64,000 nucleotides of DNA from Halorussus limi. GTDB lineage: Archaea; Halobacteriota; Halobacteria; Halobacteriales; Haladaptataceae. Positions 1-64,000 of this stretch are shown here, piece by piece (the stretch's first letter is position 1; each line of letters begins with the position of its first letter). The position numbers and the translations under genes were made by a program. The stretch covers positions 124,001-188,000 of the forward strand of contig NZ_CP096661.1 in the NCBI RefSeq assembly GCF_023238205.1. Reading direction: 5' to 3'. The notes under the pieces were generated by a model. The model was not told the origin of the DNA. It worked only from the letters and a program-made list of their open reading frames with translations, and made no database searches.

Positions 1-1142
1 TGCATCGTCTTGGCGATTTGGCCGGCGGTCGCGCCGAGTTCGACCGCGAGGACGAGTTCGTGGACGATTTCGGCCCCTTGTTCGCCGACTACGTGCGCGC
101 CGAGTAGCTCGTCGGTGTCGGCGTCGGTGACGAGTTTGACGAATCCTTCGGTCTCACCGAGTGCCTTCGGCTTGCCCTGGTCAGTGAAGTTCTGGGGCCG
201 ATGCCCACCTCGTACCCTTCGTCCCGAACTTCCTGTTCGGTCAGCCCGACGTGACCGACCTGTGGGTCAGTAAATACCGCCCATGGGACGGTTCGCCCCT
301 CGGTGCTGATCTCCTCGTCTTTCGCGAGATGCCGATACAGGAGGTCTGCATCGTCACGAGCGGAGTGGGTGAACATCGGCGGCGGCCCGCTCACGTCGCC
401 GATGGCGTAGACACCGTCAGCAGTCGTTCTGAAGCTATCGTCGGTCTCGATGAACCCTGGGTCGTCAACCGACACGCCGACGTCTTTGAGCCCGAGACCG
501 TCCGTGTTCGGCGTCTGCCCAGCGGCGAGCGCGTCATCTGAGACAATGATTGTGCTGGTACCATTGGCGTCGACGCGGATGCCGTCGCCGACCTCTGCTA
601 GTGCCGTCACGGGTGCATTGGTCTGGACGGTGATCCCTTCGTCTTCGAAGGCAGTCTCGATGACCCCGCTTACCTCCGGGTCCTCGTCCGGGAGGAGGCA
701 GGCGGTCGCCGCGCTGGAAGACGGTGACGTTTGAGGCGAATCGGTTGTATATCTGGGCGTACTCGCAGCCGACGTACCCACCCCCGATGACGGCCAGCGA
801 GTCAGGAATTACGTCGAGGTCGAGCAAATCAATACTGTCGTGGACTTCGACGTTGTTGAGGCCGTCGATTGTCGGCTTCGCCGGGCGAGCACCTGTATTG
901 ATGACGACCCGTTCGGCAGAGAGCGTGTGATCGTCGACGCGGACCTCGTGCGGGGATTCGAAGACGCCGTGGCCCTCGACGAAGTCGATATTTTCGTTGC
1001 CCTCAACGTTCTTGTAGGCTCCCTCGCGAATGCTCTGGAAATATCGTCCTTGCGCTCGACGATTGGGTCCATGTCGTCCTGGATGGCGCCGTTGATGTCG
1101 GACGGATATCTCGAACCCAATATAACGAGATTCCGCCCCCAT
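1..1142 (-). pseudogene. decayed FAD/NAD disulfide oxidoreductase (dihydrolipoamide dehydrogenase/MerA family)
   Basis: Recognisable pieces of one class-I pyridine-nucleotide disulfide oxidoreductase lie in different minus-strand frames. About 700-1090 carries the central part with an NAD-binding GGGYVGCEYAQIY motif; about 190-700 carries the second FAD motif (VYAIGDVSG) and the start of the dimerisation domain; about 1-190 carries the rest of that domain (ETEGFVKLVTDADTDELLGA) in a third frame. The N-terminal FAD-binding GxGxxG and redox CxxxxC are absent; before about 1090 the frame degenerates. At least two frameshifts plus a 5' loss make this a pseudogene, and its 3' end runs off the window. 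Intact paralogues sit at 2546-3976 and 12118-13500. Confident in the family, less so in exact breakpoints. Confidence 0.85.
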
Positions 1143-1226
1143 GTCGAGTACTCGCTGACTGACGCTGGGAATGAGGTGAAAACCCGTCTCAAACCACTGT
1201 TGGAGTGGGCCTCGACGGCCGAGTGA
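1096..1226 (+). pseudogene. C-terminal remnant of an HxlR-family transcriptional regulator
   Basis: The plus-strand frame ending at 1226 reads RFRPHVEYSLTDAGNEV and then a helix ending LLEWASTAE. This matches the wing and C-terminal helix of HxlR winged-helix repressors, where (R/H)VEYxLTxxG is the signature. Nothing upstream in this frame resembles the HTH core, since that DNA belongs to the decayed reductase on the other strand. It is therefore a 3' fragment of roughly 40 codons joined to another broken gene, probably by deletion. Confidence 0.6.
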
Positions 1227-1261
1227 CTACCGACGAGTGACCGTTTGTGTGATGTAACCAA

Positions 1262-1603
1262 CCGTTCGATAGTCTGCTAAGACAGTTCTGTGCCTTTTAC
1301 TGCTCATACCTGACCAGCCGTCCCTGACACCTGAGAAAACGTCTGCTGACCTTCAAAATCCCCGCCAAATGACAAATTCTCTACGAAAACGCTCGAAGCC
1401 AAGGGTGAGAGTACGCAGCCGGAGCTCGCTGAGTCAATGCTCCTCCCGACCTAAATTATTTGTTACACAAACCGAAGGGAGCAGGATCAGCATCCGCTAG
1501 CACACATCGGATCTGACTGCTGTCAACTTCCCTCTGATTTGAAAATGTTCGCTGTGTCCCGACGACATCCGGGTTTTGAAACTCTGTTCTGCGAGAGTCG
1601 ACC
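1262..1603. other. non-coding stretch without a recognisable gene
   Basis: No frame shows convincing haloarchaeal coding character. The only visible feature is AT-rich sequence near 1450-1465 (AAATTATTTGT). I see no RNA gene or repeat. Confidence 0.5.
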
Positions 1604-1960
1604 TCAGAACGTGATGATTTCGTAGTCGTCGTCAACGAGGTCCCGAATGCTGGGGTGACCTTCGTTTTCGTCAAGCCGAACTGCCCCTGCTTCGTCGACA
1701 GCGTCGCCGACGCCGAATGCCCCGGCGCAGTAGTCGCAGACCGCCATGTCGTCGCGAACGGACTGGTAGAGGTCGTGGTAGTCGTGGTCCTCGTCTTCGA
1801 GTTTGGGAACCCACTGTGTTCCGGCGCCGTCGAAGATGAGTTCGACATCGTCGCCCTCCGTCTCGGCGAACTCTTTGGCAGTTTCGAGGCCGTTCACGAT
1901 GCGGCCCAGATCGGCGTGCGATTCGGTACCGGCCAGAATGATGACGGCTGCTTTCGCCAT
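1604..1960 (-). CDS. DsrE-family sulfur-transfer-like protein
   Basis: A 118-residue cytoplasmic protein of the DsrE/DsrF/TusD-like fold. It opens with a beta strand and glycine turn (AAVIILAGTESHADLGR), followed by the family's helix and an acidic central strand (VELIFDGAGTQWV). A CDYC pair at residues 75-78 lies where DsrE proteins carry their sulfur-binding cysteine. DsrE proteins bind and relay sulfane sulfur. Small stand-alone versions are common in haloarchaea, usually of unknown partner. It is isolated here, about 8 kb from the sulfur island at 10-28 kb, so a shared role is inference. Start is the first ATG; length is normal for the family. Confidence 0.8.
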   Translation of the reverse strand: MAKAAVIILAGTESHADLGRIVNGLETAKEFAETEGDDVELIFDGAGTQWVPKLEDEDHDYHDLYQSVRDDMAVCDYCAGAFGVGDAVDEAGAVRLDENEGHPSIRDLVDDDYEIITF

Positions 1961-2079
1961 GACGAATCCTCGTTAGTCTGCGAGACGTAAGTAGCGGGTG
2001 ACAACGGCTATTCCGGCCGCGATTACGAGCAGACTGATTGGTAAGCCCTTAAACTAACAGAGGGGTCGTGGCGGATCGT

Positions 2080-2385
2080 TTAGAGTTCGACGGAAGACGC
2101 GTCTGCGACGTCGAACTTCATCACTTCCGGTTCGCCGGCGAGGAGGTCCGGAAGTGCCTTCTCGAACTCCTGGAAATGGTCCGTCTCCGCGTGCGCCTCA
2201 AACGCAGCTTCGTCTTCGTATTGTTCGAAGAATCGGAATACGTTCGAATCTTCGACATCCGTCGCGACTCGGTAGTCAATGACGCCGTTCTCGTTACGGG
2301 ACTGTTCGGCGAGCGATGTAATCCGGTCGAGCGCTTCGTCGTGACTATCAGGGTCGATCGGAAATATCGCGTGAACAACGAGCAT
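2080..2385 (-). CDS. ABM-domain (antibiotic biosynthesis monooxygenase, YgiN-like) protein
   Basis: A 101-residue protein covering a single ABM ferredoxin-like domain: an N-terminal strand (MLVVHAIFPID), helix EALDRITSLAEQSRNE, the family's GVIDYRV strand, the FRFFEQYEDEAAFEAHAET segment and a final LPDLLAGEPEV region. Members are dimeric, cofactor-free quinol monooxygenases or stress enzymes, but the substrate cannot be read from sequence. It lies upstream of the MerA-like reductase in the same direction, with about 100 bases between gene ends and no obvious operon overlap. Confidence 0.85.
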   Translation of the reverse strand: MLVVHAIFPIDPDSHDEALDRITSLAEQSRNENGVIDYRVATDVEDSNVFRFFEQYEDEAAFEAHAETDHFQEFEKALPDLLAGEPEVMKFDVADASSVEL

Positions 2386-2545
2386 TACAAAGCACTCAAC
2401 AAGAAGGAGACGTAAAGCTACTCGGCCGAGTTACATCGGGTCTGCAACGCGACGAGCAGATTTGGCTCTTCTTCCCTCGTAGTCGTATCCTCTGATGGCA
2501 GCCTTCCTACACCGGGATAGGGGTCACGATGGGCCTGCACAACTG

Positions 2546-3976
2546 TTAGTGATGGTGGTGTTGACTATTCCCGCCGCGAGAAAACTGTCCAGCAAACGCC
2601 CGCTGGACGACTTCCGGCAACGCAGGGTGGATGTGGACTGACTCACGGATATCCTGGACAGTCCCAGACCCGGCTTTCATTGCGACGACGACCTCCTGAA
2701 TGAGCGTTGACGCATCCGGTCCGATGATGTGACAGCCCAGAATCTCACCCTCTAAATCGATGAGCACCTTCACGAACCCCTCAGCATGCATCGCATCGCC
2801 ACGCGCAGTATCCTCGAAGCGGTATGTATTAGTCGCGTATTCGCGGTCCGCCGCTCGTAACGCTTCCTCGTGGGCACCGACGCCAGCGACCTCGGGCGAC
2901 CCGAACACCGCGAACGGAATCGCCGTGTAATCTATCGGTTCGAGGTCCTCGCCGAAGATGTTCCGCGCGACGGTCTGGGCCTCGTGGTTGGCGTTGTGTT
3001 TCAGGAGGTACTCGCCGACGATGTCACCGAGCGCCCAGACGCCGTCGGCGGTCGTCCGGAGGTACTCGTCGGTCTCGATGAATCCGTCAGCGTCCGTTTT
3101 CACGCCTGCGGCCTTCAGATTCAGCGTGTCGGAATTCGGCGTCCGGCCGGTCGCGACCAGCAGTTCGTCGCCCGTGACACTCACCGACTCGTCGGAACTC
3201 TCGCTGTCTTCGCCCTGCGGATACGTTCGTGCGTCTACGGTAATTCCCTCTTCTGATTCGGTCGCGGTAACCGCTTCGTAGCCGGTGTACACGTCGAACC
3301 GCTCGGCGTACCGGTCGGTGAACGCCTCCGCAACTTCCTCGTCGGCGGACGGGAGCAAGTGCGGTCGGCGGCCGATGATGGTCACGTCGCTACCGAACAT
3401 CCCGAAGAAGTGGCCTAGTTCCGCCGCGATATACCCGCCACCGACGATGACTAGGTGGTCCGGCGGTTCCTCCAACTGGAGCGCCTGCTTGCTAGTGAGG
3501 TAATTAACTCCCTCGATGCCCTCGATGGGTGCAGTCCACGGTCGGGACCCGGCGGCGATGAGGACCGTGTCCGCTCGGAGCCGAGCGCCGTCGTCCTCAC
3601 CGCCTTCGACCTCCACCGTCCGCTCGTCCACGAAGTAGGCTTCGCCGTCGAACAGTTCGTGCTGTGACGACGACTCCAGTCCGTTACGGATGGACGCCGC
3701 GTCGCCGTGGACCTCCTCGTTGACCTTTCGGACGATATCGTCGAACGCGACGTCGGTGACCTCCGCCGAAATGTCGAACTCCTCGGCGCGCTCCACCGTC
3801 TCGACGATGTCGGCGTGGTACAGCAGCATCTTCGAGGGGATGCAACCCCGGTTCAGACATGTCCCGCCGAGTCGCCCCTTTTCGACAACCGCGACTGATT
3901 GTCCCTGATTCGCCGCCACGTTTGCCACGTCCAGTCCGGACCCGGACCCGATGACGAGAAAATCAAACTCCTTCAT
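2546..3976 (-). CDS. FAD-dependent disulfide reductase (dihydrolipoamide dehydrogenase / MerA / bis-gamma-glutamylcystine reductase family)
   Basis: A complete 476-residue class-I flavoprotein disulfide reductase. It has an FAD-binding GSGSG at residues 10-14, redox pair GGTCLNRGCIPSK (C40, C45), NAD(P)-binding IVGGGYIAAELGHF near residue 178, second FAD motif WALGDIVG, and the dimer-interface HIHPALPEV with the catalytic His-Glu. It reduces a cytoplasmic disulfide using NAD(P)H. A haloarchaeal member once annotated as merA was shown in Halobacterium to reduce bis-gamma-glutamylcystine, so that is as plausible as lipoamide. There is no N-terminal HMA domain and no C-terminal Cys pair for mercury; the tail instead ends in four histidines (NSQHHHH). 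About 45-50% similar by eye to the copy at 12118-13500. Confidence 0.85.
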   Translation of the reverse strand: MKEFDFLVIGSGSGLDVANVAANQGQSVAVVEKGRLGGTCLNRGCIPSKMLLYHADIVETVERAEEFDISAEVTDVAFDDIVRKVNEEVHGDAASIRNGLESSSQHELFDGEAYFVDERTVEVEGGEDDGARLRADTVLIAAGSRPWTAPIEGIEGVNYLTSKQALQLEEPPDHLVIVGGGYIAAELGHFFGMFGSDVTIIGRRPHLLPSADEEVAEAFTDRYAERFDVYTGYEAVTATESEEGITVDARTYPQGEDSESSDESVSVTGDELLVATGRTPNSDTLNLKAAGVKTDADGFIETDEYLRTTADGVWALGDIVGEYLLKHNANHEAQTVARNIFGEDLEPIDYTAIPFAVFGSPEVAGVGAHEEALRAADREYATNTYRFEDTARGDAMHAEGFVKVLIDLEGEILGCHIIGPDASTLIQEVVVAMKAGSGTVQDIRESVHIHPALPEVVQRAFAGQFSRGGNSQHHHH

Positions 3977-4211
3977 GTTCCTCGTAGGAGCGCGCGAGTG
4001 ATGAAAGCTCTCGCCGCGCCCATCCTCGCCGGTACTCCGAGCCCGCTTCGTTGAAACTCACCTCTGATGACAAGAACAAATCGGCTATGAACAATGCGGA
4101 GCGTGTATTGAGCAGTAGAGTCGTTGAGTACGTTCTGATGTATTGGTTGAATGGAGACGGAACGTGTTATCGACACTGCTTTTATTTGTTACGGTGAGCA
4201 AGTCGTTGCTA

Positions 4212-4690
4212 ATGGTTGCGGTTCGTGATGCAACTGCTAGTGATTGCGAAGCAATCTACGAGGTTCACGTTGCTTCGATCGCGGAGTCGATACCTCAGAG
4301 TACTCCGACGAGGAGATGGAGGTCTGGGAATCAGGCCCCTCGCCACAGAGGTATTCAGTTTCAGAACAGGATTCTGCGTTCTTAGTGGCTGAAGTCGAGT
4401 CGGAAATCGTCGGGTTTGCGGAAGTCTCGTTGAATGACCCAGAACTCGATAAACTCTACGTCCATCCCGCCAATCAACGACAGGGTATCGCACGAACGTT
4501 GGTCGAAGCAATTGAACAGCGAGTGCGAGACCACGGAGGCGGCTCGCTATACGTGGAGGTGTCTCTGAATGCCGTCCCGTTCTACGAACAGACTGGCTTT
4601 CAACGAACAGGTACTTACGAGAAAACGGTCGCCGTCGATACCGAGTCGGTCGAAATGACGATGGTCGATATGAGGAACGCTCTTCGATAA
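4212..4690 (+). pseudogene. GNAT N-acetyltransferase, interrupted by a frameshift
   Basis: The ATG at 4212 opens VAVRDATASDCEAIYEVHVASIAES, a typical GNAT N-terminus. The frame then runs off, while the next frame continues from about 4290 with SEYSDEEMEVWESG, the beta4 strand FLVAEVESEIVGFAEV, the acetyl-CoA loop NQRQGIARTLV and PFYEQTGFQRTG. Together they make one ordinary acetyltransferase of about 160 residues with a single-base frameshift between about 4280 and 4300. All key motifs are intact on either side, so either a recent mutation or a sequencing error is possible. The acyl acceptor is unknown. Confidence 0.75.
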
Positions 4691-4891
4691 ATTCGCACCA
4701 CAAATTAATTGCTAATACTCTTACTCCACCGAACGAACTTCTTGAGTTAAGGCGGTTAATGCAGAGCGTAAATATCTCCACTCGCTATTGGCCCGGCGGT
4801 GTCGCACCACACTGGTTAAATCCCCAACTCCGAGAAGGAAACTCATCGAAGACGCTCAAGAAGTCGGTCGTCCGGACACCACTCGGTAAGC

Positions 4892-5104
4892 TTAAATCGA
4901 CACTTCGGATGGGACGAACGTCCCGATCGATACCGTGTATAACGACACCGTCGCGATTCCCAGCAGGGAAGTGTCCAATACTTCGAGTGGGAGGAGAATC
5001 ATCCCAATCGCGACCGCCACAATAATCAGCATATACATTGGGTCGATTGTGTCGAGTCGGAATTGATTCGACCGGTGTCGAACCGCATCAATGCCATGGG
5101 GCAT
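4892..5104 (-). CDS. small one- or two-helix membrane protein
   Basis: A short minus-strand frame gives 70 residues from the ATG at 5104, or 48 from the ATG at 5038. It is dominated by a hydrophobic stretch (MYMLIIVAVAIGMILLPLEV) and a second weaker one (LLGIATVSLYTVSIGTF). The longer form overlaps the end of the aldo/keto reductase by 17 bases in the same direction, which would suggest coupling. I do not recognise the family. Composition and in-frame length make it plausible but not certain. Confidence 0.4.
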   Translation of the reverse strand: MPHGIDAVRHRSNQFRLDTIDPMYMLIIVAVAIGMILLPLEVLDTSLLGIATVSLYTVSIGTFVPSEVSI

Positions 5105-6296
5105 CATCCGGGTTGACGATGCGTTTGCGCTCCTCGATGGCATCGAGTTTTGCCACGTCTTCGTCATCAAGTTCGAGAGCGAGGCTCAGCCAGTTCTCTC
5201 GAAGGTGGTCTTTGGTCGTAGCTCTGGGAATAGCGGTTACGTTTTTCTCCCGAAGCCATGCGAGGCTGACCTGTTCAGGTGTCGCGCTGTGTTTCCTCGC
5301 GACTTCCTGTACCTCCGTCACGTGTTCGACATCGTCGCGGGCGATGGGCGAGTAGGCCACGAGTTCCATGTCCACATGGTCCTGGGAGCAGAAGTTCCGG
5401 AGGTCCTCTTGCGGGAGCAGTGGGTGCATCTCGACTTGATTCGCAAAAATTGGCGCGTCAGCGACTTCGATGGCCTCTTTGAGCAAGTCGACCGTGAAGT
5501 TACTCACACCTATTTTCTCAATGAGGCTTTCCTCTCGGAGAGTTGCGAATGCATCGAGCGTCTCGACTGGGTCGTACTTGCCCGTGGGCCAGTGGACGTA
5601 TAGGAGGTCCACATACTCCATACCGAGGTGGTTGAGGCTCTCTTCGGCGCTGCGTCGGACGCCGTATTGGTCGAGGTCTGCTGGCGGAACCTTGGTGGCC
5701 ACAAACAAATCTTCGCGAGCCACGCTCGACGCGGCGACAGCATCGCCCACCGCCTTCTCGTTGTAGTACGCCTCAACCTGCTCGGTAGTGTCGATGTGCC
5801 TGTACCCGACGTGGAGGGCCTGTTGAATGTTCCCGTAGCACGCATCATAGTCCGCATGATCGAAGGTGCCGATGCCGAGCATCGGCATCCCGTGGGTCGA
5901 GGACGGTGAGTAGTTGGTGACGTCTGCGTCGATGCCGGTAGTCGGTACATCAACGGCCCCGTTCTCGTCGGGGTTCCGCTCTTCGCCGACGTTCTTCACT
6001 TGGCGTTCGACTTGCTCCGTGTTCATCACGGAACTGAGCTGGTCGGTCATCCCTTCGTCCGCTATACTCCCAGTTCCGCTAGGGGCCATCCGCTGGCGTA
6101 TCCGGGTCAGAGCATCGGTTAGATCCCCCGGTTCGCTCCCCGCTTCCTCGACGCTCTCACTGCTATGGCGCTGTTTGGCTAGCAGAAAGCCAATAAGAAA
6201 CGCGAGAGCGAACGGGGTGGTCTTCCGCAGAAGATTATCGCGGCCACCCTGAGTCTGTACGTACCGCCTTCGGGTATCAGTCCATCCACGAAGCAC
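5088..6296 (-). CDS. aldo/keto reductase with an atypical N-terminal extension
   Basis: The C-terminal part, from about residue 125, is a complete NADPH-dependent aldo/keto reductase: MPMLGIGTF, the HIDTTEQVEAYYNE segment with catalytic Asp and Tyr, the ATKV lysine, the YVHWP histidine, GVSNF, and the cofactor-binding IPRATTKDHLREN. The first 120 or so residues are foreign to the family. They start at a GTG (6296), contain one hydrophobic helix (about residues 28-41, PFALAFLIGFLLAK) and then an acidic low-complexity linker. This is either a genuine membrane-anchored fusion, read-through from an eroded upstream gene, or a start called too early; an alternative start near 5888 (MPMLGIG) gives the core enzyme. 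Aldehyde or ketone substrate unknown. Confidence 0.8.
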   Translation of the reverse strand: MLRGWTDTRRRYVQTQGGRDNLLRKTTPFALAFLIGFLLAKQRHSSESVEEAGSEPGDLTDALTRIRQRMAPSGTGSIADEGMTDQLSSVMNTEQVERQVKNVGEERNPDENGAVDVPTTGIDADVTNYSPSSTHGMPMLGIGTFDHADYDACYGNIQQALHVGYRHIDTTEQVEAYYNEKAVGDAVAASSVAREDLFVATKVPPADLDQYGVRRSAEESLNHLGMEYVDLLYVHWPTGKYDPVETLDAFATLREESLIEKIGVSNFTVDLLKEAIEVADAPIFANQVEMHPLLPQEDLRNFCSQDHVDMELVAYSPIARDDVEHVTEVQEVARKHSATPEQVSLAWLREKNVTAIPRATTKDHLRENWLSLALELDDEDVAKLDAIEERKRIVNPDDAPWH

Positions 6297-6503
6297 AGGA
6301 ATTATTTGGCGACTACGTACTTTGGGGTTCTGGCAGGGCCGGTAGACTCGTGGGGGTGACTGGTTCGTTTTGTCTATGGTTCCAAAGTTGGGATACGTGT
6401 TCTTCCTCGATGGGGCGGGCGCCGTGAGTGGTGTCGCTCACTTCGCTTGTGTTTCGCCGGGTCTGCGACACATTCGAGGCATTGGAAACCCAACGGACAC
6501 CAA

Positions 6504-7037
6504 ATGCGGACCATCGTCGAGACGCTCGAACCAGAAGTCCCCTACCGCGTGAGGCAGCGGCTCGGTCCCTCTATCACCAGAATTGCGCGAACCTTCGGAC
6601 AGCCCGAGTACCGCCTTCGCGATACCGGATACGTCGGCACTATCCACCAGCCGCTAGACGAGTTCACAGAAACACTTGAGGAACACGGGTTCGAGTGGGA
6701 CCCGCTGGCGTGGTATCACCAGCCGCCGGTTGGGGCGGAGCCAAACGGTAGCTGGACGTATCGACGGTCATTGCTGGCCGACAGACAGATTCACGTCATC
6801 CTCATCGCCCACTCACCGGAGTATATCGACGTTTTCGCCCACGAGGAGTACAATTGGGTGCGACACCCGATCAAACACTTCCGGCAGGTCGGCATCGAGC
6901 GGAAAGCCGGGAGCAGTGAAGTACGTCGGTGGCTTGAGAGTCACGGCATAAAGGTCGATGCCAAATCGCGTCGCCAGCGACAGGTCACACACAAAGTAAA
7001 AGACTTCCACAAGTACCTTGTGTCCATCATCCGATAG
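6504..7037 (+). CDS. conserved-looking haloarchaeal protein, unknown function
   Basis: I start this at the ATG opening MRTIVETLEPEVPY (177 residues), since the longer frame upstream has poor composition. The protein is soluble, without signal or membrane segment, and moderately basic at its end (KSRRQRQVTHKVKDFHKYL). Clear strand/helix patterning and aromatic motifs (EWDPLAWYHQPP, DVFAHEEYNWVRHP) argue for a real folded protein. I do not recognise a domain. It converges on the small gene at 7049-7303; a frame-restored version of that gene would run into its 3' end. Confidence 0.6.
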   Translation: MRTIVETLEPEVPYRVRQRLGPSITRIARTFGQPEYRLRDTGYVGTIHQPLDEFTETLEEHGFEWDPLAWYHQPPVGAEPNGSWTYRRSLLADRQIHVILIAHSPEYIDVFAHEEYNWVRHPIKHFRQVGIERKAGSSEVRRWLESHGIKVDAKSRRQRQVTHKVKDFHKYLVSIIR

Positions 7038-7048
7038 CGTGGATCAAT

Positions 7049-7303
7049 CTATACCTTCGAAGAAGATTGGCGAGGTCGCGAATGTACGCTCGATGTGTCC
7101 ATATCTTCTCGGGCGTCGTCGAGCGTTTTTGCTTTCACCTTCGCCTTGATCTGGTCTTCATCCCGTGTTCCTGTTCCATGCTTGAGTTTCACCGTGAGCG
7201 AGACACCGACGTCGCTCCGTTCGACGTACTCCGTCGGTGACGATTCGTCATTGGTTGCTTTCGATTTAGTCGTTGTAGAGGACGGCGAGTTGTGTTCTGA
7301 CAC
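7049..7303 (-). CDS. small haloarchaeal protein (DUF7389-like), C-terminus probably frameshifted
   Basis: The 84-residue reading frame begins with a Ser/Thr-rich tail and holds the family core: TEYVERSDVGVSLTVKLKHG, then DEDQIKAKVKAKTLDDAREDM. After DMDT the frame turns into a Ser/Arg-rich tail that looks non-native. One base over, the same DNA reads THRAYIRDLANLLRRYR, which fits the expected amphipathic C-terminal helix. I therefore suspect a single-base indel near 7084. Function unknown. The family name is from memory of haloarchaeal annotations. Confidence 0.6.
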   Translation of the reverse strand: MSEHNSPSSTTTKSKATNDESSPTEYVERSDVGVSLTVKLKHGTGTRDEDQIKAKVKAKTLDDAREDMDTSSVHSRPRQSSSKV

Positions 7304-7326
7304 GATGTAGCTGTATTGCTTGGTGT

Positions 7327-7728
7327 TTAGTGAGACTGTGCGACCGCGTCACCGGACAGTTCACGAAGGGCGTTTTCAATATCGGTGCCGGTGAGTCGCC
7401 AGCAGCCTTCAGGATGAGAGCAGTCTAACTGGCTTACGACCGTGCTCGTAAACGTAGTATAATGGGCTAGCGCAACGTCTTCGTCGCCGGTGTAGTCAAG
7501 CAGGAGTGCAAGCGCAAGTTGTGCCGGACCGCTCCCACAGTACCCCCAGTTGAAGCCTAAGGGACTGTGATTCGCCAGTTCGAGACTCGACTGTGGCGTC
7601 ACCTGCTCTTCCCCAGGTTGCTTTTCCACAACAGCGCGTCCGCGCCGCCGATAGCCGACGTAGACGACATCCTGTTTCTGGCTTGGCCGTGTCTGTTCGA
7701 GTGATCGGGAGTCGGTTGTTCCACTCAT
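7327..7728 (-). CDS. DUF6166-like protein
   Basis: A 133-residue soluble protein. After a charged N-terminus it reads DVVYVGYRRRGRAVV, a substrate-like strand, then GFNWGYCGSGPAQLALALL, the hallmark of DUF6166 proteins common on haloarchaeal plasmids and accessory regions, and a C-terminal LDCSHPEGCWRLTGTDIENAL. Biochemical role unknown; the family often sits in mobile neighbourhoods. The ATG at 7728 is the only reasonable start. Confidence 0.7.
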   Translation of the reverse strand: MSGTTDSRSLEQTRPSQKQDVVYVGYRRRGRAVVEKQPGEEQVTPQSSLELANHSPLGFNWGYCGSGPAQLALALLLDYTGDEDVALAHYTTFTSTVVSQLDCSHPEGCWRLTGTDIENALRELSGDAVAQSH

Positions 7729-7865
7729 GGTTCGATTCGAGGGATTACTTCGAGTTCCCCCGCACCCCTCAGGGGGTGAAAAACCTCACTGCGGTCACTC
7801 CGTCACGGATTTACTGACTGAGTAGCTGTTCTGCACCCAAGAGAAGATAAGACGACTTTTGACAT

Positions 7866-8315
7866 TCACTCCCAGAACGCTTCAATTCGGTCGTCTAAGT
7901 CCCCAAGAACGCTTGAGAGTACATCCCGCCAGTCGCTTGCGTACGCTGCATCGTCACCGGGCGTCGTTGCATCTGGTGGTGGATGAAAGTGCGAGCGGGT
8001 GTTGTGACTGTTCGGATGGCGGTCCCACCGACACTCCCAATGGTCGCCGTCGTTGTACTGCTCGGAGTAGTGGACGCTGAAATCGTCCGTTTCGTACCAA
8101 CGAATCTGAAGATACGCCCGATCGATGGCCGCCGGAAAGTACCCCATATCGTACTCTGCCACGACGGAACTCGGCGCATAGTCTGGTTGGAACACGACCT
8201 CTGAGAACCGCTGGCTTCGTTCGAGGTGCTGTCCGATTTGTTCGAGAATCTCGGTATCGATGCCACCAACAGTCTCTGCGACGTCCTCGTAGTCACCCGA
8301 CCGGTCGTCAGGCAT
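7866..8315 (-). CDS. TumE-like (DUF6516-like) putative toxin
   Basis: 149 residues from the ATG at 8315, chosen because it overlaps the stop of the upstream HTH gene by a few bases; a longer frame from 8363 is possible. The centre reads FSVHYSEQYNDGDHWECRWDR followed by HPNSHNTRSHFHPPPDA. This resembles the aromatic strand plus (Y/W)D-H-P-N/H-H arrangement of TumE/DUF6516 proteins, toxins of HTH-paired toxin-antitoxin systems. Assignment rests on motif resemblance and the overlapping HTH partner. No toxicity can be inferred from sequence alone. Confidence 0.5.
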   Translation of the reverse strand: MPDDRSGDYEDVAETVGGIDTEILEQIGQHLERSQRFSEVVFQPDYAPSSVVAEYDMGYFPAAIDRAYLQIRWYETDDFSVHYSEQYNDGDHWECRWDRHPNSHNTRSHFHPPPDATTPGDDAAYASDWRDVLSSVLGDLDDRIEAFWE

Positions 8316-8874
8316 CGACTCTGGCACCACCGCTCGACGGATGACCGTTCTGCCGCGCCGCATCTAACAACTCTACCCGTCGCTCCAGTGTTTTCCACTC
8401 ACTCACCGCTTCCCACATTTCTTCGACCGCCGACTCTCCGGTATCGTCCACGAGCGATACGTCATCCGGACTGTCAGCGTCGAATCGTGCTTGGTACTCC
8501 TCAAGCTGCTCCATCGTCTCTTTGAGTTCCTCGACGATCTCACTCTCGGAGTACTGGTCTCGAATCTGTTCGATTCTGCGCCACCGCAGATACGACTCGT
8601 TTCGCTCGTATCTTACCGGCCGCCCCGGAATCTCTCGCGTCATCCCCATCGAGGTGAACCATTCGAGGTAGTCGCGCGCGGTCTCGGTATCACAGTCTGC
8701 TTGATCTGCAATTTCCGCGACCTTGGTCGGGATACGGAGTTGTAAGATGACACCGAGCAGTCGTTCCCGCGTTGGACCACCTTTCAAGACCTCTTCGGGT
8801 GCATCCCATTCGGTGAAATCTGGTAGTTCCTCGTCCGGGTCTCGAACGTCCTCGGGGGTGTCAGTCAAATCCAT
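8308..8874 (-). CDS. HTH regulator, putative antitoxin/repressor of the TumE-like partner
   Basis: 188 residues from the ATG at 8874, preferred to 8916 because an AGGAGG ribosome-binding site lies seven bases upstream. A winged-helix/HTH region occupies about residues 35-95 (RERLLGVILQLRIPTKVAEI, then DCDTETARDYLEWFTSMG), followed by a charged coiled-coil-like helix (EIVEELKETMEQLEEYQARF). It resembles the haloarchaeal DUF7342-type family (name from memory). It is translationally coupled to the downstream TumE-like gene, as expected for an antitoxin-toxin order. A plain regulator of an unrelated small protein is the alternative. Confidence 0.65.
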   Translation of the reverse strand: MDLTDTPEDVRDPDEELPDFTEWDAPEEVLKGGPTRERLLGVILQLRIPTKVAEIADQADCDTETARDYLEWFTSMGMTREIPGRPVRYERNESYLRWRRIEQIRDQYSESEIVEELKETMEQLEEYQARFDADSPDDVSLVDDTGESAVEEMWEAVSEWKTLERRVELLDAARQNGHPSSGGARVDA

Positions 8875-8972
8875 CACTATCCTCCTGTTTCCTAATCTTT
8901 GGGCAGCATCGGTCATATATCTATCGCACGCTGAATTATTTCTGCTTCATGTATCGGAGTTTGTCGCTCCGT

Positions 8973-9464
8973 TCAGTAGTGAACGTCAGCGGGGATAATC
9001 CAGAGATTCTCACTCTCGTCAAGGATGCAGTCGAGGTGGTCCCGATGCCGGATGCCGCTCCCGTGTTCGTCGTACAGGAAGATAGTCGGCCCATCGTACG
9101 CGCCGACTTGGTGGAACGCATGCCGGGCCAGTCCTTCATCACGCATAATCTCCTCGTCACCTAGTTCCTCAAGCGCATCCCGGATGCGGTCGAGATTCCG
9201 CTTGAACTCGCTCTTCGTCGCGTCCCACCCACGCTTCAGCAATTCCCGCCCATCGTCGGATTCCACAGGAACTGCTACTGGCAGGTCGCCCCACCGGGCC
9301 TTCCCAGCGACTGACGTGCCCGACTCGTCGAACGTCACGTAGTAATCGAACACAGTATCTGTATGTGGACTGGCTCCGACGAGTCGGTCGAATACCGTCT
9401 TTCCAGTCGCGAGTGCTTCGTCTTGTGTCGACGCCTCTACGAGCGAGTAAATTATCATGTGCAT
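8973..9464 (-). CDS. haloarchaeal accessory protein of unknown function
   Basis: 163 residues, acidic and soluble, beginning MHMIIYSLVEASTQDEALATG. Motifs seen are a strand-rich N-terminus, a central GDLPVAVPVESDDGRELLKR and a C-terminal FLYDEHGSGIRHRDHLD. Proteins with this look are frequent in haloarchaeal plasmids and islands. I recognise no catalytic motif. It sits upstream of the HTH/TumE-like pair in the same direction. Confidence 0.6.
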   Translation of the reverse strand: MHMIIYSLVEASTQDEALATGKTVFDRLVGASPHTDTVFDYYVTFDESGTSVAGKARWGDLPVAVPVESDDGRELLKRGWDATKSEFKRNLDRIRDALEELGDEEIMRDEGLARHAFHQVGAYDGPTIFLYDEHGSGIRHRDHLDCILDESENLWIIPADVHY

Positions 9465-9533
9465 TGGTTCTCACGTCGATCTGCCGACGCAGGCGACTGC
9501 ACGCCGCGCTACTGCTGGGTACGCCGGCACTCA

Positions 9534-9686
9534 TCGCCGGCGCAGAAAAACACGGATATAGTGCTCATCGGTTGTTTCGACCGTACTGGTAGTGATCTGA
9601 CCATCACACCCGGGGCAGTAGTTCGATATAGCTCCGGACTGTACGTCTTCGTCGAACGCTCGCTCGTAGATGACTCCATCCGACAT
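9534..9686 (-). pseudogene. N-terminal fragment of a transcription initiation factor B gene (tfb)
   Basis: The frame starting at 9686 reads MSDGVIYERAFDEDVQ, then a CPGC knuckle and GQITTSTVETT. This is the characteristic start of haloarchaeal TFB proteins, which have IYERxFDEDVQ and a CPxC zinc ribbon. After VETT the sequence departs (DEHYIRVFLRRR, stop). The second half of the ribbon, the B-finger and both cyclin folds are missing. The break lies near 9567, beside a short inverted repeat (GCCGGC...GCCGGC around 9520-9542). A truncated tfb paralogue left by recombination. Confidence 0.7.
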
Positions 9687-9997
9687 TGATATCACGTTTC
9701 TCCAGGACCTCGCCAACTCGACGACGCCCTTACCACTTGTGTGGCAGATAAACAGTCCTATAATCTCTTTTGCTCGTATCAGCCATAGCCGGTATTCGAG
9801 CAGTAGAACGTGGCTTGACGTGACAACTCTGAACCCCACACGAAATGAATTCCTGACATTATATTTCGTATCAGACGGCCTTTGGGTTCGGAAACGCTTT
9901 CCGGCGAAGTTGAGTTCGTCATTACTGGTCAACGAGTCGAAAAGCACGGAATTGTACCACCCATACACAAGCCTTTTAATCGGGTAGCGTCTACGTA
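9687..9997. promoter_or_regulatory. intergenic region with a TATA-like box for the HTH gene
   Basis: AT-rich, no convincing gene. CTTTTAAT at about 9972-9979 lies roughly 25 bases before the ATG at 9998, as expected for a leaderless haloarchaeal transcript. On the other strand it would hold the promoter of the lost tfb copy. Confidence 0.45.
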
Positions 9998-10411
9998 GTG
10001 ATGATAACAATGCCAGATTCCATGTCCGAACAACTCCAACAAGATATGGAGTGCGAGGGTCTCCTCGAGTGTTTCCACGGTCTCAAACAACTCGACAGGG
10101 AGTGCTTCCAGGCGCTAGTAGATGCAGGAGAACCGGTCACGGTCGACGAACTTGCAGAGGCCGTCAACCGCGAACGTTCGACCGCCTACCGCGCGGTTCA
10201 GCGGTTGCTCCAAACGGGATTCATCCAGAAGGAACAGGTCAACTACGACCAGGGCGGCTACTACCACGTCTACTCGCCGACTGACCCGTCACAGATAACC
10301 GACGAGATGCAGCGGATGCTCAACGAGTGGTACGCCAAGATGGGTCAGCTCATTCAGGACTTCGAGGACAAATATGATCAGACCGATGCGGCCGTGCAGG
10401 TTGAGGGCTGA
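9998..10411 (+). CDS. TrmB-like helix-turn-helix transcriptional regulator
   Basis: 137 residues. The N-terminal half is a winged helix of the TrmB/sugar-regulator type: CFQALVDAGEPVTVDELAEA, then RERSTAYRAVQRLLQTGF and a wing (EQVNYDQGGYYHVY). A helical C-terminal tail (EMQRMLNEWYAKMGQLIQDF) is likely for dimerisation. It lacks the TrmB ligand-binding domain, so any sensing must be through the HTH itself or a partner. It has one cysteine (C19) near its start. It stands directly upstream of the thioredoxin pair and at the head of the sulfur island, so it is a candidate, unproven, to bind the AGTATTG dyads. A start at a second ATG (10010) is possible. Confidence 0.8.
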   Translation: MMITMPDSMSEQLQQDMECEGLLECFHGLKQLDRECFQALVDAGEPVTVDELAEAVNRERSTAYRAVQRLLQTGFIQKEQVNYDQGGYYHVYSPTDPSQITDEMQRMLNEWYAKMGQLIQDFEDKYDQTDAAVQVEG

Positions 10412-10544
10412 GAGGCCTATCTCCGTCTCGTTCCTTCTCTCTACTGTCGATTCCCGCCCTACTCTTCCAGCATTCCCTGTCTCGGAACTATTACGATACT
10501 GATACAACAAGGCATTCTCAACGCTTTCCCAATCGCACCCCGAC

Positions 10545-10575
10545 AGTATTGCACAGAATCCACACAACACTTAAC
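10545..10575 (+). promoter_or_regulatory. AGTATTG element and TATA-like box before the thioredoxin gene
   Basis: AGTATTG at 10545-10551 is followed by a near-complementary CAACACT (13-base spacer instead of 11) and a CTTAACTACC TATA-like stretch. It lies 50 bases before the ATG at 10601. Weaker member of the dyad family described at 19719. Confidence 0.4.
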
Positions 10576-10600
10576 TACCATCGGGCCCTACTCACAGGCG

Positions 10601-10963
10601 ATGACAGTCGATACGGCATCCAATTCAGGTACGGACGTTCCTACCGAACCGGTAAACGTCGGTAGCGAAACCGAACTCAACGAACTCGTGGACGACTCTG
10701 GCGTGGTCCTTGCGGACTTCTACGCCGACTGGTGCGGACCGTGCCAGATGCTGGCACCGATAGTCGACAACCTCGCCGCCGAGACCGACGCGGTGGTCGC
10801 GAAAATTGACGTCGATGCCAACCAACAACTCGCGAAGGCCTATGGCGTCCGCGGCGTTCCGACGCTTGTGCTGTTCGCGGACGGACAGCAGGTTGAAGAG
10901 ATAGTCGGCGTCCAGGCAGAGGAACAGTTGCGCGAACTGATTCAGAACTACACCGAAGAATGA
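10601..10963 (+). CDS. trxA: thioredoxin
   Basis: 120 residues with a classic thioredoxin fold: strand VVLADFYADWCGPCQML with redox pair C45-GP-C48, KIDVDANQQLAKAYGVRG and the cis-proline GVRGVPTLVLF. It has a 20-residue acidic N-terminal extension and no signal peptide, so it acts in the cytoplasm. It reduces protein disulfides, and in this context probably persulfide or rhodanese intermediates (inference). Its last bases overlap the start of the reductase gene (ATGA), so the two are translationally coupled as a Trx/TrxR pair. Confidence 0.92.
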   Translation: MTVDTASNSGTDVPTEPVNVGSETELNELVDDSGVVLADFYADWCGPCQMLAPIVDNLAAETDAVVAKIDVDANQQLAKAYGVRGVPTLVLFADGQQVEEIVGVQAEEQLRELIQNYTEE

Positions 10964-11985
10964 GCGAGGAAACACGCGATCTCGTCATCGCTGGTTCCGG
11001 AGTCGCCGGGCTGTCGGCAGCTGTCTACGCGGCACGCGCCGACTTTGACCCGCTTGTCCTCGAGGGTGACGAACCCGGCGGACAACTCACGCTCACGACG
11101 GACGTAGAGAACTATCTCGGGTTCCCCGACGGCGTCGGTGGCATGGAACTGATCCAGCGCGGCAAAGAGCAGGCCGAGAAGTTCGGAGCGGAGTTCAAGC
11201 ACGGGAGCATCGAGTGGGCGGACCTCGACGAGCGACCGTTCAAACTCTCGCTGTCGACCGGCGAGACTCTGGAGACCCAGACGCTTATCGTCGCGACTGG
11301 CGCGAGCGCACGCTGGGTCGGTGCTGACGGCGAGGATGAATTGATGGGCTACGGTCTCTCGACCTGTGCGACCTGTGACGGAGCCTTCCACCGCGGCGAC
11401 AACGTGCTCGTCGTCGGCGGCGGCGATAGCGCGATGGAGGAGGCGCTCTTCCTCGCGAAGTTCGCCGACTCCGTGACCGTGGTTCACCGGCGTGAAGAAC
11501 TCCGGGCCTCCGAAATCATGGCCGACCGTGCTCGCGACCACGACGCCATCGAGTTCCGATGGAACACGGAACTCCGGTCGCTCCACGGCTCGCAGGAAGA
11601 GGGCGTCACCGGTGCGACGCTGATCTCCCATGCTGACGGCCATCCCAAGCAGAGGGCCGAGAATGGGATCGAAGTCGAGACGGAGACCGTCGACGTCGGT
11701 GGTGTCTTCTACGCCGTCGGCCACACGCCGAACACTCAGTTCCTCGAAGATACTGGTGTCGAATTGGACGAGGACGGATACGTTCGGTTGCAGACGGACG
11801 ATGACGGTCGGCCAACTTCCGAGACGACGGTGGAGGGAGTGTTCGCCGCGGGTGACGTGGCCGACTCCCGATACCAGCAGGCGGTCACCGCGGCGGGAAC
11901 TGGAAGTATGGCCGCACTCGACGCTGAGGAGTACCTCGAAACCCTGGAACGCGGTCAGCCCAAAACGGTTGAAGCCTCAGCATAG
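10960..11985 (+). CDS. trxB: thioredoxin-disulfide reductase
   Basis: 341 residues, low-molecular-weight type: FAD motif GSGVAG at residues 11-16, EPGGQL, active site CATC at 136-139 followed by DGAF, NADPH motif VVGGGDSAMEEA, VHRREELRAS, and terminal FAD motif GVFAAGDVAD. It transfers electrons from NAD(P)H to the thioredoxin encoded just upstream with a four-base overlap. The His-Arg-Arg after the NAD fold suggests NADPH. Normal length and all motifs intact. Confidence 0.93.
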   Translation: MSEETRDLVIAGSGVAGLSAAVYAARADFDPLVLEGDEPGGQLTLTTDVENYLGFPDGVGGMELIQRGKEQAEKFGAEFKHGSIEWADLDERPFKLSLSTGETLETQTLIVATGASARWVGADGEDELMGYGLSTCATCDGAFHRGDNVLVVGGGDSAMEEALFLAKFADSVTVVHRREELRASEIMADRARDHDAIEFRWNTELRSLHGSQEEGVTGATLISHADGHPKQRAENGIEVETETVDVGGVFYAVGHTPNTQFLEDTGVELDEDGYVRLQTDDDGRPTSETTVEGVFAAGDVADSRYQQAVTAAGTGSMAALDAEEYLETLERGQPKTVEASA

Positions 11986-12117
11986 GCAACCTCAACTCTT
12001 CGACTGGTTCCTGTCCGTCTTCCCGTTTCGTATAACGATTCCTCTCTCGTCCTCATCCAGTAGCCGCGTCCGTTTCCTACCTTCGGAGCACGTATGAAGA
12101 AGTCCTCGCCTGATTCG

Positions 12118-13500
12118 TTATACGCTCCGAAAAGCCCGTTGAACGACCTCATTGAGTGCCGGATGAACGTGTGTCGAGTCGGCAATGTCCACAACCGTTC
12201 CGCTACCCTGGGTCATTGCCACAACTACTTCGTGAATGAGCATCGACGCGCGCGGCCCAAGAATGTGACACCCTAAAATCGCACCGTCGGACGGGTCAAC
12301 GAGGACCTTCACAATCCCTTCGGTCTCCTTCAACGCACCGCCCATCGCAGTATCCTCGTACGAATACTTCCCACTGATATACTCCATATTCTCTTCCTCG
12401 AGTTCCTCTTCAGTCATCCCAACTCCAGCGACCTGCGGTGACGAGAACACTGCATGCGGCATTGCAGCGTAATCAACCGGATGCTTATGGTCGTGCTCAC
12501 CAAACGCGTTCTGAACTACGTACTGCGCCTCAAGGTTCGCACTGTGCTTGTAGAGGTACTCCCCGACAATGTCGCCCAACGCCCAGACATTCTGTGCCGT
12601 GGTTTCCAGATATTCGTTTGTCTCGACGAATCCGAGCGGATCCGTCTCAATCCCCGCGTTTTCAACCGCCAAGGTATCCGTATTTGGGATTCGGCCTGCA
12701 GCGATCAATAACTCGTCGCCAGCGATATCAATGACCTCACCATCAGCGTGTTCAGCAGTAACCGTTATTTCTCCGTTCTGTTGGGCGGCGGCGATGGCCT
12801 CGTAACTGGTGTAGACGGTGTGTTTGTCCGCGAAGCCCCGTGTAAATCGCTCTGCAATCTCGCGGTCTTCCTCGGGGAGTAGTGTGTCTGCCCGTCCAAT
12901 AATGGTGATGTCCGTACCAAACGATCCGTAGAAGTGGGCCAATTCAGCTGCGATGTATCCACCTCCGACGATGACGAGATGATTCGGACGTGTATCCCGT
13001 TGCAGCGCGCCCGTACTCGTGATGTAGTCCACGTCCTCAATACCGTCAATCGGTGGGATGAAGGGCCGCGTTCCAGCAGCAACGATAACCTTGTGACCGA
13101 TAATCTGGTTCCCGTTCACTTTGAGTGTTCGCGTATCGACGAACTGCGCTTCGTCTTTGAACAACGTATGATTCGGCGATTGGCGGAGTCCATGTTCGAT
13201 TTGGGTCGCGCTTTCCTCGACATCAGCATTGACCTCCTCAACCATGGACGCAAAATCGACATTCGTAATCTCGGCTTCGATACCGAACTGTTCGGACTGG
13301 CGGATTTGCTCGGCAATATCCGCACGATGAATCAACATCTTCGATGGCACACACCCCCGATTCAAGCACGTCCCGCCCATCAGGCCCTTCTCGATTACCG
13401 CAACATCCGCCCCCTGTCGCGCTGCCGCCGACGCCACGCTAAGCCCTGATCCAGCCCCAATCACGACCACATCGAACTCGGTTAGTTGTCCCTCTTGCAT
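12118..13500 (-). CDS. second FAD-dependent disulfide reductase (DLD/MerA/GCR family)
   Basis: 460 residues, intact: FAD-binding GAGSG at 15-19, GGTCLNRGCVPSK with C45 and C50, NAD-binding IVGGGYIAAELAHFYG, VWALGDIVGEYLYKHSANLE and the dimerisation HVHPALNEVVQRAF with catalytic His and Glu. Same subfamily as the gene at 2546; no heavy-metal domain. Its place inside the sulfur island, convergent with trxB, favours a low-molecular-weight disulfide or persulfide substrate, for example bis-gamma-glutamylcystine, over lipoamide; no E1/E2 genes are adjacent. Upstream lies an AGTATTG inverted repeat. Confidence 0.85.
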   Translation of the reverse strand: MQEGQLTEFDVVVIGAGSGLSVASAAARQGADVAVIEKGLMGGTCLNRGCVPSKMLIHRADIAEQIRQSEQFGIEAEITNVDFASMVEEVNADVEESATQIEHGLRQSPNHTLFKDEAQFVDTRTLKVNGNQIIGHKVIVAAGTRPFIPPIDGIEDVDYITSTGALQRDTRPNHLVIVGGGYIAAELAHFYGSFGTDITIIGRADTLLPEEDREIAERFTRGFADKHTVYTSYEAIAAAQQNGEITVTAEHADGEVIDIAGDELLIAAGRIPNTDTLAVENAGIETDPLGFVETNEYLETTAQNVWALGDIVGEYLYKHSANLEAQYVVQNAFGEHDHKHPVDYAAMPHAVFSSPQVAGVGMTEEELEEENMEYISGKYSYEDTAMGGALKETEGIVKVLVDPSDGAILGCHILGPRASMLIHEVVVAMTQGSGTVVDIADSTHVHPALNEVVQRAFRSV

Positions 13501-13527
13501 ACTGCGGAATTGCGTCTACACGCAGAT

Positions 13528-13562
13528 AGTATTGTTCGCTATACGGACTTTCTTCCAATACT
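13528..13562. promoter_or_regulatory. AGTATTG inverted repeat in the promoter region of the disulfide reductase
   Basis: On the plus strand AGTATTG (13528-13534) and CAATACT (13556-13562) form a perfect 7-base inverted repeat, but with a 21-base spacer rather than 11. It starts 28 bases upstream of the ATG at 13500. Related to, but spaced differently from, the dyads at 15333, 18347 and 19719. Confidence 0.45.
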
Positions 13563-13675
13563 TCTCTGAGCCAACCTCAAAGGGTTGAACGCCTTGAACA
13601 GGTCGGCCTTGATTTGCTGTGGTAGTAGGGTAGAACCGTAGGACGATTATGCAAGACTACCTAACGTAGATATCG

Positions 13676-14377
13676 ATGACCGGAAGTTCAAGTAAGGAAA
13701 TCGATCCATCCGATCCAGAGCATCGCGAGGTCGGTCAAGGGCTTCTCGACGAGGAGATGGGCCCCAGCGGCTCGATGGCCCATCTATACCGTGGTGAAAT
13801 CCATCGCATGAAGCTCTGGCGTGAACGCCTCGACCGTACCACCAACTGGGCGGTAATCGTGCTAGCGGCGATCCTGACGTGGGCGTTCTCCAGCGTAACA
13901 AACCCACACTACGTGTTGCTCGCCGGCGGCGCGATTCTCGGCGTGTTCCTCGGAATTGAAGCGCGGCGGTACCGGGGGTACGACATCTGGCGGTCGCGCG
14001 TCCGCACGTTGCAGAAAAACGTCTTCGCGTACGGGCTGGACCCCTCACAGGGATTGGAAGACGCGGACTGGCGCGCCCACCTGAGTAGCAGTTACCGGCA
14101 ACCCCGACTCAGAATCACGCGACTGGAAGCCATTGCACATCGACTTCGGCGGGTGTATCTCCCCCTGCTAACTGTCCTATTCGGTGCATGGGTAGTTCGT
14201 GTCACGGCGTTTGCGGATGTCCCATGGCCAGACAGCGCAGCCATCGGTCAACTCCCAGGAACTGCGGTGATTGCCATTGTCGTACTAACCTATGGAGGGC
14301 TACTCGTCATCGCAATGCGACCACGCACGTGGCATGCAGAGGGGGAACTCCTGAACGAAGACTTGCGAGAAGAGTAG
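13676..14377 (+). CDS. DUF2270 membrane protein
   Basis: 233 residues. The N-terminal soluble part carries the family's MAHLYRGEIHRMKLWRERLD motif, followed by two close hydrophobic helices (about residues 58-100), LGIEARRYRGYDIWRSRVR, and two more helices near the C-terminus (residues 165-225). DUF2270 proteins are predicted inner-membrane proteins of unknown function. It converges with the tusA-dsrE2 operon and shows no link to it beyond proximity. Start chosen at the first in-frame codon consistent with the acidic N-terminus. Confidence 0.8.
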   Translation: MTGSSSKEIDPSDPEHREVGQGLLDEEMGPSGSMAHLYRGEIHRMKLWRERLDRTTNWAVIVLAAILTWAFSSVTNPHYVLLAGGAILGVFLGIEARRYRGYDIWRSRVRTLQKNVFAYGLDPSQGLEDADWRAHLSSSYRQPRLRITRLEAIAHRLRRVYLPLLTVLFGAWVVRVTAFADVPWPDSAAIGQLPGTAVIAIVVLTYGGLLVIAMRPRTWHAEGELLNEDLREE

Positions 14378-14502
14378 TTACGGTCTGGTCAGGCACTAGT
14401 TTCCGGCGTCCTCTACGTTGGTTGGTGATCGCCGTTGGAAATCACCCATCGGTACGAGCGACCACCGATGGAAGGAGTAGCAGTCCGGTCCAAAAAGCAG
14501 CG

Positions 14503-15087
14503 TTAGACCAGCAGCTGAATGTCAGCCTCGGCCATGTCCTGCAACGCCGTCGCGGCACCGACGCCCGTGGTGACGCCGTCGTAGAAGTTCCCCTCGTCGT
14601 AGTCCATCAGGTCAATGGTCATCTGGCAGGCCTGGAACTCGACGCCCATGTCCAGCGAAGTCTCGATGAGTTCCTGGATGGTGGCGGTGTCATTGTCTTC
14701 AATTTGCCGTTCCATCATCTTCGTCGTCACCCGGTCCATACCGGGGAGCGTCGCGATGGCGTTCGGGACGGGCATGTTCGGATTACCGACCGAACTCAGT
14801 TTGAGGTCCTTCGACTTGTCCTCGTGGAGGATGTCGAGTCCCCAGAATGTGTGGAAAACCGTCACGTCCCAGCCGAACGCGGCGGCCGTGCTAGCGAGGA
14901 TGAGCGGCGGATACGCCATGTCGAGCGTCCCCTTCGTTGAAATGATCGACATTTTCTTGGGGCCGTCGTCGACCTCGCTCTTGACCTCGGCGAGTTCCGA
15001 TTCGAGTTCCTCGATACGCGATTCGAGGGTGGCCACGTCGGTCTCCGTCGCACCGTCGGCCGACGCGGAGGGAGCATCCGTACTCAT
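14503..15087 (-). CDS. DsrE2-type sulfur carrier protein (DsrE/DsrF/DrsH-like)
   Basis: 194 residues. After an acidic tail and a coiled coil (about residues 18-42), the DsrE2 core reads MSIISTKGTLDMAYPPLILA, FHTFWGLDIL, MERQIEDN and EFQACQMTIDLM with the conserved cysteine C154. Characterised DsrE2 relatives accept sulfane sulfur at this cysteine and exchange it with TusA. Most DsrE2 are thought to be membrane-associated; here the AYPPLILASTAAAFG stretch is only mildly hydrophobic. It starts two bases after the tusA stop, a clear operon. Confidence 0.85.
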   Translation of the reverse strand: MSTDAPSASADGATETDVATLESRIEELESELAEVKSEVDDGPKKMSIISTKGTLDMAYPPLILASTAAAFGWDVTVFHTFWGLDILHEDKSKDLKLSSVGNPNMPVPNAIATLPGMDRVTTKMMERQIEDNDTATIQELIETSLDMGVEFQACQMTIDLMDYDEGNFYDGVTTGVGAATALQDMAEADIQLLV

Positions 15088-15089
15088 GT

Positions 15090-15332
15090 TTACTCCGTCT
15101 TCCGGACGTAGTGTTTGAACAGGTCGTCGCCCTCCTCTTGGTCGAGCAGTTCGACGCCGTCGGTCGTATCGGCCCAGCCCCCGAGGTCGCTCATGCTACC
15201 GGGGTCGGTCGCGAGGACTTCGAGTACGTCGCCCTCGTCTAGCTGGTCGATGGACTGCTTGGTCTTGACGACGGGCATCGGGCAGTTCTGTCCTTTTACG
15301 TCGAGCGTCTCTGTGACTTCGTACTGAGTCAT
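15090..15332 (-). CDS. tusA: TusA-family sulfurtransferase
   Basis: 80 residues from the ATG at 15332, preferred to a longer unlikely frame. The TusA signature is complete: LDVKGQNCPMPVVKTKQSID with the persulfide-carrying cysteine C17 in CPMP, then LEVLATDPGS, a Met-containing turn and a C-terminal strand. TusA carries sulfur as a protein persulfide between rhodaneses, DsrE proteins and oxidising enzymes. Coupling with dsrE2 matches the known rhodanese-TusA-DsrE2 relay of sulfur oxidisers. A dyad sits immediately before the start codon. Confidence 0.93.
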   Translation of the reverse strand: MTQYEVTETLDVKGQNCPMPVVKTKQSIDQLDEGDVLEVLATDPGSMSDLGGWADTTDGVELLDQEEGDDLFKHYVRKTE

Positions 15333-15357
15333 GATATTGACTTCACTACCCAATACT
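15333..15357 (-). promoter_or_regulatory. dyad AGTATTG-N11-CAATATC abutting the tusA start
   Basis: Read on the minus strand, AGTATTG (15357-15351), eleven bases, then CAATATC (15339-15333); five of seven positions match the perfect dyad arm CAATACT. The second arm touches the ATG of tusA, so a bound protein would cover the initiation region of a leaderless or short-leader transcript and would most simply repress. Confidence 0.5.
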
Positions 15358-15468
15358 AACTCCGGTAGTAAAAGACTATCGGTAGTACCCCGGGAAGCAT
15401 ACACGACCGAACACGCTCTGTATAACACATACGCGTTTAATGGTCTGAAACGACGCTCAAGTCGAACT

Positions 15469-15522
15469 AGTATTGTGCCATTTGCAGTTTACTATGCAAA
15501 GTCTTATTTGACTCCCGGAGGT
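15469..15522 (+). promoter_or_regulatory. AGTATTG element and ribosome-binding site before the first rhodanese-MBL gene
   Basis: AGTATTG at 15469-15475; the position expected for the second arm reads GTTTACT (only the last part matches). A TTTACTATGC box follows, and a GGAGGT Shine-Dalgarno sequence lies at about 15517-15522, nine bases before the ATG at 15531. This makes the transcript one of the few here with a clear leader. Confidence 0.45.
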
Positions 15523-15530
15523 AGACACGG

Positions 15531-16712
15531 ATGACGATGAGTGAAACCGAACCCACTGAAGGGACGGTCGAATCGATCACTCCCGACGAGCTGAAAGAGC
15601 GCATAGATAGCGGTGAAGGCGTTTTCATCCTCGACGCGCGCTCGGAAGGCGACTTCGAGGAGTGGCACATCGACGGTGAGAACGTCGAAATTGTGAACTA
15701 CCCCTACTTCAAACTCCTAGACGGTATCCCGGAAGACCTGCTCGCGGAGCTCCCCGAAGACCGCGAAATCACCGTTCTGTGTGCGAAGGGCGGATCCAGC
15801 GAAATGGTCGCTGTACATCTCGAAGACGAGGGTTACGACGTCAACCACCTCGAATACGGCATGAAGGGCTGGGCGCGCATCTACGAGTACACCGAACTCG
15901 ACACCGAAACGGAGGCGACCATCGCCCAGTACCGCCGCCCCTCCAGCGGCTGTCTGGCTTACCTCGTCGTCTCCGACGGCGAGGCAGCGGTCGTCGACCC
16001 ACTCCGGGCATTCACCGACGAGTACGTACAGGACGCGAACGCGCTCGGTGCTGATTTGAAATACGTGCTCGACACCCACGTCCACGCAGATCATATCTCT
16101 GGACTGCGTAACCTCGCCGATGACACTGACGCGACGGCAGTCATGCCCGAGCCTGCCGTGGAACGTGGTGTCGAATACGACCAGCGCTACGAGACCGTCG
16201 AGGACGCCGACGCGCTCACCGTCGGCGACGTCGAAATCGAGGTCCTCTACACGCCCGGCCACACGACCGGGATGACCTCCTACAAGGTCGGCGACGTGCT
16301 GTTCACCGGCGACGGCCTATTCACCGAGAGCGTGGCCCGCCCCGACCTCGAAGATCCCGAGGCCGCAAAGGACGCGGCGCAGACGCTCTACCAGAGCCTC
16401 ACCGAGAAAATCCTACCCCTGCCCGACGACACCATCGTCGCGCCTGCGCACTTCAGCGACTCGGCAACGCCGAACGACGACGGCACGTACACGGCCGACC
16501 TCGGCGAGCTAGAGGCGACGATGGACGCGCTCACGATGGACGAAGCCGAGTTCGTGGAGTTCATCGTCGCGGACATGCCCCCGCGACCGGCCAACTACGA
16601 GGACATCATCGCCACCAACCTCGGCCAGCAGTCGCCCGACGACGAGGAGGCGTTCGAGTTGGAACTCGGCCCGAACAACTGCGCGGCCAGCGAGGAGGCC
16701 CTGACCGACTAA
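15531..16712 (+). CDS. rhodanese-metallo-beta-lactamase fusion (persulfide-dioxygenase-like), copy 1
   Basis: 393 residues. Residues 15-115 are a rhodanese domain with active-site cysteine C84 in VLCAKGGSS. From 125 on is an ETHE1/glyoxalase-II-like MBL domain with metal ligands HVHADH (H183, H185, D187, H188), H244 in TPGHTTG, D261 in TGDGLF and H307 in APAHF. The pattern with one catalytic iron is typical of persulfide dioxygenases, which oxidise thiol persulfide to sulfite. The domain order, rhodanese first, is the reverse of many bacterial fusions. The tail ends LELGPNNCAAS..., with a cysteine (C384) conserved in both paralogues here. Next gene starts one base after the stop. Confidence 0.88.
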   Translation: MTMSETEPTEGTVESITPDELKERIDSGEGVFILDARSEGDFEEWHIDGENVEIVNYPYFKLLDGIPEDLLAELPEDREITVLCAKGGSSEMVAVHLEDEGYDVNHLEYGMKGWARIYEYTELDTETEATIAQYRRPSSGCLAYLVVSDGEAAVVDPLRAFTDEYVQDANALGADLKYVLDTHVHADHISGLRNLADDTDATAVMPEPAVERGVEYDQRYETVEDADALTVGDVEIEVLYTPGHTTGMTSYKVGDVLFTGDGLFTESVARPDLEDPEAAKDAAQTLYQSLTEKILPLPDDTIVAPAHFSDSATPNDDGTYTADLGELEATMDALTMDEAEFVEFIVADMPPRPANYEDIIATNLGQQSPDDEEAFELELGPNNCAASEEALTD

Positions 16713-16713
16713 G

Positions 16714-17214
16714 ATGAGTGCGCTCACTCCGTTACTCACCGCTAGTGAGCTATTCCCGCGAGGGGTTCTGCCGTATCTCCTTGGCGGACTCCTCGTCGGC
16801 CTCGGGGCCGCGGTCATCTATCTGGCCACGGGCATCATCGCGGGCGCGAGCACGTTCCTCGAATCGACGCTGTCGTACGTCTCGGACGTACCGCGGTTCA
16901 ACCGCTTCAAGTACGTCCGGTCGCGTGGCTGGCGGCTGGTGTTCACCGCTGGCATCGTCAGCGGCGCGGCCGTCTGGGGACTCGTCCTCGCGCCGGACCC
17001 CGGCATCTGGACGACCGACGTCCAGTGGTGGCGATTACTCGGAGGTGGCTTCCTCGTCGGCGTCGGGACGCGACTCGGTAAGGGGTGTACTTCGGGCCAC
17101 GGGGTCTGTGGCACGGGGTCGCTCTCGAACACATCGCTGGTGAACGTCGCCACGTTCCTGACCGTCGCCATCGGAACTGCCCAACTGGTGCAGGCACTGG
17201 GGGTGAGTCCATGA
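16714..17214 (+). CDS. YeeE/YedE sulfur transporter, first half
   Basis: 166 residues with about four membrane helices. The signature loop LGKGCTSGHGVCGTG holds the cysteine that relays thiosulfate or sulfane sulfur in TsuA/YeeE transporters. It begins one base after the rhodanese-MBL stop and ends overlapping the second half by four bases (ATGA). In bacteria such proteins are often single chains of about 350 residues; here, as in many SoxT-like/PmpA-PmpB-like systems, two half-size chains should pair in the membrane. Likely imports thiosulfate or sulfur-bearing thiols. Confidence 0.88.
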   Translation: MSALTPLLTASELFPRGVLPYLLGGLLVGLGAAVIYLATGIIAGASTFLESTLSYVSDVPRFNRFKYVRSRGWRLVFTAGIVSGAAVWGLVLAPDPGIWTTDVQWWRLLGGGFLVGVGTRLGKGCTSGHGVCGTGSLSNTSLVNVATFLTVAIGTAQLVQALGVSP

Positions 17215-17678
17215 CTGGAAACGACCGTAGTCCGTTGTTCCTGCCCGTGATCTACCTCGGCGGGCTGATCTTCGGCTTCGGACTCGCCATCAGCGGGATG
17301 GCCCGCCCGGAGGTCGTACTGGACTTCCTCCAGTTCGACGACTTGGGCCTCCTGTTCGTGATGGGCGGTGCGGCGGTCGTGACCGGTATCACGTTCACGG
17401 TCGCCACGCGGTACCTCGGCGATGCTCCGCTGACCGGCCGGGAGTACACCCGCCGACTCAAGGACTTCGACCGGAACGTCGTCATCGGCGGGGCCATCTT
17501 CGGCGTCGGCTGGGGGCTGTCGGGCATCTGTCCCGGCGCCGCGTACGCCAGTTTCGGAGTCGGCAACTACCCCATCCTGTACGCCGTCGCGGGGATGTTC
17601 CTCGGCGCGTACGCACAGGGGTATTGGCGCGCCCGCCAATCGAACGACGCCGACGCAGCTGACGCCACTTCGGGATAA
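17211..17678 (+). CDS. YeeE/YedE sulfur transporter, second half
   Basis: 155 residues from the ATG at 17211, chosen because it overlaps the upstream stop. About four membrane helices; signature motifs LIFGFGLAISGMARP and GWGLSGICPGAAY, the latter with the conserved cysteine. Complements the first half; both show the G-rich half-helix turns of the family. Translationally coupled, so equal stoichiometry is expected. Confidence 0.88.
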   Translation: MTGNDRSPLFLPVIYLGGLIFGFGLAISGMARPEVVLDFLQFDDLGLLFVMGGAAVVTGITFTVATRYLGDAPLTGREYTRRLKDFDRNVVIGGAIFGVGWGLSGICPGAAYASFGVGNYPILYAVAGMFLGAYAQGYWRARQSNDADAADATSG

Positions 17679-17812
17679 TCCATTTTCGGCGATCTCGCGT
17701 CTATTCACGGTAGTCAGACAAGTTCTTCGACTTACTTCTGCGCTCTCACTGCTCGGAGTACACAACCGAGAGAGCGTCATTAGTAAATTCCCGTAGTGCG
17801 AAATTGGGTCTG

Positions 17813-18181
17813 ATGAGCAAGATTCGTCCCGGTGAACTCGACGACCGCCGTTCGAACGAGGACGTGGTCGTCCTCGATATTCGGCCGCGCGAGGACTACC
17901 AGAGGGACCACATCGAAGGGAGTCACAACGCACCAGTATACGGTGACTTACGCCAGGGTAACACCGGATCACTAGACGACTATCTAGACCAGATTCCGAA
18001 CGACAGTAAAGTGGTCACGGTCTGCAAGGCCGGGGTAGTCGCACAGAAAGCCACTACTCACCTCGAAGAACAGGGGTACGACGCAACGACGCTCAGTGGC
18101 GGGTATACTGGTTGGCGACACTACGCCGAGAATACGCTACTGTATCGTGTGTTATCGACCCTTCGCCGATTTCTGCCCTGA
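17813..18181 (+). CDS. single-domain rhodanese sulfurtransferase
   Basis: 122 residues from the ATG at 17813 (a TTG at 17804 would add three). One rhodanese domain: VVVLDIRPREDYQRDHIEGS, active-site loop VCKAGVVA with C71, and GYDATTLSGGYTGWRHY. A basic amphipathic tail (YRVLSTLRRFLP) might touch the membrane. It sits 134 bases after the YeeE/YedE pair and could load imported sulfur onto a carrier such as TusA; that role is inferred from context. No AGTATTG dyad seen before it. Confidence 0.88.
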   Translation: MSKIRPGELDDRRSNEDVVVLDIRPREDYQRDHIEGSHNAPVYGDLRQGNTGSLDDYLDQIPNDSKVVTVCKAGVVAQKATTHLEEQGYDATTLSGGYTGWRHYAENTLLYRVLSTLRRFLP

Positions 18182-18346
18182 CTGGGTACGCGCTCTCCGA
18201 GCTGAATAGGCGTTCGCCGAAGCACACGTGTTTCTCGTGCGGTTCAGCTGTCGATTGTTAGTGCTAGGGAGAACACCGAGTAGCCGACGGGCATGGGTAT
18301 AGCTATTCGTAACTTATGCATAACAATCAGTAGGTTACGCGAATAT

Positions 18347-18371
18347 AGTATTGTGTTGTGGGTGCAAAACT
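18347..18371 (+). promoter_or_regulatory. dyad AGTATTG-N11-CAAAACT upstream of the small membrane protein and TauE genes
   Basis: AGTATTG (18347-18353), eleven bases, CAAAACT (18365-18371), six of seven matching the perfect arm. It lies about 80 bases before the start at 18449. A second CAATACT occurs at 18424-18430. A TTATTACC TATA-like stretch follows the dyad. Confidence 0.5.
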
Positions 18372-18448
18372 GTTATTACCTTCGGCTGGTTACTCGGTAA
18401 TGTGCAGATATCAATGAAACGCGCAATACTGAAATCGGAGGTTCCGTA

Positions 18449-18598
18449 ATGCTTGGAATCGAGACGCTGGACGGTCCCGCGAGGGCCGTCGCACAAGTCA
18501 GCCTTGTCCTCGCCGAGGCCTTGGTACTCTACGTCGTCTACGGCGGTCTCTCGGCCGCCGTCGGCGACCGAATCACCAACGCGGTTCGAGGAACCTGA
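18449..18598 (+). CDS. 49-residue membrane protein (DUF7512-like) coupled to TauE/SafE
   Basis: A frame of 49 codons: MLGIETLDGPARAVAQVSLV, one hydrophobic helix (SLVLAEALVLYVVYGGL) and a short tail. A GGAGGT ribosome-binding site lies five bases before its ATG, and its stop is two bases before the TauE/SafE start. Small proteins like this precede TauE/SafE genes in other haloarchaea (DUF7512, from memory), suggesting an accessory subunit. Not a fragment: it has its own start, RBS and stop. Confidence 0.65.
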   Translation: MLGIETLDGPARAVAQVSLVLAEALVLYVVYGGLSAAVGDRITNAVRGT

Positions 18599-18600
18599 CC

Positions 18601-19590
18601 ATGGCGATACTCGGAATGAGCGTAGTGACGCTCGCGATGTTCGTCGGGTTCGGCCTGCTCATTGGAACCCTGTTCGGGTTCTTCGGAATGGGCGGCTCGT
18701 TCCTCGTCACCCCGGCGCTCCTCGTGATGGGCTACGAGCCGAAAGTCGCCGTTGGGAGCGGACTCGCGTTCGTCTTCGGGACGAGCGTCATCGGCGCGCT
18801 ACGCCACCGAAATCACGGACAGGTCGACTATAAACTGGCACTGATCATGACGATAGCGATGACACTCGGTATCGAGGGCGGCAAGTACGTCGTCCTCTTC
18901 CTCGAGGAGGCGGGGATATCGGGTATCGTCATCAGCGTGGCGTACGTTGGTCTGTTGGCCGCGGTAGGCCTGCTAACCTTGCGTGATGCCCGTTCGACGG
19001 ACGACGGGGAAGTTAGCTTCGACCTCTCGGAGACGGTCCAGTCGATAGAAATCCCGCCGATGGTCGAGTTGACCGGCGGCGTCCGCGTCTCCGCGGTCAT
19101 CATCTTCGCCGTCGGATTGGCGATCGGCGTCCTGTCGGGCTTCCTCGGCGTTGGCGGCGGATTCCTGCTGATGCCCGCGATGATGTACGGGCTCGGGGTG
19201 CCCGCGGCGGTCGCAGTGGGTACCGACATCCTACAGATCACCATCTCGGGGGCGTTCGGTGCCTTCACCTACGCCCGGACTGGATCCATCGCGCTCCCGG
19301 TTGTCGTCTCGCTGCTAGCTGGGAGTGCCCTCGGTGCTCGCGTCGGGGCGGGCGCGACCAAACTCGTCGACGAGGACGATATCAAGGGCTACTTCGCCGC
19401 GATGCTGCTTGCAGGTAGCGTCGCCGTCGCCTCGAAGAAACTCTCCACCGCCTACGGCATCGAGGTGTTGCAGACGGTGAGTATCGCGCTCATCTTCGGC
19501 GCGGCCGTCCTCGTATCTGGTGCCGTCGTGTTTAGTGCAGTACAGGAACTGCGCGACGAGTCGTCTGCCCGGACGGCCACCGCCGACTGA
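18601..19590 (+). CDS. TauE/SafE-family sulfite/organosulfonate exporter
   Basis: 329 residues, about eight membrane helices. The two-fold repeat typical of the family is visible: LLIGTLFGFFGMGGSFLVTP near the start and GVLSGFLGVGGGFLLMPAMM around residue 175, each followed by an AVxxGT/S segment. Members export sulfite or sulfonates or take up sulfur anions. Beside persulfide oxidation genes, sulfite export is the simplest proposal. Coupled to the small upstream membrane protein. Confidence 0.88.
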   Translation: MAILGMSVVTLAMFVGFGLLIGTLFGFFGMGGSFLVTPALLVMGYEPKVAVGSGLAFVFGTSVIGALRHRNHGQVDYKLALIMTIAMTLGIEGGKYVVLFLEEAGISGIVISVAYVGLLAAVGLLTLRDARSTDDGEVSFDLSETVQSIEIPPMVELTGGVRVSAVIIFAVGLAIGVLSGFLGVGGGFLLMPAMMYGLGVPAAVAVGTDILQITISGAFGAFTYARTGSIALPVVVSLLAGSALGARVGAGATKLVDEDDIKGYFAAMLLAGSVAVASKKLSTAYGIEVLQTVSIALIFGAAVLVSGAVVFSAVQELRDESSARTATAD

Positions 19591-19718
19591 TTACGCTCCG
19601 GTTCAGTCGCCGTTCGACCGACGCGATTCAGTTTTTGTTGCAGTTTGATTCTCTATGTGGGAGTTCGACGACGGACGGACGAAGATAGAGCCGACGAGTT
19701 TAAGAGGGACCATTGCTT

Positions 19719-19743
19719 AGTATTGGGTGTAATGAGCAATACT
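19719..19743 (+). promoter_or_regulatory. perfect dyad AGTATTG-N11-CAATACT at the second rhodanese-MBL gene
   Basis: AGTATTG (19719-19725), eleven bases, CAATACT (19737-19743): both arms are exact inverted copies. The dyad spans the ATG at 19732. A GTTTAAGAG TATA-like box at about 19698 places the transcription start near 19727, inside the dyad. Binding here should block transcription, so the site looks like a repressor operator. Confidence 0.6.
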
Positions 19744-20856
19744 AACTTCGACCCGTCGGAAGTCGCCCGGCGTGTCCGAGAAGACGACGCCGAGGACCTC
19801 TTCGTGCTTGACGTGCGGAACAAGGACGATTACGAGGAGTGGCGTATCGCAGATAGCGAGAACGTGCCCATCTACGACGAACTCCTCGAGTACGACTACT
19901 CGGGGCTAGAGGACAACCTCGACGAACTCCCCGAGGACGAGGAGATCGCAGTAGTCTGCGTCGGCGGTGTCACGTCGGCTCGCGCCGCAGAGTTCCTCCG
20001 CGAACACGGTTACGACGCGAAGTCGGTCGAGGATGGAATGAACGGCTGGGGCCGCGTCCACCGAGAGTACGAGGTCGACGATGTCGACGGTGTCGTTCAG
20101 ATCGTTCGCCCCGGTACGGGCTGTGTCTCGTATCTGGTACACGACGGCGACGAGGCCCTCGTGGTCGACCCGAGCCAGTACGTCGACCAGTACCTGAACG
20201 CGGCCGACGACCGCGACCTCGACATCGTTGGCGTCGCGGACACCCACGCCCACGCCGATCACGTCTCGGGGGCACGCCGCCTCGCCGGCGAACTCGACGT
20301 CCCGTACTACCTCCACGAGGACGACACCGGTGAACTTAACGAGGTCAGTAAAATCGAAGACGGTGAGACGCTCACCGTCGGTGACCGAGACGTCGACGTA
20401 ATCTATACGCCCGGCCACACGCCCGGTAGCGTCTCGTTCGAAGTCGACGATGCGCTCCTCTCGGGAGACACCCTGTTCCTCCGGAGCGTCGGTCGTCCCG
20501 ACCTCGAAGATAGCTCCGAGGACGCTGTTCGAGAAGCCGCCGGTCAGTTGTTCGACAGCCTCGACCGCGTGACCGACCTGGGCGACGCTAAGGTCGTCCT
20601 GCCGGGCCACTTCAGCGACGAGGAGATTCGCCCGCTGGCAACCGAACTCGGGGCGCTTCGGTCAGAGACCGACAACGAACTTGTCGGCTACGTCGAAGAC
20701 GGGGATCAGGAGGCGTTCGTCGAAACCATCGTCGAGAGCCTCTCGGACGAACCTGCGAACTACAACGAAATCAAGCAGATCAACTGGGGTAAAGAGCAAC
20801 CCGGCGGCGACACCGAGGCGCTCGAACTCGGCCCCAACAACTGCGCCGCGAACTAG
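19732..20856 (+). CDS. rhodanese-metallo-beta-lactamase fusion (persulfide-dioxygenase-like), copy 2
   Basis: 374 residues from the ATG at 19732, which lies in the dyad; the longer frame from 19645 has no support. Rhodanese domain residues 5-110 with C76 in VVCVGGVTS; MBL domain with HAHADH (H172, H174, D176, H177), H229 in TPGHTPG, D246 in SGDTLF and H293 in LPGHF. Tail ends LELGPNNCAAN with C371. Same architecture as the copies at 15531 and 25880, but clearly diverged, so an old duplication. It stands alone with its own promoter. Confidence 0.88.
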   Translation: MSNTNFDPSEVARRVREDDAEDLFVLDVRNKDDYEEWRIADSENVPIYDELLEYDYSGLEDNLDELPEDEEIAVVCVGGVTSARAAEFLREHGYDAKSVEDGMNGWGRVHREYEVDDVDGVVQIVRPGTGCVSYLVHDGDEALVVDPSQYVDQYLNAADDRDLDIVGVADTHAHADHVSGARRLAGELDVPYYLHEDDTGELNEVSKIEDGETLTVGDRDVDVIYTPGHTPGSVSFEVDDALLSGDTLFLRSVGRPDLEDSSEDAVREAAGQLFDSLDRVTDLGDAKVVLPGHFSDEEIRPLATELGALRSETDNELVGYVEDGDQEAFVETIVESLSDEPANYNEIKQINWGKEQPGGDTEALELGPNNCAAN

Positions 20857-20940
20857 AGCAGTCCCCTCTCGCAGTACGCAGTCACTTTTTACAGTAACAG
20901 GGACGCTTTTAGAGTGCCGGCAGCCTTGATAACCGGTCAG

Positions 20941-20950
20941 AATATTTAAC
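20941..20950 (+). promoter_or_regulatory. TATA box of the DsbA-like gene
   Basis: AATATTTAAC at 20941-20950 lies about 28 bases before 20973, so transcription should begin within a few bases of the ATG at 20976 (leaderless). No AGTATTG dyad is seen here. Confidence 0.5.
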
Positions 20951-20975
20951 TTCGGCCGGTGTATTTTGTGCACCA

Positions 20976-21722
20976 ATGGATATAAAGAACAAGACTACGC
21001 GGCGCGCACTACTCGGAGCAGTCGGCGCGACGGTCGCCGGGGGCGGTATCGCATACGGCGTTCTCAACCCTCAAGATAATCGAGCGTCTGGTGGCAAGGT
21101 ATCACCGCCAGTATCGGTGAATATGTACCGGAGCGACGCCAAACTGACATCTGGAATCGACCTCGCGAGGAAACCCGTCATGGGGTCGACGGACGCCGAC
21201 CTCGACGTCTACTATTGGAGTGATTTCCAGTGTCCGTTCTGTAACCGGTTCGAGCAGAACACCTTTCCGAAACTGATTCGAGAACACGTCAAAACAGGTG
21301 ACGCACGGGTCGTCTTCATCGAGTTCCCGTACATCGGCGATGCGTCAATGACGGGAGCAGTAGCCGCCAAGTGCGTCTGGCGGCAGGTCCGCGAAGAGTC
21401 GCCGGAGACCTACTGGGCGTGGCACTCGGAGGTATTCGACGCGCAGGAGAAGCCGAACTCCGGATGGCTTACGCGGGAGAAACTCGTGGGCATCGCCGCA
21501 CGCGTCCCTAATCTCGACCGGCAGAAGGTGGAGTCGTGTCTGAGTTCAACCCGGGAATCCTTGGTAAAGGAAGTTCAGGAGGAGATGGCCCGCGCCAAGT
21601 CGTTCGGCGTTCGCGGGACTCCGGCCTTCGTTTTCTACAACCCCCAGACCGAAAAAGCAGGGAAACTAGTCGGGGCACAACCGTACGACCGCTTTCAATC
21701 GGCAATCGAAAACCTCCAGTAA
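20976..21722 (+). CDS. exported DsbA-family thiol oxidoreductase
   Basis: 248 residues. N-terminal Arg-Arg (TTRRALLG) and a glycine/alanine-rich hydrophobic segment (residues 11-30) suggest Tat export, perhaps with membrane anchoring. The thioredoxin-like domain has YYWSDFQCPFCNRFE with C86-PF-C89, an inserted helical domain and the cis-proline VRGTPAFVFYN. CPFC is the DsbA/DsbG-like thioredoxin_4 active site. It would handle disulfides or sulfane sulfur on the outer face. Stop is three bases before the CxxC membrane protein, forming a two-gene unit. Confidence 0.85.
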   Translation: MDIKNKTTRRALLGAVGATVAGGGIAYGVLNPQDNRASGGKVSPPVSVNMYRSDAKLTSGIDLARKPVMGSTDADLDVYYWSDFQCPFCNRFEQNTFPKLIREHVKTGDARVVFIEFPYIGDASMTGAVAAKCVWRQVREESPETYWAWHSEVFDAQEKPNSGWLTREKLVGIAARVPNLDRQKVESCLSSTRESLVKEVQEEMARAKSFGVRGTPAFVFYNPQTEKAGKLVGAQPYDRFQSAIENLQ

Positions 21723-21725
21723 GTT

Positions 21726-22265
21726 ATGACGGGGCAATCCACTGGGCGACGACTGACGACGAGCGCGAGTCGATTGGCGGACGCGCTGCTGTTCCCCGCA
21801 ACGTCGGGCCAGCGATTGGCGCTTGCGGCCGCTATCGCCGGAGTGACATACTTCGTGTTGATCCTTACCACGTTCCCGGAGTACTCGGTACAACTGTTGA
21901 GTGCTGGCGTGAGTTACGTGGATGACGCAGTCATCGCACTAACACAGAACGTTTACCGGACCAACGGGCTAGTCGGTCTTGGACTGGTCTATCTATATGC
22001 GCTGCTGACAGGCATCACAGCCACGAACGCGATAGCGGAAGTTCGACTGGCGGGCGTCTCGCAGTCGAAGGATTTGCTCGGCGTCGCGCCCGGCCTCGTC
22101 GCGTCGGGTTGTGCAAGTTGCGGTGCTGGTCTGCTCGGAGTCCTCGGACTTGCAGGCGTGCTCGCGGCGCTTCCGTTCCACGGGAACCTGGTCCGAGCAG
22201 GTGGCTTGTTGCTGTTACTGTCTTTTCTCGCTCGGTCTGGTGATCCCCGCACGTGTGATGTTTGA
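21726..22265 (+). CDS. membrane protein with a CASC motif, partner of the DsbA-like protein
   Basis: 179 residues with about four membrane helices. A cysteine pair C129-AS-C132 in LVASGCASCGAGLLG sits at the start of a hydrophobic segment, an arrangement reminiscent of membrane electron-transfer proteins (CcdA-, VKOR- or DsbB-like), though no such family is identified. It begins three bases after the DsbA-like gene. I infer that it exchanges electrons or disulfides with that partner. The C-terminus is short (GDPRTCDV). Confidence 0.65.
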   Translation: MTGQSTGRRLTTSASRLADALLFPATSGQRLALAAAIAGVTYFVLILTTFPEYSVQLLSAGVSYVDDAVIALTQNVYRTNGLVGLGLVYLYALLTGITATNAIAEVRLAGVSQSKDLLGVAPGLVASGCASCGAGLLGVLGLAGVLAALPFHGNLVRAGGLLLLLSFLARSGDPRTCDV

Positions 22266-22284
22266 AGCGCCACCTCTGTTTCTC

Positions 22285-22318
22285 AGTATTGTGGAATCTG
22301 CGAAATTCTTTATACGTG
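22285..22318 (+). promoter_or_regulatory. AGTATTG dyad and TATA box before the CoA-disulfide-reductase-like gene
   Basis: AGTATTG (22285-22291), eleven bases, AAATTCT (22303-22309), five of seven matching CAATACT. A TTCTTTATACG box at about 22305-22315 overlaps the second arm and is 22-30 bases from the ATG at 22337. Here the dyad overlaps the upstream edge of the TATA box. Confidence 0.5.
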
Positions 22319-22336
22319 GAGGGCCTATTCTTTCAC

Positions 22337-23683
22337 ATGGAGCAACCCTTCGTCATAGTAGGCGGGGACGCCGCAGGGATGAGCGCCGCAAGTAAAGCGA
22401 AGCGCGAGGACCCAGACCGCGACGTGATCGTCTTCGAGAAGGGCCGGTGGGTTTCATACGCCGCCTGCGGGATGCCGTACTACGTCAAGGGCGAGGTCGA
22501 GGACTTGGACGACCTCGTGTCGCTGACGCCCGAACAGGTCGTCGAGAACCGGAATATCGACCTCCGCACGGACCACGAAGTGGTCGCAATCGACCCCGAG
22601 AGCGAGACCGTCACCGTGTCGGCCGACGGCGAGGAGTTCGAACAGCCGTACGGCGACCTGCTTGTGGCGACCGGCGCCCACGCCGTCGAACCTCCGTTTG
22701 ACGGGATGGACCTTGACGGCGTGTTCACGATTCACGACATGGACGAGGCCGACGCCATCGAGCGCTACGTCACAGAGAACATGCCTGAGACGGCCGCCGT
22801 CGTGGGCGGTGGCTACGTCGGTATCGAGATGGCTGAAGCCCTCTCCGAGCGCGGCGCGACAGTCCACCTCTATGAGATGTTGCCCCACGTCCTCCGACCG
22901 TTCGGCGAGGCGGTCGCCGAGCACGTCGAGGACCACCTCCGCGAGCAGGGTGTGAACCTCTACCTCGACACGCCCGTCTCGGGATTCAAAGGTGAAGACG
23001 CTGTGGCGGCCGTCGAACTCGAAGCTGAGACGGTGCCGGCGGACATCGCCATCGTCGGCGTTGGGGTCGCGCCGAACGTCGAACTCGCTGAGAACGCTAG
23101 CATCGAACTCGGACCGACCGGCGCGATTGCAACCGACGAGTTCGGGCGGACGAACTACGAGAACGTCTACGCGGCAGGCGACTGTGCCGAGGCGACTAAC
23201 GTCGTCACCGGCGAATCTGACCACGTACCCCTCGCCCTTACCGCTAACCGGGCAGGTCGGGCCATCGGTCAGACCGTCACCGGGACGCCGACCCGCGTCG
23301 GCGAGATCGCCGGGACGGCTATCGTGAAGGCGTTTGACCTCGGTGCAGCTCGAACCGGAATCGTAGACAAAGAGGCCGCTCGCGAGGCCGGATTCGACCC
23401 CGTCTCGGTAACAATTACGGACGAAACCCGCGCGGACTACTATCCCGGTGCGGAGGAATTGACCGCTACCCTCCTTGCCGACCGCGGGACGGGGAAGGTC
23501 CTTGGCGGAAGCGTCGTCGGGCGCGAGGGAGCCAAGCGGATCGACACGGTTGCGACCGCGCTCCACGCCGAGATGACCGTGACCGAACTCCAGAATCTAG
23601 ACCTCGCGTACGCACCCCCGTTCAGTCCGGTATGGGACCCGATTCTCACCGCTGCAAAGGTCCTCGGCGGTAAACTAGAGTGA
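22337..23683 (+). CDS. CoA-disulfide / persulfide reductase-like flavoprotein
   Basis: 448 residues from the ATG at 22337, chosen because the TATA box lies just upstream. FAD motif VIVGGDAAGM, single redox cysteine C44 in SYAACGMPYY, NAD(P)-binding VVGGGYVGIEMAEAL, NVYAAGDCAEATN, and a C-terminal dimerisation domain with AYAPPFSPVWDP. A lone N-terminal cysteine marks the CoA-disulfide reductase/NADH oxidase/Npsr group, which reduce CoA-disulfide, persulfides or polysulfide. The C-terminal rhodanese of some relatives is absent. Followed six bases later by an M20 peptidase. Confidence 0.87.
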   Translation: MEQPFVIVGGDAAGMSAASKAKREDPDRDVIVFEKGRWVSYAACGMPYYVKGEVEDLDDLVSLTPEQVVENRNIDLRTDHEVVAIDPESETVTVSADGEEFEQPYGDLLVATGAHAVEPPFDGMDLDGVFTIHDMDEADAIERYVTENMPETAAVVGGGYVGIEMAEALSERGATVHLYEMLPHVLRPFGEAVAEHVEDHLREQGVNLYLDTPVSGFKGEDAVAAVELEAETVPADIAIVGVGVAPNVELAENASIELGPTGAIATDEFGRTNYENVYAAGDCAEATNVVTGESDHVPLALTANRAGRAIGQTVTGTPTRVGEIAGTAIVKAFDLGAARTGIVDKEAAREAGFDPVSVTITDETRADYYPGAEELTATLLADRGTGKVLGGSVVGREGAKRIDTVATALHAEMTVTELQNLDLAYAPPFSPVWDPILTAAKVLGGKLE

Positions 23684-23689
23684 TTAACG

Positions 23690-24970
23690 GTGGCGACTCC
23701 GACATCCATCGTCGACGGTCTCGTCGACGATCCTGCTTCCCTCGTCGACGTAGCGCTCGAACTACTTACGGTGGACACGTCAAATCCGCCGGGCGACACC
23801 CGCGAAATTGTCGCCCTGCTGGAGTCGTATCTCGCCGACTCCGATATAAAAACCCAGCAGTTCGCGGTTGACGAGTCGAAGCCGAACCTGCTGGCGACGA
23901 GACCCGGTAAACGCGAGACAACGCTACTGTTTACCGGCCACCTCGACACCATTCCGTACGACGAAGAGGCGTGGACACACGACCCATTGGGCGAGAGAGC
24001 GGGCGACCGAATCTACGGCCGTGGAGCGACCGACATGAAAGGGGCGGTCGCCGCGATGCTGATGGTCGCCCGCGCATTCGCAGAGGAGGACGAGCGACCT
24101 CCGGTCACACTTCAATTTGCGTTCGTCAGCGATGAGGAGGTTGCAGGTGACGCCGGATTACCCGCGTTGCTCGACGTCGGACACCTCGACGCTGACGCCT
24201 GCGTCATCGGTGAACCGACCTGCGAGCGCGGCCGCCACTCGGTCACCGTCGCGGACAGAGGGAGCATCTGGCTGACGCTTGAAGCGACCGGCGAAGCCGC
24301 TCACGGCTCGCGTCCGATGCTCGGCCGGAACGCCATCGATCGGCTTTGGGCTGCCGTCGAAGCGGTTCGGACCCAGCTTCGGGAGCGCGACCTCTCGCTA
24401 CCTTCCGCGGTCGAGCAAATCGTCGACGAGTCCGTCGAGTACTACGCACCGTCGATGGGTGCAGACACCGCGAGACGTCTATTTACGCACCCAACTGTCA
24501 ACTTGGGCATCATCGAGGGCGGTGAGAGCGTCAATACGGTCCCCCAAACGGCGCGGGCGCAACTCGACGTCCGCCTCACGGCCGGCGTCGACACGGAAGC
24601 AGTGCTGGCCGACGTTCGAGACTGCATCGTTAATCACGAGGGCGTCACCGTCGCCGACGTCTCCTGGAGCGTCGGCACCTACGAGAACCTTGCGAGTCCC
24701 CTCGTCGAGTCCGTGGCTGCGACCGCGGAGGACGTTACAGGTGACCGCATCTACCGGCGGAGCGCGACCGGCGGTGGGGACGCCAAGACGCTTCGCAACG
24801 CCGGCGTACCGACAGTCGAGTTCGCGCTGGGTACCGACACGGTCCACGCGCCAGACGAGTACATCACGATCGACGCACTCCTCGATAACACACGGGTATA
24901 CGCCGGATTACCGAGCGCCTTCGCCACGGCAGTCGACGAATCGTCAGACAACTCCGTACAAAGAGGATAG
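23690..24970 (+). CDS. M20-family metallopeptidase (ArgE/DapE/ACY1-like)
   Basis: 426 residues from a GTG at 23690. Two-zinc amidohydrolase motifs: LLFTGHLDTIP, IYGRGATDMKGAVAAM, VSDEEVAGDAG, CVIGEPT, the dimerisation domain with AAHGSRP, and a terminal TVHAPDEYI histidine. The family removes acyl or aminoacyl groups from small amides and dipeptides. The tight link with the disulfide reductase suggests a thiol-containing amide, for example a gamma-glutamylcysteine or acyl-cysteine derivative, but this is speculation; a nutritional deacylase is possible. Confidence 0.82.
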   Translation: MATPTSIVDGLVDDPASLVDVALELLTVDTSNPPGDTREIVALLESYLADSDIKTQQFAVDESKPNLLATRPGKRETTLLFTGHLDTIPYDEEAWTHDPLGERAGDRIYGRGATDMKGAVAAMLMVARAFAEEDERPPVTLQFAFVSDEEVAGDAGLPALLDVGHLDADACVIGEPTCERGRHSVTVADRGSIWLTLEATGEAAHGSRPMLGRNAIDRLWAAVEAVRTQLRERDLSLPSAVEQIVDESVEYYAPSMGADTARRLFTHPTVNLGIIEGGESVNTVPQTARAQLDVRLTAGVDTEAVLADVRDCIVNHEGVTVADVSWSVGTYENLASPLVESVAATAEDVTGDRIYRRSATGGGDAKTLRNAGVPTVEFALGTDTVHAPDEYITIDALLDNTRVYAGLPSAFATAVDESSDNSVQRG

Positions 24971-25055
24971 AAGGGAACGTAGCTGAGACTGTACTTGAGG
25001 GCTCAATGTACGACCAACGGGGGTAATCGATCAGGTGCCGGCAGAATACAGAACT

Positions 25056-25790
25056 TCAGTCGGCGCTCTGTCCGTGTGAACTCGCCTGATCCACCCGTAG
25101 AGGGTTCGTCGACGAGGCCGCGGTCACCAACCGCAGGAACTGACCTGCGTTCGTGAGAAGTTTGTTCTCTGCCTTCCGGAGATGCTCCTCATACGTCGAA
25201 CGGGCTACTGACGTTTGCTCCGCTAACTCGCGGAGCGACGTCTGGCGCGGTTGCTCGTAGTACCCACTTTCTAAGGCCAATCGTAGTGCCGCTAACTGCC
25301 GGTCCGTTATATCCTCAAATAACTGGTCAACCGGGGCCAGCATACTGTGCGGGATCTGTTGTTCCGTGATGGCGGTTTTAGAGAGAACTTCGATATCGCG
25401 GTCTGCCTCTAAGTCCCGAAGCAGGGCTCTAACGTCCGCTTCGTCGAACGCAATCACCGTGTAGTGTTCCCACCCCTGGCGGTGGATGGTCGGTGGTTGA
25501 TAGAGACAGTTGTGCTCCTCGAACCGGTCGATGATAGACTCCTCGAGTGAACAGAGGCAGGACTGGGTAACTATGTTCAGACCTGAATCATCCATCGTCT
25601 TGTGAAGAATCGTCCCTATACGGTTGATCTCCTCAAGCAGTTCCTCGGTCGGTGCCTCTGACGAGCTAATTTCCAGTACTTGGCAGTCACTCAGGTACCA
25701 CTCCCGTATCGTGAGGTCCGGAAAGTGTTCTGAAATCTCCCGATACGGGCATTCGTGTTTCACCCGGAACGAGGCTTCGTACAGACTCAT
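25056..25790 (-). CDS. Bat-type HTH_10 transcriptional regulator
   Basis: 244 residues from the ATG at 25790 (MSLYEASFRVKHECPYREIS); a frame from 25841 would start inside a palindrome. Residues 1-155 resemble the haloarchaeal sensory half of these regulators, with cysteines at C14, C36, C93, C95 and C110. The C-terminal HTH_10 reads ITDRQLAALRLALESGYYEQ, TSLRELAEQTSVARSTYEEHLRKAENKLL. It is divergent from the third rhodanese-MBL gene with a 20-base palindrome between, so it probably controls that gene. The Cys-rich sensor part could respond to sulfur or redox state (inference). Confidence 0.85.
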   Translation of the reverse strand: MSLYEASFRVKHECPYREISEHFPDLTIREWYLSDCQVLEISSSEAPTEELLEEINRIGTILHKTMDDSGLNIVTQSCLCSLEESIIDRFEEHNCLYQPPTIHRQGWEHYTVIAFDEADVRALLRDLEADRDIEVLSKTAITEQQIPHSMLAPVDQLFEDITDRQLAALRLALESGYYEQPRQTSLRELAEQTSVARSTYEEHLRKAENKLLTNAGQFLRLVTAASSTNPLRVDQASSHGQSAD

Positions 25791-25821
25791 ACGAGAGTAT
25801 TGGACCTCGTCCGGATTAACG

Positions 25822-25841
25822 GTGCCGGTCATGACCGGCAC
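25822..25841. promoter_or_regulatory. perfect 20-base palindrome between divergent genes
   Basis: GTGCCGGTCA followed directly by its exact reverse complement TGACCGGCAC. It lies 32 bases before the regulator start (25790) and 38 before the rhodanese-MBL start (25880), next to a CCTATATTC TATA-like box at about 25845. An AGTATTG also occurs at 25796-25802 without a good second arm. A dimeric operator is the obvious reading. Confidence 0.55.
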
Positions 25842-25879
25842 TACCTATATTCAAACACCGACCTTACTGGTAATCACAG

Positions 25880-26992
25880 ATGACGGAGATCAGTCCGAAC
25901 GAACTCAGTGAACGATTACAGACCGACGAGGAGGACGTCCTAGTTCTCGATATTCGGCACGAAGAGGACTACGACGATTGGCACATCCCCGGTAGCATCA
26001 ACGTAGACGTCTACGATCGACTAACCGACGATCCGTATGCGGCAAAGGATGCTCTCAAGGAACTCCCTGACGGAAAGGAGATCGTCACCGTCTGTGCCGC
26101 TGGCGTCGCCTCACAGAGTGCGACCGATATCCTCCTCGAGATGGGATACGATGCTACGACGCTCACAGACGGGATGAACGGGTGGAGTCGTGTCCACCGG
26201 TCCGCATCAGTTCCAGCTGACCTCGACGGCACGTTCATACAGGTCGCACGGCCTGGGAAGGGTTGTCTCTCTCACGTCCTCATTTCAGAGGGCGAAGCTA
26301 CCGTGTTCGACCCCTCTCAGTACATCGAGGAGTACGACGAGATTCTCAGCGACCACGACGCCGAACTCGTCGGTGTCTTCGATACGCATGCCCATGCAGA
26401 TCACGTCTCTGGAGCTGCGGAACTCGCCAACCGTCACAGTGTTCCGTACTACCTCCACCCGAAGGACGCGCTCGCCATCGATGCGACGCCCCTTGAAGAT
26501 GGGCAGACCGTTACCGTCGGCAGTCTCGATATCGAGGTCATCCACACGCCGGGACACAGCGAAGGGAGTGTCTCGTTCGATATCGACGGGGCAGCCCTGA
26601 TTACGGGCGACACGCTCTTTCACGACAGCGTGGGACGCGTCGAACTCGGCGTCGAAGCGGGGATTGAAGATTCCGACGTGGAGGAGAACGCTGCGACGCT
26701 CTACGAGAGCCTTCAGCGGTTGCTTGACCGGTCGGACGACACTCTCGTCTTGCCAGCACACGACCCCGGTTCACCAGAACCGCCGGTGACTGCAACCCTC
26801 GGTGAGGTCAGGGAACGGAATGAGGATCTCGGCCGTGGTCGTGAGGAATTCGTCGCGGAACTCGCTTCCGATATCCCGGATCATCCGCCGAACTTCGAGC
26901 GCGTCAAGCGGACGAATGTGGGACAGGAATCGGTTCCCGCCGACGAACTGGCCGAACTCGAACTGGGTCCGAACAACTGTGCAGCCGAATAA
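25880..26992 (+). CDS. rhodanese-metallo-beta-lactamase fusion (persulfide-dioxygenase-like), copy 3
   Basis: 370 residues. Rhodanese domain residues 1-105 with C72 in TVCAAGVAS; MBL domain with HAHADH (H170, H172, D174, H175), H226 in TPGHSEG, D244 in TGDTLF and H294 in LPAHD. Differs from the other copies in having a short insert after VGRVELG and LPAHD in place of (P/A)(G/A)HF. Ends LELGPNNCAAE with C367. Followed after three bases by an MFS carrier and divergent from the Bat-type regulator, so it forms a regulated two-gene unit. Confidence 0.88.
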   Translation: MTEISPNELSERLQTDEEDVLVLDIRHEEDYDDWHIPGSINVDVYDRLTDDPYAAKDALKELPDGKEIVTVCAAGVASQSATDILLEMGYDATTLTDGMNGWSRVHRSASVPADLDGTFIQVARPGKGCLSHVLISEGEATVFDPSQYIEEYDEILSDHDAELVGVFDTHAHADHVSGAAELANRHSVPYYLHPKDALAIDATPLEDGQTVTVGSLDIEVIHTPGHSEGSVSFDIDGAALITGDTLFHDSVGRVELGVEAGIEDSDVEENAATLYESLQRLLDRSDDTLVLPAHDPGSPEPPVTATLGEVRERNEDLGRGREEFVAELASDIPDHPPNFERVKRTNVGQESVPADELAELELGPNNCAAE

Positions 26993-26995
26993 TCC

Positions 26996-28288
26996 ATGAG
27001 TACCGAAACTGAACTCAAGCAGGGAATCCGCGAACATCTCGGGCAGTTCTCACTGCACGTTCTGCTCGTGTTCGCTACGGGCCTGACCATCGGCTCTGAG
27101 CGTGCCGTCGTCCCCGTCTTGGGTCGTGACGTACTCGGCGTCGAATCGTTACTCGTCATCGGTTCATTCGTCGTCTCGTTCGGCTTCGTCAAGGCGCTTC
27201 TCAATCTTTACGCCGGCAAGTGGGGCGGCGAATACGGCCGCAAGCCAGTGCTTGTCCTCGGATGGGCGACTGCACTACCGCTCCCAATCATTCTCATCTT
27301 TGCGCCGAGTTGGGGCTGGATCACGGTCGGGAACATCCTGCTGGGTATCAACCAAGCACTGACTTGGAGTATGGCGATCAACGCCAAGATCGATCTCGCA
27401 GGTCCCGATCAGCGAGGGTTAGCCGTTGGTATCGACGAGGCGTTCGGTTACACCGGCGTCGCCGCCGGTGCTTGGATCACTGGCATCATCGCTAACCGGT
27501 GGAGTCTCCGGCCTGAGCCCTTCTACTTCCTCGGGGTCGTGGTCGTGCTGGCGTTCCTTATCTCGATCTTCCTGATCAAGGAGACTGTCCAGTACGCAGA
27601 AGTTGAGGTTGATGACGACGACCACCACGATGCGAACCTCCCGTTCGTTGAGGTGCTGAAGCGGGCGACCTACGGCGATAAGACGCTGTTCGCCGCAGCA
27701 CAAGCGGGTCACATCGAGAAGTTCGTCGATACGCTGTACTGGCTCGCCGTCCCGTTGTATCTCACGAGTCAGGGACTCGGGATTGCAACGGTTGGGTTCG
27801 TTGTCGGTGTCCACAGCGCGATGTACTTCCTCCAGATTGCTACTGGTGGTCTTGCGGACCGAATCGGTCGTCGTCCGCCTGTCGTTGCTGGGATGTTCCT
27901 CACCGGCGCGGGCGTCCTCGGGATGGTACTCGTCGAGGGATATCTTCCGTGGGTCGTTCTCTCGGGGTTTTCCGGTCTCGGGATGGCGTTGCTCTATCCG
28001 AATCTGATGACAGTGCCGGGCGACGCGGCACATCCGACGTGGCGTGCGACGGGGATGGGCGTCTACCGGATGTGGCGTGATTCGGGTTACGGCGTCGGCG
28101 CGATTCTCATCGGCCTCGCGATGGAATTCGTGAACGCCGAGGCCGCATTCTACATGACCGCTGCCCTGATGTTCGTCTCGGGGGTAATCGTGTACTTCTG
28201 GATGGAAGAGACGCACCCCGAGTTCGGGACACACGAGCCACCTGCACCTGCGACGGAGCGGTCGGCCAAGACGGTTACCCAAGACTAG
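26996..28288 (+). CDS. MFS transporter linked to rhodanese-MBL
   Basis: 430 residues, about twelve membrane helices. MFS signatures: YAGKWGGEYGRKPVLVLGWA after helix 2 and LADRIGRRPPVVAGMF in the second half, with a His/Asp-rich central loop (DDDDHHDANLP). It starts three bases after the rhodanese-MBL stop. Substrate unreadable; in context a sulfur anion, perhaps sulfite or thiosulfate, or a sulfonate is plausible. The tail is soluble and charged. Confidence 0.85.
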   Translation: MSTETELKQGIREHLGQFSLHVLLVFATGLTIGSERAVVPVLGRDVLGVESLLVIGSFVVSFGFVKALLNLYAGKWGGEYGRKPVLVLGWATALPLPIILIFAPSWGWITVGNILLGINQALTWSMAINAKIDLAGPDQRGLAVGIDEAFGYTGVAAGAWITGIIANRWSLRPEPFYFLGVVVVLAFLISIFLIKETVQYAEVEVDDDDHHDANLPFVEVLKRATYGDKTLFAAAQAGHIEKFVDTLYWLAVPLYLTSQGLGIATVGFVVGVHSAMYFLQIATGGLADRIGRRPPVVAGMFLTGAGVLGMVLVEGYLPWVVLSGFSGLGMALLYPNLMTVPGDAAHPTWRATGMGVYRMWRDSGYGVGAILIGLAMEFVNAEAAFYMTAALMFVSGVIVYFWMEETHPEFGTHEPPAPATERSAKTVTQD

Positions 28289-28762
28289 TTCAGTAGACGT
28301 TCTTTCTGGTAGTGACCGTAATTGGCGTTCACTTGGCCTTAGTACGGACAAGATTACATCAAATCTACAATCTATGTCCGTGAGTGACCGGTCTGGCCGA
28401 CGAGTTGAGCTACAGCCCATCTGATTTTCGACCTTGCCCCTGTCCTGTCTCAGTACAACATTGCTCCTACAGGTGGGCGAGAACGAGTAAGAGTCAAAGG
28501 AGAGGTTTATTGACCGGTTCTATTTTCCTCTTCGGAGGTAGTTCAAAATTCTGTAGGGTGTTCGCAGAACCCGCCGTCCGTCTTAGTTCTCCTCGGATTG
28601 GTCATGTTCCGGGACTGGGTTTGAGGTTCGTCTCGATTGGTAGTTCTAACCCATGACTGCAAAATGGTGACCACAATCGCCTCCGTGAATGCAGTGTCGG
28701 AAACATTCTCAACGGAGTACTGTACCGTACCGTTATGGACGTAGCGGCCGAGTTCGAGTACG
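28289..28762. other. non-coding stretch between the sulfur island and the VIT gene
   Basis: 474 bases with no convincing gene on either strand. Composition is less GC-rich than neighbouring genes. Frames present lack haloarchaeal codon bias. It likely holds the terminator of the MFS unit and the promoter of the VIT-SLC13 unit. Confidence 0.5.
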
Positions 28763-29293
28763 ATGATCGAACTCTTGTTCGGTGACGAACTGAATGATGC
28801 AGGCGGCTACATCGGAGAGGTCATCTACGGGGCCAACGACGGCATCGTCACGACGTTCGCGGTAGTGGCTGGCGTCGCGGGAGCTGCACTCGATCCAGCT
28901 ATCGTGCTGATCCTCGGCGTGGCGAACCTACTCGCGGACGGGTTCTCGATGGGCATGAGCAATTACCTCAGCCAGCAGTCCGAACGGGATTACCAGGTAG
29001 CCCAAGGTAATGTCACCGAACAAGGGAAACCGCCAAGATATACGGCAATAATAACGTTCCTCGCGTTCGTCGTCGCGGGCTGGGCACCCCTATTCCCGTA
29101 CGCGCTCGGACTCGCCTCAACATTCCGATTCTCGGTCGTTGTGACGGCCGTCGCGTTCTTCATCGTCGGAGCAAGCCGAACCCTCGTGACGAACCGCCGA
29201 TGGTACGCCGCCGGCGGCGAGATGCTGGCGGTCGGAATGCTCGCCGCGGGAGTTGCGTTCGCCGCGGGGAACGCCCTCGGCGGACTCGCGTAG
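28763..29293 (+). CDS. VIT/CCC1-family membrane transporter
   Basis: 176 residues, about five membrane helices. The VIT1/CCC1 opening [37 protein letters not shown] and the tail helices are present. The cytosolic metal-binding helical domain of plant VIT1 is reduced to the short [15 protein letters not shown] stretch. Family members move Fe2+/Mn2+. The stop is directly followed by the ATG of the SLC13 gene, so the two are one unit. Confidence 0.85.
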
Positions 29294-30892
29294 ATGGCCG
29301 ACCGTCGTACCGTAACGGTCGCCGTCCTCGTCTTTGTCGCCGTCGCCACCGCCCCGATCCCCGGACTGGCCTCGCCCGGACAGTACGCGCTGGCGACGGC
29401 GGCCTTCGCGGGCGTCCTCTGGGTCACCGGCGGTCTGCCACTCCCGATTACGGCGTTAACCATTCCCGTACTCCTCGCGGGCTTCGGCGTTGTCCCGAAC
29501 GTTGGGGAGGCAGTCGCTGGCTTCGCCGACCCGATCATCTTCCTCTTGCTCGCCGGGTTCGTCCTCGCGGAGGCGCTCCAAAAACACGGGACGGACCGCC
29601 GCGTCGCGTACCATGTCCTCGCCGCCGTGGGGACCTCCCCGCGTCGAATCGTCTTCGCCGTAATGGTCGCCACGGCGGCGCTGTCGATGGTGATTTCAAA
29701 CTCCGCGACCACCGCGATGATGGTCCCCATCGCTCTCGGTATCGCCGACCGAGTGATAGCAGACGACGCAGGGACGAATGGCGGTACCGAACGCGACGCG
29801 GTGTCGGAGAACCCTCCCGCAGTAGAACAGACGATACCCCGTGACGAGTCTGCACGGCTGACCGAACAGCCGAACTTTCGACTGGCGATGCTTCTGGGCG
29901 TCGCCTACGCGGCCAGCATTGGGGGTGTCGGGACCCTCATCGGAACGCCGCCCAACGCCATCGTGGTCTCCCAGCTCAGTGAGCAACTCGGCTACACGAT
30001 TACGTTCGTCGACTGGCTGGCGATCGGTCTCCCGTTTGTCGTGGTCGGGCTGCCGGTGACGTGGTACGTACTCGCCGTCCTCGTCTATCCTCCTCAAGTC
30101 GACGATGCTAGCGTCGCACGCGAAGAAGCGAGGCGATACCTGCGTCGGACGGGACCGCCCTCGGCCGCCGAACAACGCGTCCTCCTTATTACGGGCGCAA
30201 CGGCCAGCCTCTGGCTACTCGGTGGCCTCGGGTTTCTCTTCGAGGGTGTTCTACCACCTCGCCTGTACGTGACGTTGTTCGGCGGTTCGGGAGACCACCT
30301 TTTCGGCGTCGGAGACCACCAGGGCATCTTGTACTTCGTGACCGTCGGACTGGCCGCGATACCGGCGCTCGCAATCGCTGGAACCATCGACTGGGACGAC
30401 ATTCAACGAATTGACTGGGGAACTATCATCCTACTCGCCGGCGGTATCTCGTTGGCGAACGCACTCGCAACGACGGACGCGACGCGCTGGCTGGCCGAAT
30501 CGGTCGTCGGCTCGATGGCTGGCGCACCGATTCTGGTCGTCGCGCTCATCGTCGCCGCCGCGATGGTCGCCGCCTCCGAAATCGCCTCGAACACGGCGAT
30601 GGCGGCGATCTCGGTGCCGATTCTCATCTCGATGGGGCCGAGATACGCGGGAGCGTTCGGGACCTCACCGACGGCCGCAAGCGTCTTTCTGGCCATAACG
30701 GGCGCTATCGCGGCCAGTTTCGGCTTCGCGCTTCCGGTTGCGACGCCGCCGAACGCCATCGCGTTCGGGACTGGCCAGATGACGAAAGATCACATGCTCC
30801 GACCGGGAGTAATCCTGGACGTGGCGATGGTGCTGGTCACTGCGGTACTGGCGTTCGGCCTGTTCACGCTAGTTTGGCCGGTAGTGACATGA
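29294..30892 (+). CDS. SLC13/DASS-family anion symporter
   Basis: 532 residues, twelve or more membrane helices. Both halves of the DASS repeat are clear: the SNT motifs SNSATTAMMVPIALG (first half) and ASNTAMAAISVPI (second), and the two substrate loops GTLIGTPPNAI and VATPPNAIAFGTG. Members co-transport sulfate, thiosulfate or dicarboxylates with Na+. Next to the sulfur island a sulfate or related anion is attractive, but the sequence cannot separate this from dicarboxylate. Confidence 0.87.
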   Translation: MADRRTVTVAVLVFVAVATAPIPGLASPGQYALATAAFAGVLWVTGGLPLPITALTIPVLLAGFGVVPNVGEAVAGFADPIIFLLLAGFVLAEALQKHGTDRRVAYHVLAAVGTSPRRIVFAVMVATAALSMVISNSATTAMMVPIALGIADRVIADDAGTNGGTERDAVSENPPAVEQTIPRDESARLTEQPNFRLAMLLGVAYAASIGGVGTLIGTPPNAIVVSQLSEQLGYTITFVDWLAIGLPFVVVGLPVTWYVLAVLVYPPQVDDASVAREEARRYLRRTGPPSAAEQRVLLITGATASLWLLGGLGFLFEGVLPPRLYVTLFGGSGDHLFGVGDHQGILYFVTVGLAAIPALAIAGTIDWDDIQRIDWGTIILLAGGISLANALATTDATRWLAESVVGSMAGAPILVVALIVAAAMVAASEIASNTAMAAISVPILISMGPRYAGAFGTSPTAASVFLAITGAIAASFGFALPVATPPNAIAFGTGQMTKDHMLRPGVILDVAMVLVTAVLAFGLFTLVWPVVT

Positions 30893-31163
30893 AACGAACG
30901 TCGGACGGCGTGACGGTCAGTGGGCGGTCTTCTCATCGCCCGCGGCAATCGCCACGCCTTTGACGTACGAAGCCTCGTCTCCCTGCTCGTAACGATGGCA
31001 GTAGAGTATTCTATAGTAACCCATTCGGAGCAGGTTCGGAACGTACTCGCAGTATCCACTAATACATTCGCCTGTCCCTGATACTTTCGAAGGCCACTCA
31101 GAACTTCGCGCCAACTGCTAACCAAGTACCGTGGTTAGGGACATGTAGTTCACGAGGTGATCG

Positions 31164-32417
31164 ATGATGCAAAAGCACATAAATCCGTTCGTCGTCATGG
31201 CCGGCCTGTATCTGAGCGTCGGACTACTCGCCGTCGCAGGCAAATTATCCGTCGAGAGTGGCTTAATTGAATCGCTTCCTCGTTTGCGGTGGCTAACAAT
31301 CCACTTCGTCACGATCGGTGGGATGACACAGGCGCTGTTCGGCTTTTTGCCGTCGCTAACGGACAGTATCGGAGGTACAGAACGATCGGTAGACGGTACG
31401 TCTCGCTGGTGGCAGTGGTTACTACTCAACGCTGGATATCCACTGATCCTAATCGGAATGGCGACCAGTTCGACAACTACCGCCGTGGCGGGAGCGACGA
31501 TCGTTCTCGGAGCGCTTGGCCTGCTTATCGTGACCATTTACCGGACGAGCAGGCGAGGTCACGATTTGCTCCGGTACTACCGAGTCGCTCCGTGGTTTCT
31601 GGTCATTGGTATACTTGCGGCGTTCGGAATGTTGCTCAACATCCATGGCCCAGGCGGCTACTTCGGCTCGATCGAGGCCCACGTCCACGCGAACGTCTGG
31701 GGATTTCTCGCACTCATCGTGGCCGCGACGGTGCTCACGCTCTTGCCGGCCCTTTTTGAAACCGAACTCCGCTTCCCCCAACTCGTCCCTGTGACGTTCT
31801 GGGGAGTAACGCTCGGCGCTGTGGGGTTGGTTGCTGGGCCGTGGCTTGCTCGTCACGAACTCACGATGCTAGGACTCGCCATTTACGTCATCGGGACCAT
31901 TGGACTCCTAGTGAACATCGTGGGAACCTACCACAGTAGCGACTATCGACGTCCGAAACAGCTTGGACTGGTGCTGGGTGGGTACCTATGGCTGGTATTT
32001 CCCGTTCCGTGGGCCCCGCTTGTGCTCTTGTTCCCGGACACCGTCCCCGCCGGACCCATTGAGATCGCCGCGATTAACGGGCTAGTGTTCGGCTGGATGC
32101 TCCAGCTCGCAATGGCGTTCCTCCCGGTAGTAACGCTAGCGTCCGGGCGGTCCACAGCAGATGACCTAGTGGAGATCGTCACCTCGGTCGCTGGCGACAT
32201 CACTCAACCTTCCTGGATTCAGGTGGGAAGCGTGAACGTCGGAATGTTCGCACTCTGGTTGACTGCCTTCCCTTCTATAGATCCGATCGCGGAGACGCTG
32301 ACTCTCGGCGGATACGCACTAATAGCGATCGCTTGGCTACTGTTCGTGATCTCGTTCTGGCGCTCACTTGAAAACTCGTCGGGTCGCAAACGTCCCTCCC
32401 AGCTGATCGGGGATTAA
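31164..32417 (+). CDS. oxidase-subunit-I/NnrS-like multi-helix membrane protein
   Basis: 417 residues, about twelve membrane helices, few charges. Histidines lie within helices in patterns typical of haem-binding proteins: LTIHFVTIGGMTQALFG and EAHVHANVWGFLAL, then PGGYFGS between helices. This resembles cbb3-oxidase subunit I relatives and NnrS haem-copper proteins, but the full set of copper ligands is not visible. No subunit II gene is adjacent. Best described as an orphan haem-type membrane protein. It converges with the HTH gene at 32436. Confidence 0.55.
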   Translation: MMQKHINPFVVMAGLYLSVGLLAVAGKLSVESGLIESLPRLRWLTIHFVTIGGMTQALFGFLPSLTDSIGGTERSVDGTSRWWQWLLLNAGYPLILIGMATSSTTTAVAGATIVLGALGLLIVTIYRTSRRGHDLLRYYRVAPWFLVIGILAAFGMLLNIHGPGGYFGSIEAHVHANVWGFLALIVAATVLTLLPALFETELRFPQLVPVTFWGVTLGAVGLVAGPWLARHELTMLGLAIYVIGTIGLLVNIVGTYHSSDYRRPKQLGLVLGGYLWLVFPVPWAPLVLLFPDTVPAGPIEIAAINGLVFGWMLQLAMAFLPVVTLASGRSTADDLVEIVTSVAGDITQPSWIQVGSVNVGMFALWLTAFPSIDPIAETLTLGGYALIAIAWLLFVISFWRSLENSSGRKRPSQLIGD

Positions 32418-32435
32418 CTCCGGTCAGCATGGAGA

Positions 32436-33092
32436 CTATCGATTCGAAAATCGTGTTTCCATGTGCTCGTCGACGAACCAGTGGATAATATGGTCTTCAG
32501 CCCGGTGAAGAACGTCACTACAGGTGGCGTTTGCAATCTCGAGGGTATCAGCTACGTCGCCAAGTGTCGCCTCTCTCGGCGTGCGATAATATCCGTCCGC
32601 AACCGCGGTTAACAAGATCTCTTGCTGACGATCGGTAAGTAACTGATCTGCCTGATTCGCGTCAATCTCACGAACGTGTTCGATGTCGAATCTGATGCCG
32701 AGGTTTTCGAGCTGTGTGCGAAGACTGGAGAGACGACTCGATGACGTAGTCAACTTCCACGTGGCTTGGCCGTCTTTTATATCGAATGGCGTCGTGAGGG
32801 GGACACCGGCTCGCCAAACCGGTAGGAGAAGAAGTGGGTTCGACGTTTGAATCTGGAGAAGCGCTTCGTCCTCCTGTTTCGATAGTAGTTCGAGATCGTC
32901 AATATCGTCACGGTCTTGGATATCGGTGATAATGGGTAACGGATCTGTAGCGACGAGCTGTACGAGCCCGATACCGGTGTTTTCACTGGGCATACTCGCG
33001 ACAACTTGGAACACTACCTCCGGATGGCGAGACGAAATTTCTCCTATCCAGGTGTCATCCGGGATATTTATCGTGAGCTTGGCGTGGGGCAT
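32436..33092 (-). CDS. Bat-type HTH_10 transcriptional regulator
   Basis: 218 residues. Residues 1-150 form the haloarchaeal sensory part (MPHAKLTINIPDDTWIGEIS...), and the C-terminal HTH_10 reads LLTDRQQEILLTAVADGYYR, then EATLGDVADTLEIANATCSDVLHRAEDHII. Convergent with the haem-type membrane protein; target unknown. Similar in layout to, but clearly different from, the regulator at 25056, and with far fewer cysteines. Confidence 0.8.
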   Translation of the reverse strand: MPHAKLTINIPDDTWIGEISSRHPEVVFQVVASMPSENTGIGLVQLVATDPLPIITDIQDRDDIDDLELLSKQEDEALLQIQTSNPLLLLPVWRAGVPLTTPFDIKDGQATWKLTTSSSRLSSLRTQLENLGIRFDIEHVREIDANQADQLLTDRQQEILLTAVADGYYRTPREATLGDVADTLEIANATCSDVLHRAEDHIIHWFVDEHMETRFSNR

Positions 33093-33390
33093 TGAAAGCT
33101 AGTTCATCGTACTCTTTCGCTATAAATAACTACAATCACGAATATATTCGTAAGTAGTTCGCACCCTATTTTTGATTCCATCGTCCCGTCCGACGATCAA
33201 CGACGTGTTCAAGCGTCTACTCTGGGGTTCGGGGCTACAGAGATAGTGCAATGTTCGTCGTTCAAGATGCGATTCCATACGACTACGAATAGAATTATCA
33301 CAGATAAGGATAGCGTAGCTCCTCGTCGAGTCGAACGAGGTATCTCATCGGTCATTCATGCCCTTGGGTTAGTAACCTCAATTGTGCAGA

Positions 33391-33672
33391 TCATCGACGA
33401 ATCCGAACAACGACGAACATCACTACTGCCGCAATCGTCGCCATGACTGCGATGGAAACGACGTCGGTGACGGAACGGAGTCCAGCCACGTTGGCGTACC
33501 TGAGGAAAGACAGAACGAGAGCAACGTATCCAAATGCGGCAACTGCCTGAATACCCGACTGAAGAGCGGCGTCAGTATCCTCGAACTTGAGAGTGACTGT
33601 TACAAGTACGGCGGCCCCGACTACCGCGCCGATGAGTACACCCAGAATTCCTGCGCCGGGATCGACCGCCAT
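33391..33672 (-). CDS. small membrane protein, start uncertain or 5' damaged
   Basis: 93 residues from the ATG at 33672, with three hydrophobic helices (GILGVLIGAVVGAAVLV, AAFGYVALVLSFL, SIAVMATIAAVVMFVVV). The same frame continues upstream with strong membrane-protein character (LGAGITTFILAAILVIEA) back to a stop near 33790, but with no ATG or GTG. The original start may have been lost or frameshifted, since an ATG in the neighbouring frame opens MGFLRFL. Family not recognised. Confidence 0.5.
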   Translation of the reverse strand: MAVDPGAGILGVLIGAVVGAAVLVTVTLKFEDTDAALQSGIQAVAAFGYVALVLSFLRYANVAGLRSVTDVVSIAVMATIAAVVMFVVVRIRR

Positions 33673-33939
33673 GGCCTCGATGACCAGAATGGCAGCGAGA
33701 ATAAACGTCGTGATTCCTGCTCCGAGACGACGAGGAATCGAAGAAAGCCCATAAGTCCGCCACGAGTATCGACTACAAAGATATTACGGTAATCCGATGT
33801 CTTCTCGGAGGGACCACCATTGGCGAACGCTTCTACTCACGGGAGCAATTGTGTCGATGACCGTGCATCGCGGCCAAACGGAACCGCCGTGTCATACGGT
33901 CAACCCCCGTATTTTCCATTTCTACGCGTTACCAGTCCC

Positions 33940-34632
33940 ATGGTCGTCCCACTACGGATGGGCTGGCGTCACCTCGCGTTCATGAACTGGCCTTTCGACC
34001 CCGCCACTGTCGCCGCCCATCTACCCCCGTCCCTCGAGGTCGACACGTACGATGGACGCGCCTGGCTCTCGATAGTTCCCTATCTAAACGTCGCCGTTCG
34101 CCCGCGCGGCGTTCCGGGGACTGCGGGGTTCTCCCTTCCCGAATTGAATCTCAGAACGTACGTCACGAGCGACGGAGAGCCGGGCGTCTACTTCTTCAGC
34201 TTGGACGCCCAGGGAATCCTCGGCGTCGTCGGTGCACGCCTCTTCCACCATCTGCCGTACTACTACGCCCGAATCGAGTTTCAGGAGTCCAGTGATGGTA
34301 TCTCGTTCGAGAGTAAGCGTCTGCACCCGGGCGAACGTCCGGTCCAGTTCACCGCGACCTACGGTCCAGTTGGCGAGGCGTTTACCGCCGCGCCGGATTC
34401 GCGCGCCGAGTTCCTCACGGAACGCTATCGATACTACACCGAGGACCTTGACGGACGACTTCGATACGCCGACGTTTCTCACGACCCCTGGTCGCTCCAC
34501 GAAGCGGAGGTGACAATACGCGAGAACACGCTGTTTCACGCGAACGGATTCGCGCCGCCCGCCGGTGACCCGGTATGCTACTACAGCCCCGGAACGGATA
34601 TTACGGCTACAAGAAGTCTTTCTCGACGCTGA
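33940..34632 (+). CDS. DUF2071/YqjF-like protein
   Basis: 230 residues from the ATG at 33940 (MVVPLRMGWRHLAFMNWPFD), preferred because the family begins here; the longer frame from 33820 adds unrelated sequence. Family motifs: PPSLEVDTYDGRAWLSIVPY, ELNLRTYV, GVYFFSLDA, YYYARI and DPWSLHEAE. A beta-rich fold of unknown function. The last residues (TDITATRSLSRR) look shorter than usual and may reflect a late frameshift. Confidence 0.8.
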   Translation: MVVPLRMGWRHLAFMNWPFDPATVAAHLPPSLEVDTYDGRAWLSIVPYLNVAVRPRGVPGTAGFSLPELNLRTYVTSDGEPGVYFFSLDAQGILGVVGARLFHHLPYYYARIEFQESSDGISFESKRLHPGERPVQFTATYGPVGEAFTAAPDSRAEFLTERYRYYTEDLDGRLRYADVSHDPWSLHEAEVTIRENTLFHANGFAPPAGDPVCYYSPGTDITATRSLSRR

Positions 34633-34703
34633 AGCCGCCCTACTCACCGAGTAGCCGTTAGTAGAACTCACCCCGAGTACGGCCGCCTCTCCCGGACATG
34701 GAA

Positions 34704-35558
34704 TCAGTCGTCCGGGAGTGGCCTAGACTCGTCTCGACGGAGAGCCTTCGGTCCCCACCAGACCACGACACCGGCGGCGAGAAGTACCGTCGCCACGGAC
34801 TGGTACCTCTGCGCAACGGATGAAAGGTCAAGTAGCTGTCCGGTAGCGTTACCGACGAAATGAAATAGAATGACCGCGAGGACGCTCCGATTTGTGTTAT
34901 TGTACACCCAGGTGTAAAGAACCGAGCCAACGACGATATTGAACGCGAACCACGCTGGCTCGGGCGAGAAGTCCCAGCTGCTGAAGTATCCGACCATCAG
35001 AAACAGCGGTGCGTGCCACGCTGCCCACACAACGCCGAGAACGATGCTCGAAGTCAGCGCGCCCCATCGAAGTTGGAGCCGGTCAAGCCAGTAACCTCGC
35101 CACCCGATCTCCTCGTGAAGCGGGCCGAGTAGGAAGATAGCTAGTAGCGTGCTTACGAGTCCGACTGGGTCGGCCAGCAGTGTTCGTATAGGATCGACGC
35201 TCAACGATTGCGTTGCTCCACCGAGGAGGGTCGCGGTCCCTGCACCGACGAGTGCGAGCGATGGCCAAAGGACGAGCACGACGAAACTCCACAGGAGCGG
35301 AATTCGGCTCGGCTCGATGATACGCCGCCACAGGTCTTCGAGTCCTGCGCGTCCGGCAACCTGCCACGACATGACGATGCCGCCAAGAGTTACCCCAATT
35401 CCGCCGACGACCAAGAAGACAACCCCGGGAACCCGAAAGGCGTGCCAGCCCTGAAGTATCGGGATACTCCACCAAACCCAGGTCCAGACGTGGGAGAACA
35501 GCAGGAACCCCCAGACGTCGAACTCGCCCGAGACAGCCGACTTATTCCGCGACACCAT
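34704..35558 (-). CDS. CPBP-family intramembrane metalloprotease (CAAX protease-like)
   Basis: 284 residues, about eight membrane helices. ABI/CPBP motifs: LGPLHEEIGWRGYWLDRL (glutamate pair plus Arg), WAAWHAPLFLM (His) and AVILFHFVGNATG (His). These are the four conserved motifs of glutamic-type intramembrane proteases such as Rce1. Prokaryotic members act in peptide maturation or immunity or are uncharacterised. It precedes the small membrane gene at 35577 in the opposite transcription order: 35577 is upstream, same strand, with 18 bases between. Confidence 0.87.
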   Translation of the reverse strand: MVSRNKSAVSGEFDVWGFLLFSHVWTWVWWSIPILQGWHAFRVPGVVFLVVGGIGVTLGGIVMSWQVAGRAGLEDLWRRIIEPSRIPLLWSFVVLVLWPSLALVGAGTATLLGGATQSLSVDPIRTLLADPVGLVSTLLAIFLLGPLHEEIGWRGYWLDRLQLRWGALTSSIVLGVVWAAWHAPLFLMVGYFSSWDFSPEPAWFAFNIVVGSVLYTWVYNNTNRSVLAVILFHFVGNATGQLLDLSSVAQRYQSVATVLLAAGVVVWWGPKALRRDESRPLPDD

Positions 35559-35576
35559 TGTCCTATTCTGCCCCTA

Positions 35577-35996
35577 TCAGCCGGTGGGCTGAAGCCAATC
35601 GGTAATGGCGGCCCACAACACGACGATATCGAGGACCATCGGCAGTATCTTCGTGGTACCGAAGAATCCTACCATCAGCAAGAGTGACAGGGTGGCTCCG
35701 CCCCCAGCCAGCATCCTCCACCAGCCGAACGGTACTCTGATCTCTACTACCGCCAGGGCCGCAAGGAAAAAGAGTACTCCTGCGGTCCCGGCAAGGAATA
35801 TTCCGGAGAGTGGTATGCCGGAAGACACTGTGACCTGGCCCAACAGCCCGCTGTCGCCACCGCTCCAGGGCCACACCCACCTCAACAGGCCCCCAAACTC
35901 TCTTTGGGCCTCTCTGTCCAGGGGAACGAAGTACGAGGCTGCGAAGTGGGCCTGTAATACCAAAAGTGCTGTGAAGAGCCATTTACTCGCCGTCAT
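35577..35996 (-). CDS. four-helix membrane protein, unknown function
   Basis: 139 residues with four predicted membrane helices (KWLFTALLVLQAHFAASYFV, PLSGIFLAGTAGVLFFLAAL, GGATLSLLLMVGFFG, VLDIVVLWAAI). A short loop holds WVWPWSGGDSG. It ends 18 bases before the CPBP protease start and is probably cotranscribed with it, so could be a partner or substrate. Family not recognised. Confidence 0.65.
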   Translation of the reverse strand: MTASKWLFTALLVLQAHFAASYFVPLDREAQREFGGLLRWVWPWSGGDSGLLGQVTVSSGIPLSGIFLAGTAGVLFFLAALAVVEIRVPFGWWRMLAGGGATLSLLLMVGFFGTTKILPMVLDIVVLWAAITDWLQPTG

Positions 35997-36193
35997 ACTC
36001 TCCTGTTGGTCATCTCGACTATTAAGGCCTACATGCGCTGGCGCATCAATACCGCTTCATCGTTGATGGACACTATCGCCACTATGACCTTCGGTAACTG
36101 CCGCACGGGGCGTTGATGGAATTTTGATTGAGTACCGAGTCAGTTGGTGAAAGAAGGCCAAGCTAGTTCTATAGCGACGTGATACTATAGAGA

Positions 36194-37462
36194 GTGAAGC
36201 TGTTTGAGTACGTCGCTCGCCGGGACTGGCCACGAGTCGTCGGCTATCTCCTCTTCGTGTCACTTCTGTCCGCGGGCTACTACTACAATCTCACGTTCGT
36301 CCAGCTCGGTCTCTTCGACCTCGGGGTAAACCGAGTAGGGATGGACCACGTCGACGTCTCAATCGGCATGGCGCTCCTCGCGCTTCTGGCGTTTCTCACC
36401 GCCGTCGTAACTGGTGTTTGGCTCGACCGTACTGGATGGAGCCGGAGCCTGTTGGTCAAACTCCGTCTCGTATTAGGAGTCGTTCTGGTCCAATTCGTAC
36501 TGACTGCCACCGCACCCCTCGTCGCCACGTCCGAACAGTTCTTCTCATGGGTCGTGGTCTGTGCGATCTCGCTCGGCGTCGGGATGCCGACGACGCTCAG
36601 CTTGACCATCGACTTCATTCCCGTCCGCGACCGCGGCTACGTGGCCGCCGCCATCGCCGCTATCTCGTTTTCTATCGCCGCGATTTACCCACTTGAATGG
36701 TCCATCGAAGGGTTCAGCCTGGTAATGGTGGCTGCAATGATTCCCGGAATCGTGGTCCTCGGCGTGCTGGCATCTGGCCGTGTAAGCGTCGTCGAGAAGT
36801 TCGCCGGACGGAGTGAGAGCTTCGACGTCGGACGGTTCTGTAGACCGAATCCCGTCTCTACGTGGAGTCTGACATTCTGGACGCTCGTCGTGCTGATGTT
36901 CGGAGTGTTCTTCATCGATAGCCTCGGCTTCCTCCGGATCGTCGAAACTCCCACCTACATCTTCACGTCGTGGCAGTCACCGAGTCTCGATGTACGCCTA
37001 TTCATCGCACTCGCCCACGTCGTCGGTGCCGGGATGGCGGGCGTCCTCTACACGAATTTCGAACGGCGGTGGCTGTTCCTGTGGGTATTCGGCCTGTTCT
37101 CGTTCACGCACCTTCTGTACACATTCGACATTCGGATGGCGCAGGCGGGCGAGCCGTCGTTACTACTGCCATTGTTCTACGTGCTCGCAGTGAGCTTCTA
37201 CACGACACTGAACTTCGCGCTGTGGCCCGACCTGTCGACGCCCGAAACGATTGGGACGCATTCCGCGATCGGTTTGGGAATGGCCGGTTTTCTGGCGACG
37301 TTTCTCAGTACCGGCGTCGCACTCTACTTCCAGGCGCGCGAGGTGTCGCTGTTCGACCATCTCAACTTCGTCAATGCGCTGGCGCTCCTGTTGTTCTTCT
37401 CGGTGGCAGTCCTGCTGTACGTCCGACGGATGATCGCGCTCGCACGAGGGGAGGTAGCATGA
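36194..37462 (+). CDS. MFS-like transporter
   Basis: 422 residues from a GTG at 36194, about twelve membrane helices. An MFS-like loop GVWLDRTGWSRSLL lies after helix 2, and PVRDRGYVAAAIAAISFS in the middle. It lacks sharp subfamily motifs; substrate unknown. It overlaps the next gene by four bases (ATGA), so the pair is coupled. Confidence 0.7.
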   Translation: MKLFEYVARRDWPRVVGYLLFVSLLSAGYYYNLTFVQLGLFDLGVNRVGMDHVDVSIGMALLALLAFLTAVVTGVWLDRTGWSRSLLVKLRLVLGVVLVQFVLTATAPLVATSEQFFSWVVVCAISLGVGMPTTLSLTIDFIPVRDRGYVAAAIAAISFSIAAIYPLEWSIEGFSLVMVAAMIPGIVVLGVLASGRVSVVEKFAGRSESFDVGRFCRPNPVSTWSLTFWTLVVLMFGVFFIDSLGFLRIVETPTYIFTSWQSPSLDVRLFIALAHVVGAGMAGVLYTNFERRWLFLWVFGLFSFTHLLYTFDIRMAQAGEPSLLLPLFYVLAVSFYTTLNFALWPDLSTPETIGTHSAIGLGMAGFLATFLSTGVALYFQAREVSLFDHLNFVNALALLLFFSVAVLLYVRRMIALARGEVA

Positions 37463-38322
37463 GACCCGAACTCATTCCACTGCTCGTCGTCGCACTGCTG
37501 ATGCTCTCCGCTGGCGGCGGCGAGGTAGACCGAGTCGAGATTCTCGTCGACGGCGACCACACGATCGACCAACTCGATCACGCGCTGATCGTCGGCGACG
37601 CGACGGTGACCGTCCCCGACACTGCCACGGTGTCAGGACCGATCTACGTCATCGCCGGAGACACCCGAATACGGGGAACCGGCGACGGGGACGTCGTCCA
37701 ACTCGCGGGAAATCTAACGGTCCAGGAGGAAGCGATAATCGAGGGTGAACTTCGCCTCGTCGGAGGCGTTCGAACTATCGCTCCCGGGGCGGCGATCGCC
37801 GAGCGAACATCATTCGAGCCCGTTCCGCAGGAATCCTCACCCGCCGCTAGAATCGTCGCGTTCGTACTACAGTCGCTCGTCTTGGGAGTTTCCGGATTCG
37901 GTCTCGCTCGATGGAAGCCGACGCTACTCGCAAACGTCGGGGATTCGATTACCGACCACGTTCTCGTCAGCGGTACGGTCGGACTGCTCGCGAGCGTGAC
38001 GTTGCTGGCGTTGTTCGTGTTCATGGCATTCACGCTGATCTTGCTCCCGATTAGCGTACTCGGCATTCTGGTTGGACTTCTCGTTGTCGGATACAGCGTC
38101 GTCGTCTACGGCTTCCTCGTGGGACAGCATCTTCCGTTCGAACGACCCGGACTTGCGTCTGCTGTCGGCTCAGTGCTCTTTCTTGGAGTGTTGACGGTGC
38201 TTCCACGGATTCCAATCGTCGGGTCGTGGCTCGGAATCACGCTCGTGACGGTCGGAATCGGAGCAACGCTCGTCACCTACTTCGGACTTCGTCGGTTCGA
38301 ACCGGTTCAACTTCCGGAGTAG
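37459..38322 (+). CDS. polymer-forming (bactofilin-like) domain plus membrane helices
   Basis: 287 residues from the ATG at 37459, which overlaps the MFS stop. After a signal-like hydrophobic start, residues about 25-115 show a repetitive beta pattern (HALIVGDATVTVPDTATVSG, IYVIAGDTRIRGTGDGDVVQ, GELRLVGG), the style of a bactofilin-like right-handed beta-helix. Four membrane helices follow (about 130-280). It might form a surface-facing scaffold; function not known. Confidence 0.65.
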   Translation: MRPELIPLLVVALLMLSAGGGEVDRVEILVDGDHTIDQLDHALIVGDATVTVPDTATVSGPIYVIAGDTRIRGTGDGDVVQLAGNLTVQEEAIIEGELRLVGGVRTIAPGAAIAERTSFEPVPQESSPAARIVAFVLQSLVLGVSGFGLARWKPTLLANVGDSITDHVLVSGTVGLLASVTLLALFVFMAFTLILLPISVLGILVGLLVVGYSVVVYGFLVGQHLPFERPGLASAVGSVLFLGVLTVLPRIPIVGSWLGITLVTVGIGATLVTYFGLRRFEPVQLPE

Positions 38323-38506
38323 ACCAAGACACGCAGGATCGACTTCGGCGATGCGCCCTAATCGTCTTAGAATGCTGAACATCCACCCACGGATAATCGT
38401 AGGTGCGTGAATCGTTCCGATCACACGAATTATCGCGTGGTATCTGCATATACGGAGGGGCACTCATCCTTAATGGGCGTGGGGACGTACTGAATCAGGA
38501 CTTACG

Positions 38507-39091
38507 ATGATATCGTTCTTGATATGTTACGGAACGGGGGAGGGCCAGACGGAGAAGGTCGCCGAGCGAATCATCAAGGTAATCCGCGAACGGAGTCACG
38601 AAGCCACCGCGGTCAACACCGACGAAATTCCATCCGACCTCGATGTCAAGCAGTTCGACGCCGTCCTCGTCGGCGCCTCCATCCATGCAGGAAAGCACCA
38701 GTCGGTGGTCCGCGAGTTCGTCAAGACGAACCGAGACGCACTGGCGAAGAAGCCGACGGCCTTCTTCCAAGTGTCGCTGTCGTCTGCGACCGAGGAAGGC
38801 CGGACACAGGCAGCGGGGTATGTCGAGGAATTCATCGAAGATACGGGGTGGCATCCCGACCGGATCGGTCTCTTCGGCGGAGCTTTGCGCTACTCGGAGT
38901 ATGGCTTCCTCAAGCGATTGATGATGAAACAGATCGCCAAGCGGACGATGCCCGACGTTGATACCTCCCGAGACGCCGAGTTCACCGACTGGGACGAGGT
39001 CGAAGCCTTCGCTGCCGATGTCGCCGCGTTCGTCGAAGGCCGCCTCGGCATCGATCCGTCCGACTCGAACGGGCAGGAGGAAGTCGAATGA
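38507..39091 (+). CDS. HemG-like flavodoxin (menaquinone-dependent protoporphyrinogen oxidase family)
   Basis: 194 residues. The flavodoxin FMN loop ICYGTGEGQTEKVAERI opens the protein, followed by DAVLVGASIHAGKHQ, FFQVSLSSATEEGR and FGGALRYSEYGFLKRLMMK, the pattern of HemG-type flavodoxins. It may oxidise protoporphyrinogen IX in haem synthesis, or be a general flavodoxin reductase partner; no haem genes are adjacent. First gene of a chain of four overlapping frames ending at 40114. Confidence 0.83.
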   Translation: MISFLICYGTGEGQTEKVAERIIKVIRERSHEATAVNTDEIPSDLDVKQFDAVLVGASIHAGKHQSVVREFVKTNRDALAKKPTAFFQVSLSSATEEGRTQAAGYVEEFIEDTGWHPDRIGLFGGALRYSEYGFLKRLMMKQIAKRTMPDVDTSRDAEFTDWDEVEAFAADVAAFVEGRLGIDPSDSNGQEEVE

Positions 39092-39159
39092 CCCTCCCGA
39101 AGGACGTGTTATCTTACTCGTTCGTTCGGTTCTCGACCTCTATCAGGGCGTGGCGATGA
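39088..39159 (+). CDS. 23-codon ORF in an overlapping gene chain
   Basis: The ATG at 39088 overlaps the flavodoxin stop (ATGA), and its own stop at 39157-39159 overlaps the next ATG (39156) the same way. Product MTLPKDVLSYSFVRFSTSIR plus three residues. It could be a coupling leader rather than a functional peptide. Confidence 0.3.
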   Translation: MTLPKDVLSYSFVRFSTSIRAWR

Positions 39160-39266
39160 CGCCGGGGATAATCGTCGGAACGATTCTGTTCGTGCTCCTG
39201 TACCGCTGGGTTCTGGGGGGAGAGAGCGACAGGACCGGAGCCACTAGACGAGGTGTCGATGCGTGA
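39156..39266 (+). CDS. 36-residue single-helix membrane protein
   Basis: MTPGIIVGTILFVLLYRWVL followed by a charged tail (GGESDRTGATRRGVDA). One clear membrane helix. Start and stop each overlap neighbouring frames by four bases (ATGA at 39156, GTGA at 39263), indicating translational coupling. It looks like a small subunit or assembly peptide for the 283-residue membrane protein that follows; no family recognised. Confidence 0.45.
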   Translation: MTPGIIVGTILFVLLYRWVLGGESDRTGATRRGVDA

Positions 39267-40114
39267 CTGCATCTCGCGTCACAGTCCCGCGTCCGTACGT
39301 TCTCGCTTCAGTGGTAACGCTGGTGCTGACGGTTATTGCAACCGTCGTCGGCCTGTTCGTGCCCGGCTTCTACCGCGACGCACCGGTGCTCCTCCCTCAG
39401 GTCTACGGCCAAGATTTGCTGACGCTCGTGGTTGCCGTCCCTACTCTGGCGGCGTCGTTGTACTTTGCCGCTCGCGGATCGCTTCGGGGATACGTCGTTT
39501 GGCTCGGGGTAACCGGGTATCTACTCTACACCTACGCCTCCTACGCGTTTATGACCGCATTCAACGAGCTGTATCTAGTGTACACCACACTGCTCTGGTT
39601 GACGTTATTCACGTTCGTCGGTGGAATGGTCCGACTGGATGCAGATGCACTCAAGCAGTCGATCGGCGAAAAGCCAGTCCGGGCGTACGTCACATTCCAC
39701 CTGCTGTTGGGCGCGTTGATAACGCTCCTGTGGCTCTCGGAAATCCTCCCCGCGACCTTCGCGGGAACGACACCGCCGAGTATCGCAGAGGCTGGACTCC
39801 CGACATCGGTGATTTACTCGTTCGATCTCGGCATCATCGTTCCGGCCTTCCTCCTCACCGCGTACTGGCTCTGGAAGCGCCGGGCGTGGGGGTACGCGTT
39901 CACCGCCGTCCTGCTTGTGAAGATCGCCACGCTAGGTGGGGCCGTGTTGGCGATGGCGTTCTTTATGATTCGCGACGGACAATCAGTACCGCTACCTCAG
40001 ATTGTCATCTTCGGGGTGCTGACGCTCACCAGCCTCCTTCTACTTATTAAGTTGCTCCGTTCGATCAGTCCCGAATTTGGCCGTGCGCCGGCAGAACCAG
40101 CGACAATGCCATGA
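39263..40114 (+). CDS. seven- or eight-helix membrane protein, unknown function
   Basis: 283 residues from a GTG at 39263 that overlaps the preceding stop. Helices at about residues 10-33, 47-66, 74-92, 100-118, 145-165, 185-205, 210-235 and 245-265. Tyr-rich loops (GYLLYTYASYAFMTAFNELY) are notable. No metal or haem ligands are evident. End of the HemG-like cluster. Confidence 0.65.
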   Translation: MTASRVTVPRPYVLASVVTLVLTVIATVVGLFVPGFYRDAPVLLPQVYGQDLLTLVVAVPTLAASLYFAARGSLRGYVVWLGVTGYLLYTYASYAFMTAFNELYLVYTTLLWLTLFTFVGGMVRLDADALKQSIGEKPVRAYVTFHLLLGALITLLWLSEILPATFAGTTPPSIAEAGLPTSVIYSFDLGIIVPAFLLTAYWLWKRRAWGYAFTAVLLVKIATLGGAVLAMAFFMIRDGQSVPLPQIVIFGVLTLTSLLLLIKLLRSISPEFGRAPAEPATMP

Positions 40115-40500
40115 CGTAGTCGATACCCGGCTACATGCACATCCTGTCCCAGAACGACTGTGATTTCCCCTCCCCTAGTCAGAGTTCTCCAGCGTTTGCA
40201 TCTTGTTGGCGAGTTCTTCGTAGAGGGGCCTGTTGATAGAATGAGGGTGATTGTGAGCAATGTAGAGCGTGTAGTTATCGTTCACTCAAGCCACTACACC
40301 ATTTGACCCGGAATATCGGCAATGCCCATGGCGTCGTCGGCGCATCCCTCATATCATGGTATTCCGAGGTACTCCAAACTGTCGTGAACCCTATGCGTAT
40401 GATGTCGCCTGTAAATGCTATACCTGGAAATCTGAAGGCCTCTCTAAAGTTCTTCCACACCAGCTAGATAGCATGACCAATCCTTCCGTAAGGATGTCTT
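40115..40500. other. mostly non-coding gap with one small possible remnant
   Basis: The minus strand from a GTG at 40285 to a TAG at 40175 reads 36 codons, MNDNYTLYIAHNHPHSINRP then YEELANKMQTLENSD, with better composition than its surroundings. A stop lies immediately upstream of the GTG. It may be the tail of a lost gene; I cannot name the family. The rest shows no gene. Confidence 0.35.
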
Positions 40501-40992
40501 TCAATTCAGACGTAGCAGCTGGAGAACCTGCCGGACGTGAAACATCGTCTGCTCTTGGCTGTTCGCATTCAGGGCACTCTGGAGTTGCTCCTCTGCTGCA
40601 ATCTGCAACGTCGCATCATCGGTCGAAGATAACGACCGCTGCTGGTCGGTCAAAGGTAGTTGCTGGATGCCATCATGTGCAAGTTCGACGGTTTGTTGCT
40701 CCTCGTTATGTTGGATGATGCCAGCATTTGCGAGCTTCGGTAGATGGACGTGATAAATGGACGCACGTACCTGCTCAACGGTCTCTTCGTCGACGTCACC
40801 AACCGACGTTCCTGTTTCCCGGGCTGCGACAGACCGAGCGAGGGTTGCTACGTCAACCGCTGTCGTCCGGTCAGTCAAGATCGAGAGTATCACGCGTCGT
40901 CGGTCATCCGCGAGTGCCCCGTACATCTCGGTTAACGATGGTATGGTGGGCTTCCTCTCCGTATTCATGGACTGTGTCTCGATTTCTTGCAT
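40501..40992 (-). CDS. DUF7344-type winged-helix regulator
   Basis: 163 residues (or 155 from the ATG at 40968). MYGALADDRRRVILSILTDR opens a winged helix; then AVDVATLARSVAARE, EQVRASIYHVHLPKLANAGI and a short wing. This DRRRxxL...YHxHLPKL layout is typical of the small haloarchaeal HTH family DUF7344. It is divergent from the large PAS/GAF regulator at 41194 and may share its promoter region. Target unknown. Confidence 0.8.
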   Translation of the reverse strand: MQEIETQSMNTERKPTIPSLTEMYGALADDRRRVILSILTDRTTAVDVATLARSVAARETGTSVGDVDEETVEQVRASIYHVHLPKLANAGIIQHNEEQQTVELAHDGIQQLPLTDQQRSLSSTDDATLQIAAEEQLQSALNANSQEQTMFHVRQVLQLLRLN

Positions 40993-41193
40993 TCGTTTTC
41001 CCCCTCAGTCGGCCGTATGGATACCAAACAGTCCCACCGGTTAAGCTAGCTCCCTACCATTTTTGGGTATTCATATTGTCAGTCTCTGCTTTACAGCGAT
41101 CAAAGCCTCATCGAAGCGAGGGTCTTCCCAAACTACTGGCCATAACAGCGATTACGAAGCATTGGTTTCCGGTGGCGGAAACTATTCCTGTGT

Positions 41194-44100
41194 ATGGCGC
41201 ATGCCATTGGTATGGACTCCGCCGAGTCGACGCGACACGTGTTCGCGGACACGCTCGCCGCCTTCGACGCGACGCCGCCAGCACCCCCGCTGACGACCAG
41301 CGAGGTCGCCGATGTCGTCGACTGTTCGCGGCGGACCGCGTACAATCGGCTGGAACAGCTGGTCGAAGACGAACTCCTTGAGACCAAGAAGGTCGGGGCG
41401 AGCGGCCGCGTCTGGTGGCGTTCCCGGCCGACCACCGCGTCCCAGCCGACCGCCGACCTCGCACACGGCAGTTACGAATCGGTCGTGAGCGACGTCTTCG
41501 GCACGGCGGACGTTGGCGTCTTCCTGCTCGACGACGACTTCGACGTCGTGTGGATTAACGACTCTATCGAACGCTACTTCGGACTCGACTCGGCGGCCAT
41601 CGTCGGACGAGACAAACGGCAACTCATCCGGGAGACGATCGGGGATGTCGTCGCGGAACCCGACGACTTCGCCGAGACCGTGATCGCCACGTACGACGAC
41701 AACACGTATGCCGAGGAATTTGAGTGCCGAATCACGGCTGGTAACGGGCGTAACGAGCGATGGCTCGAACACCGGAGTAAACCCATTGAGACTGGCGAGT
41801 ATGCCGGCGGCCGCGTCGAACTCTACTACGACATCACTGCCCAGAAGGCGTCCGAGCGGGCACTCCGCGAGCGCGAGCACCAGTTCCGCTCGCTCGTACA
41901 GACAGTCGACGAATATGCAATCTTCATGCTCGACCCCGACGGCCGCGTCGTGACGTGGAACGAGGGGGCCGAGCGGATCAAGGGCTATTCCCGTAAAGAC
42001 GCCATCGACAAGCACGTCTCGACGTTCTACACCAAGACGGACCGTGCTGAGAACGTGCCTGTACGGAACCTCGCTACTGCCGCACGTGACGGCTTCGTCG
42101 AGGTCGAGGGCTGGCGGGTGCGAAAGGACGGCACGCGGTTCTGGGCGAAAGTCAGCATCTCGGCAATCCGCGACGATGACGGCACTCTTCAAGGGTACGC
42201 GAAGGTGACCCAAGACATGACCGACCGCCGTAAACACGAGCGACAACTCCGCCGCGAGCGTGACCTCGTCGAGAACCTCTTCGACGTGAGTCCTACTGGC
42301 CTCATGGTGTTCGACACCGACGGCGACCTCCAGCGGTTGAACTCTCGTGCAAAGGACATCCTCGGGCTTTCTCACGGTGAGCACTACGCCGCCAGTGAGG
42401 TTGATCTCGTCGGGCCGGACGGCCAACCCCTGTCGTTCGAGGAGCGCCCGCTGGCGCGGACGTTGACGACGGGCGAGGCAGTCACCAATCAGGTCGTTCG
42501 AGAGGCAGAGGCAACCGACGGTGACCGTCGGTGGTTTTCAATCAGTACCAGACCAATCCGTGACGACGACAACACCCTCAAACAGGTAGTCGTCTGCACC
42601 GACGAGATTACGGAGCTCAAGGAACAGGCCCGACAGCTGGAGCAACAGCGCGACAGCCTCCAGCACGAGCTCGACGAGGTGTTCGCCCGAGTTGACGACG
42701 CGTTTTATGCCCTCGACGATGAGTATCGATTCACCTACGTCAACGACCGCGCCGAAGAATTACTTGGACAGCCCGAAGCGGAACTTTACGGTCAGAACGT
42801 CTGGGAAGTGCTGGACGTAGCCGACGACGATCCCCTTCGCAAGCAATTCGAAACCGCACTGGCAACGCAGGAATCCCAGATTTTCGAGCGGTTCTCAGAG
42901 CCACTCGGAATTTGGGAAACCGTCAGAATCTATCCGTCGGAGTCTGGGTTGTCAGTCTACTTCCGTGACATCACCGAGCGCAAGGAGGACGAACAAGAAA
43001 TTGTCGCTCTCAATCGCCTGAATACCATCGTTCGCGACATCACCGACGCGGTCATCGACCAGTCGACCCGCGAGGAAATCGAACGAGTCGTCTGCGACGC
43101 ACTTGCCGAGGCGGACGTCTACAAGTTTGCGTGGATCGCAAACGTCAACCCGACGACGAACTCAGTGTACTCCCGGATTGAAGCCGGTGTCGACGGCTAC
43201 ATTGGCGATGTGTCGATCTCTGTCGACTCGGATGACCCCCACGGGCAGGGGCCCGCCGGTCGGGCTATTCACACCCACGAGGTACAAGTCACCCGAGACG
43301 CGTTCGACGATTCGGCTTTCGAACCGTGGCGCGACCTCGCTCGCGAGTACGGCTATCGGTCGTCGGCAGCAATCCCCATCGTCTACGAGGGCACGCTGTA
43401 CGGTATCATCGGCGTGTACTCCGCCCGGAAAGGAGCGTTTCACGACGGTGAGCGCGAGGCTCTCGGCCAGCTGGGGGAAGTCGTCGGGCACGCGATTGCG
43501 GCCCTCGAACGTAAGCAGGCGTTGATGACCGACACCGTCGTCGAACTAGAGTTCCGGATTCCGGGCTTCGTCGAGGGAGCGGCCCCCAAATCGGACGCCG
43601 ACGGGACGATCACGTTAAATCAGACTGTCCCAATCGGAGATGGCATTTACCTACAGTACGGTACCGTGACCGACGACGCGGTCTCGACGCTGGAGGCGCT
43701 CGTCGACGAACTTCCTTTCTGGGACGACGTGACTATTACAGAGCAAGCGGTCGGAGATGCGACGTTCGAGCTTCGGCTGACGGAACCGCCGGTCGTGTCG
43801 GAGCTTGCTAGCCGCGGCGGCCGCGTGAAACACCCCCGCATCGGGGATGGAGACCTTGAGATGACGGTTTACCTCCCGCACAGCGTCGACGTCCACCGAA
43901 TCACCGACGTGCTGGAGGATGTGTATCCTGAGACCGAGTTGGTTACGCGACATAGCGTCGTTCAGACTGATGATACGGCGAAACGCGTGGCAGAGGCGTT
44001 TGCTGACGATCTCACCAACCGACAGCGGGCGGTCGTCGAGGCCGCGTACCACGCGGGATTCTTCGAGTGGCCCCGCCAGAGTTCGGGCGAGGAGGTAGCC

Positions 44101-44208
44101 GACTCGTTGAACATCGCCGGCCCGACGTTTCACCAGCATCTACGTCTCGCCCAGCAGAAATTGCTGGGCGAGTTGGTGGCCAGCGCTACGGCGAGCGTCG
44201 GAGAATAA
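41194..44208 (+). CDS. multi-PAS/GAF bacterio-opsin-activator-type regulator
   Basis: 1004 residues (or 998 from the ATG at 41212). Order: N-terminal HTH (about 30-80, TTSEVADVVDCSRRTAYNRL), PAS (about 95-215), PAS (225-345, with MLDPDGRVVTWNEGAERIKG), PAS (350-480), PAS (490-600), GAF (about 605-775), then the bacterio-opsin-activator domain and a C-terminal HTH_10 (about 780-1000, LTNRQRAVVEAAYHAGFFEW). No histidine kinase domain, so sensing and DNA binding are in one chain. Signals may be redox, light or oxygen; haem/flavin ligands cannot be assigned by eye. Confidence 0.87.
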   Translation: MAHAIGMDSAESTRHVFADTLAAFDATPPAPPLTTSEVADVVDCSRRTAYNRLEQLVEDELLETKKVGASGRVWWRSRPTTASQPTADLAHGSYESVVSDVFGTADVGVFLLDDDFDVVWINDSIERYFGLDSAAIVGRDKRQLIRETIGDVVAEPDDFAETVIATYDDNTYAEEFECRITAGNGRNERWLEHRSKPIETGEYAGGRVELYYDITAQKASERALREREHQFRSLVQTVDEYAIFMLDPDGRVVTWNEGAERIKGYSRKDAIDKHVSTFYTKTDRAENVPVRNLATAARDGFVEVEGWRVRKDGTRFWAKVSISAIRDDDGTLQGYAKVTQDMTDRRKHERQLRRERDLVENLFDVSPTGLMVFDTDGDLQRLNSRAKDILGLSHGEHYAASEVDLVGPDGQPLSFEERPLARTLTTGEAVTNQVVREAEATDGDRRWFSISTRPIRDDDNTLKQVVVCTDEITELKEQARQLEQQRDSLQHELDEVFARVDDAFYALDDEYRFTYVNDRAEELLGQPEAELYGQNVWEVLDVADDDPLRKQFETALATQESQIFERFSEPLGIWETVRIYPSESGLSVYFRDITERKEDEQEIVALNRLNTIVRDITDAVIDQSTREEIERVVCDALAEADVYKFAWIANVNPTTNSVYSRIEAGVDGYIGDVSISVDSDDPHGQGPAGRAIHTHEVQVTRDAFDDSAFEPWRDLAREYGYRSSAAIPIVYEGTLYGIIGVYSARKGAFHDGEREALGQLGEVVGHAIAALERKQALMTDTVVELEFRIPGFVEGAAPKSDADGTITLNQTVPIGDGIYLQYGTVTDDAVSTLEALVDELPFWDDVTITEQAVGDATFELRLTEPPVVSELASRGGRVKHPRIGDGDLEMTVYLPHSVDVHRITDVLEDVYPETELVTRHSVVQTDDTAKRVAEAFADDLTNRQRAVVEAAYHAGFFEWPRQSSGEEVADSLNIAGPTFHQHLRLAQQKLLGELVASATASVGE

Positions 44209-44369
44209 CGAACTTTCAGTCTTCTCTATCGATAGTATCGCCGCTGAGTACAGGACGCGCATCGTTTATTCAGTGTAGAATTTGACGAACTTCAACAGAA
44301 TCTCGTAGAACTGTCGTCCTGACAAAAACAGGGTAAACGCTTGTTACCTTGCTCGTCGTGACCGCCGAT

Positions 44370-45137
44370 ATGGGGGATTTGCTGACAGACCGTGTGGCAG
44401 TGGTGACAGGCGGATCAAGCGGTATCGGTCGGAGTATCGCCCGGGCGTTCGCGGAACACGGGGCCGACGTGGTGGTCGCCGACGTTCGAGAGACGCCGCG
44501 GGAAGGGGGAGCACCGACGCACGAACTTCTCGAAGACGAGACGGACGCGAACGCGGCGTTCGTCGAGTGCGACGTCACCGACGTTGAGGACATCGAGTCG
44601 GCCATGAGCGCGGCCGACGAGTTCGGAGGTATCGACGTGATGGTCAACAACGCCGGCATCTTCCGACTGGAGGAGTTCCTGGATGTCACGCCCGGGGAGT
44701 ACGACCGGTTGATGGACGTCAACGTCAAGGGGATGTTCTTCGGCGCCCAACGCGCCGCGGCGCGAATGCTCGAGCACGACGGCGGCAGTATCATCAACGT
44801 CTCGAGTATCGCCGGCATCGTCGGCAACGGCAGGTACGTCACGTACTGCACTTCGAAAGGTGCCGTCCGCCTGTTGACCTACGCGCTCGCTCACAGTCTC
44901 GGCCCCGAAGGAATCCGCGTCAATGCAATTCATCCAGGGGGTGTCGAGACCGCGATGTCCGAGGACGCGAACCTAGGTCCCGAGGCGACCGAGGCGTTCG
45001 TAGAGATGATTCCCCAACGCCGGATGGGCCAACCCGAGGACATCGCCGGGGCTGCACTCTTCCTAGCGAGCGACCTGGCGTCCTACGTTACCGGCGAGTC
45101 GCTCGTCGTCGACGGTGGATACACCTACACCGGATAG
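44370..45137 (+). CDS. SDR-family oxidoreductase
   Basis: 255 residues from the ATG at 44370. Classical short-chain dehydrogenase: cofactor motif TGGSSGIGRS, VVVADVRE (acidic residue favours NAD), NNAGIF, the catalytic Ser in INVSSIAG, YVTYCTSKGAV with Tyr and Lys, and DGGYTYTG end. Glucose-1-dehydrogenase/3-oxoacyl-reductase-like; substrate unknown. Stands alone. Confidence 0.86.
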   Translation: MGDLLTDRVAVVTGGSSGIGRSIARAFAEHGADVVVADVRETPREGGAPTHELLEDETDANAAFVECDVTDVEDIESAMSAADEFGGIDVMVNNAGIFRLEEFLDVTPGEYDRLMDVNVKGMFFGAQRAAARMLEHDGGSIINVSSIAGIVGNGRYVTYCTSKGAVRLLTYALAHSLGPEGIRVNAIHPGGVETAMSEDANLGPEATEAFVEMIPQRRMGQPEDIAGAALFLASDLASYVTGESLVVDGGYTYTG

Positions 45138-45328
45138 CCACTGCTGGGGCAACTATACATTTTCTAGGGAAAATTTATCACTCCTAAACCATTACTATAT
45201 AATGTCGAAGGCTCGTTCTGTATGCTCCTGAAGTGCAGTCGGCTTCGAACGAGACGGGGAGGGAACGATACTCTCTGATGTTGAGCATTGCCCCCTCGTT
45301 TTTTCTCGTCGGCGTGGTAGGGCGCGTG

Positions 45329-46833
45329 ATGGTCAGCAACAACCGGAACGTATCACGGCGACGTGTGTTGCGCATCGGAAGGGGTGCGGCACTGCTGGGA
45401 ATCACAGGAAGCAGGGGGGTGCACGGGTTGGGAGCAGAGTCCCTCGATGGGTCTCAAGAGGAAGTAGGCGGGGACGGACAGGACGCGACTCTCGTCGCCA
45501 TGGAAGGACGAGTCGAGGTAGCACCGGGCGAGACCAGCGACACGTGGTTGTACGACGACCGGTATCCCGGACCGGAACTCCGCGTGAGCGAGGGGGACAC
45601 GTTGCGCGTCTCCGTCGAGAATCGATTGCCGGAGGAAACGACCGTTCACTGGCATGGCATTCCCGTCCCCAATCCGATGGACGGCGTTCCGAACGTCACG
45701 CATGACCCGGTCCCGCCCGGCGAGACGTTCACGTACGAGTACGAAGCGTCGCCGGCGGGCACCTACGTCTATCACAGCCATGTCGGTCTCCAATTCGACA
45801 GGGCGCTCAACGGGCCATTGATCGTCGAGGAGGAGTCGCCCCACGTCGAGTACGATCGGGAGTTCACGCTGGTCGTCGACGACTAACTCGCTGGCGACCC
45901 AACCCTCGACTCTATCGAAGCGCCGCTTGGGGGAGGTCGTGGCGGTGGTGGCGGTGGCGGTCCCGGTGGAGGCGGAGACGGACCCGGTGGGGGCGGCCCC
46001 GGCGGCGAAGACGGAGACCGGAACGGTGGAATGGGAGGCGGCGGTCCGATGCAGGACCGCCGTCCCCGTACGAAGGGATGGTCGTCAACGGCCGTCTTCC
46101 CTCGAACCCGCCCGCGTTCGACGTCGAAGAAGGCGAGCGCATCCGACTCCGGTTCATCAACCCCGGCGGCGCCACGACGCACCGAGTGGGCGTCGGGGGA
46201 CACTCGATGACCGTCACGCACGCCGACGGACGACCGGTCGAACCGGTAGAAGTCGACTCCTTCTACATCAGCATGGGCGAACGCTACGACACGATCGTCG
46301 AGGCCGACTTCTCCAAGGACGGGGCCATCGTCGCGGCACCCGTCGTCGGAAGTGAGCAACCTGCGGAAGCGATACTGCGGTACGACGGTACCACTGACGG
46401 CAATTCTGCGGAACGGCCGCAGTTTGACGGTCGGACGCTACAGTACGGCGACCTCAAGGCACTCGAACCGCTCGACGTCGGTGGTACACCGGACCGGACG
46501 TTAGACCTCACTCTTTCGGGGGGAATGATACGGGAACCCGGAGCGTGGACCATCGACGGACAGGCGTACCCGGACGCCGACCCGCTAGAAATCAGGGAAG
46601 GCGAGCACGTCCGGGTGCGGATGGTGAACCACAGTCCGGCGATTCACCCAATGCACCTTCACGGCCACTTCTTCCAGGTCGGCGACGCAGTCAAGGACAC
46701 CGTCCTTGTTCCACCCCATCGAGGCCAGGTTTCGTTCGACTTTCTGGCGGACAACCCCGGCGACTGGCTCTTCCACTGTCACAACAACTATCACCTAGAG
46801 CGAGGGATGGCTCGCGTCTTCGAGTACATCTAA
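45329..46833 (+). pseudogene. multicopper oxidase gene with a nonsense codon and a frameshift
   Basis: Starts at a Tat-type signal (SRRRVLRIGRGAALLG). Cupredoxin motifs VHWHGIPVPN, YVYHSHVGL, then HPMHLHGHFFQVGDAV and WLFHCHNNYHLERGM at the end are all intact. Two lesions: TAA at 45884-45886, where the intact paralogue at 60510 has the Tyr of VVDDYLD, and a frame change near 46064 in a C run (DRRP...), where one C appears missing; a Gly-rich repeat fills the stretch between. All copper ligands survive in the broken frames. Recent inactivation after duplication of the intact gene. Confidence 0.82.
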
Positions 46834-47006
46834 GGAACGCTCCCGGTTTTCGGACGTACTTGGTTGAAACAGTTCCCCGGAGCGATCTCACCGGATGCCA
46901 ACCGATCATCGGACGACGGTCACCGGTATCTGCGCTCGGCGTACTACGCTCTCCGCGACGCTTCCCAAGGACGACGAACAATGTAGCTGATAGTACAGAT
47001 AGGTAT

Positions 47007-47489
47007 ATGGCGAGAACAGGCGTCCATCTACATGGGATGGTGGGAGAAGACACGATTGACAGTGAACAGCGACGCGAGGCGTGGACCGTTCTGGTTCCAG
47101 TTCGATACCCGCTCCGCGAAGAGGGGATTCAAACGCTTCGTGGGGCGGTCAACCTTGCGGAAAGTCATCCAGAAGCATCGCTAGTCATCCTGCATGTCAA
47201 TCTCCGTCACGCAGGCCACTCCATCACATCCACGGACTTGCAAGCAACTGTAGAAGCCGCGGTTGGGCCACTCACGGCAACGTATGTCGTTCGGGAGGGG
47301 TATCTCCTCGAAGACGAGATTCTGGCAGAAGCATACGACCAAAAGGCCGATTGCATCGCGTTGGGGACGAACCATGTCCCACGTAGAGAATGGCTCGTTC
47401 GCCGTCTGCTTGGGCCACCACTTGCCCTCGGAACACATCTCCAGCGCCACGCCAACCCTCCCATCGAGGTGGTCGAAATCGATCAGTGA
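47007..47489 (+). CDS. universal stress protein (UspA) family
   Basis: 160 residues from the ATG at 47007, or 150 from 47037. The UspA fold is visible: WTVLVPVRYPLREEGIQTLR, ASLVILHVNLRHAG, LLEDEILAEAYDQKADCIALG, then a C-terminal RRLLGPPLALGTHLQRHANP. The usual ATP motif G-2x-G-9x-G(S/T) is degraded to a GTN...GPPLALGT pattern, so nucleotide binding is doubtful. Stress-related role only by family. Confidence 0.75.
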   Translation: MARTGVHLHGMVGEDTIDSEQRREAWTVLVPVRYPLREEGIQTLRGAVNLAESHPEASLVILHVNLRHAGHSITSTDLQATVEAAVGPLTATYVVREGYLLEDEILAEAYDQKADCIALGTNHVPRREWLVRRLLGPPLALGTHLQRHANPPIEVVEIDQ

Positions 47490-47633
47490 GCCACCAGCCG
47501 ACTCTGCAAGCTAGTGGCTCTGTTGAAATCCTTCGGCCCTGACAGTAGTCTAGATGATCGATGCGTGGTGCGAACTGACCAGCGGTGAGCTTATGTATGT
47601 TTGTATTGACATACTTGAGGAGTAGTAACTCCA

Positions 47634-48194
47634 ATGGGCGATACACAGACCCACCAGAACGAATTTCGCTCGACCATCGCGGGTATCACTGTCAAGGGCC
47701 GCGCTCACTCACTCAGTGCGTGGTTCGTCCTCGCATTACGCCTCGTCATAGGTTTCGCATTCTTCTACTCTGGGGTCGAGAAAATTCAGGGCGGCTTTGA
47801 CGCGCAGGGCTATCTTGCAAACGTCGCGGCAACCAATGGCAACCCCCTCGAAGGACTCTTCCTCTGGATAAGTCAAACACCATGGTTCATCGACATTGTA
47901 AACGTGGCTGTCCCATGGGGTGAGGCCGCGATCGGCCTCGGAATCATAGTCGGTTTACTCACCCGCTTAGCAGCATTTTTCGGGGCGCTCATGATGCTCT
48001 TGTTCTACTTCGGCAATTGGGATATGGCCCACGGGCCAATCAACAGCGACTTCATGTACATGCTTGTCTTTCTCTCGGTGGCCGCATTCGGTGCAGGCCG
48101 CATTCTTGGCCTTGACGCCTACGTTGAACAGTACGAGATTGATGGTCAGCCCCTCATTGAGAAATATCCTTCGCTCGAGTATCTCCTCGGCTAA
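47634..48194 (+). CDS. DoxX-family membrane protein
   Basis: 186 residues, four membrane helices, first at LALRLVIGFAFFYSGVEKIQG, then GEAAIGLGIIVGLLTRLAAF and ALMMLLFYFGNWDMAHGPIN. Typical DoxX/DoxD fold. Some family members form a thiosulfate:quinone oxidoreductase with DoxA-like partners, others act with MCO or metal-stress genes. Here no DoxA gene is adjacent, so the function is open. Its C-terminus is a soluble acidic tail. Confidence 0.83.
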   Translation: MGDTQTHQNEFRSTIAGITVKGRAHSLSAWFVLALRLVIGFAFFYSGVEKIQGGFDAQGYLANVAATNGNPLEGLFLWISQTPWFIDIVNVAVPWGEAAIGLGIIVGLLTRLAAFFGALMMLLFYFGNWDMAHGPINSDFMYMLVFLSVAAFGAGRILGLDAYVEQYEIDGQPLIEKYPSLEYLLG

Positions 48195-48327
48195 ACAAAA
48201 TCAGTAATCGACATACGAATTTTAGGACGGAGACTTCATCCGCCTCGAACGTATCGCACACACCGTAGAGGACGGCGACATCGTAGACGTACACTTTTCG
48301 CACTTGGGGAAATCGATACTGAGAGGT

Positions 48328-48351
48328 CGACGACCTGTTTACAGGTCGTCG
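48328..48351. repeat. perfect 10-base-pair hairpin with a 4-base loop
   Basis: CGACGACCTG (48328-48337), TTTA, then CAGGTCGTCG (48342-48351). The loop holds the stop codon of the broken DUF302 gene on the minus strand. It could serve as a terminator between convergent units or simply be chance within coding sequence. Confidence 0.5.
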
Positions 48352-48593
48352 AGTATCCGCCCGAACCGTTCGCTGACCTCATTAGCGATCGCATTGAGTT
48401 CGTGGTTATTGGCGATGCCGACGAGTTGTTTCGGGTCGACGGCGCTCACCGAGACGCCGCTGTTGTCGGTCTCGTAGACAATGGCGTTACACGGTAGGAG
48501 CTCACCGAGTTCTATTTGGTTTTGGAGTCCGTCGAAGGCCAGCTGCGGGTTACAGGCGCCGAGAATACAACACTACCCGAATTCCTCGTCGAG
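48339..48593 (-). pseudogene. DUF302 gene, 5'-truncated with in-frame stop
   Basis: Minus-strand frame reads LDEEFG, TAG (48575-48573), then CCILGACNPQLAFDGLQNQI, IELGELLPCNAIVYETDN, VSAVDPKQLVGIANN and ends ERFGRILDDL. It matches residues of the intact DUF302 protein at 61961-62344 almost throughout, but the N-terminal third is missing beyond LDEEF. A decayed duplicate of the DUF302 gene of the copper module. Confidence 0.8.
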
Positions 48594-48791
48594 TCCCACT
48601 CAGACGACAGGACGGGAACTGACGCCCACACGGACATGCGAGACACGCCACTGACGACGAGGAAGAGCCCGTCACCGTAGACGGCGGCGAAGAACCGCGA
48701 ATTAAGTAGTCACTGGATTTGAGCAATTCGGATTGCCCGTAGGTCCATTTATAACGGTCTGCGGCCAATCATCTGGTAGAGGTAACTCACG

Positions 48792-49157
48792 ATGTCAAGC
48801 CAAAACCAAAGTGATTCGCTCCTTTTGGTCGTCCTTGCGGTACTCGCAATCATCGTTCTCCTCCCGGTATTGATGATGGCATTTTCGCTGCCGATGATGG
48901 GAATGATGGGCTGGTGGGGTGGAGGTGGGGGTGGACCTGGCACAGGTCTCTCACCGCTCTGGGGTATCGGGACTATGCTGTTCTTCTTCGCCATATTACT
49001 CGGCACTGGGTACATCCTCTACCGCGGCTTCATCGGAAGTCAAGTCCTTGAACGCGATCAAGCGCTTGAGGAGTTGCGGACTGCGTACGCCCGGGGCGAG
49101 CTGAGTGATGAAGAGTTTGAACGTCGTCGGGAGCAACTCCGGCAAGACGAATCCTAA
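48792..49157 (+). CDS. SHOCT-domain membrane protein
   Basis: 121 residues. Two membrane helices (about 10-35 and 55-80) with a Met/Trp/Gly-rich loop (MMGMMGWWGGGGGGPGTG) between, then the SHOCT C-terminal pattern QALEELRTAYARGELSDEEFERR. SHOCT proteins are small oligomer-forming tails; haloarchaeal membrane forms often lie by copper or stress genes. The Met-rich stretch could bind Cu(I), which is a guess. Confidence 0.8.
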   Translation: MSSQNQSDSLLLVVLAVLAIIVLLPVLMMAFSLPMMGMMGWWGGGGGGPGTGLSPLWGIGTMLFFFAILLGTGYILYRGFIGSQVLERDQALEELRTAYARGELSDEEFERRREQLRQDES

Positions 49158-49434
49158 TCCCAACTTGAGTAGATTACCAAGGTGATTTCACCGATTCATT
49201 TCCGGTCGCGCCGAGCGATAGGTCCGTAGTAGGCCTGCTGAATACAGAGTGTCAACTTAAATTGCGGCTCCTAGCAGGATTGCAGCCAATAGACACTCGT
49301 CGCGCTGAATATCGGAATGAAATATGATTTCTGATACTACTGGATAGGTTCACTACTTCTGGCGAGAAGCAACACACATACCACACCTTCTGAAACTCAT
49401 ACCGATATTTTAGACGTTGGAAAGAGTATGGTGG

Positions 49435-50172
49435 ATGGATTCCATGCTTGAGAACAAGGTCGCAATCGTTACTGGCGGATCGACAGGGATCGGCAAAGCA
49501 ACTGCTGCGAAGTACAAAGAGTACGGTGCCGAGGTCATTATCGCAAATCGGTCAGCTGATGCAGGAGAAGAAGCCGCCGAGGAACTCGGTTGTGACTTCA
49601 CCCAGTGTGATGTCGCAGAGTACGAGCAGGTCGAAGCCCTCGTCGAGGCGACCGTCGAGAAGCACGACCGGTTGGACGTGATGGTGAACAACGCGGGAAT
49701 CGGCCGCGTCGGGACGGTCGAGGAGATGTCGCTCGACGACTGGCACGACGTGATGCGGATCAATCTGAACGGCGTCATGCACGGGACACGGGCGGCGATG
49801 CCACACTTGAAGGAAACTGAGGGGAGCATCGTCAACATCGCATCGATCTATGGGCTCGTTGCTGGCCCGGGAGCGACTGCCTATGCGACGGCCAAAGGCG
49901 GCATCGTCAACTTCACGCGGTCGGTCGCCGTCGATTACGCCAAACAGAACGTGCGAGTTAACAGCATCTGTCCGGGATTCGTCGAGACGCCGATGACCGA
50001 ACCCGCCTTCGGACAGGAGGAGTTCTACGAATACGTCCACGGTCAGACACCGATGGGGCGGGTCGCACAACCGGAGGAAATTGCGGGCCTGGCAATGTTC
50101 CTCGCCTCTGACGAAGCCTCGTACATCACGGGAGCTAACATCCCCGTCGACGGTGGGTGGATAGCACAGTGA
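49435..50172 (+). CDS. SDR-family oxidoreductase
   Basis: 245 residues from the ATG at 49435 (or 242 from 49444). TGGSTGIGKATA cofactor motif, NNAGIG, catalytic Ser in VNIASIYG, AYATAKGGIV with Tyr and Lys, and IPVDGGW. Dimeric or tetrameric glucose-1-dehydrogenase-like; substrate unknown. Convergent with the P2 ATPase. Diverged from the SDR at 44370. Confidence 0.86.
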   Translation: MDSMLENKVAIVTGGSTGIGKATAAKYKEYGAEVIIANRSADAGEEAAEELGCDFTQCDVAEYEQVEALVEATVEKHDRLDVMVNNAGIGRVGTVEEMSLDDWHDVMRINLNGVMHGTRAAMPHLKETEGSIVNIASIYGLVAGPGATAYATAKGGIVNFTRSVAVDYAKQNVRVNSICPGFVETPMTEPAFGQEEFYEYVHGQTPMGRVAQPEEIAGLAMFLASDEASYITGANIPVDGGWIAQ

Positions 50173-50242
50173 CGGGGGAACACGGCAGCTATTCGGCTGT
50201 GATTCGGCCCGTCCTCGTCTTGGGAGCGGGGTGTGATAGACT

Positions 50243-52828
50243 TCAGTGGAAGTCTTCTCGGGAACCCTCGTTTTCGGGCAGATGTCGTTTGACTGTGAGA
50301 GCGACAGCGAGGTAGGCGGGGAGGCCGACGACGAGCACAGCGCCAACGATCCCCCAGTCTTCGAGCCCGAGCGCCACCGTCCCGAAGTACCGATTGAGGG
50401 GAGTGTACAACACAGCGAGCTGCAACGCAATCGACACCCCGACCGCGAGTGCGAACCACCGATTCGAGAACGTCGGTGTCTCGCGGAGCCAGCGGATGAC
50501 GTACAGTTTCTCGAACTCGAGGAAGACGAAGCCCGTGAACACCATCGTCATGGCATACGGCGTAATTGCGGGTGCTCCACCGAGTACATAAAACATCAAC
50601 CCGAGCATGAGCACGGTTGAAACCGTCCCGGCACCCCCGATGAGTCCGAGCATGGGGCGTTCGATAATGCCTTTGTCTGGGTCGCGCGGCGGCCGCTCCA
50701 TCACCTCGCCGCTCTGTGGGTCAGCACCGAGGGCTAGCGCGGGCAAGCCGTCAGTGAGCAGGTTGATCCACAGCAGTTGGACCGCCGGGAGCACGAGGTA
50801 GCCGTATAGTGACGCGAGAAAGACGAGCGCGACTTCCGCCACGTTCGCACTGAGCAGGAAGGCCACGAACTTCCAGAGGTTGTCGAAGATAGCCCGACCG
50901 CGTTCGACTGCCCGCTCAATAGTGGCGTAGTTATCATCCAGCAGAACCATGTCGCTCGCGTGTTTGGCCACGTCGGTCCCGCGGACGCCCATCGCGATCC
51001 CGACGTCAGCGTTCTTTAGCGCTGGCGCGTCGTTGACGCCGTCACCCGTCATGGCGACGACGTGCCCGATCTCCTGGAGTGCCTTCAGGATGCGTACTTT
51101 ATGCTCGGGAGACGTCCGCGCGAACACGTTGACCTCTTCGACCCGCTGGGCGAGTTCCTCGTCGTCCAGATGATCGAGTTCACGCCCCTCCGTCACTTCC
51201 TGGCCGATTCCGAGCGACCACGCAATCGCGGCGGCCGTGCGGACGTTGTCGCCGGTTATCATCTTCACGTCGATTCCCGCCCGGTCGGTCGCCGCGAGCG
51301 CGTCGGCGACCTCTGTTCGTGGCGGGTCGATCATCCCGACGAGTCCGACGAACACTAGGTCATCCTCCATGTTCTCCGGATTCTCGGTGTAGGCGAGCGC
51401 GAGTACGCGGAGGGCCTCGTCGGCGAACGTCCGGACCTGTTCGTGGATGCGGTCGGCTGCCTCAGGGGTGAGTTCGGTCGGTCCGCCATCGATGAGCACG
51501 CGCGAGGACTTCGAGAGAACGACCTCCGGGGCGCCCTTGACGTACCCTACGTCGCCGTGGATGGTTCCCATCCACTTCTGTTCGGATGAAAATGGAATCT
51601 CGTCGGTTCGGGGTTGCTCCTCGCGGAGGGCCTCGACGTCGATGCCGCGATCCTCGGCCGCCTCGACCAGCGCCTGCTCGGTCGGATCGCCCTCTTCGGC
51701 GGTGGCGTCGTTGCAGAGCGCCCCGGCCCGCAACAGGAGGTCGATGCGGTCAGACGGGGGTTCACCGCCGGGTTCGTCGAATTCGACGACGGCGTCGTTC
51801 ACCCACACCCTGCTGACGGTCATCTGGCCCTCGGTGAGCGTCCCGGTCTTGTCGGTGCAGATGACGTCCACCGAGCCGAGTGCCTCGACGGCCGGAAGGC
51901 GGCGGACGAGCGCGTTTTCCTCGGCCATCCTCCGGACCCCCAGTGCGAGGGTCAGCGTCACCACAGCTGGCAGTCCCTCGGGGATGGCGGCGACGGCCAG
52001 CGACACCGCTGTGAGCCCCGCTTCTACAGGTGGCGTGTCCTGAACCAGCAACAGCGGGATAACGAGCGCGGCGAGTGCGAACACGCCGAGACCGAGCCGA
52101 CGGCCGAGTTCATCCAATTCCTCCTGGAGCGGTGTCTGTGTCTCTTCAGTAGCCGCAAGCTCTCGTGCAATCGAACCGACCTCTGTGTCCATCCCGGTCG
52201 CAGTGACAACGGCGACCGCCCTGCCGCGCGTGACATTCGTGCTGTTGAACACCATGCTCTCACGCTCGGCGAGTGGTGTATCGGAATCGACCGGTTCGGG
52301 CGACTTCGAGACCGGCGCACTCTCGCCGGTGAGCGCCGCCTCGTCAACTTCGAGGTCGATATCGTCGAGCAGCCGTCCGTCTGCGGGGACGACGTCGCCG
52401 CTCTCCAGTTCGATCACGTCGCCGGGAACGAGTTCGGTCGCGTCGATTTCGACAGTCGTTCCGTCCCGGCGGACGGTCGCCGTCGGCGCAGTCATTTCAC
52501 GGAGTGCTTCAAGACTCCGCTCGGCGCGATAATCCTGGACAAATCCGAAGACTCCGTTCACGACGACGATGACGACGATAAGAACGGCGTCAACGGTGTG
52601 GCCAGCCCAAGCCGAGAGCACAGCTGCCACCACCAGAACCCAGATGAGCACGCTGTTGAACTGCGCAACGAAAATCGCCAGCGGCGTTCGCTCGCTGGCT
52701 TGAACGACCTCGTTCTCGCCGTACTCCGCGAGCCGTCGCTGAGCCTCCCCTGAATTGAGTCCCTTGGTAGAGGTACCGTGGGCCTCTAGAACCGCTTCGG
52801 TCGAACGGCTGTACGGGCGGTCGTTCAT
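50243..52828 (-). CDS. P2-type cation-transporting ATPase (Ca2+ ATPase-like)
   Basis: 861 residues, intact. N-terminal cation-ATPase domain (GLNSGEAQRRLAEYGENEV), TGES at 167-170, PEGLP (283-287) in M4 as in SERCA/PMR1-type Ca2+ pumps, phosphorylation motif DKTGTLT with D326, KGAPE nucleotide-binding motif and [11 protein letters not shown] hinge. About ten membrane helices. Most likely exports Ca2+ or Mn2+. Downstream gene pair at 52985-53866 is decayed, so it stands alone. Confidence 0.87.
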   Translation of the reverse strand: MNDRPYSRSTEAVLEAHGTSTKGLNSGEAQRRLAEYGENEVVQASERTPLAIFVAQFNSVLIWVLVVAAVLSAWAGHTVDAVLIVVIVVVNGVFGFVQDYRAERSLEALREMTAPTATVRRDGTTVEIDATELVPGDVIELESGDVVPADGRLLDDIDLEVDEAALTGESAPVSKSPEPVDSDTPLAERESMVFNSTNVTRGRAVAVVTATGMDTEVGSIARELAATEETQTPLQEELDELGRRLGLGVFALAALVIPLLLVQDTPPVEAGLTAVSLAVAAIPEGLPAVVTLTLALGVRRMAEENALVRRLPAVEALGSVDVICTDKTGTLTEGQMTVSRVWVNDAVVEFDEPGGEPPSDRIDLLLRAGALCNDATAEEGDPTEQALVEAAEDRGIDVEALREEQPRTDEIPFSSEQKWMGTIHGDVGYVKGAPEVVLSKSSRVLIDGGPTELTPEAADRIHEQVRTFADEALRVLALAYTENPENMEDDLVFVGLVGMIDPPRTEVADALAATDRAGIDVKMITGDNVRTAAAIAWSLGIGQEVTEGRELDHLDDEELAQRVEEVNVFARTSPEHKVRILKALQEIGHVVAMTGDGVNDAPALKNADVGIAMGVRGTDVAKHASDMVLLDDNYATIERAVERGRAIFDNLWKFVAFLLSANVAEVALVFLASLYGYLVLPAVQLLWINLLTDGLPALALGADPQSGEVMERPPRDPDKGIIERPMLGLIGGAGTVSTVLMLGLMFYVLGGAPAITPYAMTMVFTGFVFLEFEKLYVIRWLRETPTFSNRWFALAVGVSIALQLAVLYTPLNRYFGTVALGLEDWGIVGAVLVVGLPAYLAVALTVKRHLPENEGSREDFH

Positions 52829-52984
52829 TACCGGCTGTTCACTCCCATCACACTTGGGAATTGTCGGAGAGACTCTGTCGACAGTATCGTCGTCGAACGA
52901 GCTCGAACTATCAGTACCCCGGTCGGGAACGTTGGTTTGAAGCGCGGGTACCGACCCGGGTAAGCCACAGCAGTTAGTGGCGGA

Positions 52985-53735
52985 CTACTGCCCTGGGAAC
53001 AACAGCAGGCGCCCGACCACGAATACGAAATACAATCCCAACAGATAGCTACCCTCTGTCCGCGTGAGTTCTCCGTCGTTCACGTACAGCGTCCACCCGA
53101 GCAACCCAGCACCTGTTACGAGCTTGAACGGGAGGTCCCAGAGGATGACGGCCGATGGGACGTAGTAGGTGGAGATAGCGCCACCGAGGCCGATGCCGAC
53201 GAGGGGATTGACGATGTTGCTCCCGACGAGGGTGCCGAGCGCGACGTTTGGTGACCGCCGACGGATAGCGTCCATCACGGCCGTCAACTCCGGCAGCGCG
53301 GCGGCCACGCCGATGGTCACGATTCCGACCATGGACCCACCGAGAGCAAGCAAGTCGATGACCCCCTCAATGATCGACAGCATGAGCGATGCAGAGAGCA
53401 GAACTAGGACGAGCAGCCTGTTGCGACGACTCCATCTCTGCGAGGATCAACGCTCGGCGGCTCTTGAAGCGTCTGGGTCCGCTCTCTACGGACGACACTG
53501 ACCCCGACGTACACGAGGTAAAGGGCCAACAGCACGACCCCGTCCAGCCGGTTATTCGTTCCATCCCAAGCGAGGACCATCGTCACGACGAACACGTCCA
53601 GCATCGGCAGGTAGCTCTCGCGGACAAACGTCTCAGTGAGGTCGAGGCTACCGTACCCGATGAGAAGGACCCCGACGAGGAGAAGTTGCTGGACGGTCGA
53701 AGAGCCGGTGTTACCACCGATGACGACGGCGGAGT
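52985..53735 (-). pseudogene. Ca2+/cation antiporter gene, broken
   Basis: Two minus-strand frames belong to one exchanger: 53404-53735 (GSSTVQQLLLVGVLLIGYGS and three helices) and 52985-53383, with the second alpha repeat GIVTIGVAAALPELTAVMDA and LGTLVGSNIVNPLVGIGLGG. A frameshift near 53395 separates them. The first alpha repeat and the original N-terminus are missing: the frame there runs antisense through an unrelated E2 remnant. A CaCA-family exchanger that no longer works. Confidence 0.8.
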
Positions 53736-53866
53736 GGGAGTTCCTGAGTCTGACCGTCACCTTCGACCACGATGTCGTTGACGGAACGCCAGCCACACGG
53801 TTCGTCCAACGCCTCAGCGAACGTACAGAAGCCCATCACAGCCTCGACACCGCACTCACCGAGTAA
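53735..53866 (+). pseudogene. C-terminal remnant of a 2-oxoacid dehydrogenase E2 (lipoate acyltransferase)
   Basis: Plus-strand frame reads LSLTVTFDHDVVDGTPATRF and VQRLSERTEAHHSLDTALTE, ending at 53866. The HxxxDG motif (H-D-V-V-D-G) and flanking strands are the catalytic C-terminal signature of dihydrolipoamide acyltransferases. Nothing upstream in this frame fits E2; the sequence there belongs to the exchanger on the other strand. The two remnants meet at about 53725-53745. Confidence 0.7.
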
Positions 53867-53950
53867 CCGAGCGCCTACCTAGGACCAACCCAGTATTTCG
53901 TGGTTTAGCCATAACCGCTAAAAACTCCAAGCGGTAATACAACAACTAGG

Positions 53951-54628
53951 ATGAGTCTACAACAGACGCTCCAGAACATACTGACGAACCCGACGTTTCT
54001 CGCAACGTGGATAGCGTTCGTCGTCGCTAGTGAGGCCGTCCTGGTGTGGGACCTCTGGACGAACAATAACGAGATGAAAAGCCTGATGAAGCTCGTGTGG
54101 GTCCTCACGGTGTTGTACTCCGGGCCGCTGGGCCTCGCCATATACTGGTACTCGGGCCGTCAGCAGATTGCTCACGACTCGTTTTGGCGCAAGGGGTTCC
54201 GGTCGGTCGCCCACTGCTACTCGGGATGTGGGGCCGGTGAGGTCACCGGTATCGTACTCACCGTCGGGATTCTGGCGCTGGCAAACTTCTACGTCATCGC
54301 CATCACGTTCGGGTTCGCGTACCTGTTCGGCTACGCGCTGACAGTCGGACCGCTCGTCCAGGAGGGCGAGACGTGGAGGCAAGCCATCAAGGACGCGCTG
54401 TACTCCGAGACTGCCTCGATCACCGTGATGGAGATCGTCGCCATCAGCGTCGACATCTGGTTGGCGGGCGAGGCAACCATGGGTGATGTGTTGTTCTGGT
54501 CGTCGTTGTTCTTCTCGCTGTCGCTTGGGCTCATCGCGGCGTATCCAGTCAATCTTGTCCTTATCTACTACAGCGTCAAGGAGGGAATGATGAACCCAAA
54601 GAAGATGGCCACAGACATGGGAATGTAA
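53951..54628 (+). CDS. DUF4396 membrane protein
   Basis: 225 residues, five or six membrane helices. FLATWIAFVVASEAVLVWDL near the start, the Cys/His-bearing HCYSGCGAGEVTGI segment, then FGFAYLFGYALTVGPLVQ and MEIVAISVDIWLAG. DUF4396 proteins are annotated near metal and copper resistance genes in bacteria; the HC..GCGAGE stretch might bind metal. The tail ends in a Met-rich stretch (MMNPKKMATDMGM). Function not proven. Confidence 0.85.
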   Translation: MSLQQTLQNILTNPTFLATWIAFVVASEAVLVWDLWTNNNEMKSLMKLVWVLTVLYSGPLGLAIYWYSGRQQIAHDSFWRKGFRSVAHCYSGCGAGEVTGIVLTVGILALANFYVIAITFGFAYLFGYALTVGPLVQEGETWRQAIKDALYSETASITVMEIVAISVDIWLAGEATMGDVLFWSSLFFSLSLGLIAAYPVNLVLIYYSVKEGMMNPKKMATDMGM

Positions 54629-54738
54629 CTCTCCGTTTACCAGATTCGGCTATACAACGCACTCATTTCGCGAACAATCGGTATGACCGATACGAACGCC
54701 CGAAAGCACCGTGTCTCTTTTAGTGGTGGGACTACAAC

Positions 54739-54763
54739 AGTATTGTGTGTAAAGAACAATACA
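54739..54763 (+). promoter_or_regulatory. dyad AGTATTG-N11-CAATACA before the second SHOCT gene
   Basis: AGTATTG (54739-54745), eleven bases, CAATACA (54757-54763); the last base differs from the perfect arm, but the inner core is extended (AGTATTGT...ACAATAC). It begins 50 bases before the ATG at 54789; a CTTTTAG TATA-like box at about 54716 puts the start site inside it. Same arm and spacer as at 19719, 35 kb away. Confidence 0.55.
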
Positions 54764-54788
54764 AGAAAGTGGGGTAGGTCGTCTCTGG

Positions 54789-55208
54789 ATGATTGGCCTG
54801 CTAGTGTTCGGTGGTGGCCCCCTCTTTGCCTCCCCGAACATTGCCTGGTATTGGTTGCCCTTTGCGCTTCTCGTCGTGGCTGGTATGGCGTGGGTGTTTG
54901 TAGACCGCAAACTACTAAGTCAGACAAGAAGTTACGGATCGAATTCGGGTGCTACGGCTAATAAACAAAAGGCTCTGGATACGCTCAAACAGCAGTACGC
55001 TGTCGGTGAAATCGATGAAGCGGAGTTCGAACGTCGATTAGAGACGTTGCTAGAGAATGAGTCGATAGCGGACGTAGAAAACCGAACTGACGTCAATTCC
55101 GATACGGCGAGCGAGACCCAACCGATTGAGGAGGGAACCACGAAACAGGGCCCCCATCACCGTCAAACGTGCCATCGTCGCGGGAAGCACCATCGTGGAC
55201 GACACTGA
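54789..55208 (+). CDS. SHOCT-domain membrane protein with a His/Arg-rich tail
   Basis: 139 residues. Two hydrophobic segments near the start (MIGLLVFGGGPLFASP, WYWLPFALLVVAGMAWVFV), then the SHOCT pattern KALDTLKQQYAVGEIDEAEF. The tail HHRQTCHRRGKHHRGRH after an acidic linker has seven histidines and one cysteine, possibly a metal-binding end, though a late frameshift is an alternative. Downstream of an AGTATTG dyad. Confidence 0.72.
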   Translation: MIGLLVFGGGPLFASPNIAWYWLPFALLVVAGMAWVFVDRKLLSQTRSYGSNSGATANKQKALDTLKQQYAVGEIDEAEFERRLETLLENESIADVENRTDVNSDTASETQPIEEGTTKQGPHHRQTCHRRGKHHRGRH

Positions 55209-55254
55209 GTAGTTGGGTGACAGCAGTTCCGTCTACCCCTTTTTCACTATACAT

Positions 55255-56151
55255 TCACTGCGAAGCGCTCGGTCTGTAATACTCCTTGAGCCATGCCGCG
55301 ATTCCATCGAGGCCGGGGAATAGCGTTCGGTGATTGATATTCGCCTGGTCCAACTTATCACGAAATTCCCGTTTACACTCGGCTGGAATGATAATCTTCC
55401 AGAAGAGATCTGGATGGTCTTCGAGCCATTCATCCATCGAGGTCCGAGGATTGGCCATACTGGCGAAGAGTGCGGCCTGATTGACGATGCGCTGATCGAT
55501 GGACGGTGGCTGGAAGAAGACGATGTAGTCCTCACCTTGCTGTTCGGAGAACTCCTCGAGGACGTCTCTGACATCGAGCATCGGAACCGTGCGCCGGTCG
55601 GCCAACTGGCTGTCGTCCTCCCCTGTCCGTTCTAGAACTAGCTTCATGAGATCGTAGAGCATCGCGGCGTTGAATATGTTCGTCCCCAGCTCTTCGAGGA
55701 ACGCTTGGAAGTGATCAGGAAGTCGGTCGTGAGCCGCTTCGTAATCAACCGCCCAGACCACACCGTCGGCGTCTAGTGAACCGGCGGTCGCGAAGTACGC
55801 GGCGACCGCCGGCGAGTAGGTCCAATCGAGCAGTCGCGTCGGGAGCCCATGGTGCTGGGCGAGTGCCATGAGGTGGAACGGCGACTCAGGCTGGTCAATT
55901 TCCTGGCGCGCGTACTGCCGGAAGTTTCGGAGCAGGTGGACCTCGAGGTCCCACTTTCCAGAATCGCCAACGAAGCGCTGAAGCGATGTCTGGAGGGTGT
56001 ATTCGGTGTCCGTCATGCCACGGAACACGTACGGCGACCGATGGCGTCCGAGCTCCTCGTTCCACGAGTCCCGGTACAGGAGCCGCTGGAGCGTCGCCCA
56101 ATCATCGGCGACGAATTCGTTGGCGCCCTCGTCCGTCTGGGTCATGAACAT
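55255..56151 (-). CDS. FRG-domain protein
   Basis: 298 residues. FRG motifs: SPYVFRGMTDTEYTLQTSL near the start, RNFRQYARQ, LMALAQHHGLPTRLLDWTYS with the invariant QHHGLPTRLLDWT, and YSPAVAAYFATAG. FRG (after Phe-Arg-Gly) domains occur in stand-alone proteins and in phage-defence or toxin-like proteins; the catalytic role is not settled. Family certain, function not. No partner gene on the same strand. Confidence 0.83.
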   Translation of the reverse strand: MFMTQTDEGANEFVADDWATLQRLLYRDSWNEELGRHRSPYVFRGMTDTEYTLQTSLQRFVGDSGKWDLEVHLLRNFRQYARQEIDQPESPFHLMALAQHHGLPTRLLDWTYSPAVAAYFATAGSLDADGVVWAVDYEAAHDRLPDHFQAFLEELGTNIFNAAMLYDLMKLVLERTGEDDSQLADRRTVPMLDVRDVLEEFSEQQGEDYIVFFQPPSIDQRIVNQAALFASMANPRTSMDEWLEDHPDLFWKIIIPAECKREFRDKLDQANINHRTLFPGLDGIAAWLKEYYRPSASQ

Positions 56152-56580
56152 CTAATCGCCGCCAGGGCGTATGTATGGTCGGTTCGGTCAGTGACACGAC
56201 CGGAGCGACGCACACTCCGAACGTAGACCAATTCTTGATTCGGGCGTCGCCGCTCTTTGCCGTGTCAAGCCAGCATCTGGGCGACACGTTCCGGACTTGT
56301 TACAATAACATACATCTACAATACTGGCGTTGCTAGGTGTAGTGCCGTGTACGCGTAGTCTCGCGGGGGGAATGTCTGTGGGCAGCTTGGTCTGAACCCA
56401 GACTGCGACGTGACCGCTGAGGAAAGTTGAACACGATAAACTGTTGTAAAATGTTGGCAATTGCTATTGCCACACTCGGAGGATTCTCGTCGCGACCCAA
56501 CCGCTATACGTCGTCACGCTGACGCTGTTCGACGACGGGCAAAGAGTTGCCAGATTCGAAAGCTGACGTTCTGTTTCCTA
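56152..56580. other. non-coding stretch
   Basis: 429 bases without a convincing gene. An AT-rich part around 56300-56330 contains CAATACT on the plus strand but without a partner arm; it is over 150 bases from the FRG start. No repeat or RNA seen. Confidence 0.45.
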
Positions 56581-56871
56581 TTACTGATCGTCTCGCTCGT
56601 GAAGGATGCTCTCCGCTTCTTGGCGAAGTGATGGCTCCAAGGACTCTTCCCCGGCAAGTCTCCGGAGCATTGTATCGCACTGAGGGGTCGCCAACGCCTG
56701 GAGTGCTCGCTGGCGGAGCCCGTCGCTCAAACTCTCCCTCCGGACGAGAGCGTCGAGTTCGTCACACTCGTTGGCCATCTCGAGTTCGTGAATTGCATCT
56801 TCACGTTCGGACTCGGTCGCCGATTCGTCAAGTGCGAGTTCGATACACTCTTCCGGCGTTCGAGAGCTCAT
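56581..56871 (-). CDS. small HEAT-like helical repeat protein
   Basis: 96 residues from the ATG at 56871 (MSSRTPEECIELALDESATE). Acidic, entirely helical by pattern; repeated REDAIHELEMAN, LRQRALQALATP and LRQEAESILHER helices suggest two HEAT-like repeats. A longer frame from 57036 lacks support. Protein-binding role only by fold. Confidence 0.6.
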   Translation of the reverse strand: MSSRTPEECIELALDESATESEREDAIHELEMANECDELDALVRRESLSDGLRQRALQALATPQCDTMLRRLAGEESLEPSLRQEAESILHERDDQ

Positions 56872-57114
56872 AGTCCAGAACACGGGTTTCAGAGTGATAG
56901 TCCTACGGACCGTGTCGTCATGTACTTTCTTTGGGTCTGCTCTCGTCGGTATTACTGCTATGTCCACCCGTATTGGAGTGAATACGCAGAATCGAGGTCG
57001 AGGAGAATCCCTGATACACTGGAAGGATTGAGACAAGATGAGTCCGTTTCGCGTGAGTCAAGCGTTTGATGATAGGACTACAACCAGAGCGTTTGTCCGT
57101 GACGGAGAACCACG

Positions 57115-58116
57115 ATGACGATCGGTTATTTCGTACTTGGATCGCTCCTTCTCATCGGCATCGTCGTCGACCTACTCTGGACGACGCTTTGGGTGGAGGG
57201 CGGCGCAGGTCCTCTCACGTCCCGTCTCATGGCGGTAACGTGGCAGACTGTTCGATGGATCGGCGGTGGAAACGCGCGAGTCCGTACCCTCACCGGTCCA
57301 CTCATTCTTACCGTCGGTTTCACGGTGTGGCTTATCCTCCTCTGGGCCGGCTGGACCCTCGTCTTTGCCGGCGCTGAAAACATCCTCATCGACACCGTCG
57401 ACGGAGGCTCCATCTCCTGGGTCGACCGGATTTACTTCACAGGATACGCCATGTTCACCCTTGGGAATGGGGATTTTGCCCCACGAAGTGGCGTCTGGCA
57501 GATCGCTACTGTCCTCGTAACAGGGAGTGGAATGCTCTTCATTACCCTCGGTGTTACGTACATCCTGTCCGTACTGGAGGCGGTCACCCAGAAACGCTCG
57601 TTCGCGACCGGCATCAGTGGACTCGGAACGCAGGGCAATGAATTCGTTCGAAATGCGTGGGACGGTCAGGAGTTCCAGGGGCTCGATGTACTACTGAACA
57701 CGTACGTTACGCAACTGAACACGCTCACATCGAATCACAAGGCGTACCCGATTCTCCACTATTTTCACAGCGAGCAGTCCGAGCAGGCACCGGTCACAAG
57801 CATCGCCGTCCTCGACGACGCGTTGACGATACTTGAATTCGGAATTCCTGCACAGGAACGGCCCAGTGACGCCATCATCGAGAATGCCCGCTCGAGCGTC
57901 GAGAGCTACCTCGAAGCACTACACGGGACATTCATCGAGCCTGCAAATCGTGCTCCTCCGCCGCCAGCGCTCGAGGTGATTCGCGACGCTGATATCCCGA
58001 CGAACTCCGACGATGAGTTCACTACTGCTCTCGGGAACCTAGAGAAGCGCCGCCGAACGATGCTTGGCCTGGTCGAATCTGACGCACGTCAATGGCCCAC
58101 CAGTCAAGATACGTAA
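57115..58116 (+). CDS. two-helix K+-channel-like protein, copy A
   Basis: 333 residues. Three or four membrane helices in the first 155 residues, with a pore loop and selectivity-filter-like FTLGNGDF (T116-L-G-N-G-D-F) where K+ channels have T-x-G-Y/F-G-D. The remaining part is soluble and acidic. Asn replaces Tyr at the filter centre, so K+ selectivity may be altered. A divergent paralogue with FTMGNGDF lies at 62903-63994 on the opposite strand, beyond the copper genes. Confidence 0.75.
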   Translation: MTIGYFVLGSLLLIGIVVDLLWTTLWVEGGAGPLTSRLMAVTWQTVRWIGGGNARVRTLTGPLILTVGFTVWLILLWAGWTLVFAGAENILIDTVDGGSISWVDRIYFTGYAMFTLGNGDFAPRSGVWQIATVLVTGSGMLFITLGVTYILSVLEAVTQKRSFATGISGLGTQGNEFVRNAWDGQEFQGLDVLLNTYVTQLNTLTSNHKAYPILHYFHSEQSEQAPVTSIAVLDDALTILEFGIPAQERPSDAIIENARSSVESYLEALHGTFIEPANRAPPPPALEVIRDADIPTNSDDEFTTALGNLEKRRRTMLGLVESDARQWPTSQDT

Positions 58117-58247
58117 AGGCGACTCGACTTACGGTTGAACGTACTGTCCCCCTGTTGTAATCTCCCGTCTGGTTCGTTACCGGCCTAATGCTGGGCCACA
58201 CACTCTTTCCCCCCGAGGAATCATACTATCTGGTTACGGGGGGAGAC

Positions 58248-60485
58248 ATGGACGACCACAGCAGCGAATCCAGCAATGGAAACCGGTCTGACCGGCATTC
58301 GGATGTTGACGACCGAGAAGAACCGCGAGTTGAACAATCAATACTCGAGGACGAGGCTGAAGACGCCGACGAGGCTGAACGAGAGGTCGACGAGCAATAC
58401 GATTCTAGTGGGACGCACGGCGACCACGGAGAGCATGCCAATGGCCATAACGGTCACGGCGAGGGTGGCATGCACGAGGGGCACGAACGGATGTTCCGGC
58501 GGCGCTTCTTCGTCTCGACGCTCCTTTCAATTCCGGTTCTGCTCTATAGCGAGACGCTCCAAGAGTGGCTCGGGTTCTCGGTCCCGGCGTTCCCCGGCAG
58601 CGAGTGGATCAATCCCGTCTTTGCGATAATCGTCTTCGCATACGGTGGAATGCCGTTCCTTCGGATGGCGGTTCCGGAACTCGAGGACCGCACACCGGGC
58701 ATGATGACACTCATTTCGATGGCCATCACCGTCGCGTTCGTCTACAGCCTCGCGAGCGTCGTCTTCCCGACGGCGCCGACGTTCTTCTGGGAGCTCGTGA
58801 CGCTGATCGACATCATGCTACTAGGCCACTGGATCGAGATGCGCTCGGTCCGCAGGGCCTCTAGCGCCCTCGACGAGTTGGCCAAGCTCCTCCCCGACAC
58901 CGCCGAGCGCATCACCGAAGACGGCGGGACTGAGGAAATTCCGGTGAACGAACTGGGGGAAGGCGACCTCGTACTCGTCCGTCCGGGGGCTAGCGTACCT
59001 GCTGACGGCGTCGTTGAGGATGGCGACTCGGACGTGAACGAGTCGATGATTACTGGCGAGTCGAAGCCGGTGTCGAAGGAACCTGGCGACGAGGTCATCG
59101 GTGGGACCATCAACGGTGATGGGAGCCTTCGGGTGCGAATTGCGGCGACGGGCGACGAGACGACGCTCGCGGGTATCATGCGTCTCGTCGAGGAGGCCCA
59201 GGAGAGCGAGTCTCGGACACAACAACTTGCCGACCGCGCGGCAGGGTGGCTGTTCTACATCGCGCTGGCGGTAGCTATCGTAACCGGCATCGCGTGGACG
59301 ATCGCCGTCTCGTTCAACGCCACGGTCATCGAGCGAGTCGTGACCGTACTCGTAATCGCCTGTCCGCACGCGCTCGGACTTGCTATCCCACTCGTCGTCG
59401 CGATCAACACGTCGCTGGCCGCACAGAACGGGATGCTGATTCGGGATCGAATTGCGATGGAACAGGCCCGGGAACTGGATACGATTATCTTCGACAAGAC
59501 AGGGACACTCACGAAGGGCGAACAGGGCATCGTCGACGTGGAGACTGTCGAAGACATTGACGAAGACGAGGCGCTGTCGCTTGCCGCCGCCGTTGAGGGT
59601 GATTCGGAACACATGATTGCGCAGGCAGTACGCGAGGCCGCGAATGAGCGGAGCTTAGATGCGCCAGCAGCTACTGGTTTCGAGGCGCTCAAGGGTCGCG
59701 GAGTACGTGCAACCGTCGACGGTGCTACGATTCACGTCGGCGGCCCGAATCTCCTGTCACATCTTGACATGGACGTTCCGCCAGAGCTGACGGCGTTCGC
59801 GGAACGCGCCGGAGAGGACGCCCAAACAGTCGTCTACCTCTTACGCGATGAGATGCCCGTTGCCGCATTCGCGCTCGCAGATGTTGTTCGTGAGGAGAGT
59901 TACCAAGTCGTTGATGCGCTCCACGAACTCGGCATCGAAGTGGCGATGTTAACTGGCGACTCTGAAGATGTCGCCAACGCCGTCGCTGACGACCTTGGTA
60001 TCGACACGGTGTTTGCTGAGGTGTTGCCTGAGGACAAGGACAAGAAAGTGACCGAACTCCAAGAGCAGGGCAAATTTGTTGCGATGGTTGGCGATGGTGT
60101 AAACGACGCGCCGGCACTCACGCGTGCTGACATCGGTATCGCCATCGGGTCTGGGACGGACGTCGCCGTCCAGTCGGCGGACATCATCCTCGTCCAGAAC
60201 AACCCGCTAGATGTCGTCCGTCTCGTAAAGTTGAGCAGGGCGAGTTACCGAAAGATGAAGGAGAATCTTGCGTGGGCCGCGGGCTACAACGTGTTCGCAC
60301 TCCCGCTTGCAGCAGGGGTCCTCGCTCCGATTGGTATCCTGCTCTCGCCTGCGGTCGGCGCGCTCTTGATGTCGCTGTCGACAGTAATCGTCGCGATTAA
60401 CGCCCAGTTCCTCCGCCGGGTTGACCTCAGCCTCCCAAGTCTGCCGGGCGTGCCAGCACAGCAGACAGCCCAATCAGCAGACTGA
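58248..60485 (+). CDS. copB: CopB-type copper-translocating P1B ATPase
   Basis: 745 residues from the ATG at 58248, which has a G-rich stretch and TATA-like CATACTATC upstream; the frame from 58188 adds 20 unlikely residues. His-rich N-terminus (residues 57-79, [20 protein letters not shown]), TGES at 269-272, CPH at 372-374 (CopB subclass), DKTGT with D416, [10 protein letters not shown]. Acidic N-terminal arm. The usual HP dipeptide of the nucleotide domain (SEHP) is SEHM here. Exports Cu(I), Ag(I) or Cu(II). Convergent with the MCO. Confidence 0.88.
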
Positions 60486-60509
60486 TGGGAACAAACACTT
60501 CCCGTCCTT

Positions 60510-61964
60510 TTACTCGACGTATTGGATGACGCGAGCCATCCCTGCTTCGAGGTGGTAGAGATTGTGGCAGTGGAACAGCCAGCTTCCGGGATTGTCGGCG
60601 ATGAAGTCGAAGGTGACCTCGCCCATGTGGCCAGGGACGATGACAGTGTCCTTGACTGCGTTGCCGACTTGGAAGAAGTGACCGTGGAGGTGCATCGGAT
60701 GAATCACCGGGCTATGGTTAACCATCCTCACTCGGACGTGGTCACCCTCGCTCACGTTGAGCGGGTCGGCGTCGGGATACGCCTGACCATCAATAAGCCA
60801 CTCGTAGGAGCCGCCGCGACCCGCCGACAGCGTCAGGTCGAACTGACGGTCTGGACGGCCATCGATTCCGTCTAGCGGTGAGAGCGCACGGAGGTCCCCG
60901 TACTGAAGTCGGCGTCCCTCCGCAGACGGCGCAGACGGAGAACCACTACTCCCTTCGTATTGAAGAAGAGCGCGTGCCGGAGGTTCCCCACCGTTGACCG
61001 CGTCGGCGCGTATCTCCCACGTGCCAGGATTGTCGGCTTCGATGATTGCGTCGTACCGTTCGCCGGCCCCGAAGACGAACGAGTCCACCGTCACCGGTTC
61101 GACCGGCCGTCCGTCAGCGTGGGTGACCGACATTTCGTGACCGGCAGACCGGATTCGGAAGGCCGTCGCACTCCCGGCGTTCACGAATCGGAGCCGTACC
61201 CGCTCGCCCTCCCGGACGGTGAACGTCTGCGGGTCGGTCGGCAAGCGTCCGTTTATGAGGAGCCCGGCGTACGGTGGTCGTCTGTCGCCCATCTGGTCCA
61301 TGTTCCCCATGCCACCCCGACCGCCTCGACCTCCCCGTCTGCCGCCCATCGGACCCTGCCCCGAGTCAACTTCTGAAATCGGTCGTGGCTCCTGGTCCAA
61401 GTAGTCGTCAACGACGACCGTGTACTCCCGGTCGTACTCAACGTGGGGGTCCTGTTCCTCGATTACTAACGGAGCGAGCAGTCCGCGGTCGAGTTGGAGT
61501 CCGACGTGACTGTGGTAGAAGTATGTCCCGGCGGGTTCCGCTCGGAACTTGTACGTGAACGTCTCACCCGGCGCTATCGGCTGTTGGGTGACGTCGGGGA
61601 CGCCGTCCATCGCGTTCGGTACCGGGACGCCGTGCCAGTGGATCGTTGTCCCCTCCGAAACGTCGTTTCTGACTGTGGTTTCGAGTACATCCCCTTCTTT
61701 GACTCGGAGTTCAGGTCCGGGGAACTCACCGTTATACAGCCAATTCTGGGCAGATGTATTCGGCCCTGGCTGGATCTGGCCGGGCGCGACGGTGACCGTC
61801 GTGGACGTGTCCGCAGAGGCTGAGACGGTCGGACGTGGTGTTGCAGGCTGCGATTCATCGGTGGGCTTCAACACGTCGCTCCCTGAGCATCCTGCAAGTG
61901 CACTTGCCCCTCCCCCGCCGAGTAACTGAAGGAATCGACGCCGAGATGTTGACGGTGTGTTCAC
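60510..61964 (-). CDS. exported multicopper oxidase (CopA/laccase-like lipoprotein)
   Basis: 484 residues. Tat plus lipobox: SRRRFLQLLGGGGASALAGC with C26. Three cupredoxin domains with all copper ligand motifs: HWHG (109-112), YHSHVG (150-155), HPMHLHGH (422-429) and HCHNLYHLEAGM (465-476), which provide the type 1, 2 and 3 copper sites. Gly/Arg-rich insert (about 210-230). Oxidises Cu(I), Mn(II) or phenols outside the cell; beside CopB, copper detoxification fits. Start overlaps the DUF302 stop by four bases. Confidence 0.88.
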   Translation of the reverse strand: MNTPSTSRRRFLQLLGGGGASALAGCSGSDVLKPTDESQPATPRPTVSASADTSTTVTVAPGQIQPGPNTSAQNWLYNGEFPGPELRVKEGDVLETTVRNDVSEGTTIHWHGVPVPNAMDGVPDVTQQPIAPGETFTYKFRAEPAGTYFYHSHVGLQLDRGLLAPLVIEEQDPHVEYDREYTVVVDDYLDQEPRPISEVDSGQGPMGGRRGGRGGRGGMGNMDQMGDRRPPYAGLLINGRLPTDPQTFTVREGERVRLRFVNAGSATAFRIRSAGHEMSVTHADGRPVEPVTVDSFVFGAGERYDAIIEADNPGTWEIRADAVNGGEPPARALLQYEGSSGSPSAPSAEGRRLQYGDLRALSPLDGIDGRPDRQFDLTLSAGRGGSYEWLIDGQAYPDADPLNVSEGDHVRVRMVNHSPVIHPMHLHGHFFQVGNAVKDTVIVPGHMGEVTFDFIADNPGSWLFHCHNLYHLEAGMARVIQYVE

Positions 61965-62344
61965 AGTTCGTTGAGTACCCGTTCGAATCGGTCGGCGACT
62001 TCCTCGGAAATCGAGTCAAGTTCGGGGTTGTCCGTAATGCCGACTAGTTGTTTAGGATCGACGGCGCTCACGGTGACGCCGTCGTCGGTCTCATAGACGA
62101 TGACATTGCACGGTAGGAGCGCACCGAGTTCGATTTCCTCTGCGAGACCTTCGAAAGCGAGTTGGGGGTTACAGGCACCGAGGATGCGATATTGACGGAA
62201 CTCTTCGTCGAGTTTCTCTGCGAACGTCGCTTGCACGTCGATGTCACAGAGGACGCCGAAGCCTTCGTCTTCAAGCGCACTCATTGTCTTCTCGACGACT
62301 GAGTCGAAGTCATCGTCAACCTTCTTCTGTATTGTATAGTCCAT
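61961..62344 (-). CDS. DUF302 protein
   Basis: 127 residues from the ATG at 62344 (a TTG at 62353 is less likely). Two-layer alpha/beta DUF302 domain: YTIQKKVDDDFDSVVEKTMS, LEDEGFGVLCDIDV, LGACNPQLAFEGL and LPCNVIVYETDDG. The conserved GACNP and LPCN cysteines may bind metal or haem. Overlaps the MCO start, so it is cotranscribed first. A broken copy is at 48339. Confidence 0.85.
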   Translation of the reverse strand: MDYTIQKKVDDDFDSVVEKTMSALEDEGFGVLCDIDVQATFAEKLDEEFRQYRILGACNPQLAFEGLAEEIELGALLPCNVIVYETDDGVTVSAVDPKQLVGITDNPELDSISEEVADRFERVLNEL

Positions 62345-62902
62345 ATTGTACAAGAACGCTCCCGGAAGTAATTACTGTTGTGGGAGATACGCTATCACGA
62401 TAGGAGACAACTGCCTCCTTCGATGATAGCGTTTGGACGCTAACTGGTGAAAACTTCCGTTAAATGGATCTGACTTCCAGTAGTAAATTACTCCTGTCGA
62501 TACGCTGGTCGCTCATTTAGACCGTAGTACGTCTCCTCTGTGGAAACACACTGTGAGTGACATTGGAACCGTAAGCGGGACTACTGTTTATGGGCTCAGA
62601 ATTTATTGCCGGTGGTGGGCAATGGTCGTGAGTTAGGGTGACTCGAACAGGCAAAGGACGCCGTACTAGTCCGCCCGCATTGGTAACAGATAGTGAAATC
62701 CTCGAGGGGTACGTTGTGTTCAGAACTATGGGGCAATGGTAATCTAGTGGGGACACCGGTGGTTGGTATTGTATATATTCTGGTTCTATTGTAGGGATTG
62801 ACAGTCTTCGCGCGGTTCCCGATCGTTAAGAGAATCCCGGAGCAAAACCACCAAGTCAGTTACAGGCACTCGACTGAATAAAAACCGTATTACCAACGAC
62901 TG
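62345..62902. other. long intergenic region before the copper module
   Basis: 558 bases, no gene I can support. It contains the promoter of the DUF302-MCO unit (region just upstream of 62344) and the 3' flank of the channel gene. An AT-rich patch GTATTGTATATATT at about 62766 and an inverted GATAGCG...CGCTATC pair near 62390-62440 are the only visible structures. Confidence 0.45.
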
Positions 62903-63994
62903 TTACTGTTGTTGCTCTGATGGCCACTGCCATTCTTGTTCTTCGACCACACCGAACAGTTGGCGGCGTTGGTCTGCTCGGTTCGATAGTTTCTCGTCAA
63001 ACTCCTCGTCGGAAACGGTCGAGATTCCTGCGTCTCGAAGCCGGTCGAGGTCCACCGAAGGTGGGGTCCGATCGGCGGGCGGACTCATGGCCGTCCGGAT
63101 ATAGTCCTGTACACCCGACTGTGCAGTCTCAAGAATTAGTTCGTTCGGGCGGTGGTCGGCGTCGATGCCGTCGCGGAGGATCGTCACTGCGTCGTCGAAG
63201 ACGGCAACAGCCACAGGTGCCGCGTGTTGTCGCCGCTCACTCCGGTAATAGTGCAGGACTGGGTACGCCTTGTGCTGGGCTGCGAGAGTACTCAGACTCG
63301 ACGCAAACGACTCGACCGGGAGGTCGTGTTGCTGGAGATCGTCACCATCCCACCCTGTCTGAACGAACGATTCGGCGGTTTCGCCCACCCCCATGACGCT
63401 ACTTGCAAACGATTGCTTGTTGACGACGCCCCGCAAGACAGAGGTGACGTACGACACGCCCAGTGTAATGAGGACCATCCCGCTGGCGTTCGTGAGTGCG
63501 GTGACTGTCTGCCAGAGTGGGCTCGCTGGACTGAAGTCACCGTTTCCCATCGTGAACATGGTGTATGCGACGAAATACCCCCGTCCGACCCAACTGACGG
63601 GTTCTGGTCCGCGTGTATAGTTGAGCGCGTTGGCATCACTCGCGAAGAGCAACGTCCACCCCGCCCAGATTAGTAAAACCCACATTGCGAGTGTGAGCGA
63701 GATTACGATCGGGCCAGCGAGACTGAGTACTCGGGAGTTCGAATCACCTAGTGGTTTGAGTCCACGCCATGTTCCCTTCATTAGTGGCGAGGTAAGTGGT
63801 CCGGCACCGCCGTTCGTCCACAGTATCGTCCAAAGGAGGTCGATTATTCCGACTATGAGAAGACCGACGCCAACGAGCAGGTAGAGGAATTGGACATTCT
63901 CCGTTACTTCTAACGGAACGAATCCAAGATATACGTGGACTCTTTCGACCGACCCAAATGAAATACTGGTATTAACTAACACGTAGATGAACAA
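62903..63994 (-). CDS. two-helix K+-channel-like protein, copy B, start uncertain
   Basis: Up to 363 residues with the codon at 63994 (TTG) near the window end; the true start could lie a little inside or beyond the window. Membrane helices about 35-58, 95-118, 140-175 with filter-like FTMGNGDF (T148). C-terminal soluble domain matches copy A (KAYPVLHYYRSE, VFDDAVTILRDGI, PPADRTPPSVDL). Opposite orientation to copy A, flanking the CopB-MCO-DUF302 block. Confidence 0.78.
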   Translation of the reverse strand: MFIYVLVNTSISFGSVERVHVYLGFVPLEVTENVQFLYLLVGVGLLIVGIIDLLWTILWTNGGAGPLTSPLMKGTWRGLKPLGDSNSRVLSLAGPIVISLTLAMWVLLIWAGWTLLFASDANALNYTRGPEPVSWVGRGYFVAYTMFTMGNGDFSPASPLWQTVTALTNASGMVLITLGVSYVTSVLRGVVNKQSFASSVMGVGETAESFVQTGWDGDDLQQHDLPVESFASSLSTLAAQHKAYPVLHYYRSERRQHAAPVAVAVFDDAVTILRDGIDADHRPNELILETAQSGVQDYIRTAMSPPADRTPPSVDLDRLRDAGISTVSDEEFDEKLSNRADQRRQLFGVVEEQEWQWPSEQQQ

Positions 63995-64000
63995 CCACGG

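Follow-up and report, generated by a model that had tools for sequence, protein, structure and literature searches.

A conserved near-terminal cysteine in YrkH-type rhodanese-MBL fusions from a haloarchaeal sulfane-sulfur island

Known rhodanese and MBL proteins

The closest known counterparts of the proteins considered here are YrkH, encoded in the yrk/cst-type sulfane-sulfur operon of B. licheniformis (PMC9918477), and related Bacillota proteins, which share their domain order and length. YrkH has been called only a likely second PDO (PMC9918477), and we found in the literature no assayed member of the rhodanese-then-MBL family. Our literature search also returned no paper describing the C-terminal tail that is our subject, none with its motif letters, and none on haloarchaeal PDOs. 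Tails of Bacillota YrkH-type proteins read MEIGPNRCAVR (Lysinibacillus) and GPNRCAIW (a B. subtilis plasmid copy). At present, YrkH-type and CstB-type fusions are lumped with hydrolases as "MBL fold metallo-hydrolase."

CstB and the Alicyclobacillus protein 3tp9 (MBL-rhodanese-rhodanese) also hold both enzyme domains in one chain, have the same iron-ligand pattern, and give the best MBL fold matches (Z ~31). However, their domain order is reversed, they have a loop Cys (C201 in CstB) and no tail Cys, and they mostly show HxHxDF where the fusions show HxHxDH. The loop Cys that serves the iron of CstB is C201, the position of which agrees with the 3r2u alignment if a 24-residue tag is assumed. 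Type I PDOs (ETHE1, AcPDO, MxPDO) and PRF (BpPRF) share the MBL fold and the H-H-D mono-iron ligands (Z ~29–30), but have no rhodanese at the N terminus, and the fusions in turn are without the HDYxG loop of ETHE1. Their essential Cys (C247/C224) is also near the C terminus, but at a PANxxCG site 18 residues before the fusion tail Cys. DsrC has a swinging C-terminal segment with an invariant near-terminal Cys that is thought to carry sulfur in trans between proteins; its likeness to the fusion tail is one of analogy only, not homology.

The Halorussus limi locus

The window is a stretch of 64,000 nucleotides of Halorussus limi (NZ_CP096661.1, positions 124,001 to 188,000). It includes the following features:

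14503..15087, minus strand: DsrE2-like protein (PF13686), candidate sulfane-sulfur carrier
15090..15326, minus strand: TusA (PF01206) sulfur carrier
15531..16712, plus strand: rhodanese-MBL fusion copy 1 (P0001, 393 aa), rhodanese C84, tail C384
16659..16688, plus strand: copy 1 tail LELGPNNCAA (C384 codon 16680–16682), followed by SEEALTD
16714..17214, plus strand: YeeE/YedE-type sulfur transporter half (PF04143)
17211..17678, plus strand: second YeeE-type half (DUF6691/PF04143)
17804..18181, plus strand: single-domain rhodanese, without the tail Cys motif
18601..19590, plus strand: TauE/SafE-family (sulfite) exporter (PF01925)
19732..20856, plus strand: rhodanese-MBL fusion copy 2 (P0002, 374 aa), tail C371
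20821..20850, plus strand: copy 2 tail LELGPNNCAA (C371 codon 20842–20844)
20976..21722, plus strand: DsbA/thioredoxin-like protein
22262..23683, plus strand: FAD/NAD pyridine nucleotide-disulfide oxidoreductase with a CGMPYY motif
25056..25841, minus strand: HVO_A0563-N + HTH_10 regulator, divergent from copy 3
25880..26992, plus strand: rhodanese-MBL fusion copy 3 (P0003, 370 aa), C72 (rhodanese), C129 (start of the MBL domain), tail C367
26957..26986, plus strand: copy 3 tail LELGPNNCAA (C367 codon 26978–26980)

The first-pass annotation had reported that three otherwise diverged fusions end in LELGPNNCAA, and the ORF translations bear this out, with C384, C371, and C367 in copies 1 to 3, respectively. 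Pairwise identity among the copies is 41%–47%, yet the ten consecutive tail residues are identical in all three. With ~29% of columns invariant among the copies, we estimate the chance of such a ten-residue run at ~4e-6 per position. The rhodanese Cys and the ETHE1-type iron ligands (H170, H226, and D244; P0003 numbering is used unless noted) are kept in every copy, also as first described. A degenerate DNA pattern for GPNNCA matched the 4.6-Mb genome five times (the reversed control, never), and each match is the end of a full-length rhodanese-MBL fusion: three in the window and two on contig C1.

Judged by sequence, copies 1 to 3 are YrkH-type, persulfide-dioxygenase-like fusions in a TusA/DsrE/rhodanese/YeeE/TauE sulfane-sulfur island. 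We assign them to the YrkH type because of their rhodanese-MBL order (unlike the CstB-like order, with the MBL domain first and the rhodanese C-terminal), their full-length alignment, their ExGxNxCA tail, and the sulfane-sulfur operon. YrkH itself is 34% identical to P0003, and its gene company is similar (a CstR-like regulator, DsrE, rhodanese, TusA, and TauE); haloarchaeal genomes often have several diverged copies, and the island here adds the YeeE pair. TusA, DsrE, and TauE adjoin the fusion in this island as well as in Lysinibacillus, Niallia, and Paenibacillus, with a free rhodanese in most. No CstR-like regulator was identified beside the haloarchaeal fusions here. The CGMPYY motif of the oxidoreductase resembles that of CoA-disulfide/persulfide reductases.

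Conservation of the tail cysteine

We aligned 195 fusions with the rhodanese-then-MBL order, drawn from Halobacteria, Chloroflexota, Bacillota, and other phyla. Every sequence has the tail Cys (C367) and the tail Glu (E361), and 191 each have G363 and N365. This is the level of the iron ligands (H170, 193/194; H226, 194/194; D244, 195/195). C367 is nowhere replaced by Ser, Ala, or Val across the 195 fusions, and is kept even where neighboring tail residues are altered. One search had used the motif [LI]ELGPNNC, but the tail-free alignment A5 excludes an artifact of motif-based searching. When haloarchaeal fusions were detected without reference to the tail, the Cys was found in 87/87 intact ORFs. 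Two ORFs depart from this: L197 is cut off at a contig edge, and in L153 a frameshift puts the still intact tail into a different frame. The proposal that the Cys is a functional thiol is thus strongly supported by its invariance in 195 sequences of many phyla, and conservation makes it almost certain that the Cys does work in the enzyme. The first-pass annotation had named variability of the Cys in wider alignments as a refutation; at 195/195, the wider alignment speaks against such variability.

Besides C72, the only other near-invariant Cys is C129 (181/194). It is replaced by Asp in 13 sequences, all of which retain C367. A coupling between K364 and D129 was unconvincing, as K364 is also found with C129 (3/12).

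Four Chloroflexota paralogs (L271–L274) have lost the second-shell active-site residues H172, D174, H175, and H294, and also lack G363 and N365 of the tail, but keep C72 and C367. Their tail thiol thus persists even though it is doubtful that they carry out ordinary dioxygenase chemistry.

Tail and loop cysteines in relatives

A loop Cys of the GSxCG type after the last active-site His occurs in 45/45 of the CstB-like or stand-alone relatives examined, and in Thiothrix as well; none of these CstB-like or stand-alone relatives has the tail Cys, and the stand-alone haloarchaeal MBL relatives L026–L028 are without the tail motif. Among the tail-bearing fusions, by comparison, any Cys in that loop is found in only 3/195, and it is absent from the other 192 and from copies 1 to 3. 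The tail Cys and the loop Cys (CstB C201) are mutually exclusive in distribution. This supports a role tied to the rhodanese-then-MBL fusions: all of them have the tail Cys, and among the relatives examined, neither those of MBL-then-rhodanese order nor the stand-alone MBL proteins have it.

In the MBL tree, the two architectures are the two sides of one branch (SH-aLRT 93); the exchange of loop for tail is a single evolutionary split, not a series of repeated events. Residues specific to the tail-bearing side lie in the hairpin that opens the MBL domain (Q121 and R124, 100% vs. 23% and 4%).

Fold and structural models

The AF2 model of P0003 has a pLDDT of 93 and a pTM of 0.91, with moderate pLDDT in the tail (72 and 65 in the two models). 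For both models, the top solved structures (Foldseek, VIA-align) are PDOs and fusions (3tp9, 3r2u, 4ysb, 4chl, and 5ve3; Z 29–31), and glyoxalase II ranks lower (Z 21–22). The mono-iron ligands of AcPDO, H57, H113, and D130 (PMC6060420), have their counterparts in H170, H226, and D244. Against the Blh model (NF040641, bifunctional sulfur transferase/dioxygenase), the copies score 54–60 bits, below the curated cut-off of 625.

We rejected positional equivalence of the tail Cys with ETHE1 C247, as two independent models align MxPDO C223 18 residues upstream. The position of the type I PANxxCG Cys is Q349 in P0003 and Q366 in P0001, and is variable in the fusion family. Despite this offset, the C247 site and the tail Cys could be close in space. 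In one model, DSSP assigns one bridge at A368 and an additional bridge residue at G252, next to R253. This hints at the active site, but the second model did not reproduce it, and it carries no weight here.

Possible roles of the tail thiol

The first-pass annotation had suggested two roles, both hypothetical: a resolving Cys, or a mobile arm between the rhodanese site and the MBL iron. Our preferred reading, to which we give somewhat less than an even chance, is that the tail Cys presents rhodanese-derived sulfur to the iron, doing the job of the CstB loop Cys. Given an N-terminal rhodanese, what appears to be an ETHE1/CstB-like mono-iron MBL domain, and the obligatory E-x-G-x-N-x-C-A tail, C72 would take sulfane sulfur from the island carriers (TusA, DsrE2, and the free rhodanese) and pass it to C367, in that presumed direction and order. 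If the tail lies at the H170/H226/D244 site and iron occupies it, C367 would then offer a protein-bound persulfide, O2 would oxidize this persulfide to sulfite through a presumed dioxygenase activity, and the sulfite would leave through TauE. The tail thiol, possibly swinging between domains, would have taken over sulfur delivery to the iron. A C-terminal persulfide arm unique to rhodanese-MBL fusions is possible, but on balance we doubt it: C367 would take sulfur from the rhodanese Cys of its own chain and insert it at the iron, so standing in for the free thiol co-substrate as well as for the fixed CstB loop Cys, with sulfane sulfur oxidized while always protein-bound. The free thiol co-substrate of ETHE1 is glutathione.

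It is unlikely, in our estimation, that the Cys is instead a structural or redox-regulatory thiol. It would then form a pair with another Cys, C129 being the likeliest, or undergo modification by a small thiol, and would protect or switch the enzyme but carry no substrate sulfur. Such a role has been proposed for the near-terminal Cys of type I PDOs (AcPDO C224, hETHE1 C247). AcPDO cannot do without C224, which is partly disulfide-bonded to C87, but a direct part of C224 in the reaction was considered unlikely (PMC6060420). C129, as the only other near-invariant Cys besides C72, could be the partner of the tail instead. However, structural alignment puts MxPDO C223/ETHE1 C247 at ~349 (P0003) and 366 (P0001), 18 residues short of the tail Cys, and the 13 sequences with Asp129 keep C367, so no fixed C129–C367 pair is needed.

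By analogy with the DsrC arm, the Cys might serve the rhodanese site only, resolving or accepting its persulfide or exchanging sulfur with TusA/DsrE, and not act directly at the iron. The constant neighborhood of TusA and DsrE fits this, as do the restriction of the tail Cys to proteins with an N-terminal rhodanese (never MBL-first or stand-alone proteins examined) and the decayed Chloroflexota paralogs, which keep C72 and C367 but lose the tail GxN. We nevertheless think it quite unlikely, for it leaves unexplained both why the tail-bearing proteins are the very ones without the loop Cys and why the tail G and N are lost jointly with active-site residues. The same paralogs count against presentation of sulfur to the iron. 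The tail could, finally, be a folding or dimer-contact element (packing of E361 and GxN) in which the Cys does no redox work; E361, G363, and N365 match the Cys in conservation, and the PaPDO dimer is built by C-terminal extensions (PMC12856154). With the Cys still present in the four paralogs that lack G363 and N365, and 0/195 substitutions by Ser, Ala, or Val, this seems very improbable.

Implications

The ExGxNxCA end offers a simple annotation signature separating YrkH-type from CstB-type fusions and from hydrolases. A protein-bound arm, if true, would suit organisms without glutathione. The rhodanese-MBL family places the critical thiol in a third way (in the tail, vs. ETHE1 C247 and the CstB loop C201), at a position that is perfectly conserved in our sample and lends itself readily to mutation, and it bears on substrate delivery in PDOs and on the role of the near-terminal Cys of ETHE1.

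The LELGPNNCAA tail and its distribution

All three rhodanese-MBL fusion ORFs in the window end in LELGPNNCAA with S, N or E as the next residue, and translation places the cysteines at C384, C371 and C367 in copies 1, 2 and 3, exactly as the first-pass annotation had it (residue numbers below follow copy 3 unless another protein is named). The copies share 41–47% pairwise identity; nonetheless, all ten tail residues are identical. That annotation's count of three holds for the window, but the genome has five. A degenerate DNA pattern for GPNNCA matched five times in the 4.6-Mb genome (reversed control, 0), each time at the end of a full-length fusion, three of them on the 311-kb contig that includes the window and the other two on contig C1 (3.58 Mb).

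Window 15531-16712, +, fusion copy 1
Window 19732-20856, +, fusion copy 2
Window 25880-26992, +, fusion copy 3
G000 C1:1900803-1901927, fusion L023, full-length, same tail, outside the window
G000 C1:2223366-2224508, fusion L024, full-length, same tail, outside the window

The GPNNCA pattern occurs in 377 of 391 haloarchaeal genomes (almost no matches to the reversed control). Because a motif-based search is circular, an alignment without the tail (A5) was built and used to search 59 genomes of the class Halobacteria; it matched in all 59, nearly always to full-length fusions. C-terminal ends were inspected for 89 ORFs (the best match from ~30 genomes plus the 60 lowest-scoring matches), and the cysteine is kept in 87/87 intact ORFs (79 GxNxCA, 8 GPNNCSA); one of the other two runs off a contig edge and one is frameshifted, its intact tail being encoded in the next frame. 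The tail extends beyond haloarchaea, to Bacillota relatives (GPNRCAV or GPNRCAI) and, by tail-free search, to the phyla of a Chloroflexus and an Ignavibacteria genome (GKNICA, GANRCA, GGNRCA, GPNRCA). In some haloarchaeal fusions (L199, L201, L202), inserted sequence separates the rhodanese part from the MBL part, and the profile match is split at about positions 138-150. A fusion on a Candidatus Bipolaricaulota MAG contig (L063, isolate GSL_CB2_3) branches within the haloarchaeal part of the tree, owing either to gene transfer or to a mis-binned contig.

Variability of the cysteine in wider alignments, which would have counted against a functional thiol, was not found: among 195 aligned fusions, C367 and E361 are invariant (195/195), and G363 and N365 occur in 191. 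The rhodanese cysteine C72 (193/193) and the iron ligands assigned by homology with AcPDO (PMC6060420), H170 (193/194), H226 (194/194) and D244 (195/195), are similarly conserved. Only C72, C129 and C367 form cysteine columns of >10% occupancy in a 175-sequence alignment; C129, where the MBL domain begins, is near-invariant (in the larger set, 13 of 194 sequences have Asp).

Enzyme family and gene neighborhood

Pfam recognizes an N-terminal rhodanese followed by a Lactamase_B domain, and no NCBIfam family scored above cut-off for the fusions. Modeled with AlphaFold (mean pLDDT 93 and 92, pTM 0.91 and 0.89), copies 3 and 1 have persulfide dioxygenases (PDOs) or PDO fusions as their nearest solved structures: 3tp9, 3r2u (CstB), 4chl (human ETHE1), 4ysb (MxPDO) and 5ve3 (BpPRF), at Z 29–31, with glyoxalase II lower (Z 21–22).

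The island in the window also encodes TusA, DsrE2, a YeeE pair, a free rhodanese, TauE, a DsbA-like protein and a pyridine-nucleotide disulfide oxidoreductase. The DsrE2 and TusA genes (14503-15428) are divergent from the copy 1 side (15531-20856), and thus a control region may be common to these sulfane-sulfur carriers and fusion copy 1. In Lysinibacillus, Niallia and Paenibacillus, the same fusion lies amid genes for TusA, DsrE, rhodanese, TauE and a CsoR/CstR-like regulator. The Bacillus licheniformis equivalent is yrkH, whose product was termed “likely a second PDO” in a study that did not assay it on its own (PMC9918477).

A thiol distinct from known PDO cysteines

In type I PDOs, a cysteine near the C-terminus is essential (hETHE1 C247, AtETHE1 C235, AcPDO C224, MxPDO C223); crystals of the human and Arabidopsis enzymes show it as a sulfinic acid (PMC6060420). 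When the two models are aligned structurally to 4ysb, the match stops at MxPDO 225 (residue 351 in copy 3, 368 in copy 1) and C223 falls at about Q349 and Q366, respectively. The fusion cysteine lies 18 residues farther on, past an extra helix (354-360 in copy 3). The tail cysteine is not a positional equivalent of the ETHE1-type cysteine but a distinct element on an additional stretch at the C-terminus.

The tail cysteine is absent from the CstB-like (MBL, then one or two rhodaneses) and stand-alone relatives checked, all 45 of which have a cysteine in the loop just past the last active-site histidine (PAHGAGSACGK), which we take to be CstB C201. Conversely, that loop lacks cysteine in 192 of 195 tail-bearing fusions. 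A Thiothrix plasmid shows the loop cysteine, and no tail cysteine, in a stand-alone protein beside an ArsR-rhodanese gene:

L282:2653-4080, ArsR-type regulator-rhodanese fusion, then directly a stand-alone CstB-like MBL protein

Examples of ETHE1-type PRF and Blh have neither cysteine. A single branch of the MBL tree (SH-aLRT 93) separates the two architectures, so the loop/tail swap counts as one event rather than several. Two residues of the hairpin with which the MBL domain opens, Q121 and R124, are invariant on the tail-bearing side only and are candidates for holding E361.

Possible roles of the tail cysteine

Tail invariance, co-occurrence, thiol complementarity and PDO homology lead us to propose a relay, tentatively but as the likeliest of the readings: the rhodanese would load sulfane sulfur onto C72, the tail cysteine would take it and present it to the iron, and sulfite would exit via TauE; we infer the tail position, transfer order and chemistry. 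Glutathione is not known from haloarchaea or Bacilli, and the fusions lack the ETHE1 HDYxG loop, so a protein thiol standing in for GSH is reasonable. A redox or structural thiol, as proposed for AcPDO, is a less likely role, a function on the rhodanese side only is rather unlikely, and a purely structural tail is improbable.

A second fusion paralog, seen in four copies (L271-L274), occurs in Chloroflexus-like genomes. These copies have lost H172, D174, H175 and H294, aligned with AcPDO H59, D61, H62 and H171, whose alanine variants are inactive except H59A (6.6% activity) (PMC6060420). All three iron ligands are retained in three of the four, and the paralog is likely a pseudo-dioxygenase. 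The tail G and N are lost as well, but C72 and C367 are kept; C367, like the rhodanese cysteine, thus persists longer than the other active-site residues, which favors a link to the rhodanese and warns against an iron-only account.

The tail signature is real, belongs to a known kind of enzyme and, as far as the literature searched shows, was previously undescribed.
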